Source: a virus. Taken from it: DNA of 33,420 nucleotides. Below the pieces are notes generated by a model that was given only the letters and a program-made list of their open reading frames with translations, was not told where the DNA came from and made no database searches. The position numbers were made by a program, and so were the translations under genes. Positions 1-33,420 of this stretch are shown piece by piece. The stretch is taken from positions 1-33,420 of the IMG/VR virus record IMGVR_UViG_3300045934_000081; one strand, 5' to 3'. The first letter of the stretch is position 1. Each line of letters begins with the position of its first letter.

Positions 1-174
1 GTGTCCGGGGCCTAGGCAGCTCCTGGCAAACAACCCCCCGGCTCATCAGGCTGCGCAGGTTGCGATATGGGGCGGCACCATTAAGGCCATGCAACCCTAC
101 AGGGTGGGGTGCTGGTACCAGCTCCTGACTCAGCACAGGCAGCCGGCAAGGCCCTTGCTGGTAGTTATGTTGCA
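1..174. other. Non-coding left end; candidate cos/packaging region
   Basis: No plausible gene is seen here. If the window closes as a circle, this stretch lies between the HNH gene and the terminase genes, where cos sites usually sit. It is GC-rich and has dyads: CCGGGG at 5-10 can pair with CCCCGG at 36-41, GCCTAGGC at 10-17 is a palindrome, and ACCCT/AGGGT (94-98/101-105) form a short inverted repeat. The word CAGCTCCTG recurs near 18 and 120. Calling it cos is inference from position and dyads only; the cut cannot be placed. Confidence 0.35.
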
Positions 175-588
175 TCATTCCTCGCTGTAGGTGCCATCAT
201 AGGGGCTGGGCTCATACGGCTCGGGGCTCAGCTCCTGCTCATGGACTGGGTAACCATCGAGGCCAGTAGCATGGGGCTCGGGCTTGTCGCCCTTGCCTCG
301 GTGCTGGGCCTGCTCGCGTGCGCTCTTGAGCTTGTGACAGTCGAGGCACAGGGGCTGCATGTTGCTGGGTATGTCATGGCCACCCATGTGCAGGGGCCTG
401 ATGTGGTCAAGCTCCTGGGCCTCGCGTACACAGTGCAAGGTACCGTCACCACCCTGCACATATCCTGCCTTGTCATGGGAGCATGTGCGAGCCCAGCACA
501 TACGGCATAGGGGCTCACGCAGTAGCATGCGCTTGCGCCTTGCTGCTGCTGCTCGGCCACGCTTACGGTGACTCAATGACTTAGCCAT
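175..588 (-). CDS. HNH endonuclease, packaging-associated
   Basis: This is a 137-residue HNH (His-Me finger) nuclease. A basic N-terminus (about residues 8-24, rich in Arg/Lys) precedes a zinc-binding Cys pair, C28 and C31. The HNH core follows: ELDHIRPLHMGG around 59-70, Asn76, and the second knuckle CLDCH (C81, C84, H85) with the typical KSARE ending. In many HK97-like phages an HNH protein encoded beside the terminase genes is needed with TerL for cos cleavage. The position at the end of the leftward gene string, next to TerS once the window is closed, fits that role. I chose the ATG at 588 because the family usually begins shortly before the basic stretch; the frame stays open to an ATG at 615. 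The C-terminal ~45 residues are acidic, Pro/Tyr-rich and probably disordered. Family call is firm; the packaging role is inferred. Confidence 0.85.
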   Translation of the reverse strand: MAKSLSHRKRGRAAAARRKRMLLREPLCRMCWARTCSHDKAGYVQGGDGTLHCVREAQELDHIRPLHMGGHDIPSNMQPLCLDCHKLKSAREQAQHRGKGDKPEPHATGLDGYPVHEQELSPEPYEPSPYDGTYSEE

Positions 589-857
589 GGTATGCAGTGG
601 TGCATGCGGGGGCACTGGGGTGCACCTGGGTGCAAATGCGCAGAGCTGCCCTGCTCTTGCTTCTGATTATGGGTGCATGCGGGTGCATCAGGGTGCAGCT
701 ATTGACTCGATGCTTTTTGGATTGCAGCATTCTTGCTGCCCCTGTACATGACATGAGCAGCGCCCTGGTCGGCGCCATGTAACAGCGCGTGTGAGCGCTG
801 ACGCGCAGCACGCTACTGACCTGAGCAGGGCGCATGTCGAGGCGCATAGATTCTAAG
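589..857. other. Gap between GT gene and HNH gene; repeats and hairpin
   Basis: I treat this stretch as mainly non-coding. It holds the two GGGTGCA triplet arrays (listed separately) and a hairpin at 783-800, where CAGCGC and GCGCTG flank a 6-base loop. A minus-strand frame runs from a GTG at 865 to a TAA at 581-583. It overlaps the stop upstream and the HNH start downstream, which is the overlap style of this genome. Its predicted 94 residues match nothing I know, and the downstream part is made of the heptamer repeats, which recur in a clearly intergenic place near 9.5 kb. A real small gene here cannot be excluded. Confidence 0.4.
608..697 (+). repeat. Two triplets of a GGGTGCA heptamer at 10-bp steps (left array)
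   Basis: GGGTGCA occurs at 618-624, 628-634, 671-677, 681-687 and 691-697, with a one-mismatch copy GGGGGCA at 608-614. This makes two groups of three. Units inside a group start exactly 10 bp apart, so all face one side of the helix. The groups are offset by 63 bp, and the ten bases before the second group are AT-rich (661-670). The same architecture in opposite orientation lies at 9514-9614. Likely binding sites for one multimeric protein: an origin iteron, an operator, or a terminase site. Confidence 0.85.
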
Positions 858-1613
858 CTAAGCACAGCGGCAAGCCTTCACCGTGTCACGCCACACAACG
901 TGCGCTTTCGCTGACAGCCCGAAACGGGTAACACGGTCCCACTGCTTACGCGAGCCTGCGAAAGTCCACAGCCTGGGCAGAGCAGGCCGGCGCCTGATGT
1001 CGCAGAGCTTCACCGCGTACTGATACACGCCATGGCTACGGTCAAGCAGCATAGGCGTGGGCGTTTGATGCGTATGACGCCACCAGCTAAGCCACGCCTG
1101 GTCACTGCCAATGATGTGCCTCGGGATAGCACGCACTGCGGCCAGCGTCATATTGTCCCAGGCACCCTGCAACACTCCGGGCTCACGCTGCCAAAGCACC
1201 GACGGGTTAAGCCTCGCTGACGCCGAGCGCAGGGCCTGCCATTTGATGGCCTCGGGCGGGCTCAACAGCGGCGACAAGTCGGCGACGGCCACGCTGTCCA
1301 TGTCAACTGACATGACCGGGCCGCTGACGCCGATGCTGTGCAGCCACTCAGCGTTGCACTGATTCATGCGCACCCAGCTGGCCATCGGCGTGCAGGGGCG
1401 TACCCCGCGCACACCAGCAAATGGGTCGGCAGGTAACTGCACCACGCCGTCGAGCAACGCCCGGCAGCATGCGTGTAGCTTCTGATCGGTCACGCACAGA
1501 ATGCGGCTGCCGTCAGGCAAGTGCTTGCGAAACAGGGCAGCCGATGCGTGCACGTCAGTCGATGTGTACACCGGGCGCCACCCGCGCCAGTACCATAGCA
1601 GCAGCGTCAGCAT
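858..1613 (-). CDS. Glycosyltransferase-like protein, GT-A type with DMD motif
   Basis: This 251-residue protein looks like a GT-A fold glycosyltransferase. It has a DxD metal/nucleotide-sugar motif (DMD, residues 104-106, in a hydrophobic strand followed by VADLSPLL) and a downstream IIGSDQAWLS motif (about 167-176). That motif resembles the acidic 'DQ' helix that follows the acceptor site in GT8-like enzymes. The gene two places upstream (1900-2730) has the same pair of motifs, LDMD...VADCEHLL and GSDQVLIS, so the two are probably divergent paralogues. Its start overlaps the stop of the preceding small gene by 7 bases (ATGCTGA). It is the last enzyme of the sugar island. No membrane segment or signal peptide is evident, so it should act in the cytoplasm. 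Donor and acceptor are unknown; host surface sugar, virion protein or DNA are all possible. Confidence 0.65.
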   Translation of the reverse strand: MLTLLLWYWRGWRPVYTSTDVHASAALFRKHLPDGSRILCVTDQKLHACCRALLDGVVQLPADPFAGVRGVRPCTPMASWVRMNQCNAEWLHSIGVSGPVMSVDMDSVAVADLSPLLSPPEAIKWQALRSASARLNPSVLWQREPGVLQGAWDNMTLAAVRAIPRHIIGSDQAWLSWWRHTHQTPTPMLLDRSHGVYQYAVKLCDIRRRPALPRLWTFAGSRKQWDRVTRFGLSAKAHVVWRDTVKACRCA

Positions 1614-1894
1614 AGCGGTCGGCCGTCATAGCGGTTGTGCAGCTCGACCAGCACGCCTTCGCGTATCACGCTCGGCAGCATGAAGCCCTGGTCAATCATG
1701 TGGGCCACCGCGTCGAATGCCTTTCGAGCTTCATCATAGGTCGGGTACAGCAACGGAATAAATTTCACGCTGCCGTCGGGGTTTGTGCTGTCGGTGACAA
1801 TCGGGCGCCTGGTCTCATGGTCAACCTGCCACAGCAAGCCCCAGCGACCGCATGGCGTGCGGCTCACGCACATGCAGACAAGTATGCTGTCCAT
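1607..1894 (-). CDS. Small hypothetical protein between two glycosyltransferases
   Basis: I do not recognise this 95-residue protein. Its N-terminus contains several Cys residues (MDSILVCMCVSRTPC), then a beta-rich stretch with GRWGLLWQVDHETRRP, then a predicted helix around YDEARKAFDAVAHMIDQGF. This could be a small alpha/beta domain. It lies between the two DMD-type glycosyltransferase genes and overlaps the start of the downstream one by 7 bases, so translation of the pair is probably coupled. The start is uncertain: the frame is open to a GTG at 1918, but the ATG at 1894 begins the Cys-rich stretch directly; neither has a strong ribosome binding site. It may partner or regulate the flanking enzymes; that is inference from position only. 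Confidence 0.55.
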   Translation of the reverse strand: MDSILVCMCVSRTPCGRWGLLWQVDHETRRPIVTDSTNPDGSVKFIPLLYPTYDEARKAFDAVAHMIDQGFMLPSVIREGVLVELHNRYDGRPLC

Positions 1895-1899
1895 GATGC

Positions 1900-2730
1900 T
1901 CAGCGAGTGACTAGCCACGGGTGCAGGCGCCTTGCTTTGTCAGTCCATGGTTGACACCCGGCACTAAACTGCACCAGGGCCGCGGTGTCAGGCAGCGCGG
2001 TGGTCTCCAGCGTGCCGCGGCGGTACACAGGCAGCTCACGCGCGCGCCATATTCCGGCCGTGTGGTGCCAAGTCGGCACGCCTTTGCCCAGGTACTGGCT
2101 GATGAGCACCTGGTCGCTGCCGGGGCGACGGTTTTGCGGGCGCCCATGTTCGCGCAGCTCTGCGGTGAAATCGGCCCACAGGTCGGGCACGCTGCCTGGT
2201 GTAAGCAGCATCATGCCGCCCGAGTAGGTGCTGAAAGTCCGATGCCAGCGTGACGCATCGGGGCGGCACTGTCCCGACATGAGCACCACCGGGGCAGTCT
2301 CATACCTGCCTCGCAGTAGGTGCTCGCAGTCGGCGACTGGCGCACAGTCCATATCTAGTTGCAGCACACGCTCAGGCAGCTCATGCATGCGCAGCGTGAT
2401 CGCAAAGGCCCGAGACCACGCCCACAGGCGCACGTAACACGGCGGGAATGACTGCCACACGCGGGGCCGCGCGGGGTCAACCATGCCCCACATGTGTGGC
2501 GGCACGCGCGGAGCTATGGCGAGCACTCGCGCCGGCTTGTGCTCGGCGCTCGCCATTCGCATGTGCAACGTCAGCAGCATGTCATAAATGTAGTCGCGCC
2601 GGCCGGGCTCGGTGAGCACCACAAACGCATGCGGTGGGAAGTACCGCGCGCAGCGCGCCATCAGCGCAGCAAGGCCGTCGGTGGGGTAAGCGCCCCAGCA
2701 CCACACCACAATGCACAGCTCGGGCGTCAC
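1900..2730 (-). CDS. Glycosyltransferase-like protein, GT-A type, paralogue of the 858-1613 product
   Basis: This 276-residue protein is a second GT-A type glycosyltransferase. The N-terminal IVVWCWGAYPTDGL stretch and the VVLTEP strand look like the start of a nucleotide-sugar binding fold. The DxD motif is DMD at about 126-128 (LQLDMDCAPVADCEHLL). A Gly-rich turn, YSGGMMLLTPGS near 169-180, matches the acceptor-side 'GG.m..' element of many GT8/GT32-like enzymes, and GSDQVLISQYLG lies at about 204-215. A conserved-looking HHTAGIW follows. I chose the GTG at 2730 because it forms a GTGA overlap with the TGA of the preceding gene, the usual junction here; a GTG at 2739 is also open. Together with the 858-1613 and 4795-5526 products it makes a three-glycosyltransferase island. 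Substrates cannot be read from sequence. Confidence 0.7.
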   Translation of the reverse strand: MTPELCIVVWCWGAYPTDGLAALMARCARYFPPHAFVVLTEPGRRDYIYDMLLTLHMRMASAEHKPARVLAIAPRVPPHMWGMVDPARPRVWQSFPPCYVRLWAWSRAFAITLRMHELPERVLQLDMDCAPVADCEHLLRGRYETAPVVLMSGQCRPDASRWHRTFSTYSGGMMLLTPGSVPDLWADFTAELREHGRPQNRRPGSDQVLISQYLGKGVPTWHHTAGIWRARELPVYRRGTLETTALPDTAALVQFSAGCQPWTDKARRLHPWLVTR

Positions 2731-3044
2731 AGCGGCCACCGCTCACCGCGTATGCCGTATTGCAGCTTGGCTCTGTCGCGTGCGTGCTCAATCGAGTCGG
2801 CCCATATCTCGCGCCAGGCTGCGCCCCATGGGGCCTTAAAGCCACCTTGCACAACAAAATAGCCGTAGGCTTTCACAAACCACGCGGCGCCATTCCAATG
2901 CACCATGTAGCGCTCGCCCTGCGTGAGCTTGTGGCAGCCTGGGTGTCTAAATGAGCTGCGCGTATTTCCCATTGCGCCGGCAGCGTCGGTGTACGCCAGC
3001 GGCAGCTCGCACAGCACGCACAGGTCAGGGGTGCGCTTCGCCAC
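2727..3044 (-). CDS. Hypothetical protein with possible zinc knuckle
   Basis: This 105-residue protein is unknown to me. It opens with a CVLCE pair (C9, C12) followed about 24 residues later by HPGCH (His and Cys), which together could bind one zinc. Its second half is aromatic and mixed alpha/beta (GERYMVHWNGAAWFVKAYGYFVV), ending in a basic helix near SIEHARDRAKLQYG. The start is a GTG at 3044 with an AGG element seven bases upstream, and the stop overlaps the next start as GTGA. It sits between the methyltransferase and a glycosyltransferase in the accessory island. It could be a small binding or adaptor protein; I would not assign a function. Confidence 0.6.
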   Translation of the reverse strand: MAKRTPDLCVLCELPLAYTDAAGAMGNTRSSFRHPGCHKLTQGERYMVHWNGAAWFVKAYGYFVVQGGFKAPWGAAWREIWADSIEHARDRAKLQYGIRGERWPL

Positions 3045-3050
3045 GTTTGC

Positions 3051-3728
3051 CTACTTTCGCCGACTCAGCCATGTGCGCTTGCCCGTCATGCAGCGTTTGC
3101 GGCTCGGTCTCACCAGCCATGACGTGTCGCGGAATACGCGGTCAGGGCAGCAAAACACTTCATGCACTGCGCGTATGACACCATAGCCGCGGCTCTGCGC
3201 AGTCGAAAAGTCATAGTCATGCCCTGCCATGATGCCGCCGCGTTTCAGTTTCGGCAGCCACGCTAGAATGTCCGCGCGCACCGATTTGTAATCGTGCGCC
3301 GCGTCGATGTACACCAGGTCAAGTGAATGGTCAGGGCAATCGGTGGCAGCCTTTACGGTGTCCTCTTTGCGCAAGTCTAAATGCCACATGGGCGGGTATA
3401 TCGACAGCGGCGCATCGACGCCGATGCCCTCCAGGTGCCGCTCGCGAATCAGGCGCATGCGCTCGCGAAAGGCCAGCTCCGCGCTGTTGTAGTCTCGCCA
3501 GTCATTATTTTTGCGGTGTCGGCCGGTCATACTGCGCCAAGCATCGACAGCGATGAGCGTGCTGGGCGCGAGCATGGCAATAAAAATCGCAGTTGACTCA
3601 CCAGCCCACACGCCAAGCTCGGCCATGCGCTCGACTTGCCCGTGGGTGTCATTGATGTACTCGCACAGCTCACGCAGGCCAACATCGGCAGCGCTGCCGC
3701 GCGCACGCATTTTGTGTGGTTCGCTCAT
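3051..3728 (-). CDS. Class I SAM-dependent methyltransferase (TylF / Methyltransf_24-like)
   Basis: This 225-residue protein has the elements of a Rossmann-fold methyltransferase of the type that O-methylates sugars. Motif I is ELGVWAGES at 37-45. The acidic strand end is IAVDAW around 59-64. The family signature LVYIDAAHDYKSVRADILAW spans about 138-157, followed by LKRGGIMAGHDYD (161-173), which supplies the metal-binding/catalytic acid and His region in TylF-like enzymes. It begins at an ATG at 3728; a TAGGAAA element overlaps the stop of the upstream PRTase gene. Genes of this class are common in host glycan clusters and in phage islands with glycosyltransferases, so methylation of a sugar made or attached by the neighbours is the best guess. 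DNA methylation is unlikely: no target recognition domain or NPPY/PC motif is seen. Confidence 0.8.
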   Translation of the reverse strand: MSEPHKMRARGSAADVGLRELCEYINDTHGQVERMAELGVWAGESTAIFIAMLAPSTLIAVDAWRSMTGRHRKNNDWRDYNSAELAFRERMRLIRERHLEGIGVDAPLSIYPPMWHLDLRKEDTVKAATDCPDHSLDLVYIDAAHDYKSVRADILAWLPKLKRGGIMAGHDYDFSTAQSRGYGVIRAVHEVFCCPDRVFRDTSWLVRPSRKRCMTGKRTWLSRRK

Positions 3729-3740
3729 GGGTCACTTTTC

Positions 3741-4577
3741 CTAGCCGCGCGGCCTGCCGCCGGCATACAGTCGCCAGTCAGCAGTGCAAAGCACGGGAAT
3801 GCCAGCAGCCGTGCTGATGTCGGCTGACTGGTCGGCCTCGGACTCAACAAACCAAAGCGCGCCGAGCGCTTTGGCCACCGATGACTTGTGCCCCACAACG
3901 CCCCCGACCGTGGCGTGGGCATCCTTGTCGGTGGGCATCATGTGCAGCGTGCGAGTCGGTATGCCCCACCTGCGCAGCCACGCCAGCGTCGCCGCCCGGT
4001 ACTTTTCCCGGCGCCCCGTCGCTATCGCGAGCGGTGCGTATGTCGGCACCACTAGCGGCACGGCGTCAAGCTCATCAATGGCCGCGCCCATTGGGAATAG
4101 CACGCCATCCATGTCGAGCACGGCTTGCTCAAGTCTGCGCTGGTGCGCCCAATTCCACGCGAATGCTGCGTAACGTGGAATGACGCGGGCGTACAGCAAG
4201 CCGGGAAACAGGCCGGGCGTGTCGGCCCGCACGTAGGCAGCCGCGAAGCGCACGGGCCTGTGCGGTCCCGAGTCTTTGACACGGCGCATGAGCTGCCGCA
4301 GCGTTGCGCCGGTAAGCACTGAATCCTCAATGACCACAACGTGGCCAGGTCCCATGCCGCGGCTGCCTCGCCGCAGCGGCTCAACGCTGTCGCCGCGCCA
4401 CAGCCATGGCAAGGGCAGCAGGTGCTTATTTAGGTGCAGTGCCAGCATGTTGGCGAGCAGGAGACCGCTGCGAGGCACACCGATGAATGCGGCAGCCTCG
4501 CGCAGCACTGGCTCGCGCATTGCCCATTCGGCCATATCGTCAGCAGCCTGCGCGTAGCTTACCCAGTGCATGCTCAC
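3741..4577 (-). CDS. Phosphoribosyltransferase-HAD phosphatase fusion
   Basis: This 278-residue protein joins two enzyme domains. The N-terminal half is a type I phosphoribosyltransferase: IGVPRSGLLLANMLA (32-46) looks like the pyrophosphate loop, and VVIEDSVLTGATL (81-93) is the PRPP-binding signature with two acidic residues and TGxT. The C-terminal half is HAD-like: VLDMDGVLF (153-161) is motif I with the nucleophile and acid/base aspartates, AIATGR (184-189) is motif II, K231 is the likely motif III lysine, and FVESEAD (243-249) the acidic motif IV. The start GTG at 4577 forms a GTGA overlap with the preceding gene; an ATG lies two codons inside. A PRTase coupled to a phosphatase could make or salvage a nucleotide, or build an activated sugar. 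Its place between a methyltransferase and a GT25 gene favours the sugar/nucleotide precursor idea, but this is inference. Confidence 0.75.
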   Translation of the reverse strand: MSMHWVSYAQAADDMAEWAMREPVLREAAAFIGVPRSGLLLANMLALHLNKHLLPLPWLWRGDSVEPLRRGSRGMGPGHVVVIEDSVLTGATLRQLMRRVKDSGPHRPVRFAAAYVRADTPGLFPGLLYARVIPRYAAFAWNWAHQRRLEQAVLDMDGVLFPMGAAIDELDAVPLVVPTYAPLAIATGRREKYRAATLAWLRRWGIPTRTLHMMPTDKDAHATVGGVVGHKSSVAKALGALWFVESEADQSADISTAAGIPVLCTADWRLYAGGRPRG

Positions 4578-4798
4578 TTTTTCCGCGGCCCGTATTCAAG
4601 CTCAAGCAGCAGGTCGATGAAGTGCCGCGCCTTGAGCAAGTCAGCCCGGCCGCCTTTGCGTCGGTGCCGGTGCACGTATTTGATTATGCAGCCCTCGCAA
4701 AAGCCCATTCCGTTGCTGACGATAAACTCTACCGGCTGAATGCCCGCGAGCTTGTAATGCTTGCCACCGACTTGGGTGCGCAGCGCGCTGCGCTTCAT
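4574..4798 (-). CDS. DUF3310 family protein
   Basis: This 74-residue protein matches the common phage family DUF3310. The hallmarks are VGGKHYKLAGIQPVEF near 10-25, FCEGCIIKYVHRHRRKGG near 33-50, and a DLLKARHFIDLLLEL helix at the end. The family occurs in many tailed phages and is sometimes annotated as a nucleotide kinase-like protein on weak grounds; its function is not established. Lys- and Arg-rich helices suggest nucleic-acid or nucleotide contact. I chose the ATG at 4798, which forms an ATGA overlap with the GT25 stop; the frame is open three codons further to 4807. The stop overlaps the PRTase-HAD start as GTGA, so the three genes are probably translationally coupled. Confidence 0.8.
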   Translation of the reverse strand: MKRSALRTQVGGKHYKLAGIQPVEFIVSNGMGFCEGCIIKYVHRHRRKGGRADLLKARHFIDLLLELEYGPRKK

Positions 4799-5526
4799 TC
4801 CTTCCACCGCACGTTAGGATTTGTCCGCGCTACGCCCCAGCCGGGCCTCGCCCTAAACGTGGTGCCGCTGCGGTCACTGCGGCCCACACGCTGATGTGCT
4901 AGCCAGCGGTGCCGCGGGCAAACCGCTCGCACCCGACCGCATGCCATAGCGCTGGCCACCACCTGGTCCTTGTTTTGCTTTCGGCCGGTGCGCCCAAGCT
5001 CACGCACGTAATTGAAATCATGCAGCAGCTCTGAGACTGCTGCGAGGCCGGCGCGGGTGAGTAGCCACGCATGGTGCATGGTGGTGTCGGTGCACACGTA
5101 AAAGCCCGGCGCAACGTCGCGCGGCTTTGCTTTGTGGTTGCCGCCGAGCATGAATACGTGGGGCACGTCACTGAGCTGCCCAAGCTCCAGCGCTTGCAGC
5201 ACTGCGCGCAAAAATTGCACGGTGCCTAGCACAAACGTCGAGTCAAACACTATGTCATCCTCAAGGATTAGCAGAGCGTCGGCGCGCTCGGCAAGTGCTC
5301 GGTCAATCTCACGCAGCTGCGTCATGTAGCATGACCAGCTGTGCTGCGTCAGGTCGATGCCGACGGGGGCGTGACAGTTTCGCGGCGGCATGCCCGTGAC
5401 GTATTCGGGCCGGCCGATTATTTCATGTATCGCGCGGTCACGTTGCAGCTGCTGCTCGAATAGCGCCCGGCGCATTCTCGCGTGCGGCATGGTCACAAAG
5501 ACTGTGCGCACTGGCAGTGTGGGCAT
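4795..5526 (-). CDS. Glycosyltransferase family 25-like protein
   Basis: This 243-residue protein resembles GT25 enzymes, such as LPS galactosyltransferases. It starts with a strand typical of the family (RTVFVTMPHARMRR, 7-20), followed by a GIDLTQHSWSCYMTQL segment (57-71) in the place where GT25 members have a conserved 'G..GC..SH...' stretch. LLILEDDIVF (85-94) carries the acidic motif. HHAWLLTRAGL (151-161) matches the 'ayliskkgA' segment of the family, and KDQVVASAM the late acidic helix. The ATG at 5526 overlaps the stop of the upstream membrane-protein gene as TGATG; an ATG nine bases upstream lacks a ribosome binding site. Likely cytoplasmic, adding a sugar to a host lipid-linked glycan or to a phage component. 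It is first of the sugar island in transcription order. Confidence 0.7.
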   Translation of the reverse strand: MPTLPVRTVFVTMPHARMRRALFEQQLQRDRAIHEIIGRPEYVTGMPPRNCHAPVGIDLTQHSWSCYMTQLREIDRALAERADALLILEDDIVFDSTFVLGTVQFLRAVLQALELGQLSDVPHVFMLGGNHKAKPRDVAPGFYVCTDTTMHHAWLLTRAGLAAVSELLHDFNYVRELGRTGRKQNKDQVVASAMACGRVRAVCPRHRWLAHQRVGRSDRSGTTFRARPGWGVARTNPNVRWKE

Positions 5527-5723
5527 CAGCTCCATGCGCGCAGCCACATGGTGATAAGGCCGCCGACGCTGCCGGCTATCGACACCAGGCTGGCGATTAG
5601 CACAACTGCGAGCCACAGGCTGCGGCGCCTTCGCGCTGCACGCTTCGGCGTCAGGTCCTCATGCGGGTTATAGCCGGTGCGCAGCACTAGAACATTGCCG
5701 CGCGGTGCGTCATGTCGGGTCAT
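5526..5723 (-). CDS. Small single-pass membrane protein
   Basis: This 65-residue protein has a basic N-terminal half ending in KRAARRRRS and one clear membrane segment, LWLAVVLIASLVSIAGSVGGLITMWL (about 37-62). The positive-inside rule puts the N-terminus in the cytoplasm. The gene has a strong ribosome binding site: AGGAGACCCCGACC directly precedes the ATG at 5723, a leader that recurs almost unchanged before the starts at 8270 and 24154. It overlaps the GT25 gene by one base (TGATG). It could anchor the glycosyltransferases at the membrane, in the manner of small proteins of phage serotype-conversion cassettes, but there is no sequence evidence for this and I do not recognise the family. 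Confidence 0.65.
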   Translation of the reverse strand: MTRHDAPRGNVLVLRTGYNPHEDLTPKRAARRRRSLWLAVVLIASLVSIAGSVGGLITMWLRAWS

Positions 5724-5788
5724 GGTCGGGGTCTCCTGCTTGGCCTAGTTGATTTCACCCAAGTGTATGCCCAGGGCATGGGGCGTGT

Positions 5789-6034
5789 CTAGCAGGGGCA
5801 TGGCACGGGGCACCCGCAGTGCCGGCACCGTTGCCGGCGCTCATCGGGTATAGGCTCGGGCTTGGGACGATTGACCAGGCGCACGATTATGTGCGAGGCG
5901 TCAGCACGGTGGGCGTGCTCGGGTAGGAAAAGAAAAGCCCGGTCAGGGTCGGCACTCATGGCGACCAGCGCAAGCGTGTCGCCGATTTCCTTGCCGCAGC
6001 AGTAGCAGCGAGGCAGCATGGTTGTGGTTTTCAT
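5789..6034 (-). CDS. Small Cys-rich, probably zinc-binding protein
   Basis: This 81-residue protein carries two cysteine clusters: CYCCGKE near residues 10-16 and CRHCGCPVPCPC at the very C-terminus (70-81). Between them is a hydrophobic/aromatic stretch (RAFLFLPEHAHRADASHIIVRLVN) with His residues. The spacing CxxC...CxxC suggests one zinc ribbon-like site, perhaps two. The ATG at 6034 overlaps the stop of the preceding 57-residue gene (ATGA). The family is unknown to me. It belongs to a run of small genes downstream of the integrase that look like accessory or early host-interaction genes. Confidence 0.65.
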   Translation of the reverse strand: MKTTTMLPRCYCCGKEIGDTLALVAMSADPDRAFLFLPEHAHRADASHIIVRLVNRPKPEPIPDERRQRCRHCGCPVPCPC

Positions 6035-6204
6035 TGTTTATTAGGGGTGCCTGTCGCTGCCTTCGTCCTATGCTTACTTGCTGTCCTAGTGAGCTTTGAC
6101 GCCATTCGGCGCAAGGCTTTTGCGGTTGCCACGTCGGTCGGGGTTTTTGGAATCTTCAACCACCATTCAATATATGATTTTAGTATGTCCCGTGCGTGGC
6201 TCAT
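6031..6204 (-). CDS. 57-residue basic hypothetical protein
   Basis: Reading the minus strand from the ATG at 6204 gives an open frame of 57 codons ending in TGA at 6031-6033. The protein starts MSHARDILKSYIEWWLKIP and ends in a Lys/Arg/Thr-rich tail (pI clearly basic). Its ATG directly follows the TAA of the upstream gene, and its stop overlaps the next ATG as ATGA, which are the junction types used all along this genome. No other frame on either strand fits the gap as well. The coding sequence is richer in A than its neighbours. The helix-forming N-terminus with WW could bind a protein partner; function is unknown. Confidence 0.65.
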   Translation of the reverse strand: MSHARDILKSYIEWWLKIPKTPTDVATAKALRRMASKLTRTASKHRTKAATGTPNKQ

Positions 6205-6423
6205 TTACTTTGCCTCTTTTGTCTCAAGCGTGATGTGCTCGCACTCGCCGACGCGCAGCGCGCGCAGCCGGGTGCTGGTGGTGTTGCCGCGCAGCTCAAT
6301 CTCATCGCACACCAGGCCCTCGGCCCGGCGCCGTGCGAATTCCGCGCAGCTTTCATTTCGCTGGCTGTGCGGCTGCTTGCAGCTGCGGCATATCGTTCGG
6401 CGTTCAAGTGTTCGCGGTGACAT
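6205..6423 (-). CDS. Small Cys-containing protein, possible zinc finger
   Basis: This 72-residue protein contains CRSCKQ (C12, C15) and further cysteines at 26 and 39, which could form a small zinc site, within a basic Arg-rich first half (RRTICRSC..., FARRRAEGLVCDE). The second half reads as beta strands. I take the ATG at 6423, nine bases after the stop of the upstream membrane-protein gene; the frame is open to 6465 but that start would lie inside the upstream gene. Its TAA is followed immediately by the next ATG. Function is not recognisable; nucleic-acid binding is possible. Confidence 0.6.
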   Translation of the reverse strand: MSPRTLERRTICRSCKQPHSQRNESCAEFARRRAEGLVCDEIELRGNTTSTRLRALRVGECEHITLETKEAK

Positions 6424-6431
6424 GTTGCCCC

Positions 6432-6662
6432 CTACCTTGTGAGCCCAAACGCTGCCGGCCGGCATGAAAAGCGCAGGCCGAGCCGCACCGCGTCGCCCGT
6501 GCGGGTCTCGCGGTCACGGCGCACGCTCTGCGAGCACGCGGCCCATGTGTCGAAAGTGCCGTGCGTGTAGCCATACTCGCTGCGCATGTCCCAGCCGCCA
6601 AAAAGCAGCAGGATGGCGAGACACAAAGCAAGCCCGAGCCCGTATCCTGAAAGTGTGCGCAT
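6432..6662 (-). CDS. Small exported or membrane-anchored protein
   Basis: This 76-residue protein begins with a short basic N-terminus and a strong hydrophobic segment, GYGLGLALCLAILLLFGGW (6-24). That segment could be an uncleaved signal anchor or a signal peptide. The remainder is soluble, with two cysteines (C43 and C67) and many Arg residues. It lies just downstream of the integrase (5-base gap) and may be expressed in the lysogen, where small membrane proteins often alter superinfection or host surface properties. No family is recognised. Confidence 0.55.
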   Translation of the reverse strand: MRTLSGYGLGLALCLAILLLFGGWDMRSEYGYTHGTFDTWAACSQSVRRDRETRTGDAVRLGLRFSCRPAAFGLTR

Positions 6663-6667
6663 GTGTT

Positions 6668-7852
6668 TTACTCCTGCGTCAGTGAGTCCAAGTGATCGGC
6701 CCAGCGCTGTAGCATTTCCTTGCGCTGGGGCAGCAGGTGTGCACGATTGTACACGCCTTTGACGCCCGGCACTGCGTGCGCCAGTGCCATTTCGATAACG
6801 TCGCTCGATTCTCCCATTTCATGCAGCAGCGTGCTTGCCGACGCTCGGAAGCCATGCGGCTGCTGCACACCTGCGAGGCCCGCGGCCTTGAGGCCCGAGC
6901 GTAGGGTGCTGTCGCTGACTTTCGCGAACACTCGCGCATCGGCTGCCGGCTCGCTCGCTCCGCGCAGCTCGCGCAGCATGGCCACCACTTGCGTGGGCAT
7001 CGGTATGACGTGCTCTTTGCGCATTTTCGTGCGCTCGGCAGGCACGCGCCACATGCCGCCCTCCAGGTCAATCTCGCCCCAGGTGGCCAAGCACAGCTCA
7101 TTAGGCCGCGGGAACACGGCGGCCAGTATGCGCAGCGCGATATGCACCGGGCGGGCGAGGCCGGCACGCTCGATGGCTTGGAGCACTCCGCGCATTGCAT
7201 CCTGAGTGGTGGCGCCGAGCCGGTGCTGTTTCGAGTGCTTGGGCTTGGGCAGCTTGACGGCCTGCGCCGGGTCGAATGGCACCAGGCTTGTGGCCATGGC
7301 GTGTGCGAACACATGACGCAGAGCTTGCAGGCCCTTTTTTGCGGTCTCATGCCCACGCTCAAGCACTGACTTGCTCGCCGCGTGCACGTCGGCTGCCGTG
7401 ATGTCGCGCACCGGCTTGCCTGTGCCGATGGCGGCCACGTAGTAACCCAGGGCGCGGCTGTATGCGTCGCGGGTGCCGGCGCTCAGTTTGTGCTCATCGG
7501 CGTACTGCGCATACGTGCCCGGCGCGTAGTCACCGAGCAGCACCGCGCGCATGGCCTCGACCACTGCCTGTTTGCGCATGGCTGACGGGTCGATGCCCTG
7601 GGCGAGCTGCCGGCGCATGTCGATGTGGCGCTCGCGCGCCTCGGACAGCGTGACGGTCGGGTACTCGCCAAGCCCCAGCATGTTGGCACGGCCGTTGAAA
7701 CGGTAGCGGTAGTACCAGGAGCGTGCGCCAGTGGGCGACACGCGCAGCGCGAGGCCGCGGCCGTCGGCTACCAGGTAGGGGCGGCCCAGGGGCTTGCTCG
7801 CGCGTATTTTGGCGTCGGTCAGTTTCATGGCTATGTGTCCGGTGGTATTCAT
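6668..7852 (-). CDS. int: Tyrosine integrase, P4 type
   Basis: This 394-residue site-specific recombinase would integrate the phage genome into the host chromosome. The N-terminus has the DUF4102-type arm-binding domain: KLTDAKIRASKP (10-21), LVADGRGLALRVSPTGARSWYYRYRF, and an LGLGEYPTVTLSEAR segment. A SAM-like core-binding domain follows (about 105-200). The catalytic set is complete: R249 in VFPRPNEL, K276, H333 and R336 in HGFR, H359 in LAHAVP, and the nucleophile Y368 in GVYNRA. The usual family ending, RKEMLQRWADHLD, is present. The start at 7852 is the first ATG; the ATG at 7828 (MKLTDAK) is equally plausible. The gene lies behind a promoter region with a perfect CRP-type palindrome. 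No tRNA 3' end is visible beside it, so the attachment core is not located. Confidence 0.93.
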   Translation of the reverse strand: MNTTGHIAMKLTDAKIRASKPLGRPYLVADGRGLALRVSPTGARSWYYRYRFNGRANMLGLGEYPTVTLSEARERHIDMRRQLAQGIDPSAMRKQAVVEAMRAVLLGDYAPGTYAQYADEHKLSAGTRDAYSRALGYYVAAIGTGKPVRDITAADVHAASKSVLERGHETAKKGLQALRHVFAHAMATSLVPFDPAQAVKLPKPKHSKQHRLGATTQDAMRGVLQAIERAGLARPVHIALRILAAVFPRPNELCLATWGEIDLEGGMWRVPAERTKMRKEHVIPMPTQVVAMLRELRGASEPAADARVFAKVSDSTLRSGLKAAGLAGVQQPHGFRASASTLLHEMGESSDVIEMALAHAVPGVKGVYNRAHLLPQRKEMLQRWADHLDSLTQE

Positions 7853-7880
7853 GGGGCCTATTGTCTACCCGGCCGCCTGG

Positions 7881-7924
7881 GCATACTGTGACGCACGTCA
7901 CACCCTGTGTATGCGTTACTCACA
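7881..7924 (-). promoter_or_regulatory. Integrase control region: CRP-consensus palindrome and TGTGAGTAA repeat
   Basis: Positions 7887-7902 read TGTGACGCACGTCACA, an exact TGTGA-N6-TCACA site for a CRP/Vfr/Clp-type regulator. An outer inverted repeat, GCATAC (7881-7886) and GTATGC (7909-7914), flanks it unevenly. A copy of the 9-mer TTACTCACA (7916-7924) overlaps the stop of the upstream gene. The block lies 29-72 bases before the int start. A similar block precedes the operon starting at 9428. No convincing -35/-10 pair is visible, as would suit an activator-dependent promoter. It might instead be part of attP. Confidence 0.65.
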
Positions 7925-8666
7925 GCCGGCCGGCTTGGGCCTCGGCCACCATGTCCCGGTCGAGCTGCTTTTCGAGCCTGGCCACCTGGTCCCTGAGCTT
8001 GGCCCAGCGATTGAACGTGCGCACCATGGCCCGCTCGGCGTCGGCCAGGTGCTCCAGGGCCTTGGCATGGCGCAGCGCACGCCTGCGCGTCACTGGGTTG
8101 CCGCCCTTGGGGGCGTCAATCAGGTCGCTGTATGTCATCGGGTTGATTTGCTGCAAGCGCTCGGCGTGATTTCCGGGCATGTGCGCGTGACCGCGCATGG
8201 CCTGCACTTCGGATTCACTCAGGTACTGAGTACGGGCAGCGATGTTGTCTAGCACTGTTGTCTGTTTCATGGTCGGGTGTCTCCTGGGTTTGAAAGTCGG
8301 CAGCAGCTCCCACACTTCATGCAGCCGGGCTCGGGGTGACTGGTTCGGCCAGCAGTCGTGCACCTGGCCATCGACCACCGCAAACAGGTGGCCGGTGCTG
8401 CGTGCGATGAATGCGCCGCGCGGGCGCACATGGTCAAGCACATGCCGGCGCTGCGTTTGCGGGCGCATGCACCGCTCGACCATGAGCCCGCACGCCAGCA
8501 GCGCAGCGCGCATGACGCGGCCCTTTGTTCGGCAGCGGCTGCGCCTGCCCGCGGCTTTGAGGGCCGCGTGCGCGTCGGCGTATGGAATGCCAGCAGCGGC
8601 GGCGAGGGCGTATACGGCACAGTCATGCCGCTCGCGCACTTCCAGCAAGCTCTTTTCCTTGCTCAC
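7920..8666 (-). CDS. Papain-like cysteine peptidase domain fused to helical domain, with internal start
   Basis: This 248-residue protein has an N-terminal domain resembling phage clan CA (papain/C39-like) proteins. HDCAVYALAAAAGIPYADAH (14-33) gives a candidate nucleophile C16 at a helix start. ALKAAGRRSRC follows, and RPRGAFIARSTGHLFAVVDGQVHD (81-104) gives candidate His93 with a nearby Asp104. After residue ~130 there is a separate helical/coiled-coil domain (ARLEKQLDRDMV near the end). An ATG at 8270 inside the frame (MKQTTVLDN) has an excellent ribosome binding site, AGGAGACACCCGACC, nearly identical to those of two other genes. A 116-residue C-terminal protein is therefore probably also made, or two genes have fused by loss of a stop. 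The start GTG at 8666 forms a GTGA overlap. Peptidase activity is inferred from motif layout only. Confidence 0.7.
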   Translation of the reverse strand: MSKEKSLLEVRERHDCAVYALAAAAGIPYADAHAALKAAGRRSRCRTKGRVMRAALLACGLMVERCMRPQTQRRHVLDHVRPRGAFIARSTGHLFAVVDGQVHDCWPNQSPRARLHEVWELLPTFKPRRHPTMKQTTVLDNIAARTQYLSESEVQAMRGHAHMPGNHAERLQQINPMTYSDLIDAPKGGNPVTRRRALRHAKALEHLADAERAMVRTFNRWAKLRDQVARLEKQLDRDMVAEAQAGRL

Positions 8667-8860
8667 GCGGTGCCCTCGGTCTCGCGCTCGTGCCGCTCAA
8701 CCTCATGGCATGCTTCATCGAGGCAGGGGCCGCCGTCAATGCCGTTAGTCGAGCACCCGAAGTGCCCGTAACAGCACGGCTCTGAGTCGCCACGCTCTGC
8801 AATGATGCGCTTATGCCGCGCCACCTGCTCGGCGGCGAGCTTGTGCCATTTGCGGCTCAT
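8663..8860 (-). CDS. Small hypothetical protein with Cys cluster
   Basis: This 65-residue protein starts MSRKWHKLAAEQVARHKR (helical, basic) and then has cysteines in CCYGHFGCST (residues 26-35), C45 and C51 with nearby His, enough for a zinc site. The ATG at 8860 makes an ATGA overlap with the gene before, and its stop makes a GTGA overlap with the peptidase-like gene, so it is one link of a coupled string of four. The N-terminal extension up to 8959 is rejected because it would run through the upstream coding sequence. Function unknown. Confidence 0.6.
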   Translation of the reverse strand: MSRKWHKLAAEQVARHKRIIAERGDSEPCCYGHFGCSTNGIDGGPCLDEACHEVERHERETEGTA

Positions 8861-9126
8861 GATGGCACCCCCTCGCGTTTGACGGTCGAGGCCGCGGTGC
8901 GCAGCGCTAGGGCCATGTTTACCCGGCCATCCTCGGTGACTCGGTAGAATGTCGCCCATACCATCAGGTCAGCCAGCAGGTCGGTGAGAATCAGCTGCGG
9001 GTCGGCCTCGGGGTCATTCAGGTCGGTGCTTAGCTTGTGCTCAGCGTGCGCGTTTAGCGCCGCCTGCGCTGCGCGCATCGACTCATAGCGCTGGGCCAGC
9101 AGGCTTTCGGCTTTTAGGCGCCTCAT
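8857..9126 (-). CDS. Hypothetical helical protein
   Basis: This 89-residue protein is mostly helical: MRRLKAESLLAQRYESMRAAQAALNAHAEHKL, then an acidic linker DLNDPEADPQ, then LILTDLLADLMVWATFYRV and a C-terminal helix. It resembles small phage early proteins of unknown function with the 'lI.DLLaDL..wA' pattern that recur across proteobacterial siphophages. I chose the ATG at 9126 because it overlaps the stop of the upstream gene as ATGA; its own stop overlaps the next start the same way. The longer frame to 9309 lies antiphase within the upstream gene and is rejected. Confidence 0.65.
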   Translation of the reverse strand: MRRLKAESLLAQRYESMRAAQAALNAHAEHKLSTDLNDPEADPQLILTDLLADLMVWATFYRVTEDGRVNMALALRTAASTVKREGVPS

Positions 9127-9428
9127 TGACGCACCAGCCGGCGCAGCTCGCCAATGGTAACGGCCGCGTGGGTGGCACGCGCTACCCGCTCGCGGTGTTC
9201 GGTGTATTCGGGCGTGTGCGTTGCCGACTGCATGGCCTCGGCGTAGGTGCGGCCGGTGCCGACCGCGGCGACGGCGCCGAAGGCGCGAGGGCGCCAGGTG
9301 GCCGACCACTCACCGCTGTCGAGCTTGACCAGCTCCCAGTCGCGGAAATCAAAGCCCAGGCCATTGGGCCATGCGCGCAGTTTAGTGCTCACGATAGGTG
9401 CTCCATGTGGTTGACTGACGGCTTGCAT
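9123..9428 (-). CDS. Hypothetical protein, first gene of the operon leading to the integrase
   Basis: This 101-residue protein is not recognised. It has a beta-rich front (WPNGLGFDFRDWELVKLDSGEWSATWRPR), an Ala-rich turn, and C-terminal helices (TYAEAMQSATHTPEYTEHRERVARATHAAVTIGELRRLV). The ATG at 9428 has an AGGGGG element 7 bases upstream; a GTG at 9392 has GGAG at a good distance and could be the true start, which would remove 12 residues. It is the first gene after the 250-bp control region at 9429-9681 and overlaps the next gene as ATGA, so it heads the operon that runs into the papain-like gene and perhaps into int. Confidence 0.6.
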   Translation of the reverse strand: MQAVSQPHGAPIVSTKLRAWPNGLGFDFRDWELVKLDSGEWSATWRPRAFGAVAAVGTGRTYAEAMQSATHTPEYTEHRERVARATHAAVTIGELRRLVRQ

Positions 9429-9453
9429 TGTGTGCCCCCTGCCGGTGTTATTC

Positions 9454-9497
9454 TGTGACCTGGCACACAGTCTAGCTTACTCACAGCGTTACTCACA
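9454..9497 (-). promoter_or_regulatory. Control site of the 9428 operon: CRP-like box and tandem TGTGAGTAA repeats
   Basis: TGTGA at 9454-9458, six bases, then ACACA at 9465-9469 is one base short of the CRP consensus. Two copies of TTACTCACA (TGTGAGTAA on the coding strand) follow at 9477-9485 and 9489-9497, 12 bp apart. The same two elements in the same order lie upstream of int. The site is 26-69 bases before the start at 9428, a normal promoter distance. A shared host regulator, plus a phage protein that binds the 9-mer, is the simplest reading. Confidence 0.55.
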
Positions 9498-9513
9498 AGC
9501 CCCCCGCACTGCA

Positions 9514-9614
9514 TGCACCCCCATGCACCCACCTGCACCCTATTATTTTGTCTCCTAGCTAGGCAGGCCGCCCGAGCCGCACCTGGTGCACCCCCATGCA
9601 CCCACCTGCACCCT
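9514..9614 (+). repeat. Two triplets of TGCACCC at 10-bp steps (right array)
   Basis: TGCACCC starts at 9514, 9524, 9534 and again at 9587, 9597, 9607. The two groups are contained in a perfect 28-bp direct repeat (9514-9541 and 9587-9614) offset by 73 bp. On the minus strand the unit is GGGTGCA, the heptamer of the left array (608-697). Here too an AT-rich stretch (9541-9550) borders one group. The array lies in a gene-free region just upstream of the 9428 operon. It fits an origin or an operator read by a multimeric protein. Confidence 0.9.
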
Positions 9615-9675
9615 GGTGCTGCGCTCGTCGTCGAGGATACGCAGGCCGCCCCGTAAGGCCCGCAGATGCTAGGGT

Positions 9676-9692
9676 AGGGCCTTATCGGCCCT
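9676..9692 (-). terminator. Hairpin at the end of the lysis-region operon, without a clear T-tract
   Basis: AGGGCC (9676-9681) and GGCCCT (9687-9692) form a 6-bp GC stem with a 5-base loop, overlapping the stop codon of the membrane-protein gene at 9682. It is in the right place to end or slow transcription before the control region. No run of T follows on the transcribed side, so a Rho-independent terminator is doubtful; it may be a structure that protects the 3' end. Confidence 0.3.
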
Positions 9693-9891
9693 GGGTGTTA
9701 CTCACACCGTTACGCACAGCCTTGCGGCTGTGACGCAGTGCCCAGCTCAAGCCCCGCAGAGCCTGGCAGCCCACGCAATAGCAGGTGTACGCCAAGGCGG
9801 CCACCAGGAGCAGCGTAAATGCGTAGGGCAGCAGCAGCAGCGTCAGCACGATGACGGCAGCCCCCAGGAGAATGGCGCCTATTACCGCCAT
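9682..9891 (-). CDS. Small membrane protein with one long or two short hydrophobic segments
   Basis: This 69-residue protein is almost entirely hydrophobic over residues 2-42 (VIGAILLGAAVIVLTLLLLP and AFTLLLVAALAYTCYC), enough for a hairpin of two membrane helices, followed by a basic tail (RHSRKAVRN). The ATG at 9891 lies just inside the end of the preceding gene; the 17-residue longer frame up to 9942 would be largely overlapping. The protein is last in the string that contains the holin-like gene, so a second holin, pinholin or antiholin is possible. No family match is clear. Confidence 0.6.
   Translation of the reverse strand: MAVIGAILLGAAVIVLTLLLLPYAFTLLLVAALAYTCYCVGCQALRGLSWALRHSRKAVRNGVSNTQGR
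9698..9719 (-). repeat. Second tandem pair of the TGTGNGTAA repeat
   Basis: TTACTCACA at 9698-9706 and TTACGCACA at 9710-9718 are 12 bp apart, the same period as the pair at 9477-9497. They lie inside the last codons of the small membrane-protein gene. Five copies of TTAC(T/G)CACA in one orientation within about 1.8 kb are far more than chance for a 9-mer. They may be operator or arm-type recombinase sites. Confidence 0.6.
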
Positions 9892-10307
9892 GTGCCGCGC
9901 GGGGTCAGAATGGCCGGGGTACCGTGAGGCACGCACATGCACTCAAGCGTGCCCCAGCTCTTGCATAGGGCGTAGCCGTCGAGGCACTTGTATATGGCCC
10001 GATCTCCAGTGCGCTCCTGCCAGCGGTCATAGTTGTCCATGTAGATAACCCGAGCCGGCGGCCGGTCATACTGCTTGCCGACAGTCGAGCAGCCAGCCGC
10101 AGCAAAGATAGCCGCGGCCAGCACCGTGCCCAAGAAAAGCCCCCAGGCTAAGCGCTCCGCGCGCGTGGCGCGCGTGCGCCATGCGTCGGCTGCCTTGCTT
10201 ATCTCAACCTGCTGTGCCTCAAGGCTGGCCACCGTGCGCTTAGCAGCGACTAGGGCCGCTTTCAGGCTATCGACTTGCTGCTGTGCTGCGTATGAGAGCT
10301 TGGTCAT
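9882..10307 (-). CDS. Membrane protein with N-terminal coiled coil; spanin-like candidate
   Basis: This 141-residue protein starts with a heptad-rich helix (AAQQQVDSLKAALVAAKRTVASLEAQQVEISKAAD, about 6-41). One membrane segment follows, LAWGLFLGTVLAAAIFAAAGC (53-73), and then a C-terminal domain with five cysteines (C95 onward in YKCLDGYALCKSW...CMCV). The segment ends in AAGCS, a lipobox-like tetrapeptide, so an internal start (a TTG codon lies just before GTVLAAA) could yield a small lipoprotein. Its position beside the holin-like gene makes a cell-envelope disruption role plausible, but the coiled coil here precedes the membrane segment, the reverse of a classical Rz inner-membrane spanin. 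It directly follows the TAA of the HTH gene. Confidence 0.55.
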   Translation of the reverse strand: MTKLSYAAQQQVDSLKAALVAAKRTVASLEAQQVEISKAADAWRTRATRAERLAWGLFLGTVLAAAIFAAAGCSTVGKQYDRPPARVIYMDNYDRWQERTGDRAIYKCLDGYALCKSWGTLECMCVPHGTPAILTPRGTWR

Positions 10308-10508
10308 TTACTTTTTTTCCTTTGCCTTGCGCATCAGCTCTGCGATGGCTCGCAGGTCATACCGCGGCGCGTTTGTGCCGGCCGGTGATGGCACCGGACC
10401 TGGCAAGAGCCCGGCCTTAATTCGGCGCCGCACAGTCCACCGGGACAGCCCGAGCATGCGGGCAACGTCACCGAGACTGCCATAGTGCACCGGCAGCTCA
10501 TCGGTCAT
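10308..10508 (-). CDS. Small helix-turn-helix protein, excisionase/AlpA-like
   Basis: This 66-residue protein has a winged-helix MerR/Xis-like layout: SLGDVARMLGLSRWTVRRRIKAGLLPGPVP (11-40) is a helix-turn-helix with the WTVRRRI recognition helix and following turn, then APRYDLRAIAELMRKAKEKK with the DLRAI helix typical of AlpA/excisionase-like proteins. It could be the excisionase partner of the integrase, a regulator of the repeats near 9.5 kb, or both. It overlaps the preceding gene as ATGA. It is the only small DNA-binding protein close to the control region, and I find no CI/Cro-like repressor anywhere. Confidence 0.75.
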   Translation of the reverse strand: MTDELPVHYGSLGDVARMLGLSRWTVRRRIKAGLLPGPVPSPAGTNAPRYDLRAIAELMRKAKEKK

Positions 10509-10738
10509 GCAGCCCCCGGCTTGAGCTTGAATCCACCATGCACCGCGGCGTCGAGGCGCTTGGCGTACTGCTTTATAACGTCATCGGCCCAGTCTGCTGC
10601 CACCTTGGCGTCGAATGGGACAACCACGCCGCCGTCGATTGATGAGTGTCCCTGCACGTATGCGAGCATGCAGGCAATCCACAGCTGACGGCAGTCACCG
10701 ACCACGCGGCTGCTCTGCTGGGCTTCATCCAATGTCAT
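10505..10738 (-). CDS. Hypothetical protein, 77 residues
   Basis: This small protein has an N-terminal helix (LDEAQQSSRVVGDCRQLWIACMLAYVQGHS), a short beta segment (GGVVVPFDAKVAADWADDVIKQYAKRL) and a basic Gly-rich end. It has two Cys and no membrane segment long enough to be convincing. It lies 7 bases downstream of the holin-like gene and overlaps the HTH gene as ATGA, so it belongs to the same transcription unit. I do not recognise the family and cannot suggest a function. Confidence 0.6.
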   Translation of the reverse strand: MTLDEAQQSSRVVGDCRQLWIACMLAYVQGHSSIDGGVVVPFDAKVAADWADDVIKQYAKRLDAAVHGGFKLKPGAA

Positions 10739-10745
10739 GGGTGCA

Positions 10746-11108
10746 TTACTCCGCGGCCGGGGCCTCGGACTTACGCGCGCGTGCCGGCTTTGCTTTGCGC
10801 TTCGCGTCGATGACCGACCACACCAGCGACGCGAGGGCCACCAGGCCCGATGCGATTGTCAGCGCAACGTCATCGGACACCACCACACCGGCCGCACCAG
10901 CTGCCGCCATAATCCACCTGGCCGCCTTTTCGGTCAGGCTCTGCACTAGCTTGCCTTTCATCTTGCCACCTTTGCCCTTTGCTTTGCGTCGCTGCCTGAT
11001 GTACCGCGCGAGCTTGGCCAGCAGCTTGCCTAGCATCACGTATCGAGCGACTGGCCTACCAGGCAGCAGCCGCATGAGCACAGCCATTATAACGCCCCTG
11101 TGCTTCAT
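10746..11108 (-). CDS. Holin-like protein, probably with two translational starts
   Basis: The C-terminal 71 residues resemble the Pam3-gp28 type of putative holins: a short N-terminus, a hydrophobic helix ARWIMAAAGAAGVVVS (63-78), DDVALTIASGLVALASLVWSVID (79-101), and a basic tail. This part has its own ATG at 10961 with AGGTGG five bases upstream. The frame also opens at an ATG at 11108, coupled by ATGA to the upstream gene, which adds 49 very basic residues (KHRGV... RYIRQRRKAKGKGGK). Two products of opposite action, holin and antiholin, would be the lambda S105/S107 logic; this is inference. The endolysin candidate lies 6.5 kb upstream, so the lysis genes are split. Confidence 0.65.
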   Translation of the reverse strand: MKHRGVIMAVLMRLLPGRPVARYVMLGKLLAKLARYIRQRRKAKGKGGKMKGKLVQSLTEKAARWIMAAAGAAGVVVSDDVALTIASGLVALASLVWSVIDAKRKAKPARARKSEAPAAE

Positions 11109-11926
11109 TTTGCAGACTGTCGCCGGGGCTGGTATTTGATCGCGGAGCGCCGCGGCTTGCGCGCGTGGCGCTCATAGTGCCGTTGCAGGAATCCTAGGGA
11201 CACTTCCATAAGGTCATAATTTCCGCGGCGTACTTCATGCTTGACCACAACGCCGCGCCAATGCCTATTACCCTGCGGGCCTTTGTAGCTTTCATCATGA
11301 ATGTAGCAGCTGCCGGCGATGAGGCAGCGCTGCACGGTGCCGTCGCTCAGCCAGCGCTCGGCCTGGTCCTTTCCTTGCTGGTGCCCCATGGTGAAGCTAT
11401 ACCCGACATTGACTAGCCGGCGCTGCGCGTTGCCGCCCAGCGGCTTGCCGGTCATCGGGTGGGTGATGAAATGCGTATACGCCACGCCATGCACTTTTTT
11501 GATAGTCAAATAGTCGGCAACCTGCCAGGCGCTCAGGTTGAGTGAGTCATAGGTGAGAGTGCCGGCCAGCTCGGGGTGCGCCTCGGCGTGCCGCAGTATC
11601 CTTTCCTCATGATTGCCGATGCAAAATACCATGAGCGGCTTATAGTCGGGCATGTCAGCAAACTGGTCGAGCAGTAGCTGCATGGCGTAGTTACCTGCCG
11701 CAATGTCATGCACGTAGCGGCGGCCCTCGGCACGTTTTGTGCCTCGGTCATAGCTCGAAAGGCTGGGCATGTCCCAATGGTCGCCCAGGTGCACGATAAC
11801 GTCAGGGCGTTTGCGGCGAATATAAAACCCAGTCCACAGCATGTGCCGCAGGTCCACGCCAGGCTTGCACTGCGTGTCAGGTATCACCAGGTGCATGGGA
11901 AAATCCCGGTACTTTTTGCGTGTCAT
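11105..11926 (-). CDS. Calcineurin-like metallophosphoesterase
   Basis: This 273-residue protein carries the metal-binding motifs of metallophosphoesterases: IPDTQ (15-19), LGDHWD (47-52), IGNHEER (103-109), and downstream histidines in YTHFITHP (150-157) and MGHQQG (180-185), with GSCYIH (205-210) closing the site. Phage members occur near replication and recombination genes and may act as nucleases (SbcD/Mre11-like) or phosphatases. Here it follows an Hjc-like nuclease and a FEN exonuclease, which favours DNA processing. The C-terminus is strongly basic (ERHARKPRRSAIKYQPRRQSAK), fitting nucleic-acid contact. The substrate is not established. Confidence 0.85.
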   Translation of the reverse strand: MTRKKYRDFPMHLVIPDTQCKPGVDLRHMLWTGFYIRRKRPDVIVHLGDHWDMPSLSSYDRGTKRAEGRRYVHDIAAGNYAMQLLLDQFADMPDYKPLMVFCIGNHEERILRHAEAHPELAGTLTYDSLNLSAWQVADYLTIKKVHGVAYTHFITHPMTGKPLGGNAQRRLVNVGYSFTMGHQQGKDQAERWLSDGTVQRCLIAGSCYIHDESYKGPQGNRHWRGVVVKHEVRRGNYDLMEVSLGFLQRHYERHARKPRRSAIKYQPRRQSAK

Positions 11927-11930
11927 TCTC

Positions 11931-12359
11931 TCAGTCTCTTGCGCCGCTCAGGTTGTCAGTCTGCTCGCCATCGCGCAGTGTCGCGCGTTTCAGCTCAGCC
12001 AGAAGCTCCAGCACTCGCACGCAGTCATCTAAGTCGAGCACCATGAGGCAAGTCCATGGCGTGCGGTCTCGTTTGTAAGCCACCACCGGCAGCGGCTTGG
12101 GGCCGCCGTTTTCCAGCTGGTACTTTGCGACTGCTGCGCGCACCTGCTCGATTGCTGCCAGCAGGTTGACCACTTTCCTATGCTTGGCCTCGAATAGCGC
12201 CAGGCCCTTGCGGTAAGTGATGTCATGGCCGCCGTCGCGGGCCTGCCCCAGCACCCGAGTGGCCACCTGCGGCGCCCCGGTCATGCCTGCCAGCTCATTG
12301 AGCGCTCGCACCAGCTCACGCTCGGCCGTCGCCCCCTTGCGCTTGCTCAGCCGTCCCAT
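11931..12359 (-). CDS. Holliday-junction-resolvase-like nuclease (Hjc/PD-(D/E)XK)
   Basis: This 142-residue protein matches the Hjc-type PD-(D/E)XK nucleases. KRKGATAERELVRALNE (6-22) has the N-terminal Glu13 on a basic helix. GGHDI (43-47) supplies the metal-binding Asp46. LALFEAKHRK (53-62) supplies the E57-x-K59 pair, and a helix with VNLLAAIEQVRAAVAKY follows. It may resolve branched intermediates during phage replication or before packaging. I chose the ATG at 12359, one base after the stop of the exonuclease gene; the frame continues upstream to 12614 but that part is antiphase coding in the exonuclease gene. A proline-lined WTCLMVLDLDDCVRVLELL end is unusual but consistent with the small family size. 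Confidence 0.85.
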   Translation of the reverse strand: MGRLSKRKGATAERELVRALNELAGMTGAPQVATRVLGQARDGGHDITYRKGLALFEAKHRKVVNLLAAIEQVRAAVAKYQLENGGPKPLPVVAYKRDRTPWTCLMVLDLDDCVRVLELLAELKRATLRDGEQTDNLSGARD

Positions 12360-12360
12360 G

Positions 12361-13290
12361 TCACCGCTCGTCGGGGGGCACCCACAGCGGCACCGTCGGC
12401 ATGGCCAGGTGCGTGGCGTACTCCTGCGCGGCGCTCTGCATGGCCTCAAGCGGCAAGCAGTCGCAGAGCCACACAAGGCGCGCAGTCTCCAGCGCAATGG
12501 CGCGCGGGTCGGGGTGGCCGGCGTCGGCGTATGCGTTGACTGTTTCGGCCCACAGCTCCAGCTCGCTGGCCTCGGGGCCGAGCGCAGCCAGCCGACGGCC
12601 GGCCTTAGTGGCACCGATGCCCTTTACGCCCGCAATGCCGTCGGTGCTGTCACCAGCGATGGCCTGACAGTAAAACCACAGCACGGCGTCACGATGCTCG
12701 ATGCGTCGGGGCATGTCATCGAAGCTATGATGCACTCCAGGCACTTGCGCCAGGTCTTTGTCGATTGACGCGATAACGTAAAACCGGCCGGCCTCGCGGA
12801 GCTGCGCGGCTCGGGTAGCGAGCACGTCATCGGGCTCGCACCAGTGCACCATGCGCGCGCCCAGCTCATCAATGGCATACTTTCGCAGCGTGCCGAAGTG
12901 CTGGGGCTTGGCTGCCTCGACTCGATTCCACTTGTACCGCGCGCGGCGTGCTATGACTTCGCGATAATTGCCGTAGCCTGACACGTACAGCTCATGCTCA
13001 TGCTGCGGGTACTGGTTGAGCAGGAACGTGAGCCGCTGCGTAAGCTCGTGCACGGCGTGCTCGACGGGCAGCAGGATATTGCGGGAAAAAATGCGCGGCG
13101 CATCGAAGCCCAATGCTTGGGAGCGGGCCTTGTTGGCCTCGCCCCATGTGGTGTAGAGCGTGGCCACTGCCCGGCGCGACTCATCAATGGTGCCGCTCAC
13201 CAGGGCGTACTCGCTCAACTGCGCCGCGCCAGCTGCCGCATACAGCATGCTGTCGATGTCAACCAAGAGCACAGCTCGGGCCTGACTCAC
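12361..13290 (-). CDS. 5'-3' exonuclease (FEN / T7 gp6-like)
   Basis: This 309-residue protein has the layout of phage flap/5'-3' exonucleases. LLVDIDSMLY (8-17) carries the first acidic residues. The arginine/lysine arch region is REVIARRARYKWNR (110-123). CEPDDVLA (151-158) and ASIDKDLAQVPG (174-185) supply further metal ligands, and AGDSTDGIAGVKGIGATKA (212-230) gives the last acids plus the helix-hairpin-helix that grips DNA. It would remove RNA primers or degrade host DNA, working with the family A polymerase two genes upstream, which has no 5'-nuclease domain of its own. It overlaps the preceding gene by four bases. Confidence 0.9.
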   Translation of the reverse strand: MSQARAVLLVDIDSMLYAAAGAAQLSEYALVSGTIDESRRAVATLYTTWGEANKARSQALGFDAPRIFSRNILLPVEHAVHELTQRLTFLLNQYPQHEHELYVSGYGNYREVIARRARYKWNRVEAAKPQHFGTLRKYAIDELGARMVHWCEPDDVLATRAAQLREAGRFYVIASIDKDLAQVPGVHHSFDDMPRRIEHRDAVLWFYCQAIAGDSTDGIAGVKGIGATKAGRRLAALGPEASELELWAETVNAYADAGHPDPRAIALETARLVWLCDCLPLEAMQSAAQEYATHLAMPTVPLWVPPDER

Positions 13291-13631
13291 AGGCGCAGGC
13301 CCTTACCTGGTGCCGGTGGGTTGCTCGGTGGCGCCGGCTTGGGGCCTGCCGGGGGTTGCGGGTTGCTGCCATGCGACTGCGCAGGAGCTGCCGGCGTCGC
13401 GGGGGCCTGCTCGGCGTAAAACGCAAGCGCAGCGTCATAGAGTCGCTGCGTGAGCATGCCATGACGCGCCTCGACGGCAGCGAGGCGCGCGGCCTCATCC
13501 TCGGGCATCGGCCACAGCTGGTTAGGCGTGCCGCACAAGCGCAGCTCGATTTCGAGCAGGCGCGCAGCGGTGCGCTGTGCCGCTTGCAGCACAATGCTGC
13601 GCTGCTGGGCCGTGACAAAAAACCCGCTCAA
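13287..13631 (-). CDS. Small replication-region protein with proline-rich tail
   Basis: The frame is best read from a TTG at 13631, which overlaps the TGA of the upstream gene as TTGA, giving 114 residues starting SGFFVTAQQRSIVLQAAQR. The first half is helical (LQAAQRTAARLLEIELRL; ARLAAVEARHGMLTQRLYDAALAFY). The second half is a Pro/Ala-rich disordered tail ending in PPAPGKGLRL. Such acidic-or-proline tails are common in phage replication accessory proteins and could bind the polymerase or helicase. The alternative ATG at 13721 would place most of the extra codons antiphase inside the upstream gene. Function unknown; placement between polymerase and exonuclease suggests replication. Confidence 0.6.
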   Translation of the reverse strand: MSGFFVTAQQRSIVLQAAQRTAARLLEIELRLCGTPNQLWPMPEDEAARLAAVEARHGMLTQRLYDAALAFYAEQAPATPAAPAQSHGSNPQPPAGPKPAPPSNPPAPGKGLRL

Positions 13632-13942
13632 CGCTTCACCTTTATGACGATGCCGCCGACGGTTTTGCCCTTGTGCTTCACCGACGGGTCGGCCGTCAGC
13701 TCCAGCTCTTTGCCCACCCATGCGTCGGTTTCATTGCCGAAAGCATCGGCGAGGGCGACCAGGTTTGTTTTGTTCAGGGCGACGGCCGCGCCTGACTCGA
13801 ATACCACCACCACCTTGCTGCTGCCGTCATCGAATGAGCGGCGAGTCACGCCCGCGATGCGCCCGCTGGCGACGCCGCCCGCTGCTTTCAGGTCTCGGTA
13901 ATTCAGCAGCGAGCCGCCGGCCAAGTCATTGGAAATGTCCAT
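13628..13942 (-). CDS. Conserved phage replication-associated protein, possible ssDNA-binding
   Basis: This 104-residue protein has a compact beta-rich pattern: LNYRDLKAAGGVASGRIAGV, KVVVVFESGAAVALNKTNLVALADAFG, AWVGKELELTADPSV. The 'aLNKTN...lA..fG..td.W.GK.i.l' signature is frequent in small phage proteins encoded beside DNA polymerases; these are uncharacterised as far as I know. The alternating strands and the basic end (KHKGKTVGGIVIKVKR) suit an OB-like nucleic-acid binding fold, which is inference. It begins five bases after the polymerase stop and shares a TTGA junction with the next gene. Confidence 0.7.
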   Translation of the reverse strand: MDISNDLAGGSLLNYRDLKAAGGVASGRIAGVTRRSFDDGSSKVVVVFESGAAVALNKTNLVALADAFGNETDAWVGKELELTADPSVKHKGKTVGGIVIKVKR

Positions 13943-13947
13943 GTGTT

Positions 13948-15927
13948 TTAACCCTCAATGCTCATTGTGGAAATGTCGGAACGGTCAAAGTATAGGCCCA
14001 CGTTAATGTCAACGCCAAGTGGTAAGCCCCAGGTCATGCCCAGGGCCTCGCGTAGCCAGGCCCGCACGTCATCGGTGAACGCCACGCCGACGGCCTTGGC
14101 GCATTCCTGCCAGCCCGGCGACCCGGCGCGTGGAACAACAGCGCGCACCGAGTCATGCACTGCCCCGGTGACTCTGCCGCCGAACGGCCGCAGCCGGCGT
14201 GCGGCGCACACCAGTGCGCGCACCATAAGCTCACCAGTCGCAAAGCGCTGTATGGGGTGATTGCTGATTGCAGGCCCTGCCGGTTTGCCTTTCAGGTTGT
14301 CCCACAGTAACCCACGTTTCATGCGCACGTCATAGGCAAACCGCATGCCGATGTGGTCATGATGCCCATTCACCAGCACGAGCTTTTGCCATTTCAGCTG
14401 CGCGTCGGCGATGCCCTGGTACCGCTCGCGGAAATACCGGTAGTAGCGCTCCTGCTCGGGCGTGCCCTTTTCGCCGCCGAAAAGCGGCTTATACGTGTGA
14501 CTCTTGCACGTTGCGTTGTCATTGCGCTCCCAGGCCACCTGCTTGTCGCCCTGACGATACCGCGCGAGCAGGTCAGCGTATGCAGCGTCGCTGCCGTACT
14601 TGAGCACAGCCAGCGTTTGTATGTGCGCGTCAAAGTCGGGGTTACGTACATCGGCCTTGGCTTGCTCATCGCCGCACAGCTCAGCGGCGGCTCGGAATTC
14701 CAGCTGCTTGGCGTCAGCAGTCAGCGCACAGGCGTCGGGTGACGCCGCGCGCGTCAGGCCCTTGAGCGCTCGCGGTATGTTTTGCTCTTGCGGTCCCAGC
14801 TCGGTGCCGTCGGCGAAAGTCTCACGCACGCCCTGTGCGGCAAGTCGGTGCGTGGCCGTGCGGCCCTGCGCCAGCTCGATGCCATAGTGCCCGCCACGCT
14901 CACGCAGGCAATAGCCGTAGAATTTTAGATTCTTGTCGAGCAGTGAGCGTGACTCGCGGGCCTCGGCGTACAGCGTTAGGAATTGCTGTTGCTGGTCGGT
15001 GACTGCCGAGCGCAGCAGCTCATCAATAATGTCCGCATTCAGCAGGGGGCTGCCTCGCTCCCAGCGCTTGGATGGCGGCCGGCGCGCATCCTTTCCAGGC
15101 TTTGGAAATCCCAGCCGCAGCGCGAAGCGCGCCGGCGCGGGCTCAAAGTATTTTTGCTTGTTTCGGCTGCGCTCACGCCTCGGCAGCTCACCATACAAAA
15201 CCTCGCTCATATCCTCAGTGCTGCCCTGGTCGAATTCGGCAGGCTTGGGCGCCGGCAGCGGTCCCGACATTAGCCGCATGGCGCGTAGCGCCGCGGCCTC
15301 GGTAGCAGTGGCGGCCTCGGTGGCCTCGGTAACCTTGCCAGCGTCGAGGCACCACAGGTGCTCAGCTGCTGCGGCCTCGACCAGCGCAAGCTCTGCGGCG
15401 GCCTCGCAGCGCAGGCGCACAATCTCATGCGTGAGCTGGCCACGCTCAGCAATGCGCTGCTGCTGGAGCTGCGCAAGCTCCCAGGTGGTTTGCACATCGA
15501 GGGCGCAACGGTCGAGCAGGAGACCGCGAGGCATGCGTGACGGGCAAACGCCACCACCCATTAAGGCGTCAATGAAAGGCTCTTTGCGGGCCAGCTTGTA
15601 GCGGCCGGCGCAAGCGTCGAGCGACAGCGAAAGTTTGTGCGGGTTGTTCCCGAGCAGCACCCACTCGGCCAGCATCGGGTCAAACCATTGCAGCTGCTCA
15701 GGGCGCACGCCCATGCGGTACAGCCACCCTGCCTCAAACTTGCAGTGGTGGGCGATGACCTGCGATGCCTCGCGCAACAGCGCCGGCAGCTCCTGCGGCC
15801 AGCCGTCGCAGCGATGCACCTGCCCCGCGTTCACTTTGTACGCGGTGACCACTATTCTATTAGCCGGCTCGGTGGCGACTCCTGCCCGCGTGTTTGTGGT
15901 CTCAAAGTCGAGCGTCAGCTGCATCAC
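13948..15927 (-). CDS. Family A DNA polymerase with 3'-5' exonuclease domain
   Basis: This protein of about 659 residues is the replicative polymerase. The proofreading domain shows LDFET (6-10, Exo I), AHHCKFEAGWL (59-69, Exo II) and RCALDVQTTWEL (140-151, Exo III). The polymerase domain shows QNIPR (382-386), motif A DAKQLEFR (405-412), motif B with K475, Y479, F483-G484, SNHPIQRFATGEL (555-567), and motif C VHDS (590-593). Deviations: Exo II has Glu where Asp is usual; the motif B Arg four residues before the Lys is Asn (R468 lies further off); the F/Y before 'KPL' is Tyr, as in T7; motif C has Ser for Glu. The start is a GTG at 15927 (GTGA overlap) or the adjacent ATG at 15924. No 5'-nuclease domain; that activity is encoded downstream. 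Confidence 0.93.
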   Translation of the reverse strand: MMQLTLDFETTNTRAGVATEPANRIVVTAYKVNAGQVHRCDGWPQELPALLREASQVIAHHCKFEAGWLYRMGVRPEQLQWFDPMLAEWVLLGNNPHKLSLSLDACAGRYKLARKEPFIDALMGGGVCPSRMPRGLLLDRCALDVQTTWELAQLQQQRIAERGQLTHEIVRLRCEAAAELALVEAAAAEHLWCLDAGKVTEATEAATATEAAALRAMRLMSGPLPAPKPAEFDQGSTEDMSEVLYGELPRRERSRNKQKYFEPAPARFALRLGFPKPGKDARRPPSKRWERGSPLLNADIIDELLRSAVTDQQQQFLTLYAEARESRSLLDKNLKFYGYCLRERGGHYGIELAQGRTATHRLAAQGVRETFADGTELGPQEQNIPRALKGLTRAASPDACALTADAKQLEFRAAAELCGDEQAKADVRNPDFDAHIQTLAVLKYGSDAAYADLLARYRQGDKQVAWERNDNATCKSHTYKPLFGGEKGTPEQERYYRYFRERYQGIADAQLKWQKLVLVNGHHDHIGMRFAYDVRMKRGLLWDNLKGKPAGPAISNHPIQRFATGELMVRALVCAARRLRPFGGRVTGAVHDSVRAVVPRAGSPGWQECAKAVGVAFTDDVRAWLREALGMTWGLPLGVDINVGLYFDRSDISTMSIEG

Positions 15928-17513
15928 ATGTCAGCCAGCGCAAGGCTGCCGCTCGGTGAGTCACGCAGCCATATCGGGCGAGCGCTCGGCCCGTATGAAT
16001 ACTTGGGCTGCACGAGTCGGTAAAAGCCCTCCATGATTTCCTCGGATTCTTTACTATCGGGCTCGGTGCCGGGCATGTCACCGCGTAGCGCGCGCAGCAA
16101 GCGCAGCACGCTGCGGCTGTTTGCCTCAAGGCTCGACGCTCCGCGGCTCGCCCCCTGCCCAGCGTCGCCGCGGGCAGCCTTCCCGACGTGGTGCACCATG
16201 AGCACTGCCGCGCCGGTCTCGCCGGCCAGCCGCTCGCCCGCACTGATGAGCGCAGCTCCCACAGCGTTGTCATTCTCGTTTTGCCCATGCACCCTGCTTA
16301 GGGTGTCGAGCACTATGAGCCCGGCGCCTGCGCAGCTCTGCACTAGCGAGTCAATATCAGGGGCCACCACAAGCCCAGCACCCGAGACTGACACCACAAT
16401 ACGCAACGCGCCGTGACGGGGGCCAGCGACGCGCACAGAGTCACGGCCGGCTGCTAGTGCCGGGTAGGTGCGGTACACGGCGGCGAGCCGTCGCCACACT
16501 TCCTGCACGCTATCCTCGGCGGCGACATAGCATACCAGGCTGCGCTCGGTAGCGTGACCGGCAAACGCGACGCCGGCCGCTATGTGGGCGGCCATGAGCA
16601 GCACCAGCCGGGATTTGCCGATGCCATCCTGGCTCGCAAGCAGCGTGACCGAGCCACGCGGCATCAGGCCGTCAATCACTGCGGGGTGTGGCGGCCACGC
16701 CCGTGTCAGTAAGTCCGCTGGCGGCTGCTCGAATACCAGGCCCGTGCGCTGCTGCTCTTGCTCGGGCTGGTCATAGACATACGCCAGGCTTTCCAGGTGG
16801 TGCGACTCATCAGCCCCGATGCGCTGGCACAGGTCACGCACTATGCCCTCGGCCAGCTCATACCCGAGCCCCGATGCGCGAAGCCTGCCCGCGAGCTTTA
16901 GAAAATCCCGATGACGGTTACCGGGCTGGCCGAAATCCTGCGCCAAGTCCGCGGCGCTCGGGGCTGGCCGGCTTGGGAGCTGCGGCGCTCGGTCGGGGTC
17001 GAGCCATGAGCCCGACTGCTGCCTGGCCTCGAATAGCGCCGCGCTGTCGCGCGTCACTGCCGGCATGTGCCACATGCGCGAGGGGTCGCTGCATGCCAAG
17101 TCACTGCCGGGCAAAAGCCTGCTCAGCCAGTCCCACACGCGCGCGTGCGTGGCCACGTCGATGTCGCGGGCGAGCGGCAGCACTAGCCTGCACTTTCCGG
17201 TCACACCGTCAGCCATGTGTGACCAGCTCGAAACAATTAGCGCCTCGGTGCCGGGCAAGCTCTGCGCCAACATGGCGGCCACGCGCTCGGGGCCGTCATT
17301 GTCATAGTCGAGCACCGCGCAGCTGACATGCTGCACGTTGGCTATGCGTCGGTGATTCTCTGCGAACACTGCCGGCGCCCACCAGCCTGCCGCGGCCTTG
17401 TCAGTCACAACGGCAGGCGTGGCCAGCAGCTCGCGCAGCGAGCCCCAGCTGTGCACTGCCGGGGTTGCTATTGGCGCGTGCCCGGTGCCGGTGCTTATGC
17501 TGATGGGGCGCAT
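15924..17513 (-). CDS. Primase-helicase: AEP-like N-terminus with RepA/AAA_25-type ATPase
   Basis: This 529-residue protein likely opens the replication fork. The N-terminal ~170 residues have the layout of primase-polymerase-like domains: AVLDYDNDG (66-74) with paired acidic residues, SSWSHM (95-100), and KCRLVLPL (107-114) followed by an MWHMP segment. The C-terminal half is a RecA-fold hexameric helicase of the RepA/AAA_25 kind: Walker A ASQDGIGKS (293-301, Ala in place of the first Gly), AAEDS (331-335), Walker B LIVLDTLSRV (399-408), and MVHHVGKAARG (439-449) with the paired His. It overlaps the polymerase gene by four bases, so the two are co-translated. Primase activity is inferred from motif order and should be held less firmly than the helicase call. 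Confidence 0.85.
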   Translation of the reverse strand: MRPISISTGTGHAPIATPAVHSWGSLRELLATPAVVTDKAAAGWWAPAVFAENHRRIANVQHVSCAVLDYDNDGPERVAAMLAQSLPGTEALIVSSWSHMADGVTGKCRLVLPLARDIDVATHARVWDWLSRLLPGSDLACSDPSRMWHMPAVTRDSAALFEARQQSGSWLDPDRAPQLPSRPAPSAADLAQDFGQPGNRHRDFLKLAGRLRASGLGYELAEGIVRDLCQRIGADESHHLESLAYVYDQPEQEQQRTGLVFEQPPADLLTRAWPPHPAVIDGLMPRGSVTLLASQDGIGKSRLVLLMAAHIAAGVAFAGHATERSLVCYVAAEDSVQEVWRRLAAVYRTYPALAAGRDSVRVAGPRHGALRIVVSVSGAGLVVAPDIDSLVQSCAGAGLIVLDTLSRVHGQNENDNAVGAALISAGERLAGETGAAVLMVHHVGKAARGDAGQGASRGASSLEANSRSVLRLLRALRGDMPGTEPDSKESEEIMEGFYRLVQPKYSYGPSARPIWLRDSPSGSLALADM

Positions 17514-18031
17514 ACTAGCTGCAAGGCATCCTCAAAATAGCCAGCCACCGCGTCGGGGTCACCCTTGCCCTTGTGGGTGTTGTAATGCTTTTTCCAGTAG
17601 GCAGCAAAGGCGTCGGCCATGTCACTGAGCGTGCTGTCAACACGCGGTAGCGACTCGGGCGCGCGGTAGTAGACAAGTCGAGCAATGATGCAGCTGTAAT
17701 GCAGGTTCGCGGCGAGCGCCAGCTGACGCAGCGCGAGCGTAGCGGCGCCAGCACGCTCAAGGCCGAGCACGTCACTGACGGCCCGCAACGCAGTGGCGCG
17801 GTACTTGAGCCAATTTTCCCACACGTCACGCTCGGTGGCCGGCTCGACTTGCCACAGCCCGAGCGCCGGGCCGTCGCCGAGCTGCCGCAAGTAAATGCCG
17901 CGTGACTCGGCCAGCGCAGTGCCTAGCATGAGCGCCTGCGCCGCGGGGGTGTTCGGTATTTTAGCCGTGGCGTCAAGGTACCGCAGCGCGGGCCTGATGA
18001 CCACTTGTAACAGGTGGTGGTGCGAAATCAT
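17495..18031 (-). CDS. Lysozyme / transglycosylase-like protein, endolysin candidate
   Basis: This 178-residue protein has a lysozyme-like N-terminal half: LMLGTALAESRGIYLRQLGDGPALGLWQVEPATERDV spans about 34-70. The candidate catalytic Glu42 lies in ALAES, and GLWQVEPAT (58-66) corresponds to the 'G.wQi.p.T' substrate groove of transglycosylase-like enzymes. The second half is helical (LALRQLALAANLHYSCIIARLVYYR, YWKKHYNTHKGKG). No signal peptide or membrane segment is present, so release would need a holin, or the protein is carried in the tail. It follows the tail-tip gene as ATGA and its end overlaps the helicase start by 19 bases. It is the only peptidoglycan hydrolase candidate I see, hence the likely endolysin. 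Confidence 0.65.
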   Translation of the reverse strand: MISHHHLLQVVIRPALRYLDATAKIPNTPAAQALMLGTALAESRGIYLRQLGDGPALGLWQVEPATERDVWENWLKYRATALRAVSDVLGLERAGAATLALRQLALAANLHYSCIIARLVYYRAPESLPRVDSTLSDMADAFAAYWKKHYNTHKGKGDPDAVAGYFEDALQLVCAPSA

Positions 18032-20172
18032 GGGACGATAGGCCCTAGCAGCGTGCCCTCATTGAGCCACGTCACGTTGTCATATCCCACCACTGACTTG
18101 CCCGCTGCGCCACCTGGCACCGTGAACGGCACGAGCGTCGGGAACGGGCCGACAAAGACTATATTATAGTCAAGGCCGTCGGGGCCTGGCTGTCCGAGCG
18201 CACCACCTGGTGACCATGGCGCCTCAAAGCCGGCGACGCCGGGGCCGCCGGTCAAGCCTGGGTCAGTACCATCGCCGCCGCCGCCTGGGTAACTCTGACC
18301 GTATGCCAGCGGGTGGGCAAACGAGCGGCGCGCTGCGCCGCCGCCGCCGCCGGCTATTGTGCCCTCATTGCGCACCATTAGGCCGCTTGTCACCACTTCG
18401 AGGCCGACATTGCCAGGGAACGCCCCGGCGCCCTCGGCATAGGCGTGCATGCCGTCGCCGCCGCGGCCCTCGATGCTCGCGCCAGGCTGCACCCACAGCG
18501 TGCGGGTGACGCCGGCAGGCCACTCACCGTCGATGACAGCCGGCCGGCCGGGCACGGCCGAGCCGACAGTGTTGCCCTGCTCAAGTATGAATAGCACGTT
18601 ATCGCCAGCCACTGGGTCAGCATACTGAATGTCATGGAGCGTGCGCAGGTTAACATTGCGGTCATTCGGCACCAGGTACACAACGCGCTGAAAGCCCGGC
18701 TCTGTTTGCAGGGCGCGCAGGTCTAATTCCTCCAGCTGATACGTGAGCGTGTCCCACGCCGGGCGTATGCTGATGACCTGCGCGAGCACCGACTGCTCGG
18801 CGCCGAGCACGTTTTGCAATGAATAGTGGCCGAGCGCAACACGCTGCCCCATGCTAGGAAAGTACGCCGGGTCACTGCGGTGCAGAGTGCCGGTGAATTC
18901 CCGCGGGGGCGTTGCGTAACGGGCAAGCATCATGCGCACCAGCCACTCGGCATTTGCTTGCGTGTTCACCCAGCGGCACATCATGGTGCGTATGTGTCTG
19001 TCGGTCCCGTCAAGCTCGGGGTACACGTCACTTGCGACGCCCAGCTGTATGGCGCGGTAATTCTTTTTCTCGTCAATGCGCTCGGTCGGGTTGATTTGCC
19101 CCCAGTAGGCCCAGCACTCGGTCACCTGCTTTTCGGACTGATCCCTACAGCTGTAGTTTGCCACACGGTCGGCGCCCAATGGCGCCGCGCCGCTGATGTT
19201 GACCAGGGCGCGCATGTGAATGCGCGAAAGCACCGAGTCTGCCCACATGGCGAGCCCGGCCTGCTGTATCAGCTCGCCGACCAGCACGCCCACGCCCTCG
19301 GGCTGTGCGATGCGCGCGCCATAGTTGCGGTCGGTCTCAGCATACCAGCTGGCCAGCGGAATTATTGAGGGGTCGATGCGCCCATATCGCACGAGCAGGT
19401 ATGACAGTATCTCAGCCGGCCGGCCGCCGTGCCATGTGAAGCCCTGGGGCACTTCCAGCCCTGCCGCGTTGAAATCGGCAAGGCTCACGTCATGCGCGCT
19501 GCCGGTGTTGAATTCTAAAATCTCCTGCACGGTGCTGTCGGCCTCATGAGTGGCCGGTGACACTGTGCCGTGCATTGCTCGCTCGGCGAGTGTCAGCACG
19601 TCGCCGCTGCGGGTGTAGCGCACCACTTCACTGCCGCCGAGCACAGCCACACCGGCCGGGCGGTAAAACCCGTCGCCCACGCCGGAAGGCGTGAGCGTCA
19701 GACTGCTGTCAAGCTCAGCCACGGGCGCGGTGGTTCGCCCCGGTGATGCGTCGGGCGCTCGGGCCATTGTGCTGGCCAACGTCCACAGGTCATCGCGCGC
19801 CGTGATGGTTGCGCCGTCGGCGACCACGCTTAGGGCGTCAATCAAATAGTGGCGGGTCTCGGTCACGCCGTCGATGTCGATGACATAGCGCAGGCGTCTG
19901 CCGCGCAGCGTGCCGTAAATGGCGCGGATTTTCGGCCACAGCGTGCCTGACTCATACTCGGTGCCGGCGACTGCAAACTGAATGTCAGCACACTGCACCG
20001 TGATAGATTCACGTATGCCCATGCCCTCGCCCGGCGCTATGACGCCGGGCGCGACTGCTACGCCGCGGATTATGGGCAGCACGTTGCTGCCGCTCGGCTC
20101 ATCAATGTGCAGCAGAGTCAGCGTGCTGTATTCGTCAAGCTCCAGCTCAACGCGCTCGGTTACGGTACCCAC
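18028..20172 (-). CDS. Tail-tip / receptor-binding protein with glycine-rich C-terminus
   Basis: This 714-residue protein is the largest tail component after the tape measure in gene order. The first ~500 residues look like a baseplate hub-type protein with beta-rich segments (SITVQCADIQFAVAG; YVIDIDGVTETRHYLIDAL) and a conserved-looking IQLGVASDVYPELDGTDRH stretch. The C-terminal ~130 residues are glycine-rich (TIAGGGGGAARRS, YPGGGGDGTDPGLTGGPG, GALGQPGPDG) and end in AAGKSVVGYDNVTWLNEGTLLGP. This matches the glycine-rich, polyglycine-helix adhesin domains that end many phage tail-tip proteins, so host recognition is likely. It starts with a GTG at 20172 and overlaps the preceding gene by 13 bases. 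Confidence 0.75.
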   Translation of the reverse strand: MGTVTERVELELDEYSTLTLLHIDEPSGSNVLPIIRGVAVAPGVIAPGEGMGIRESITVQCADIQFAVAGTEYESGTLWPKIRAIYGTLRGRRLRYVIDIDGVTETRHYLIDALSVVADGATITARDDLWTLASTMARAPDASPGRTTAPVAELDSSLTLTPSGVGDGFYRPAGVAVLGGSEVVRYTRSGDVLTLAERAMHGTVSPATHEADSTVQEILEFNTGSAHDVSLADFNAAGLEVPQGFTWHGGRPAEILSYLLVRYGRIDPSIIPLASWYAETDRNYGARIAQPEGVGVLVGELIQQAGLAMWADSVLSRIHMRALVNISGAAPLGADRVANYSCRDQSEKQVTECWAYWGQINPTERIDEKKNYRAIQLGVASDVYPELDGTDRHIRTMMCRWVNTQANAEWLVRMMLARYATPPREFTGTLHRSDPAYFPSMGQRVALGHYSLQNVLGAEQSVLAQVISIRPAWDTLTYQLEELDLRALQTEPGFQRVVYLVPNDRNVNLRTLHDIQYADPVAGDNVLFILEQGNTVGSAVPGRPAVIDGEWPAGVTRTLWVQPGASIEGRGGDGMHAYAEGAGAFPGNVGLEVVTSGLMVRNEGTIAGGGGGAARRSFAHPLAYGQSYPGGGGDGTDPGLTGGPGVAGFEAPWSPGGALGQPGPDGLDYNIVFVGPFPTLVPFTVPGGAAGKSVVGYDNVTWLNEGTLLGPIVP

Positions 20173-20975
20173 GCACGCACCGAGAATGAAACAGCCATGA
20201 GACCGCCGGCCTGGTTGACTGGGGCAATGTTGCCGGCCAGCCAGCAGTAGCCAACATCAGCGGGAAAGTCTAGCGGGCGCCACGCAAAAAAGAATGCACC
20301 CGTTATGGAGTGCTCGACAAACGGCTCGAATGCGCCGCGGTACCAGGCCGAAGTCAAATTGCGCAGCGACACTTCGGTGGCAAGGCCGCCGGCTCGACGC
20401 AGGCGGCCGATATAGTGGCCGGTCTCACTAAAGCCCGTGCTGACTTCATCCTGGCGCGCGAGCACTAGCGGCGTGTGGCCTACGTAAATGCGCCGTTGCA
20501 CGCGCAGGAGCTGGCCGACATGCAGCACATGCAGCTCGGGTGGCGCGACAAACGGCACAATGCGCAAGCGCCAGTAGGCGTGCTCAACCGTGTCGAATTC
20601 CACCATAAAGGCTTGCCCGTCGCCGGGCACAAGCTCGTCGGTGATGTCTAGCCAGTCCACACCGTTGTCGCTGGCCTGGAGCTGCACCACTCCGAGCTGT
20701 AGATTGTGGCCGGCAAACGCGAAGTAGTTAGCCGCGCCCGCGCCGTTGATTTGCACGTATTGCTCGGCAGTCGATGTGCCGCGCCAGCTCACATTAGTCG
20801 CCGGCCTGGCCAGGTTGCCAACGGGGTAGCCGTCGGCCTCTTGCGTGGCCGTCAGGTTTTCGATTGTCGCTATGCTGTGATAGCCAATGCGCGGGTGGTC
20901 TCCACTTAGCGCCTCATCGCCAAACAGCAGCAGCTCGGCTGCGCTCAGCACCATGTTGCCGGTAATGACTATCAT
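20160..20975 (-). CDS. Distal tail protein / baseplate component
   Basis: This 271-residue protein follows the tape measure gene with an ATGA overlap, the usual place of the distal tail protein. It is beta-rich: an F5/8-type-like segment, WRGTSTAEQYVQINGAGAANYFAFAGHNL followed by VVQLQASDNGVDWLDIT and HAYWRLRIVPF (about 64-140), resembles discoidin-like jelly rolls that bind sugars. The last third (SLRNLTSAWYRGAFEPFVEHS, FFFAWRPLDFPADVGYCWLAG) matches the C-termini of many siphophage tail proteins. A sugar-binding baseplate role is possible, but structural function is the main expectation. Confidence 0.65.
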   Translation of the reverse strand: MIVITGNMVLSAAELLLFGDEALSGDHPRIGYHSIATIENLTATQEADGYPVGNLARPATNVSWRGTSTAEQYVQINGAGAANYFAFAGHNLQLGVVQLQASDNGVDWLDITDELVPGDGQAFMVEFDTVEHAYWRLRIVPFVAPPELHVLHVGQLLRVQRRIYVGHTPLVLARQDEVSTGFSETGHYIGRLRRAGGLATEVSLRNLTSAWYRGAFEPFVEHSITGAFFFAWRPLDFPADVGYCWLAGNIAPVNQAGGLMAVSFSVRAWVP

Positions 20976-22699
20976 TCTGTGAGCACCACTTTGCCGCCGT
21001 CACGTTGGAAGTCTAATAGCCGCTGCGCAAGGTCTCGCACGGCATCGCCGCTCAGCAGCGTGCTGGCATTGATGCCCACCACTCTGAGAGTCTGCTGCTG
21101 CGCGACGGGAAAGCCATTCACCGTCGGCGTGCCGGCAACGGTCGGCGTTGTGCCGCTGCCGAATTCGGTGCGCTTAATTGCCGCCACCTGCGCCGCGCCT
21201 TTGGCTGCGGCAGCGGCGGCCATAGCAAAGCGCAGGAACACGGGCAGCTCTTTGGCAGCCAGTGCAGCAGTCACGGCCTCATGCGTGTTGACGATAGCGT
21301 TTGCGATACTCAGCGCCTTGCTGATCTTAAATGCCCGCTTGCTGTGATCGGACAGCGCGCCAAAGGCGTCGGCAAAGTCGGCGATAACTCCGCGCGTGCG
21401 GGCACGCTGCGCGGCTGCCATTTCCTGCTCGCGCCGCTCCAGCTGCTCGCGTGCCTCAATCATGCGCAGCATGTTTTCATTTTGGTTTTCTCGCACGGCA
21501 TCCTGGTGGGCTTTCAGCTCGATTTCCCACTGGTCAAAAAAGGCGCGGTCCTCGGCCCGTCGCATGGCCTCTGCCATGTCCATGGCTTGCTCGTTTTCTT
21601 CGAGCTGCTTGGCTGACTCGATGACTGCCAGCTGAAACTCATTGCGGGCTCGCAGCGTGGCTATGGCGTCATCCTCGGCGCCGGCCTCATCCTCGGCAAA
21701 GGCGCTGCGCGCGTTTGCTTGCGCAGCTTTCAGCTCATCAATGCGTGACTGTAGCAGCACCCGCTCGCCCTCAAGCTCGGCTAGCCGCACTTCGGACACC
21801 CGCACCGACTCGCGGTACCTGGCGCCGGAAATTTTTATGAGCAGGTCCTCAATCTCGGTATTCATGTCGGCCAAGTCGCGCTCAAGCTCGACCAGGGCGC
21901 GTGAGTCGGTCAGGCCGATGAAGTCAGTAAACCCGATGACGGCCTGGGCGATGCTGTTTTGGATTTTGGCCCACTCGACTGCCAGGGGCGCCAGCGCTAG
22001 GTCACGCTGGAGCTGTAGCGCTTGGGTGCCTTTGTTGATGAGGGCCAGCCTGTCGGCGTACTCATCAGCTCGGCGCACGGCCTCATTCGGAATGATGGCG
22101 CCGACGGCTCGGGCTGCGTCGATGATGGCCTGCTGCTGCTCGCGCGCTGCCGTCAATGTCTCGACCAGCTGCTGGCCGTTGCGCCCAAAGGCGGCAGTGG
22201 CTGCGCCGACTGCCTGCTGTTGCGTGAGCGCTCCACTGCTCACGCGCTCGGTTAGGTTGTCCCACACTTCACCGACGCTCAGGGCGTTGCCCTCGGCGTC
22301 GCGAAACTTGACGCCGATTGATGTCATGGCGTCGGTAAACTCTTTGACCGGCACACCCGTGGCTATCTTGCCAAGGTTCGCATTGAGCCGCACCAGGCCG
22401 GCGTCGAGGGCGTCAGCGCTGCCACCTGTTTGCTCGGCGATAATGCGCAGCTCCTGCAAGCGCTCGGCCGTCAGGCCGGTGCGGAATGCCATGTCATGGA
22501 GCGGCGCTACCGCATTAGCTGCGGCCTCGCCCACGTCGGCGAGCTTCGATGCCAGCAGCGCGATGCCGGCGACTGCGGCCACCGGAATGGCTACCGGCCG
22601 AAATGACCGGAACGCAGAGCTAAACTTTCGGTGCAGCTTGTTTAGCTGCTGGTTTAGGCCCGAGTCATCGAGCGCCGTGCGGATAATCAGGTCAGACAT
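20972..22699 (-). CDS. Tail tape measure protein
   Basis: This 575-residue protein sets tail length. It has a basic, helical N-terminus, a hydrophobic segment IPVAAVAGIALLA (about 38-50), a tape-measure segment (MAFRTGLTAERLQELRIIAEQTGGSADALD, 70-99, typical of the family), a long charged coiled-coil region (290-430, rich in Glu/Arg/Gln), and a C-terminal ISKALSIANAIVNTHEAVTAALA... helix, a common tape-measure ending. At about 0.15 nm per residue it predicts a tail near 85 nm. It begins one base after the gp10-like gene stop. This confirms a siphovirus; no sheath gene is present. Confidence 0.9.
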   Translation of the reverse strand: MSDLIIRTALDDSGLNQQLNKLHRKFSSAFRSFRPVAIPVAAVAGIALLASKLADVGEAAANAVAPLHDMAFRTGLTAERLQELRIIAEQTGGSADALDAGLVRLNANLGKIATGVPVKEFTDAMTSIGVKFRDAEGNALSVGEVWDNLTERVSSGALTQQQAVGAATAAFGRNGQQLVETLTAAREQQQAIIDAARAVGAIIPNEAVRRADEYADRLALINKGTQALQLQRDLALAPLAVEWAKIQNSIAQAVIGFTDFIGLTDSRALVELERDLADMNTEIEDLLIKISGARYRESVRVSEVRLAELEGERVLLQSRIDELKAAQANARSAFAEDEAGAEDDAIATLRARNEFQLAVIESAKQLEENEQAMDMAEAMRRAEDRAFFDQWEIELKAHQDAVRENQNENMLRMIEAREQLERREQEMAAAQRARTRGVIADFADAFGALSDHSKRAFKISKALSIANAIVNTHEAVTAALAAKELPVFLRFAMAAAAAAKGAAQVAAIKRTEFGSGTTPTVAGTPTVNGFPVAQQQTLRVVGINASTLLSGDAVRDLAQRLLDFQRDGGKVVLTE

Positions 22700-22700
22700 A

Positions 22701-23171
22701 TCAGCCTTTGCGCTTTAGCGCTGCTCGGTACTCGCCGAAATACTGCCGAAGTCTCGGGGCCATCACACGCTTAGCGGCCTCAACAAAGCGCACGGGCAGT
22801 ATGTGCTTAGTGCCGAATTCCAAAAATCGCCAGTAAAATGCGTCGCGGTCTTTGCGCTTGCCGTCGGCACTTGCCTGGTAGCGCTTGCCAGTGCGCACGC
22901 GCACATCAGCTGCCGGCGGCCGGCCTGCCTGGTCACGCAGGAGCTTGGTATACAGCGCACGGTGTAGCACACCGTCGCGCCTCGGGGCCTGCTTGCGTAC
23001 TTCGGCCAGCGTATCTTTTGCAACTGCCTTGAGCATGGTTCGCGCTGCCTCGCGGTGCTGCTGCGGGAACGTCGAGGCCAGCCGCTGGCGCAGCTTGCGC
23101 TCATCAAACGTTAGCAGCATTGACAACCTGCTCAGGCCCACAGCAGCAGCAGCTCGCCGAATGCCGCTCAT
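22701..23171 (-). CDS. HK97 gp10-like head-tail / tail component
   Basis: This 156-residue protein resembles HK97 gp10-like proteins: a basic helical N-terminus, KAVAKDTLAEVRKQAP (48-63), and the hallmark DAFYWRFLEFGTKHILPVRFVEAAKRV (109-135), in which YWRFLEFGT followed by a proline and 'FveaA' defines the family. These proteins usually act at the neck or tail terminator. Here the gene lies after the tail-assembly chaperone instead of among the neck genes, so the order is shuffled relative to HK97. The ATG at 23171 makes an ATGA overlap with the stop of the frameshift product; an ATG at codon 18 is possible. Confidence 0.75.
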   Translation of the reverse strand: MSGIRRAAAAVGLSRLSMLLTFDERKLRQRLASTFPQQHREAARTMLKAVAKDTLAEVRKQAPRRDGVLHRALYTKLLRDQAGRPPAADVRVRTGKRYQASADGKRKDRDAFYWRFLEFGTKHILPVRFVEAAKRVMAPRLRQYFGEYRAALKRKG

Positions 23172-23712
23172 GCTTCACCCAGCCCGAGCGCCGCCCGTAT
23201 GTCGGGGTCACGCGCTGCCTGCTGGTGCCTTGCGTCGGTGCGTCGCATGTCAAACACTGCCCACCAGTCTGCTGGCGTTGCTGTCCAAAAGTCGGCCGGC
23301 GGCAAAGCCCAGGCCAGCCATGCGCGGTATTGATCCCACACCAGCGCTGCCGCCGTCAGGCTTTTGGGGCGGGCGCGTCACCTTGCTCGGTGTCGCCCAC
23401 GGGCGTGGCCGGCTGGCCGGCAGTGGCAAAGCCCACGAGCACGTCAACCGCAGCGCTAATGACAGCGATGGGCTTGTGCTCGGCGGCCAACTGCCAAAAA
23501 GCATCATGGGGTTTACCCGTGACGATTGACAGCACATCGACGGCGCGGGCCGTGTTGAGCCCGAGCGTGCTGCTTGGCCGGGTTGCATGCCCGGCCAGCA
23601 GCACATAGGGGTCATGCTCGCGGTCACAGAGCTGCTTGAGCCGCTGGAATTCCAGCGGCACATCAGCCGACCAGTCGCCCACCTGCACCCTCACTGACCG
23701 ATTGCCCGGCAT
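23168..23712 (-). CDS. Tail assembly chaperone, long form (G-T) made by -1 frameshift
   Basis: The gene at 23356-23712 ends two codons after a slippery heptamer. Reading one base back after AAA continues for 64 codons: SLTAAALVWDQYRAWLAWALPPADFW..., to a TGA at 23168-23170 that overlaps the next ATG. The extension contains ADWWAVFDMRRTDARHQQAARDPDIRAAL, typical of the T part of tail chaperones. The fusion would be 181 residues: 117 from the G frame plus 64. As in lambda G/GT, the two products would coat the tape measure and recruit tail tube subunits; the ratio is set by slip frequency. The long open frame in exact phase with the slip site is strong evidence. Confidence 0.85.
23356..23712 (-). 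CDS. Tail assembly chaperone, short form (G-like)
   Basis: This 118-residue protein is the unshifted product. It sits just upstream of the tape measure, after the tail tube gene, the canonical place. It starts MPGNRSVRVQVGDWSADVPLEF and is mainly helical from 20 on (RLKQLCDREHDPYVLLAGH; LGLNTARAVDVLSIVTGKPHDAFWQLAAEHKPIAVISAAVDVLVGF), ending in an acidic Ala/Pro linker DTEQGDAPAPKA where the frameshift occurs. It is known in the family that the short form is made in large excess over the long one. It starts one base after the tube gene stop. Confidence 0.8.
   Translation of the reverse strand: MPGNRSVRVQVGDWSADVPLEFQRLKQLCDREHDPYVLLAGHATRPSSTLGLNTARAVDVLSIVTGKPHDAFWQLAAEHKPIAVISAAVDVLVGFATAGQPATPVGDTEQGDAPAPKA
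23362..23368 (-). promoter_or_regulatory. -1 ribosomal frameshift site C CCA AAA
   Basis: On the coding strand the heptamer is C CCA AAA with CCA and AAA as zero-frame codons, so both tRNAs can re-pair after slipping back (CCC AAA). It fits the X XXY YYZ rule. The zero-frame stop comes one codon later (GCC TGA). No long perfect stem is obvious just downstream, though the sequence is GC-rich. Confidence 0.85.
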
Positions 23713-23713
23713 G

Positions 23714-24154
23714 TTACGCGGTCTCTAGGGGCTCGACGGTCATTTCGCCGGAGCTTGCAAGCTCCAGGTCAACGGTGGCGGCATCCTCGGTCGGGTAATT
23801 GAACGCGCCCGCGCGCGCGTTCCACAGCCCCGAAATGCTGCGGCCATGCACTGGGTCATCGACTCGGGCAATGATTTGCGTCACGCCGTTTTCGAGTATC
23901 AGCTGGCCCAGCACTCGCGCGGCGTCGCTGCGCCCCGCGGTGAACGTGCCGGCGAAAGTGAAGCCCCGGCGCGTCGGTACTGGGAGCGAACGCTGCCACC
24001 CGTCGTCGTCGTCGTCGGTGATGTCGGGAAAGTCTGCGACGGGCGTCAGGGTTTTGTCACGCATCGCAAACAGCGCCGGCTCTGACTCGCTATTCAGCGG
24101 GTCGGTGTTGATGTACAGCCGCGTAACGCGGCCGACGTTTGCATTCTCGGTCAT
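23714..24154 (-). CDS. Major tail tube protein
   Basis: This 146-residue protein has the features of siphophage tail tube proteins: an N-terminal strand RVTRLYINTD, a PLPxxR-like section (RSLPVPTRRGFTFAGTF), helical ARVLGQLILENGVTQIIARVDD, and a C-terminal FNYPTEDAATVDLELASSGEMTVEPL reading as paired strands. Placement before the chaperone and tape measure supports the call. It has a very strong ribosome binding site, AGGAGACCGAGACC directly before the ATG at 24154, fitting a highly expressed structural protein. A run of six Asp in PDITDDDDDGW is notable and probably lies in a surface loop. Confidence 0.8.
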   Translation of the reverse strand: MTENANVGRVTRLYINTDPLNSESEPALFAMRDKTLTPVADFPDITDDDDDGWQRSLPVPTRRGFTFAGTFTAGRSDAARVLGQLILENGVTQIIARVDDPVHGRSISGLWNARAGAFNYPTEDAATVDLELASSGEMTVEPLETA

Positions 24155-24166
24155 GGTCTCGGTCTC

Positions 24167-24592
24167 CTAGTCAGTGGGTTGCAGTAGCCTGGCCGTGAAA
24201 GTCACAGAGCCGCGCCGCGTTCGGCCATCACTTTGCAGCTCGACGGGCTGGCTACCGTCAAGGATAAAAATTAGCTCGCCCTCATCGGAAGCATAATGCA
24301 ACCGATGCAGAAGCGCCACGAGTATGTCAATGACCTGGTGGGCCTCTTTGCGCCCGCGGTACCGTGACCATATTTCTATTTCGGCCTGATACTGGGTCAT
24401 GTGCCCGGTGTCTTTGTCGTCGGGCATGTAGGGGCTGACCGTGATGCGCCCGAATACAATATACGGGAACGCCGTGTCAGGCTGATCGGTCAGCGTTGTG
24501 TCGGGCACGTCATCGTGCGCCGCACATGGCACGGGCGTCAGGGCGCCGGGCAGGATTTCGGCGAGGGCCTGGTGCACCAGCTGCAAGCTCAT
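24167..24592 (-). CDS. Tail terminator / completion protein, DUF3168 type
   Basis: This 141-residue protein matches the tail-terminator family: SLQLVHQALAEILP at the start, DTAFPYIVFGRITVSP (38-53, with the conserved FPYIvfG), MTQYQAEIEIWSRYRGRKEAHQVIDIL (65-91, with 'EIWSryrG..ea'), and a C-terminal RTRRGSVTFTARL strand. These proteins cap the tail tube before it joins the head. It overlaps the preceding head-tail adaptor gene as ATGA, and lies upstream of the tube gene in the common order. Confidence 0.85.
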   Translation of the reverse strand: MSLQLVHQALAEILPGALTPVPCAAHDDVPDTTLTDQPDTAFPYIVFGRITVSPYMPDDKDTGHMTQYQAEIEIWSRYRGRKEAHQVIDILVALLHRLHYASDEGELIFILDGSQPVELQSDGRTRRGSVTFTARLLQPTD

Positions 24593-24924
24593 GGCGCTCG
24601 GCCTCGCTCAAGGTCAAGGTACACCCAGTATGGGCTCGACGCATCCACTGCGATGATGGCGTGCCTTAAGTCATTCCACAGCACGGCGTCGGACTCACGC
24701 AGGCCGGCGCCGTCGATGGCATGCAGGCGCGCGCGGAACGCAAAGAGCGCCGTTAGCCGCTCATCCTCAACGCGCTCGGTGGCCGACCGCGGCACTATGT
24801 CGGCCCACGCAATGGCCAGGGTCTCCCAGGCTATGGTGCTGCCGCCAAACCCGTCGGCAATCTTTTGCGGGCGCTGCAACGTCACGGGGTGACGCATAGG
24901 CCCGGCATGCACATGCTTGGGCAT
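24589..24924 (-). CDS. Head-tail adaptor (phage_H_T_join-like)
   Basis: This 111-residue protein shows the head-tail joining family pattern: MRHPVTLQRPQKIADGFGGSTIAWETLAIAWADIVPRSATER (about 10-51; 'pvtlq...dg.Gg....w..la..wA.i.p....E'), FAFRARLHAIDGAGLRESDAVLW, and a final strand WVYLDLERG. It would form a ring in the neck between the gp6-like connector and the tail. The ATG at 24924 is 2 bases after the stop of the connector gene; the longer frame to 24981 is in the wrong context. It overlaps the next gene as ATGA. Confidence 0.8.
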   Translation of the reverse strand: MPKHVHAGPMRHPVTLQRPQKIADGFGGSTIAWETLAIAWADIVPRSATERVEDERLTALFAFRARLHAIDGAGLRESDAVLWNDLRHAIIAVDASSPYWVYLDLERGRAP

Positions 24925-24926
24925 GG

Positions 24927-25235
24927 CTACGCTGACTCCTGATTTGCAGAGCCAAACACTGGGAACATGATGCGCCGGCACACCGAGCGCACGCCGCTGG
25001 TGATAGGATTTGCGCCGGGGTCGATGTACATATTGTGAACGGCCATGAGCACTGCCAGCTGGTAAATGCGCTGGTTGTCCTCGCCCATTTCATAAACCCA
25101 GGTCTCACCGTCGGGCAGGCTGTACTCTTGCGCCAGCAGCAGCTCAACGGCCTCGATGTACATTGTAATCAGCGCATCATGCGCCGTGTGCGTCACACGT
25201 AGGTGTGACTTCACCAGGGTAAGGTCGGTAATCAT
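24927..25235 (-). CDS. Head-tail connector, HK97 gp6-like
   Basis: This 102-residue protein has the gp6 signature: LTLVKSHLRVTHTAHDALITMYIEAVELLL (5-34), as in 'l...K.hLRvd...dDalI..yi.aA'. The following helical part, IYQLAVLMAVHNMYIDPGA (57-75), matches the usual 'ik.AilllvahwYenR' element. These proteins form a ring under the portal. It overlaps the previous small membrane-protein gene as ATGA and is followed by the head-tail adaptor. Confidence 0.85.
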   Translation of the reverse strand: MITDLTLVKSHLRVTHTAHDALITMYIEAVELLLAQEYSLPDGETWVYEMGEDNQRIYQLAVLMAVHNMYIDPGANPITSGVRSVCRRIMFPVFGSANQESA

Positions 25236-25486
25236 GCGCTGTGCTCCAGGGTGGTGACCACTTGGCCACCCATTTGTACCTTAGTCTCAAGTATCAGCAC
25301 ACGGTCAGCGAGCTTGCGCAGCTCTTGCCGCACGCGCCGCAGCTCGGCCGTGCCGGCCTCGGCTGCTTGCTTAGCCTGCAAGGCGTCGGCTTTGATGCCG
25401 CCTACTGTCCACACCACAGCGACCACGCTCGAAAGCATGGTGAGCAGCGGCGTGAGCAGCGGCGCGAATACTGCCAGGCTGTCCAT
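25232..25486 (-). CDS. Small membrane-anchored coiled-coil protein
   Basis: This 84-residue protein has an N-terminal hydrophobic stretch LAVFAPLLTPLLTMLSSVVAVVWTVGGI (4-31) and then a coiled coil (QAKQAAEAGTAELRRVRQELRKLADRVLILETKVQM). It lies between the portal gene and the connector gene with TGATG and ATGA overlaps, so it belongs to the head operon. The one-helix-plus-coil layout is shared by many phage proteins annotated as putative inner-membrane spanins or holin partners, but a virion or assembly role fits the place as well. Undecided. Confidence 0.6.
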   Translation of the reverse strand: MDSLAVFAPLLTPLLTMLSSVVAVVWTVGGIKADALQAKQAAEAGTAELRRVRQELRKLADRVLILETKVQMGGQVVTTLEHSA

Positions 25487-27063
25487 CAGGCGCGCGCCTT
25501 CGGCTGCTTGCCGCGGGCCGCGAACATGGCCCAGCTGCGCGGGTCATCGCCCGGCGGCCCTGCGGCGCCTTCGGCGATTGCAAGCCAGGTGCTGCCATGG
25601 TGGTGCACCAGGCTGCCGCATGCGTATGCAGTGCCCTGCACGTAGGTGCCACACCAGCGCATCGGCACCGACTGCTCACCGATGCGCAGCTCGCCCTCGG
25701 GCTCATCCTCGGCAGGAGCTGGCGCAGGGGGCGCAGCGGTCCCGAATGGGTCAGGCTGCGCGCTGCGCTTGGCCAAGTCGGCCAGGCTGAAATTTTGCTG
25801 CTGCAAGTATGGCGAGTCACCACCGAGCACCGGCATTAGGCCAAGCTCCGCGCGGGCCTCATTGGGGGCGAGTATGCCGCCGCCGACGCCTGCGCTGTAA
25901 TACTCTACGCGCGCCTGCGGGTCGAATGCGAGCAGGCCCATGGGGTCATGCTCGATACGGTCACGCGCCCGGCGCTCACCGAGAATGCCGCCGGTCAGGA
26001 GCTGCGCCATTTGCGTTAGTATGGGCTGCAACGTCGAGCTGTAATAGTGCTGCATTGCTATGCCCAAGGCGTCGCCGGCTGGCGCCGTCGCCGCACCGAT
26101 GAGCCACGCCGGCACGCCGAATGCGCGCGCAACGTCCTCGGCGCCAAACTTGGCCAAGTCGATGAGCTGCGCGTCACGCGCGCTGCGCGAGACCAGCTCA
26201 AACTTAAAATTACTCCCAAGCACCGCGACGCCCTTGCGGTTTTCATTCGAGCCGCCGCCGAATTTAGTGAGCCATCGGCCGGCCATTTCATCGGCCTGCT
26301 GCTGGTTGATTTCCTCGGGGCCAGTGATGACGCCGAGCGGCACGGCCTGAGCGTCGAGCAGCGCGCCCAGTTTCATGGTGGCGCTGTTGCCGGCCGGCAG
26401 GAGCGGACTGCTGCCGCATAGGGGGGAGCTAAGCGGCAAATAGCGGTGCGCCAAAACCTGCTCGGCCGGCACCAGCACATCGGACACCAGCCCATTTAGC
26501 GCGTCGGCTTTGAGCTGGTAAAACAAGTCGCCGGTCTCCTGGGAGACTCGCTCGCGGACCAGGCCGGGGTCGAGCACGTATGCGGCATCGACGTTGCCCA
26601 GCTCATCGCGGCGCAGTAGCACGTAGGCGACGCCATGCAAGAGCAGCGACACCACCCAGCTGACTAGGAAATCAAACAGGGTTTGATAGTGATTCGGCCG
26701 GCGCAGCCATGCATCAAACTGCACGTCAGTGCGCGGCAGCCATATTGTGTAGTTTCGCGCAGCAATGGCGCGCGTGGTCGGCGTCACGGTGCGCAGCGGC
26801 AGCTTTGCTATGTCGAAAGCCAGCTGGCGCACGCAGGCGTAAACGGGCGAATGCGTAAGCATTTCGAGCGCAGTAAGCGGCGTCAAGTCTCGCGACAGCA
26901 CGGGGTACTGGAAAAGGACATGCCAGCCACTGCCACTCATGCTGCTCGGGAAAGCCTGCTCGACAAGCACGGCGCGTGGTGCGGTGGTAGCTGGCACAGG
27001 GACTGGGGCGCCTTGACGGCGCCCCAGTTTGAGCAGCCACCGAAACGGGTTCGGTAGCTTCAT
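25486..27063 (-). CDS. Portal protein, HK97 type, with C-terminal carbohydrate-binding-like domain
   Basis: This 525-residue protein is the portal through which DNA enters the head. Family features: SGSGWHVLF near 43-51, LEMLTHSPVYACVRQLAFDIAKLPLR (65-90), WVVSLLLHGVAYVLLRRDELGN, VISGPEE-like GVITGPEEINQQQADEMAGRWLTKFGG, FELVSRSARDAQLIDLAKFGAEDVARAFGVP, and YYSSTLQPILTQMA. After residue ~440 the sequence is Ala/Pro-rich, then about 468-517 forms a CBM5/12-like domain: MRWCGTYVQGTAYACGSLVHHHGSTWLA, ending PPGDDPRSWAMFAARG. HK97 portals normally end near 420 residues, so this is an extension. The gene lies after the capsid gene; it usually lies before the protease. Confidence 0.9.
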   Translation of the reverse strand: MKLPNPFRWLLKLGRRQGAPVPVPATTAPRAVLVEQAFPSSMSGSGWHVLFQYPVLSRDLTPLTALEMLTHSPVYACVRQLAFDIAKLPLRTVTPTTRAIAARNYTIWLPRTDVQFDAWLRRPNHYQTLFDFLVSWVVSLLLHGVAYVLLRRDELGNVDAAYVLDPGLVRERVSQETGDLFYQLKADALNGLVSDVLVPAEQVLAHRYLPLSSPLCGSSPLLPAGNSATMKLGALLDAQAVPLGVITGPEEINQQQADEMAGRWLTKFGGGSNENRKGVAVLGSNFKFELVSRSARDAQLIDLAKFGAEDVARAFGVPAWLIGAATAPAGDALGIAMQHYYSSTLQPILTQMAQLLTGGILGERRARDRIEHDPMGLLAFDPQARVEYYSAGVGGGILAPNEARAELGLMPVLGGDSPYLQQQNFSLADLAKRSAQPDPFGTAAPPAPAPAEDEPEGELRIGEQSVPMRWCGTYVQGTAYACGSLVHHHGSTWLAIAEGAAGPPGDDPRSWAMFAARGKQPKARA

Positions 27064-27066
27064 TGG

Positions 27067-28446
27067 CTAAGCACTCTCGGGGTAGTACAGGGCCGACTCG
27101 ACATGCTTGACGGCGCCGCTGCGACGCTTGGCGAAGTTCACCGAGCGCACGGCCTTGATGGCCACGGCGTGAGTCTGGAACATGTTTACCGGGACCTGGG
27201 CGAGGGCGATGCTGGTCGGCGTGATGATTTCGCCGGCCGGGCTGTCGCTCATTTCGATGGTTGCCTCGCGGGAAAGCGCAACCTCGATGCTCGGGTCATC
27301 AATGCGATACACGTCGCCGGGCTTCGCGAGAATGAGGCGCCCTGCCTCGACGTTGTGGCCGGTGAATACCGGGTAACCCTCCAACGTGCCGCCCGTGGCG
27401 CTGATCGCCGGGAACGCGCGCACGTCGAATTCATTGCGCAGCGAGGCGAGCTGTAGCGCGAGGCCGGGATTCATCACCCAGGCCAAGCCTTCCTCATTCT
27501 TTTCGCTGATGAATGCGTTGATGAGCGCAAAAATGTCCGCGCGAGCGCCTGCGATGCCTGCGCCGGCCGTCGCGATGGGCGCGACGCCTGCGAGCAAGCC
27601 GGCCGGGCTGACCGTGGGCACGGCCGCGTCATCGCCAAAGGCCGTTGTATCGACCACCTGGCGCAGAGCTTCCACCAGTGCGTCGCGCACCAGCAGCTCG
27701 CCGCTCGGGTCGGCACGTCGCAGCCATTCCTCGGAAATGACCGTGAGGCCGGCAACCTTGAGCGTGGTCAACTGCACCGATAGGAAATCGAGCGCACTGA
27801 CCGGAATGCCCTTGCCTTGGCCAACCCAGTAACCCGTCGCCGCGCCATCCTGGCCTTTGATGAGTATATCGGTCGGCACCTGCCGGAAGCCAATGCGGTC
27901 GAAAATGGTGCGGCTGTACAGGAATTCGATGAAGTCATTACGCGCGCGCGTATCGTACTGCACCAATTCCTCGCCCCACGCCGGGTTTGTGCCTTCGAGG
28001 CCGAGCCCGCCGCCGCCGACCGTGGCCTGAATCCACTTGACCAGGTTCGGGTGCGACTTGCCCCAGCGCTGATGCGCGATGACCGCGGGGCCGCCCGCGT
28101 CGGGGTTGCGCTGCGACTCCAGGCGCGCGATGACCATGCGCACGAATGACTGGCCTTGCCATTTGTCATCCGGGTCTTTGCGCACGATTGTCGGCGCAGG
28201 CGCTCTGCGCTGGTCGGCAATCGGCGCCGCCGTCGCGGCTTGCGCTCGCATCGCGGTCTCGATATTGGCAATTTGGCGCTCGACGCCGGCCAGCTCCGCG
28301 GCCCAGCCGTCATGCGCGGTTTGCTCGGCCTCGGTCAAGGCGCGCGCGCCCTGCTCGGTTACCGTGCCTTCGAGCTGGGTCTGCATCGCTGCGGCCAGCT
28401 CGGTTTTGCGGGCGCGATACTGCGCCAGCAATTCGGAAAGTGTCAT
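27067..28446 (-). CDS. Major capsid protein, HK97 fold
   Basis: This 459-residue protein is the capsid precursor. An N-terminal delta/scaffold-like domain, helical and charged (LSELLAQYRARKTELAAAMQTQ; ALTEAEQTAHDGWAAELAGVERQIANIETAM), spans about 1-95. The HK97 core follows, including LVVSEEWL-like AGLTVISEEWL, NEFDVRAFPAISATGGTLEGYPVFTGHNVEAGRLILAKPGDVYRIDD, and the C-terminal NMFQTHAVAIKAVRSVNFAKRR. The protease gene just upstream suggests that the N-terminal domain is cleaved after assembly. The ATG at 28446 has AGGAGC eight bases upstream and follows the protease stop by one base. Confidence 0.92.
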   Translation of the reverse strand: MTLSELLAQYRARKTELAAAMQTQLEGTVTEQGARALTEAEQTAHDGWAAELAGVERQIANIETAMRAQAATAAPIADQRRAPAPTIVRKDPDDKWQGQSFVRMVIARLESQRNPDAGGPAVIAHQRWGKSHPNLVKWIQATVGGGGLGLEGTNPAWGEELVQYDTRARNDFIEFLYSRTIFDRIGFRQVPTDILIKGQDGAATGYWVGQGKGIPVSALDFLSVQLTTLKVAGLTVISEEWLRRADPSGELLVRDALVEALRQVVDTTAFGDDAAVPTVSPAGLLAGVAPIATAGAGIAGARADIFALINAFISEKNEEGLAWVMNPGLALQLASLRNEFDVRAFPAISATGGTLEGYPVFTGHNVEAGRLILAKPGDVYRIDDPSIEVALSREATIEMSDSPAGEIITPTSIALAQVPVNMFQTHAVAIKAVRSVNFAKRRSGAVKHVESALYYPESA

Positions 28447-28447
28447 G

Positions 28448-29029
28448 CTACTTGCTCCTGAATGGTGAACGAATGAGCAGCGGGGCACCGAGCGGTGCAG
28501 TGACTGCGGGCGCGTGCTGCGAGACCGCGCCCGAGTCGAGGCCGGCGGCCACTAGCGAAACTTCTACTAGCGACCACTGGCGGAAAATTGGGAAGCCCTC
28601 GGAGTCATCGAAGCTCGCGAAGTCGGGCACAAAACCGACCGACACGGCCGGGAGCAGGCCCTGCATGTAGCGGGCCATTGCGTCGGCGTAACGGGCGTGC
28701 CACGCGGTGGCCTCGCCCTCGGGCGGCACAAAGTGGGCGGCAAAAGCCACGTCATCGTCACTCTGCGTGAGAGTGTCAACAATGCCAAGCGGCGTATCAT
28801 GCGCGTGCTCGGCGAGCAGCAGCACGGTCTCAGCGCCGCGCTGCATGCCGCGGGGGTCGAGGCCATAGCCGCCGTGATTCTTGCCCTTTGTCATGGCAGT
28901 GCCGGCGACGGTGGCCGGGGCCTTGCCGTCGGTGGCCACAAACTGCTGCATGGGCTTGCCCGTGGAAAAGTCGAGCAGCAGGATAGCCGGCGAGTGCCGG
29001 CGAATAATCGCATTCTGAATCAGCAGCAT
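28448..29029 (-). CDS. Prohead maturation protease, S78 (HK97 gp4) type
   Basis: This 193-residue serine protease has the family triad region: AEHAHDTPLGI (73-83, candidate His77), LLPAVSVGFVP (125-135, candidate Ser130), and QWSLVEVSLVAAG (151-163, candidate Glu156). It would cut the capsid delta domain and itself during maturation. The ATG at 29027-29029 with AGGAG about 10 bases upstream is preferred; the frame continues further upstream, but that part lies in the preceding virion gene. It directly precedes the capsid gene, the usual order, but follows two virion-protein genes where the portal would be expected. Confidence 0.92.
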   Translation of the reverse strand: MLLIQNAIIRRHSPAILLLDFSTGKPMQQFVATDGKAPATVAGTAMTKGKNHGGYGLDPRGMQRGAETVLLLAEHAHDTPLGIVDTLTQSDDDVAFAAHFVPPEGEATAWHARYADAMARYMQGLLPAVSVGFVPDFASFDDSEGFPIFRQWSLVEVSLVAAGLDSGAVSQHAPAVTAPLGAPLLIRSPFRSK

Positions 29030-29042
29030 TTTGGGCGTGCTC

Positions 29043-29873
29043 CTAAGCAGTGGGGCCGAATACCACAACATCATGAGGCACAGCTGTGCCGCCGTCGGCC
29101 TCATCGAAAATCGAATGGTGGCGATACTGGAAACTGTTTGACAGTTTGGAAATGATTTGCGCACTGTGCACACGCCCGTCATTGATGTGCGGCGACGGGG
29201 CGGGCACGTGGTATGCAGTGGTGCCGAATCCGTGCGTTACTTGGAATACCCCGCTGCCCAGGTAGCTGGTTGACCAGGCGCCAGGGAATCCCACGTTACT
29301 GCCATCGGCAGCGACAACGGCGCGGTAAACCGGCGCCGATGTCTCAAGCAGCTCGGCCAGGTCATCCTCGACCACGCCAAGGTCGGCAGCTATCGCGCTG
29401 ATTTGCGCTTGCTGCGCGGTAAGCGTGGGCTCAATGGCCTCAATGATTGCCGTCACGGGTACGCCAATGATGACATCGGACCATATACGCTCCTGCCCGC
29501 CACCGAATGCGCGAATGCGGTAAGTGCCGGGAGCTGCGTAGAATCGCGCGTAACCGTGCGAGTCTGCCGTAAACGGATTTGACAGCGCGACGGTGCCGGC
29601 GCGATTGCTGTAGATTGCGACCAGGCCGTTAGTGTCGGCGTTGCGTACCTCGACGCCCGCGCCCGGCACCACGTTGCCCAGCTCATCGGTGATGGAGCTT
29701 TGCCAAATAAACACAATGTCGCCCTCGGGTGGTGGGGGTAGCAGCTGCGAGCCTGACGGCGCCGACAGCCATTGAGTGGTGAACACTGCGGGCTCGCCGC
29801 CGTGCATCAGATTGCCGATAAGCTCCGACGGGTTAAGCGGGAAGTCTAAGTCAGGTGATCCCAGGAACGGCAT
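29043..29873 (-). CDS. Tail-fibre-like virion protein
   Basis: This 276-residue protein has a carboxypeptidase-regulatory-like beta domain common in phage fibres: SITDELGNVVPGAGVEVRNADTNGLVAIYSNRAGTVALSNPFTADSHGYARFYAAPGTYRIRAF (about 60-123), a 'G..v.l.nP.taD..G.a.fy...G.Y.i' pattern. A short helical coil ATLTAQQAQISAIAADLGVVEDDLAELLE (about 145-174) could trimerise it, and the C-terminus is beta-rich with His. It is a probable receptor-contacting or head-surface fibre. Its location between TerL and the prohead protease is unusual; fibres generally follow the tail-tip genes. Confidence 0.7.
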   Translation of the reverse strand: MPFLGSPDLDFPLNPSELIGNLMHGGEPAVFTTQWLSAPSGSQLLPPPPEGDIVFIWQSSITDELGNVVPGAGVEVRNADTNGLVAIYSNRAGTVALSNPFTADSHGYARFYAAPGTYRIRAFGGGQERIWSDVIIGVPVTAIIEAIEPTLTAQQAQISAIAADLGVVEDDLAELLETSAPVYRAVVAADGSNVGFPGAWSTSYLGSGVFQVTHGFGTTAYHVPAPSPHINDGRVHSAQIISKLSNSFQYRHHSIFDEADGGTAVPHDVVVFGPTA

Positions 29874-29880
29874 TAGAGTG

Positions 29881-30774
29881 CTACTCCCAAAGCATCGCCA
29901 TGCGCAGCTCGGTATTTACGCCAGTCTGCGCGCTGAAATTTCCTGAGCGCTCGTGCATCACCAGGAACGTGCGAGCGGTAGCGCCGACCATCGCCACAGA
30001 GAACGTGCTGCCCTCAGCCGCCTCGGTCTCACGCACTCCGCACACGTAAGCAAGCGGCTCGACGCGCGGCGTGATTGTGTACCCGAGCATAGCTTGCGGG
30101 TCAGAGCCTACCACCGTCGAGCTTTGTGCCTGCGGATTCATGCCCAGCGCTGCGTCGGTGATATTGGTCTGCGCAGTATATGCCGCGGCCGGCGACGCGT
30201 ACCTAAACGCCTGCCGCTTGGTCAATGAGCTGTTGATGCCTGAGCCCCAGTGCGCCATCGCGCCCACAGCGGTGGGCTCGCCGTCGGCGTCGCAGGTGCG
30301 GCAAATAAAGAATGAGCCGACGTTGGCGTTACCGTCCTGTACTTTCCAATTCAGCCCAAAAAAGCCCTCATTGGCGGAAAAGTAAGATTGCTTAGCAGTG
30401 TCAGAAGTCTCGCCGACGCCGAAGGTTGCGATGTTTGCGATTGTGCTCAGAGCTGTGCCGCCTAGAACGCCTGAGCCGTTTGTGCTCGTGCCCACTGTCA
30501 CCTGCACACGCGGGTTAGTTGCGCCGCCGGCTGTGCCGAATCCAAAACGAATGTAAATAGGCGCAGTGCCGTGCAATGCGTCATTCAGGTGGAACACTGC
30601 GTAGCCACCCTCGGTATTTGAGCCGGGGCGAGCGCCTGCGCCGGGGGTTATGTTTGTCTCATCGGCGGCAAGCTCAGTAAGAGCACCGAGCCGGGTTATA
30701 AACTCGTCACGCCATTCCTGCCACGTCGCGTCAGAGTCGTGACGTACTCGCGTGCTCCAGCTCTGTGTGCTCAT
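29881..30774 (-). CDS. Putative virion structural protein
   Basis: This 297-residue protein is Gly/Ala/Thr/Ser-rich with few Cys and looks like a beta-rich structural protein: YAVFHLNDALHGTAPIYIRFGFGTAGG, NPRVQVTVGTSTNGSG, FFGLNWKVQDGNANVGSFFICRTC, MLGYTITPRVEPLAYVCGVRE and the final FLVMHERSGNFSAQTGVNTELRMAMLWE. The N-terminus is helical (TWQEWRDEFITRLGALTEL). Similar proteins appear beside fibre-like genes in proteobacterial phages, often without a function. Placed immediately before the fibre-like protein, it may form a partner adhesin, a head fibre base or a decoration protein. No enzyme motif is seen. Confidence 0.6.
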   Translation of the reverse strand: MSTQSWSTRVRHDSDATWQEWRDEFITRLGALTELAADETNITPGAGARPGSNTEGGYAVFHLNDALHGTAPIYIRFGFGTAGGATNPRVQVTVGTSTNGSGVLGGTALSTIANIATFGVGETSDTAKQSYFSANEGFFGLNWKVQDGNANVGSFFICRTCDADGEPTAVGAMAHWGSGINSSLTKRQAFRYASPAAAYTAQTNITDAALGMNPQAQSSTVVGSDPQAMLGYTITPRVEPLAYVCGVRETEAAEGSTFSVAMVGATARTFLVMHERSGNFSAQTGVNTELRMAMLWE

Positions 30775-30781
30775 GCTTGCA

Positions 30782-32389
30782 TCATCCTAGTATGACCTTT
30801 GCCCCTGACTCGTTTTCGGCGATACCGCGGGCCATTGTCAGTGCCACCATGCCGTCGATTCTGCCGCGGCTGCGCTGCTTGTCTAGCTTGCGGTTGTTCG
30901 CATCGGTGCCGGTGACTCTCGCATTTGCCGAGCACATAGTCAACACGGGGTGCTTACCATGGGCAAGGCGCCCATTTAGGGCGTCGGTCTCCAGCACCCG
31001 CAAGGCCGGCGACATGCTTGCTGTGCCTTGGCCAAACGGCAGGAAACGGGTGTCAATTTGATGCTGGGAAAAGCCCGCAACCTTGAGCCACGGGCGCAGG
31101 TGCGGCATGGCCCAGCGGTCGAATGCGCACATAAACTGGTTGCGGCGCCACAGCCCAAACAGCCAGGCGGCCACGTAGCTATACTCGATGGCCTTGCCTG
31201 GCGTGGTGAGCAGGTGGCCTTGCTCGTGCCACACCGCATAAGGCGCTCGGTCACGCAGCCCGCGCTCGCGCAGCGGGGGCTCACTCGGCAGCCAGAATGT
31301 CGGCAGCACTTGCCACACGCCGAGCAGGTCATAAATGGCGACGCACGCAGTTAGGTCAGCGACTGCCGACAAGTCGAGGCCCAGGAATAATTTTGTACCG
31401 GGCGGCGCCGCCTTCGGCGCGGCGCCACAACTGTCCCACACTTCCCGCGCGATAAATGGCACCGTTGCATCGGTGCGCTGATTCAGCACTAGGTTGCGAT
31501 AGGATGCAGCGGCCGACGGTGAACGCTTAGCCTTGTCGGCTTGCAGTCGCAGCTCGGTTATATTCTGCGTGCCCTCATGCATGTCGGGATACGCGAGCTG
31601 CAATGCCTCATCGCTGTACAGGTCGATGGGTGAGCCGTCGGCGCGTTTTTCCGGGCAGTATTCGAGCATGATGACCGTATCGGGTGACGGGCTTTCTTGC
31701 GCGGTGTCGATGATTTGCGATAGCAAGTCTGCGTCACTCGCGGCCTGCGTGGAAATGATGAGCGACAGCGGGCGCTCTTGCGCCAGCGTCGCAGTCTCCA
31801 GCGCGTCATACAGCTCGCTGGTCGGCCCTTTCACTTGCCCCAGCTCATCATGCACCAGGAAACACGGCCCGAGACCGTATTTAGTTTTGGCCTCTTTTGA
31901 CAGCGCCTTGTAGGTGGTGCCCAGCTCGGTGCAGTGTATTTCCTTGCGGCTCGACCGCACCGTGCACCATGCGTCAAGCTCGGGCGACATGCGAAGCATT
32001 TGCTCGGCGTACTTGTAGACTATGGCGGCCTGGTCACGCGACTGCGCGGAGCTGTACAGCTCACCGTTTCGCACGGCCTCGGGGCCGACCAAGTGCAGCA
32101 GCACGAGCATGGCGGCGAATGGCGTTTTGCCACGCTTGCGCGCGATGCTAATGACTGCGGTGCGCACGTAACCCTCATCAGGGTAAGCAGCATGCATGAA
32201 GCGCCGCTGCCACATGCGCAACCTGAGACGGCGGCCGACATGCTTGCCGCCGGGCACGCGCAGGTGTCGCTCAATCCACTCGACGTTGCGCAGAGCCCGA
32301 GCCGATACGCGCACATCGGCCGGCAGCGAGCACAGCGAGCGCTCGGCCTGCTGGGCCTCGGTCTCGGTCACTGGCGTGGTGCTTTCCAT
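30782..32389 (-). CDS. terL: Terminase large subunit, HK97/P27-associated type
   Basis: This 535-residue packaging motor has an N-terminal ATPase and a C-terminal nuclease. Walker A is SIARKRGKT (96-104, the 'aRK.GKT' variant). Walker B is CFLVHDELGQ (about 180-189), followed by the coupling segment LSLIISTQA. The RNase H-like nuclease shows LFLGLDLSAVADLTA (first Asp) and RGRIDGMVALTMA (last Asp). The N-terminal LRLRMWQRRFMH matches the adenine-binding region of the family. It cuts concatemeric DNA and pumps it through the portal. It overlaps the HTH gene by 22 bases and its ATG has an AGGA element close upstream. Confidence 0.93.
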   Translation of the reverse strand: MESTTPVTETEAQQAERSLCSLPADVRVSARALRNVEWIERHLRVPGGKHVGRRLRLRMWQRRFMHAAYPDEGYVRTAVISIARKRGKTPFAAMLVLLHLVGPEAVRNGELYSSAQSRDQAAIVYKYAEQMLRMSPELDAWCTVRSSRKEIHCTELGTTYKALSKEAKTKYGLGPCFLVHDELGQVKGPTSELYDALETATLAQERPLSLIISTQAASDADLLSQIIDTAQESPSPDTVIMLEYCPEKRADGSPIDLYSDEALQLAYPDMHEGTQNITELRLQADKAKRSPSAAASYRNLVLNQRTDATVPFIAREVWDSCGAAPKAAPPGTKLFLGLDLSAVADLTACVAIYDLLGVWQVLPTFWLPSEPPLRERGLRDRAPYAVWHEQGHLLTTPGKAIEYSYVAAWLFGLWRRNQFMCAFDRWAMPHLRPWLKVAGFSQHQIDTRFLPFGQGTASMSPALRVLETDALNGRLAHGKHPVLTMCSANARVTGTDANNRKLDKQRSRGRIDGMVALTMARGIAENESGAKVILG

Positions 32390-32649
32390 GTCCTAAGCAG
32401 CTCGGCTAGTTGCTGGGTCAGCGCATCATGCTTGCGGTGCCGCTCGCGCCAGTACACCACAGTCGGGCTTGCGCCTTGCGGCTCGGCCGCCGGCTGGTCA
32501 AGCTCTGCCCTCGCCCTGGCCAGCAGGCGCCCCATGGTCACTTTAGTGATGCCATGCTTGCGGGCGAGGGCCGCGGCGTTGCGGCCAGTCCTAAGCCATT
32601 CAGAGTATAGCGCACGCCTGCGCTTGCGTTGCTGCTCGCGCGTTGCCAT
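32368..32649 (-). CDS. Small helix-turn-helix protein between TerS and TerL
   Basis: This 93-residue protein has a basic N-terminus (TREQQRKRRRALYSEWLRTG) and a helix-turn-helix, NAAALARKHGITKVTMGRLLARARAEL (24-50), with 'ITKVTMGRLL' as the recognition helix. A second helical region with WRERHRKHDALTQQLAELLRTW follows. It overlaps TerS as TGATG and TerL by 22 bases. The usual arrangement has nothing between TerS and TerL, so it may be an accessory DNA-recognition subunit or a regulator of head genes. TerS of the P27 type is already present upstream. Confidence 0.7.
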   Translation of the reverse strand: MATREQQRKRRRALYSEWLRTGRNAAALARKHGITKVTMGRLLARARAELDQPAAEPQGASPTVVYWRERHRKHDALTQQLAELLRTWKAPRQ

Positions 32650-33077
32650 CAGTCGGCCGCGTCATTCTCGGGTTGCTCCCACGGTGGCACGAGCTTGCCG
32701 CCGGGGGCCTCACGGTCATTTGTGCGTGAGCGGCTGGCCTGGTGCGTCAGGCGCATTTTAGTCGCCAGGGACAGAGCCGCGCGCGCCTCGCGCTCGCGCA
32801 GCGCGCACAGGTCGCTCAGCCACTCCAGGTTGACACCGACGGCCTGGGGCTGGCCCAGCTCTGCCTCGGCCTGGCGTATGCGCACTTGCAGCAGGCGCCA
32901 GGTCACCACATGCGCACAGTACATGGCGAGCGTCGCCCGGTGCCGCTGCTGCCACCAGTCGGCTGGCGTGCCGTCGATGACTTCGCGCCACACTTCCAGC
33001 TCGGCCGGCGTCAGGCCATCCGGCGCCGTCATGTCGGCGACGGGCTTGCCCGGCTGCCGGCCGCTGCCCCTAGCCAC
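32649..33077 (-). CDS. terS: Terminase small subunit, P27 type
   Basis: This 142-residue protein matches the P27 family: LTPAELEVWREVIDGTPADWWQQRHRATLAMYCAHVVTWRLL (22-63, with 'E...W..v......w......L..yc') and the end ALREREARAALSLATKMRLTHQASRSRTNDR (91-121, 'sLatkLrlT..sr'). The small subunit recognises the phage genome end and hands it to TerL. The start is a GTG at 33077 that overlaps the stop of the small basic gene. The final 25 residues are acidic and proline-rich. Good match in both sequence and place. Confidence 0.88.
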   Translation of the reverse strand: MARGSGRQPGKPVADMTAPDGLTPAELEVWREVIDGTPADWWQQRHRATLAMYCAHVVTWRLLQVRIRQAEAELGQPQAVGVNLEWLSDLCALREREARAALSLATKMRLTHQASRSRTNDREAPGGKLVPPWEQPENDAAD

Positions 33078-33291
33078 CGCGCAGAGCCCCGCGGACTCGG
33101 CCGGCCAGCTGCCGCGCCCTGCCCAGCCAGGTCATGCGCTCGGGCGGCTGCGGTGGTGGTGGGGTGGCCGCTCGGTCCATGGCCGCGCGCAGAGCCTCGG
33201 CATAGGACTGCCGCCCCTGCTTGGCCCGGCGCCTGGCCTTGCCCTTGTTTTTGCTCGGCTTGCCCTTGGTACCGCTCACACGCTTGCCCAT
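33070..33291 (-). CDS. Small basic protein, first gene of the late operon
   Basis: This 73-residue protein is extremely basic: KRVSGTKGKPSKNKGKARRRAKQGRQS (3-29), then a short helix YAEALRAAMDRAA, a polyproline stretch (PPPPQPP) and a final basic RLAGRVRGALRGG-like end (QLAGRVRGALRGG). It likely binds DNA or RNA. The ATG at 33291 has a perfect GGAGG nine to ten bases upstream, and the stop overlaps TerS. It is the first gene behind the LexA-like boxes. A competing frame, 33029-33406, has no ribosome binding site and lies through the promoter, so I reject it. Confidence 0.7.
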   Translation of the reverse strand: MGKRVSGTKGKPSKNKGKARRRAKQGRQSYAEALRAAMDRAATPPPPQPPERMTWLGRARQLAGRVRGALRGG

Positions 33292-33309
33292 GCTCTGTGC
33301 CCTCCATAG

Positions 33310-33349
33310 TGCTGTATGCCTGTACAGGATACTGTAAGGATTTCCAGCA
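33310..33349 (-). promoter_or_regulatory. Two abutting LexA-like (SOS) boxes
   Basis: Positions 33312-33327 read CTGT-N8-ACAG, exact for the enterobacterial LexA consensus, inside TGCTGTATGCCTGTACAGGA (33310-33329). The next 20 bases, TACTGTAAGGATTTCCAGCA (33330-33349), give CTGT-N8-CCAG with a perfect left half, like the known uvrB box type. Two boxes 20 bp apart imitate the E. coli lexA operator. They lie 19-58 bases upstream of the first late gene and cover the predicted -10 and start site. Confidence 0.65.
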
Positions 33350-33360
33350 CATATTGTAAA
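33331..33360 (-). promoter_or_regulatory. Predicted sigma-70 promoter of the late operon
   Basis: On the minus strand TTTACA (33360-33355) fits the -35 box in five of six bases, and TACAGT (33336-33331) fits the -10 in four of six, with an 18-bp spacer. Transcription would start near 33324, inside the first LexA-like box, about 33 bases before the ATG at 33291. Moderate by sequence alone; the overlap with the boxes strengthens it. Confidence 0.5.
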
Positions 33361-33394
33361 GTGTTCCGACAGTCCACTGTAAAGAATCCCGACA
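33332..33394 (+). repeat. Three imperfect 18-bp direct repeats at 22-23 bp spacing
   Basis: Copies lie at 33332-33349, 33354-33371 and 33377-33394. The last two share TGTAAAG and CCGACA, and the first matches with TGTAAGG and CCAGCA. Spacing of 22 and 23 bp is close to two helical turns. They precede the late-operon genes and would flank the HNH/cos side in a circle. Likely operators or terminase recognition sites; the first copy overlaps the second LexA-like box. Confidence 0.6.
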
Positions 33395-33420
33395 CTTTTG
33401 TGCCAATGGCCGCGATTGCT

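Follow-up and report, generated by a model that had tools for sequence, protein, structure and literature searches.

Proof of glycosylated virions has so far come from actinobacteriophages. PMC12363180 and PMC12619734, both citing Freeman 2023, describe virions of Che8 as bearing glycans on the capsid and on the tail tube, report glycosyltransferase (GT) genes as responsible, and name gp110 as essential to capsid glycosylation. The genome end of Che8 carries genes for a GT2-TylF/Methyltransf_24 fusion and a separate GT2, for a GT25 (PF01755, E 1e-7) and for a small protein, next to an HNH endonuclease gene; Corazon has a similar layout. The order in prophiFVLQ01-1 is GT, methyltransferase, GT25, small protein, HNH, TerS and TerL; one or more GTs with a GT25 and an HNH gene are also found in TChen, SaltyDalty and Rabbitrun, and two of these four genomes continue into TerS/TerL. 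Such clusters may also lie among the head genes, as in Firecracker, where a methyltransferase, two GTs and a GT25 are found between portal and protease.

A second set of described systems concerns the addition of ribofuranose to bacterial polysaccharides, which is carried out by two-domain enzymes: a glycan phosphoribosyltransferase (PRTase), with PRPP as donor, transfers ribose-5-phosphate, and the phosphate is taken off by a HAD phosphatase (PMC11127046, PMC11231755, PMC10299916). These gPRT-PRP enzymes (Kelly 2022), such as ORF5 of the K. pneumoniae O4 locus and the CriT-CrpP part of Hib Bcs3, use PRPP, reside in glycan-synthesis loci and combine a PRTase-fold and a HAD domain in one polypeptide.

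The window analysed here is the whole of IMG/VR record IMGVR_UViG_3300045934_000081, complete at 33,420 bases. Megablast against sequenced phages returned no close relative of it, and a direct scan of viral contigs with its DNA polymerase protein gave no match. All genes judged real are on the minus strand. Read in that direction, they begin with small genes of the terminase region and continue with TerL (30782-32389), two further proteins, the protease/MCP region, the portal and the tail genes, which are followed by a helicase-primase and a PolA-like polymerase, the integrase (6668-7852), small ORFs, the island that is the subject of this work (5616-858) and an HNH gene (175-615). The integrase identifies the phage as temperate. 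The island, placed between integrase and HNH/cos/terminase, is a train of overlapping or nearly overlapping genes, which are given below in gene order together with the genes on either side.

6668-7852, minus strand: tyrosine integrase (PF13356, PF00589), which bounds the island
5616-4795, minus strand: putative GT25-like glycosyltransferase, 273 aa from a GTG (sub-threshold PF01755, EDD motif)
4807-4574, minus strand: DUF3310 protein, probably a passenger (PF11753, E 8e-11; phrog_236, E 7e-21)
4577-3741, minus strand: fusion of an N-terminal PRTase and a C-terminal HAD phosphatase (PF00156; PNK-phosphatase-like HAD)
3728-3051, minus strand: SAM methyltransferase of the Methyltransf_24 family, probable O-methyltransferase (PF13578, E 2e-17)
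3044-2727, minus strand: small protein, 105 aa, no significant family and no relative among the cluster families
2739-1900, minus strand: GT-A2, GT-A fold, GT8-like (homology to a GT of virus S20; AlphaFold model)
1918-1607, minus strand: small protein, 103 aa, no family match
1613-858, minus strand: GT-A1, second GT-A of the family of GT-A2 (homology to the S20 GT; DxD and GSDQAWLS motifs)
615-175, minus strand: HNH endonuclease, by the genome end (PF01844, E 7e-9)

An initial annotation had proposed in this place a block of overlapping minus-strand genes with three glycosyltransferases, a methyltransferase, a PRTase-HAD fusion and DUF3310, forming a dedicated route for making and attaching a methylated sugar. 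The block was found as described, except that its limit had to be moved from 5526 to 5616, and the two GT-A-type enzymes, the fusion and DUF3310 were all recovered. A codon model for which the record itself served as training set calls all of the island genes coding, and their GC content is that of the remaining record. A minus-strand consensus scan gave no promoter signal above chance and detected no terminator of that strand within the island. That 858-5616 is a glycan-modification island is held with high confidence; however, the making of the sugar was not borne out, since no gene for nucleotide-sugar biosynthesis was found. Host UDP-sugars and PRPP would suffice as donors without a sugar pathway of the phage's own.

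Like the Che8 (gp108-gp110) and Corndog clusters, the island brings together clustered GTs, a sugar-type methyltransferase domain and a GT25-like protein, with at least two GTs by the HNH/terminase end; the proximity to HNH at the genome end is shared with Che8 itself. It differs in having GT8-like GT-As and the PRTase-HAD and no GT2, and in a GT25 that is only weakly similar. The GT-As of the window were sought among Che8 gp108-112 and not found there. Their counterparts are seen in Tetraselmis viridis virus S20, whose annotated GT matches GT-A1 at E 5e-9 and GT-A2 at E 2e-11 (blastp), and where the homologous gene also lies amid several GT/sialyltransferase-like and methyltransferase genes. 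Unlike that of the window, the S20 cluster is inside the head operon, from the MCP to a head-closure gene, and its annotation holds no PRTase-HAD.

Neither GT-A1 nor GT-A2 by itself gave a match in a Pfam search. The AlphaFold model of GT-A2 (pLDDT 82, pTM 0.85) has a GT-A fold, its nearest PDB structures being glycogenin, LgtC and UGGT (E about 1e-8), and the family profile finds glycogenin in the PDB at E 7e-6; the GT-A fold together with a DxD motif supports the assignment as a GT8-like GT-A. Glycogenin, LgtC and UGGT are all of the retaining type, and proteins are the acceptors of glycogenin and UGGT. GT-A1 is deeply diverged from GT-A2, the family HMM matching it at E 6e-50 with the GT-A1 sequence as part of the model, and the family tree gives the two window enzymes, both on long branches, no placement. 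Both are homologous to about 50 other viral loci. In 37 of 55 loci the GT-A has, within 4 kb and on its own strand, a gene of the head, packaging or connector type, with TerL-protease-MCP-f5-GT-portal as a recurrent order, and the TerL, MCP and portal of such loci belong to the same sequence families as those of the window. In Citrobacter phiNP a sialyltransferase-GT is directly ahead of TerS, and clusters at other loci add TylF (E 5e-37), GT9 and more methyltransferases. Linkage of the gene set in related phages, raised in the initial annotation as a test of the route, holds for the families as such, but the GT-A gene is also frequently alone (L013-L016, L023, L024, L032, L059).

The third glycosyltransferase is less securely assigned. 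PF01755 matches 4795-5616 at E 0.03-0.04 (14.2-14.5 bits), under the gathering score of 24; a single blastp comparison with Che8 gp110, a GT25, shows weak similarity (E 0.002), and hhalign gives a weak match to the gp110 family (27.4 against a maximum of 19.9 in 20 shuffles, at a low match probability of 11%). No relatives of this protein were found in viral contigs or phages or, by hhalign, among the cluster families. The GT25 label is a weak one. The true start may be internal to the GTG-started ORF. With regard to the methyltransferase, expected to be TylF/Methyltransf_24-like, only the second half of that description stood, PF13578 alone being matched and TylF PF05711 not. Its relatives adjoin GT-A or PRTase-HAD in five loci (L012, L017, L069, L073, L078). 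The PHROG label 'DNA methyltransferase' of phrog_2675, which matches 3051-3728, is set aside on the basis of the motifs, as YIDAAHDY/GHDY of Methyltransf_24 are present and DPPY is absent.

An unusual member of the island is the PRTase-HAD fusion. PF00156 matches its N-terminal part at E 8e-6 (25.6 bits, slightly below the cut-off of 26.3), and the C-terminal part is polynucleotide-kinase-phosphatase-like (phrog_415, E 1e-5); a profile search retrieves purine PRTases (1vdm, E 1e-10) and the PNK-type phosphatase Pnkp1 (E 0.001), and the closest folds to a moderate model (pLDDT 72) are purine PRTases/XGPRT and PNK phosphatases, respectively. Across 19 homologues D85/G90 of the PRPP loop and D155xD157, T187xR189, K231 and E245 of the HAD domain are invariant. 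The fusion shares with gPRT-PRP the pairing of a PRTase fold with a HAD phosphatase whose catalytic residues are intact, in a family found in the same type of locus. With respect to Bcs3, whose HAD is N-terminal, the domain order is opposite and the window protein is much smaller; moreover, the window fusion has a classical PRPP loop near those of purine PRTases and a PNK-like HAD. Among the matches listed there is none, in sequence or fold, to Bcs3, and none to a characterized gPRT or PRP, the T. composti enzyme included.

Searches of 50,697 sequenced phage records returned no match to the fusion of the window or to that of L075, and only a PNK HAD fragment of phage Molivia to that of L061; viral contigs scanned directly with the window protein also gave none. 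A scan with a four-sequence alignment, however, turned up three prophages of Sphingomonas/Sphingopyxis along with 20 viral loci; once duplicates are removed, 18 distinct viral/prophage loci are left. In 15 of the 18 the fusion is followed by GT2 and GT-A, and in 14 of these cassettes head genes are nearby, counts that are biased by three of the four seed proteins having come from beside GTs. The other three have as neighbours GT17, a sulfotransferase and methyltransferases (L075/L077), a CmcI-like methyltransferase together with domains of a nucleotide-sugar transferase and a mannose-6-P isomerase (L076), and a Methyltransf_24 gene adjoining head-tail genes (L078). A less biased HMM search of 385 alphaproteobacterial genomes added five chromosomal loci, three in what is clearly a polysaccharide setting (GDP-mannose dehydratase, GT4, Wzz, Bac_transf, UDP-Glc dehydrogenase) and one (L111) in a probable one. 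The PRTase-HAD genes therefore sit in glycan-synthesis loci, with the exception of the fifth (L112), a tandem pair with no glycan genes nearby.

On these grounds the island may be read as a module with which a temperate siphovirus glycosylates its virions, and which is expressed late. The GT8-like GT-As, and possibly the GT25-like enzyme, would draw on host UDP-sugars to assemble a short glycan on one of the structural proteins. Onto this glycan the PRTase domain would then add ribose-5-phosphate from PRPP; ribofuranose would be left once the HAD domain had cleaved off the 5-phosphate, and the product would be O-methylated by the Methyltransf_24 enzyme, which would thereby cap or tailor the glycan. 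Ribose transfer is the simplest proposal for the fusion because the same pair of activities is predicted from its domain content and because the gene is co-located with GTs. The proposal as a whole, with both ribosylation and methylation, is given about an even chance, while that the fusion adds ribose from PRPP is rated at even or slightly better. The chemistry of the fusion, the order of the steps and late expression are inferred; likewise, the acceptor would be the capsid or the tail tube, and the methylated group a sugar.

Where the glycan goes is the main point of contention. The initial annotation had left the choice between lipopolysaccharide (LPS) and virion, and the virion is now the probable target, since capsid and portal genes flank homologous cassettes and the layout is Che8-like. 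As this is a temperate phage whose island is next to the integrase, outside the head cluster and in a place also used by lysogenic-conversion genes, the main rival is that the enzymes modify LPS or another surface glycan of the host in the cytoplasm, to block superinfection or change the phage receptor. In Chlobot the same GT-A is between integrase and tail fibre, and the GT25, GT8 and PRTase-HAD families also work in LPS/capsule synthesis. Gtr modules of O-antigen conversion, too, are glycosyltransferases of temperate phages, but family searches found neither a GtrA flippase nor GtrB nor a membrane transferase of the GT-C type in the island, which makes conversion of that type less likely; furthermore, every island enzyme looks soluble, and the homologous cassettes are within head-gene operons, where expression from a prophage is not expected. 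Host-surface modification is, on balance, unlikely, if the most serious of the alternatives.

Salvage of nucleotides is another function that the fusion could have, as a purine PRTase joined to a 5'-nucleotidase or a producer of nucleosides, linked to GTs by chance or by late expression. Its closest PRTase relatives (XGPRT/purine PRTases), the similarity of its HAD to PNK phosphatases and the abutting DUF3310, a domain that accompanies phage nucleotide kinases and for which no link to glycans was found, would fit such a role. Yet the linkage to GTs and methyltransferases is repeated in distant phages, L075-L078 included, and in chromosomal polysaccharide loci, and none of the phage cassettes examined has a nucleotide-salvage theme; a salvage enzyme thus appears rather improbable. 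Decoration of phage DNA bases by the GTs, the fusion and the methyltransferase is far less probable still, in agreement with the initial annotation. DNA can be a substrate of phage GTs (Pyle 2024, as named in PMC12619734), the phrog_2675 label points to DNA and the HAD is PNK-like, but the scanned ORFs include neither a hydroxymethylase nor a TS-like gene nor any other gene for base modification, the methyltransferase motifs are those of Methyltransf_24, not of DNA methyltransferases, and the relatives group with head genes rather than replication genes.

Virion glycosylation as a kind of system is known; a PRTase-HAD within it is without a full-length match in sequenced phages, and no description of one was found in the literature searched. 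A more tentative reading, put at somewhat below even, is that the fusion represents a new class of PRPP-dependent glycan ribosyltransferases, built independently from a purine-PRTase-like and a PNK-like HAD domain, present in phages and alphaproteobacterial polysaccharide loci, and used by uncultured phages and Sphingomonad prophages, together with GT2/GT8-like enzymes, to place (methylated) ribofuranose on capsids. If so, phage particles would have a cheap source of pentose, as all cells contain PRPP and a sugar-nucleotide pathway could be dispensed with; glycan engineering would gain a compact ribosyltransferase of 280 residues; and the finding of a PRTase-HAD next to GTs in a head operon would mark glycosylated virions outside the actinobacteriophages.

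As for the ends of the genome, a contig 93% identical to the window (L002) ends at the same base as its right end, and the HNH gene at the other end, which resembles the HNH protein gp112 of Che8 (E 2e-7), has its counterpart at the genome ends of Che8 and HK97; taken together, this suggests that the window holds the entire linear genome, bounded by cos ends.

The portal gene lies downstream of that of the major capsid protein (MCP) in the head region, and the head-gene order listed below is common to relatives, including L013, L015 and L059, which are viral loci with a GT-A glycosyltransferase.

Head-region features
25486-32389, minus strand: head genes in the order large terminase (TerL), two proteins, protease-like protein, MCP, portal
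29043-30774, minus strand: two proteins (276 aa; 297 aa) that separate TerL from the protease/MCP region

The 276- and 297-aa pair is kept in L002, a closely related viral contig, and one member gives a weak PHROG match to polysaccharide-deacetylase (E 0.004); the two may decorate the capsid and are candidates for carrying glycans. Since the window and L002, which are independent contigs, stop at the identical base (window 33420, L002 position 1), this position is suggested to be a true genome end (cos). Among the early genes, a gap at 9504-9614 holds short repeats based on CATGCACCCACCTGCACCC.

Relatives of the phosphoribosyltransferase-HAD fusion (PRTase-HAD) are found in various settings. 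L075, L076 and L077 are low-GC, large-phage contigs, each with a glycan cluster, in which PRTase-HAD is accompanied by sulfotransferase, GT17 or nucleotide-sugar-type genes. A chromosomal Sphingomonas gene (L110, 7805-8812) is flanked on one side by exopolysaccharide genes and on the other by what, judged by eye, resembles a lasso-peptide cluster, with genes for asparagine synthase and an ABC transporter. An alphaproteobacterial chromosome (L112, 7539-9549) carries a tandem PRTase-HAD pair, with no glycan genes in its neighbourhood. Matches to the PRTase-HAD model in BFVD, the viral structure-model database, include several uncultured Caudovirales proteins labelled 'prohead protease', apparently matched via a HAD-like domain.

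Follow-up and report, generated by a model that had tools for sequence, protein, structure and literature searches.

Genomic context of the packaging operon

The locus examined here raises the question of what controls the packaging and head genes of a tailed phage whose terminase genes begin close to one end of the record. We analysed the whole of IMG/VR virus record IMGVR_UViG_3300045934_000081 (33,420 nucleotides; hereafter referred to as the window). The answer to which we give about an even chance, judging from sequence comparisons, is that the packaging operon lies behind sites for host regulators, namely a PrsR-type repeat array and one LexA-like operator.

Every gene given a function was encoded on the minus strand. 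Behind a 129-base gap (33292-33420), the genes encoded a basic 73-aa protein without a Pfam match (33070-33291), the terminase small subunit (TerS; 32649-33077; PHROG 12559, E 3e-20), a helical 93-aa protein (32368-32649), the terminase large subunit (TerL; 30782-32389; PHROG 9, E 3e-95), the portal protein, and head and tail proteins. The 93-aa protein weakly resembled Mor/helix-turn-helix proteins (Mor, 17.6 bits, below the cut-off), and its structural model (pLDDT 65) gave no significant fold match. Beyond the head and tail genes were genes for a PolA-type polymerase, a helicase, and an integrase, with an HNH gene at the opposite end, an arrangement that we take to be HK97-like. The integrase reported in the initial annotation was confirmed as a tyrosine integrase (6668-7852; PHROG 1, E 1e-56). 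Its identity was at most 38% among the phage and plasmid matches listed, outside of which one plasmid record fell in the 60-80% band, and a search for a tRNA-like attP fragment gave nothing.

The window had a single close relative, a 93% identical contig (L003), in which the 73-aa protein and TerS were each 92% identical and the coding sequence of the first gene was identical at 203 of 222 positions. The end of the record (33395-33420) may be a physical, cos-type genome end, because position 33420 of the window and position 1 of L003 coincide within 1-2 bases. An 18-mer scan for contigs spanning this end recovered only L003 together with L043 and L044, the latter two showing no further resemblance. 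The HNH gene at the far end of the window would likewise be in keeping with a cos-type end. One gene (29881-30774) was identical to that of L003 at 893 of 894 bases and the adjoining terminase-side genes at 79-91%, pointing to mosaicism or recent exchange. Elsewhere in the window, the heptamer GGGTGCA formed several runs with a period of exactly 10 bp in two intergenic gaps 9 kb apart (618-697 and 9514-9613); these runs may represent iterons or another operator. Paired TTACTCACA-like units formed a direct repeat at 9477-9497 and 9698-9718, 221 bp apart.

The single sigma70-like promoter called in the gap (33331-33360, minus strand) was a consensus match at 9 of 12 positions, with the -35 element TTTACA (33360-33355) and the -10 element TACAGT (33336-33331) separated by 18 bases. 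No sigma-54 -24/-12 site matching at 10 or more of 11 positions was found in the window, and even a threshold of 8 gave none within 300 bases of the array described below.

A repeat array matching bacterial PEP-CTERM motif 1

The strongest feature of the region is a repeat array that was absent from the initial annotation. Three copies of a 17-bp direct repeat, with spacings of 22 and 23, occupied 33333-33394 on the minus strand. Site 1 (TGTCGGGATTCTTTACA; 33378-33394) and site 2 (TGTCGGAACACTTTACA; 33355-33371), the latter containing the predicted -35 element, were perfect motif-1 sites, that is, predicted PrsR sites (TGTCGG-N5-TTTACA, 0 mismatches). Site 3 (TGCTGGAAATCCTTACA; 33333-33349) was a degenerate copy. 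Beyond sites 1 and 2, no TGTCGG-N5-TTTACA with up to 2 mismatches was present anywhere in the window.

In the alignment with L003, identical columns numbered 20/20 in the leader, 16/17 in site 3, 15/18 in site 1, and 13/17 in site 2, and neither site 1 nor site 2 of L003 fitted motif 1 at one mismatch or fewer. By these counts, which concern one relative only, the leader and the LexA-like box are the best-kept part of the region; the weaker conservation of sites 1 and 2 counts against control by a host regulator.

The first half of motif 1 as used here, TGTCGG, was taken from the window's copies; the text of the published description considered next lacks the full logo letters. Motif 1 was described as a 17-nt sequence ending in TTTACA, sometimes repeated, that precedes proteobacterial PEP-CTERM genes and is followed after 32-92 nt by motif 2, a sigma-54 -24/-12 site, with PrsR proposed as its reader (Haft et al., 2006; PMC1569441). 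The window contains a repeated 17-nt site with this ending, but motif 2 and a PEP-CTERM gene were absent and a terminase operon was found downstream instead. In Aquincola, one PEP-CTERM gene was confirmed to depend on RpoN, but PrsR binding was not confirmed (PMC9850573); the binding of PrsR to motif 1 is therefore still a published prediction (PMC1569441), a further point against the host-regulator reading.

Tandem pairs of the window's motif were sought in 84,980 species genomes, and 5 bacterial loci were obtained, compared with about 0.02 expected. At three of the five (L014, L015, and L018), the adjacent gene carried a PEP-CTERM domain over the cut-off; L017 gave PEP-CTERM family matches that were all under the cut-offs, and the one protein tested at L016 gave none. 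PrsR (TIGR02915) exceeded the curated cut-off in all five genomes with a motif pair and in none of 14 control genomes. We also compared 13 chromosomal or PEP-CTERM-linked sites with 24 sites from phage arrays at two positions that the search had left free. The base before TTTACA was C or T in 12/13 host sites and 22/24 phage-array sites, and the base after it was C or G in 13/13 and 23/24, respectively. An origin of the repeats as transposon (IS21) ends was discarded: inspection of the ORF lists by eye showed phage structural or PEP-CTERM genes and no transposase at the array loci.

Motif-1 and sigma-54 arrays in other viral contigs

A pattern built from the window's copies matched three viral contigs. 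Tandem motif-1 pairs (no more than 33 bases apart) were present in 10 viral stretches representing 8 independent groups besides the window and L003, whereas the reversed-motif control gave 0 pairs in viral contigs. Within each phage record the motif-1 sites fell into one tight cluster or two only, with 11 of 12 records matched and L003 giving none at one mismatch or fewer.

In another phage of this set (L012/L013), four motif-1 sites were followed by 21 bases, the LexA core of TACTGTGTATATGTACAGTG, another 29 bases, and the likely ATG of a terminase gene belonging to PHROG 2, a family other than that of the window. Among the 8 independent arrays outside the window, an exact LexA box no more than 300 bases away was present here alone (0.08 expected). 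The recurrence of the order array, LexA box, terminase is suggestive in favour of a LexA operator, while the presence of an exact box near only 1 of 8 arrays speaks against the combined host-regulator reading.

No protein common to all array phages was found, nor a sigma-54 activator domain in any of them, and a host protein would therefore be the simplest reader of the arrays. A Fis-type helix-turn-helix occurred among the array phages only in the window, within a Cox/Xis-like protein. Promoters around the arrays were counted in nine records, of which three (G003, G004, and G009) entered only in part. Sigma-54 sites matching at 10 or more of 11 positions lay within 300 bases of the array in three of the nine (9 sites, compared with 0.096 expected), and sigma70 promoters matching at 11 of 12 positions lay within 150 bases in three of the nine (0.18 expected), one of which, G005, also had a sigma-54 site. 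The window had neither beside its array.

Several further layouts were observed. Twelve viral contigs in 10 groups (L022-L033) carried a full motif 1 with a sigma-54 promoter, which in L033 preceded a PEP-CTERM gene and in L028 adjoined a terminase gene. In L009 (480-620), the inverted repeats TTAGTG-CACTAA and TTAGTCGCCACTAA flanked the motif-1 array. The arrays of L007 (G002) (985-1118 and 1171-1308) were located in a long gap separating divergent replication and terminase genes, where six tandem sigma-54 sites, 26-27 bp apart on the minus strand, adjoined six motif-1 sites; no other such sigma-54 site was present in its 30.8 kb.

Tandem sigma-54 sites by themselves were abundant, with at least 120 viral stretches compared with roughly 2 expected for a collection assumed to be about 60 Gb. 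Of 119 such loci (L056-L174), 80 were analysed (L056-L135), and some proved to be coding repeats (a 15-bp period in L084 and L095, and a 24-bp group). The sites in these 80 loci were mostly 24-29 bp apart, with up to ten in a row (e.g., L100, 1964-2251; L075, 4811-4929). A PHROG 2 terminase match was obtained in 16 of the 23 sigma-54 array records searched; in 12 of these 16, constituting 7 independent groups, the array lay 0.57-1.8 kb upstream of the terminase gene, and 10 of the 12 pointed away from it. DnaA boxes (TTATCCACA) clustered near sigma-54 arrays (15 near and 2 elsewhere) at seven loci from about three independent groups (L064, L085, L096, L098, L102, L104, and L116).

Taken together with the motif-1 arrays, the sigma-54 arrays suggest that sites for host factors are preferentially placed next to terminase genes. 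A wider generalization can be offered only tentatively: unrelated phages may share a general device, a sensor or a decoy, in which tandem arrays of host sites (PrsR motif 1, sigma-54 -24/-12 sites, and in some cases LexA or DnaA boxes) adjoin the terminase genes and tie phage development to the host's sigma-54/exopolysaccharide programme or disarm that programme, with the window as the PrsR and LexA version. This broader reading deserves a dedicated survey.

That the array is a decoy seems to us unlikely, though this fares best among the rival explanations. The array would then titrate host PrsR (and elsewhere also sigma-54) during infection and so damp the surface-protein/exopolysaccharide programme, any effect on packaging being secondary. 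Such a role would suit the arrays that have no strong sigma-54 site nearby (the window, L008, and L012), the isolated juxtaposition of both site types in L007, and the abundance of sigma-54 arrays together with their prevailing orientation away from terL. However, three sites per phage copy would probably be few beside the many host sites, and several arrays were located directly at promoters, including the three of nine adjoining sigma70 promoters.

The LexA-like box at the predicted start of the operon

The sequence CTGTATGCCTGTACAG (33312-33327; no strand assigned) fits exactly the pattern CTGT-N8-ACAG, which we take to be the core of the E. coli-type LexA (SOS) operator. About 0.002 exact matches were expected in the 129-base gap and one was present, while the whole window had 2 compared with 0.51 expected, the other being at 12540 within an exonuclease gene (12361-13290). 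The box was situated just downstream of the predicted -10 element and 21 nt before the first ATG (33291). The initial annotation had placed an exact box at the predicted start of the head operon, and this was borne out: the box covers the likely start, and the packaging genes lie behind it. It had further described tandem LexA boxes, a description that held for this box alone. The adjoining CTGTAAGGATTTCCAG (33332-33347) had one mismatch, belonged to a class with 17 members in the window compared with 12.6 expected, and lay within array site 3, which accounts for most of it.

In L003, the single close relative, 15 of the 16 bases of the box were kept and both arms were intact. Against the extended E. 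coli-type consensus TACTGT-(AT)4-ACAGTA, hand counts gave 14/20 for the window's box and 17/20 for that of L012. A LexA-type operator over the packaging promoter is a plausible candidate, given the exact core, the arms intact in L003, and the better box TACTGTGTATATGTACAGTG in the unrelated L012/L013.

LexA would account for no more than one of two host inputs, as the array fits the PEP-CTERM/PrsR site and not LexA. A switch run by host LexA alone, which would repress the late promoter until SOS induction opens it, with the array incidental, would explain the well-placed exact box with its conserved arms and the failure to find a CI/LexA-type gene; we regard it as quite improbable, since the supposed second box is part of the repeat array, the array is far less probable by chance than the box and fits another regulator's site, and the phage encodes a Cox/Xis-like regulator.

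Candidate readers encoded by the phage

The initial annotation had found no CI/Cro-like gene. In agreement with this, HTH_3 and Peptidase_S24 gave 0 matches in the window, and no repressor emerged when 20 more small ORFs, taken from both strands, were scanned against Pfam. The window did, however, encode a 66-aa helix-turn-helix protein (10308-10508, minus strand), a Cox/Xis-like candidate regulator assigned to PHROG 66 (excisionase and transcriptional regulator). Its single-sequence model (pLDDT 78) gave weak fold matches (E 0.04-0.06), the best being to a DNA-binding protein of phage P2 (4lhf) and another to Pukovnik Xis. P2 Cox acts as both excisionase and repressor. A phage-encoded regulator is therefore likely to be present, so that the absence of a dedicated repressor cannot be granted.

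The 17-bp sites at intervals of 22-23 bp recall a lambda-like triple operator, which this helix-turn-helix protein, for example, might read as a phage repressor. That seems very unlikely, given that other array phages have the same site without such a protein and that the resemblance to the excisionase fold is weak (E 0.04). Least probable of all is that the repeats are cosB-like recognition sites of the terminase: the three direct repeats do precede TerS at 26-88 nt from what looks like a physical end, an arrangement seen in cos phages (PAJU2 layout), but the motif is common to bacterial promoters, preceding PEP-CTERM genes, and occurs at other positions in phages with other terminases, and sites 1 and 2 have drifted in L003 (15/18 and 13/17) despite its 92% identical TerS.

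Proposed control of the packaging operon and comparison with known systems

In the host-regulator reading that we favour, the gap would be the control region of the packaging and head operon of an HK97-type tailed phage, situated at the end of the genome that carries the terminase genes. Its array sites appear to belong to a type found ahead of surface-protein genes in PEP-CTERM/exosortase bacteria, which the NtrC-family response regulator PrsR is predicted to recognize. A host PrsR-type regulator would bind the array and adjust either the predicted sigma70 promoter or a promoter of the sigma-54 type lying past the end of the record, and host LexA on the downstream operator would hold the operon down until DNA damage. 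The array could activate such a sigma-54 promoter, repress or help the sigma70 promoter, or titrate PrsR. The sites, their identity with the host motif, their recurrence in unrelated phages, and their position before terminase genes were observed directly, whereas binding, the direction of its effect, and SOS induction are inferred. Against this reading, PrsR-type proteins act via sigma-54, yet the window has no sigma-54 site at 10 or more of 11 positions; it also presupposes PrsR and a LexA of E. coli-type specificity in the host.

Phages with structural genes under host LexA are already known, and in open-access PubMed Central texts we found no description of phages with biofilm or exopolysaccharide regulator sites before their packaging genes. 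The arrangement suggests a phage that would read the state of its host through the host's own regulators. If this is true, the decision to lyse bacteria that form flocs or biofilms, such as those of activated sludge and sediments, would be tied to what the matrix programme is doing, and searches for the motif would bring such phages to light and hint at their hosts.

In phage lambda, the R sites of cosB are direct repeats between the genome end and the terminase genes. The window likewise has repeats between its end and the terminase genes; they are candidate sites, and their motif is shared with bacterial promoters. CTXphi, a filamentous phage with a repressor of its own, uses LexA in its switch. 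Host LexA is proposed as a direct regulator in both CTXphi and the window, whereas the genes concerned differ. The lytic promoter P3 of GIL01 carries tandem LexA boxes, and the window resembles it in having a LexA-type box over a late, structural promoter; unlike GIL01 as described there, the window has one predicted box instead of a tandem, belongs to a tailed phage with an integrase, and bears an array for a second regulator (PMC6182141). Compared with the PEP-CTERM promoters described by Haft et al. (2006; PMC1569441), the window's array precedes packaging genes and is without the sigma-54 motif 2, but it shares with their motif 1 a repeated 17-nt site ending in TTTACA, and its free-base preferences are those of the bacterial sites found here.
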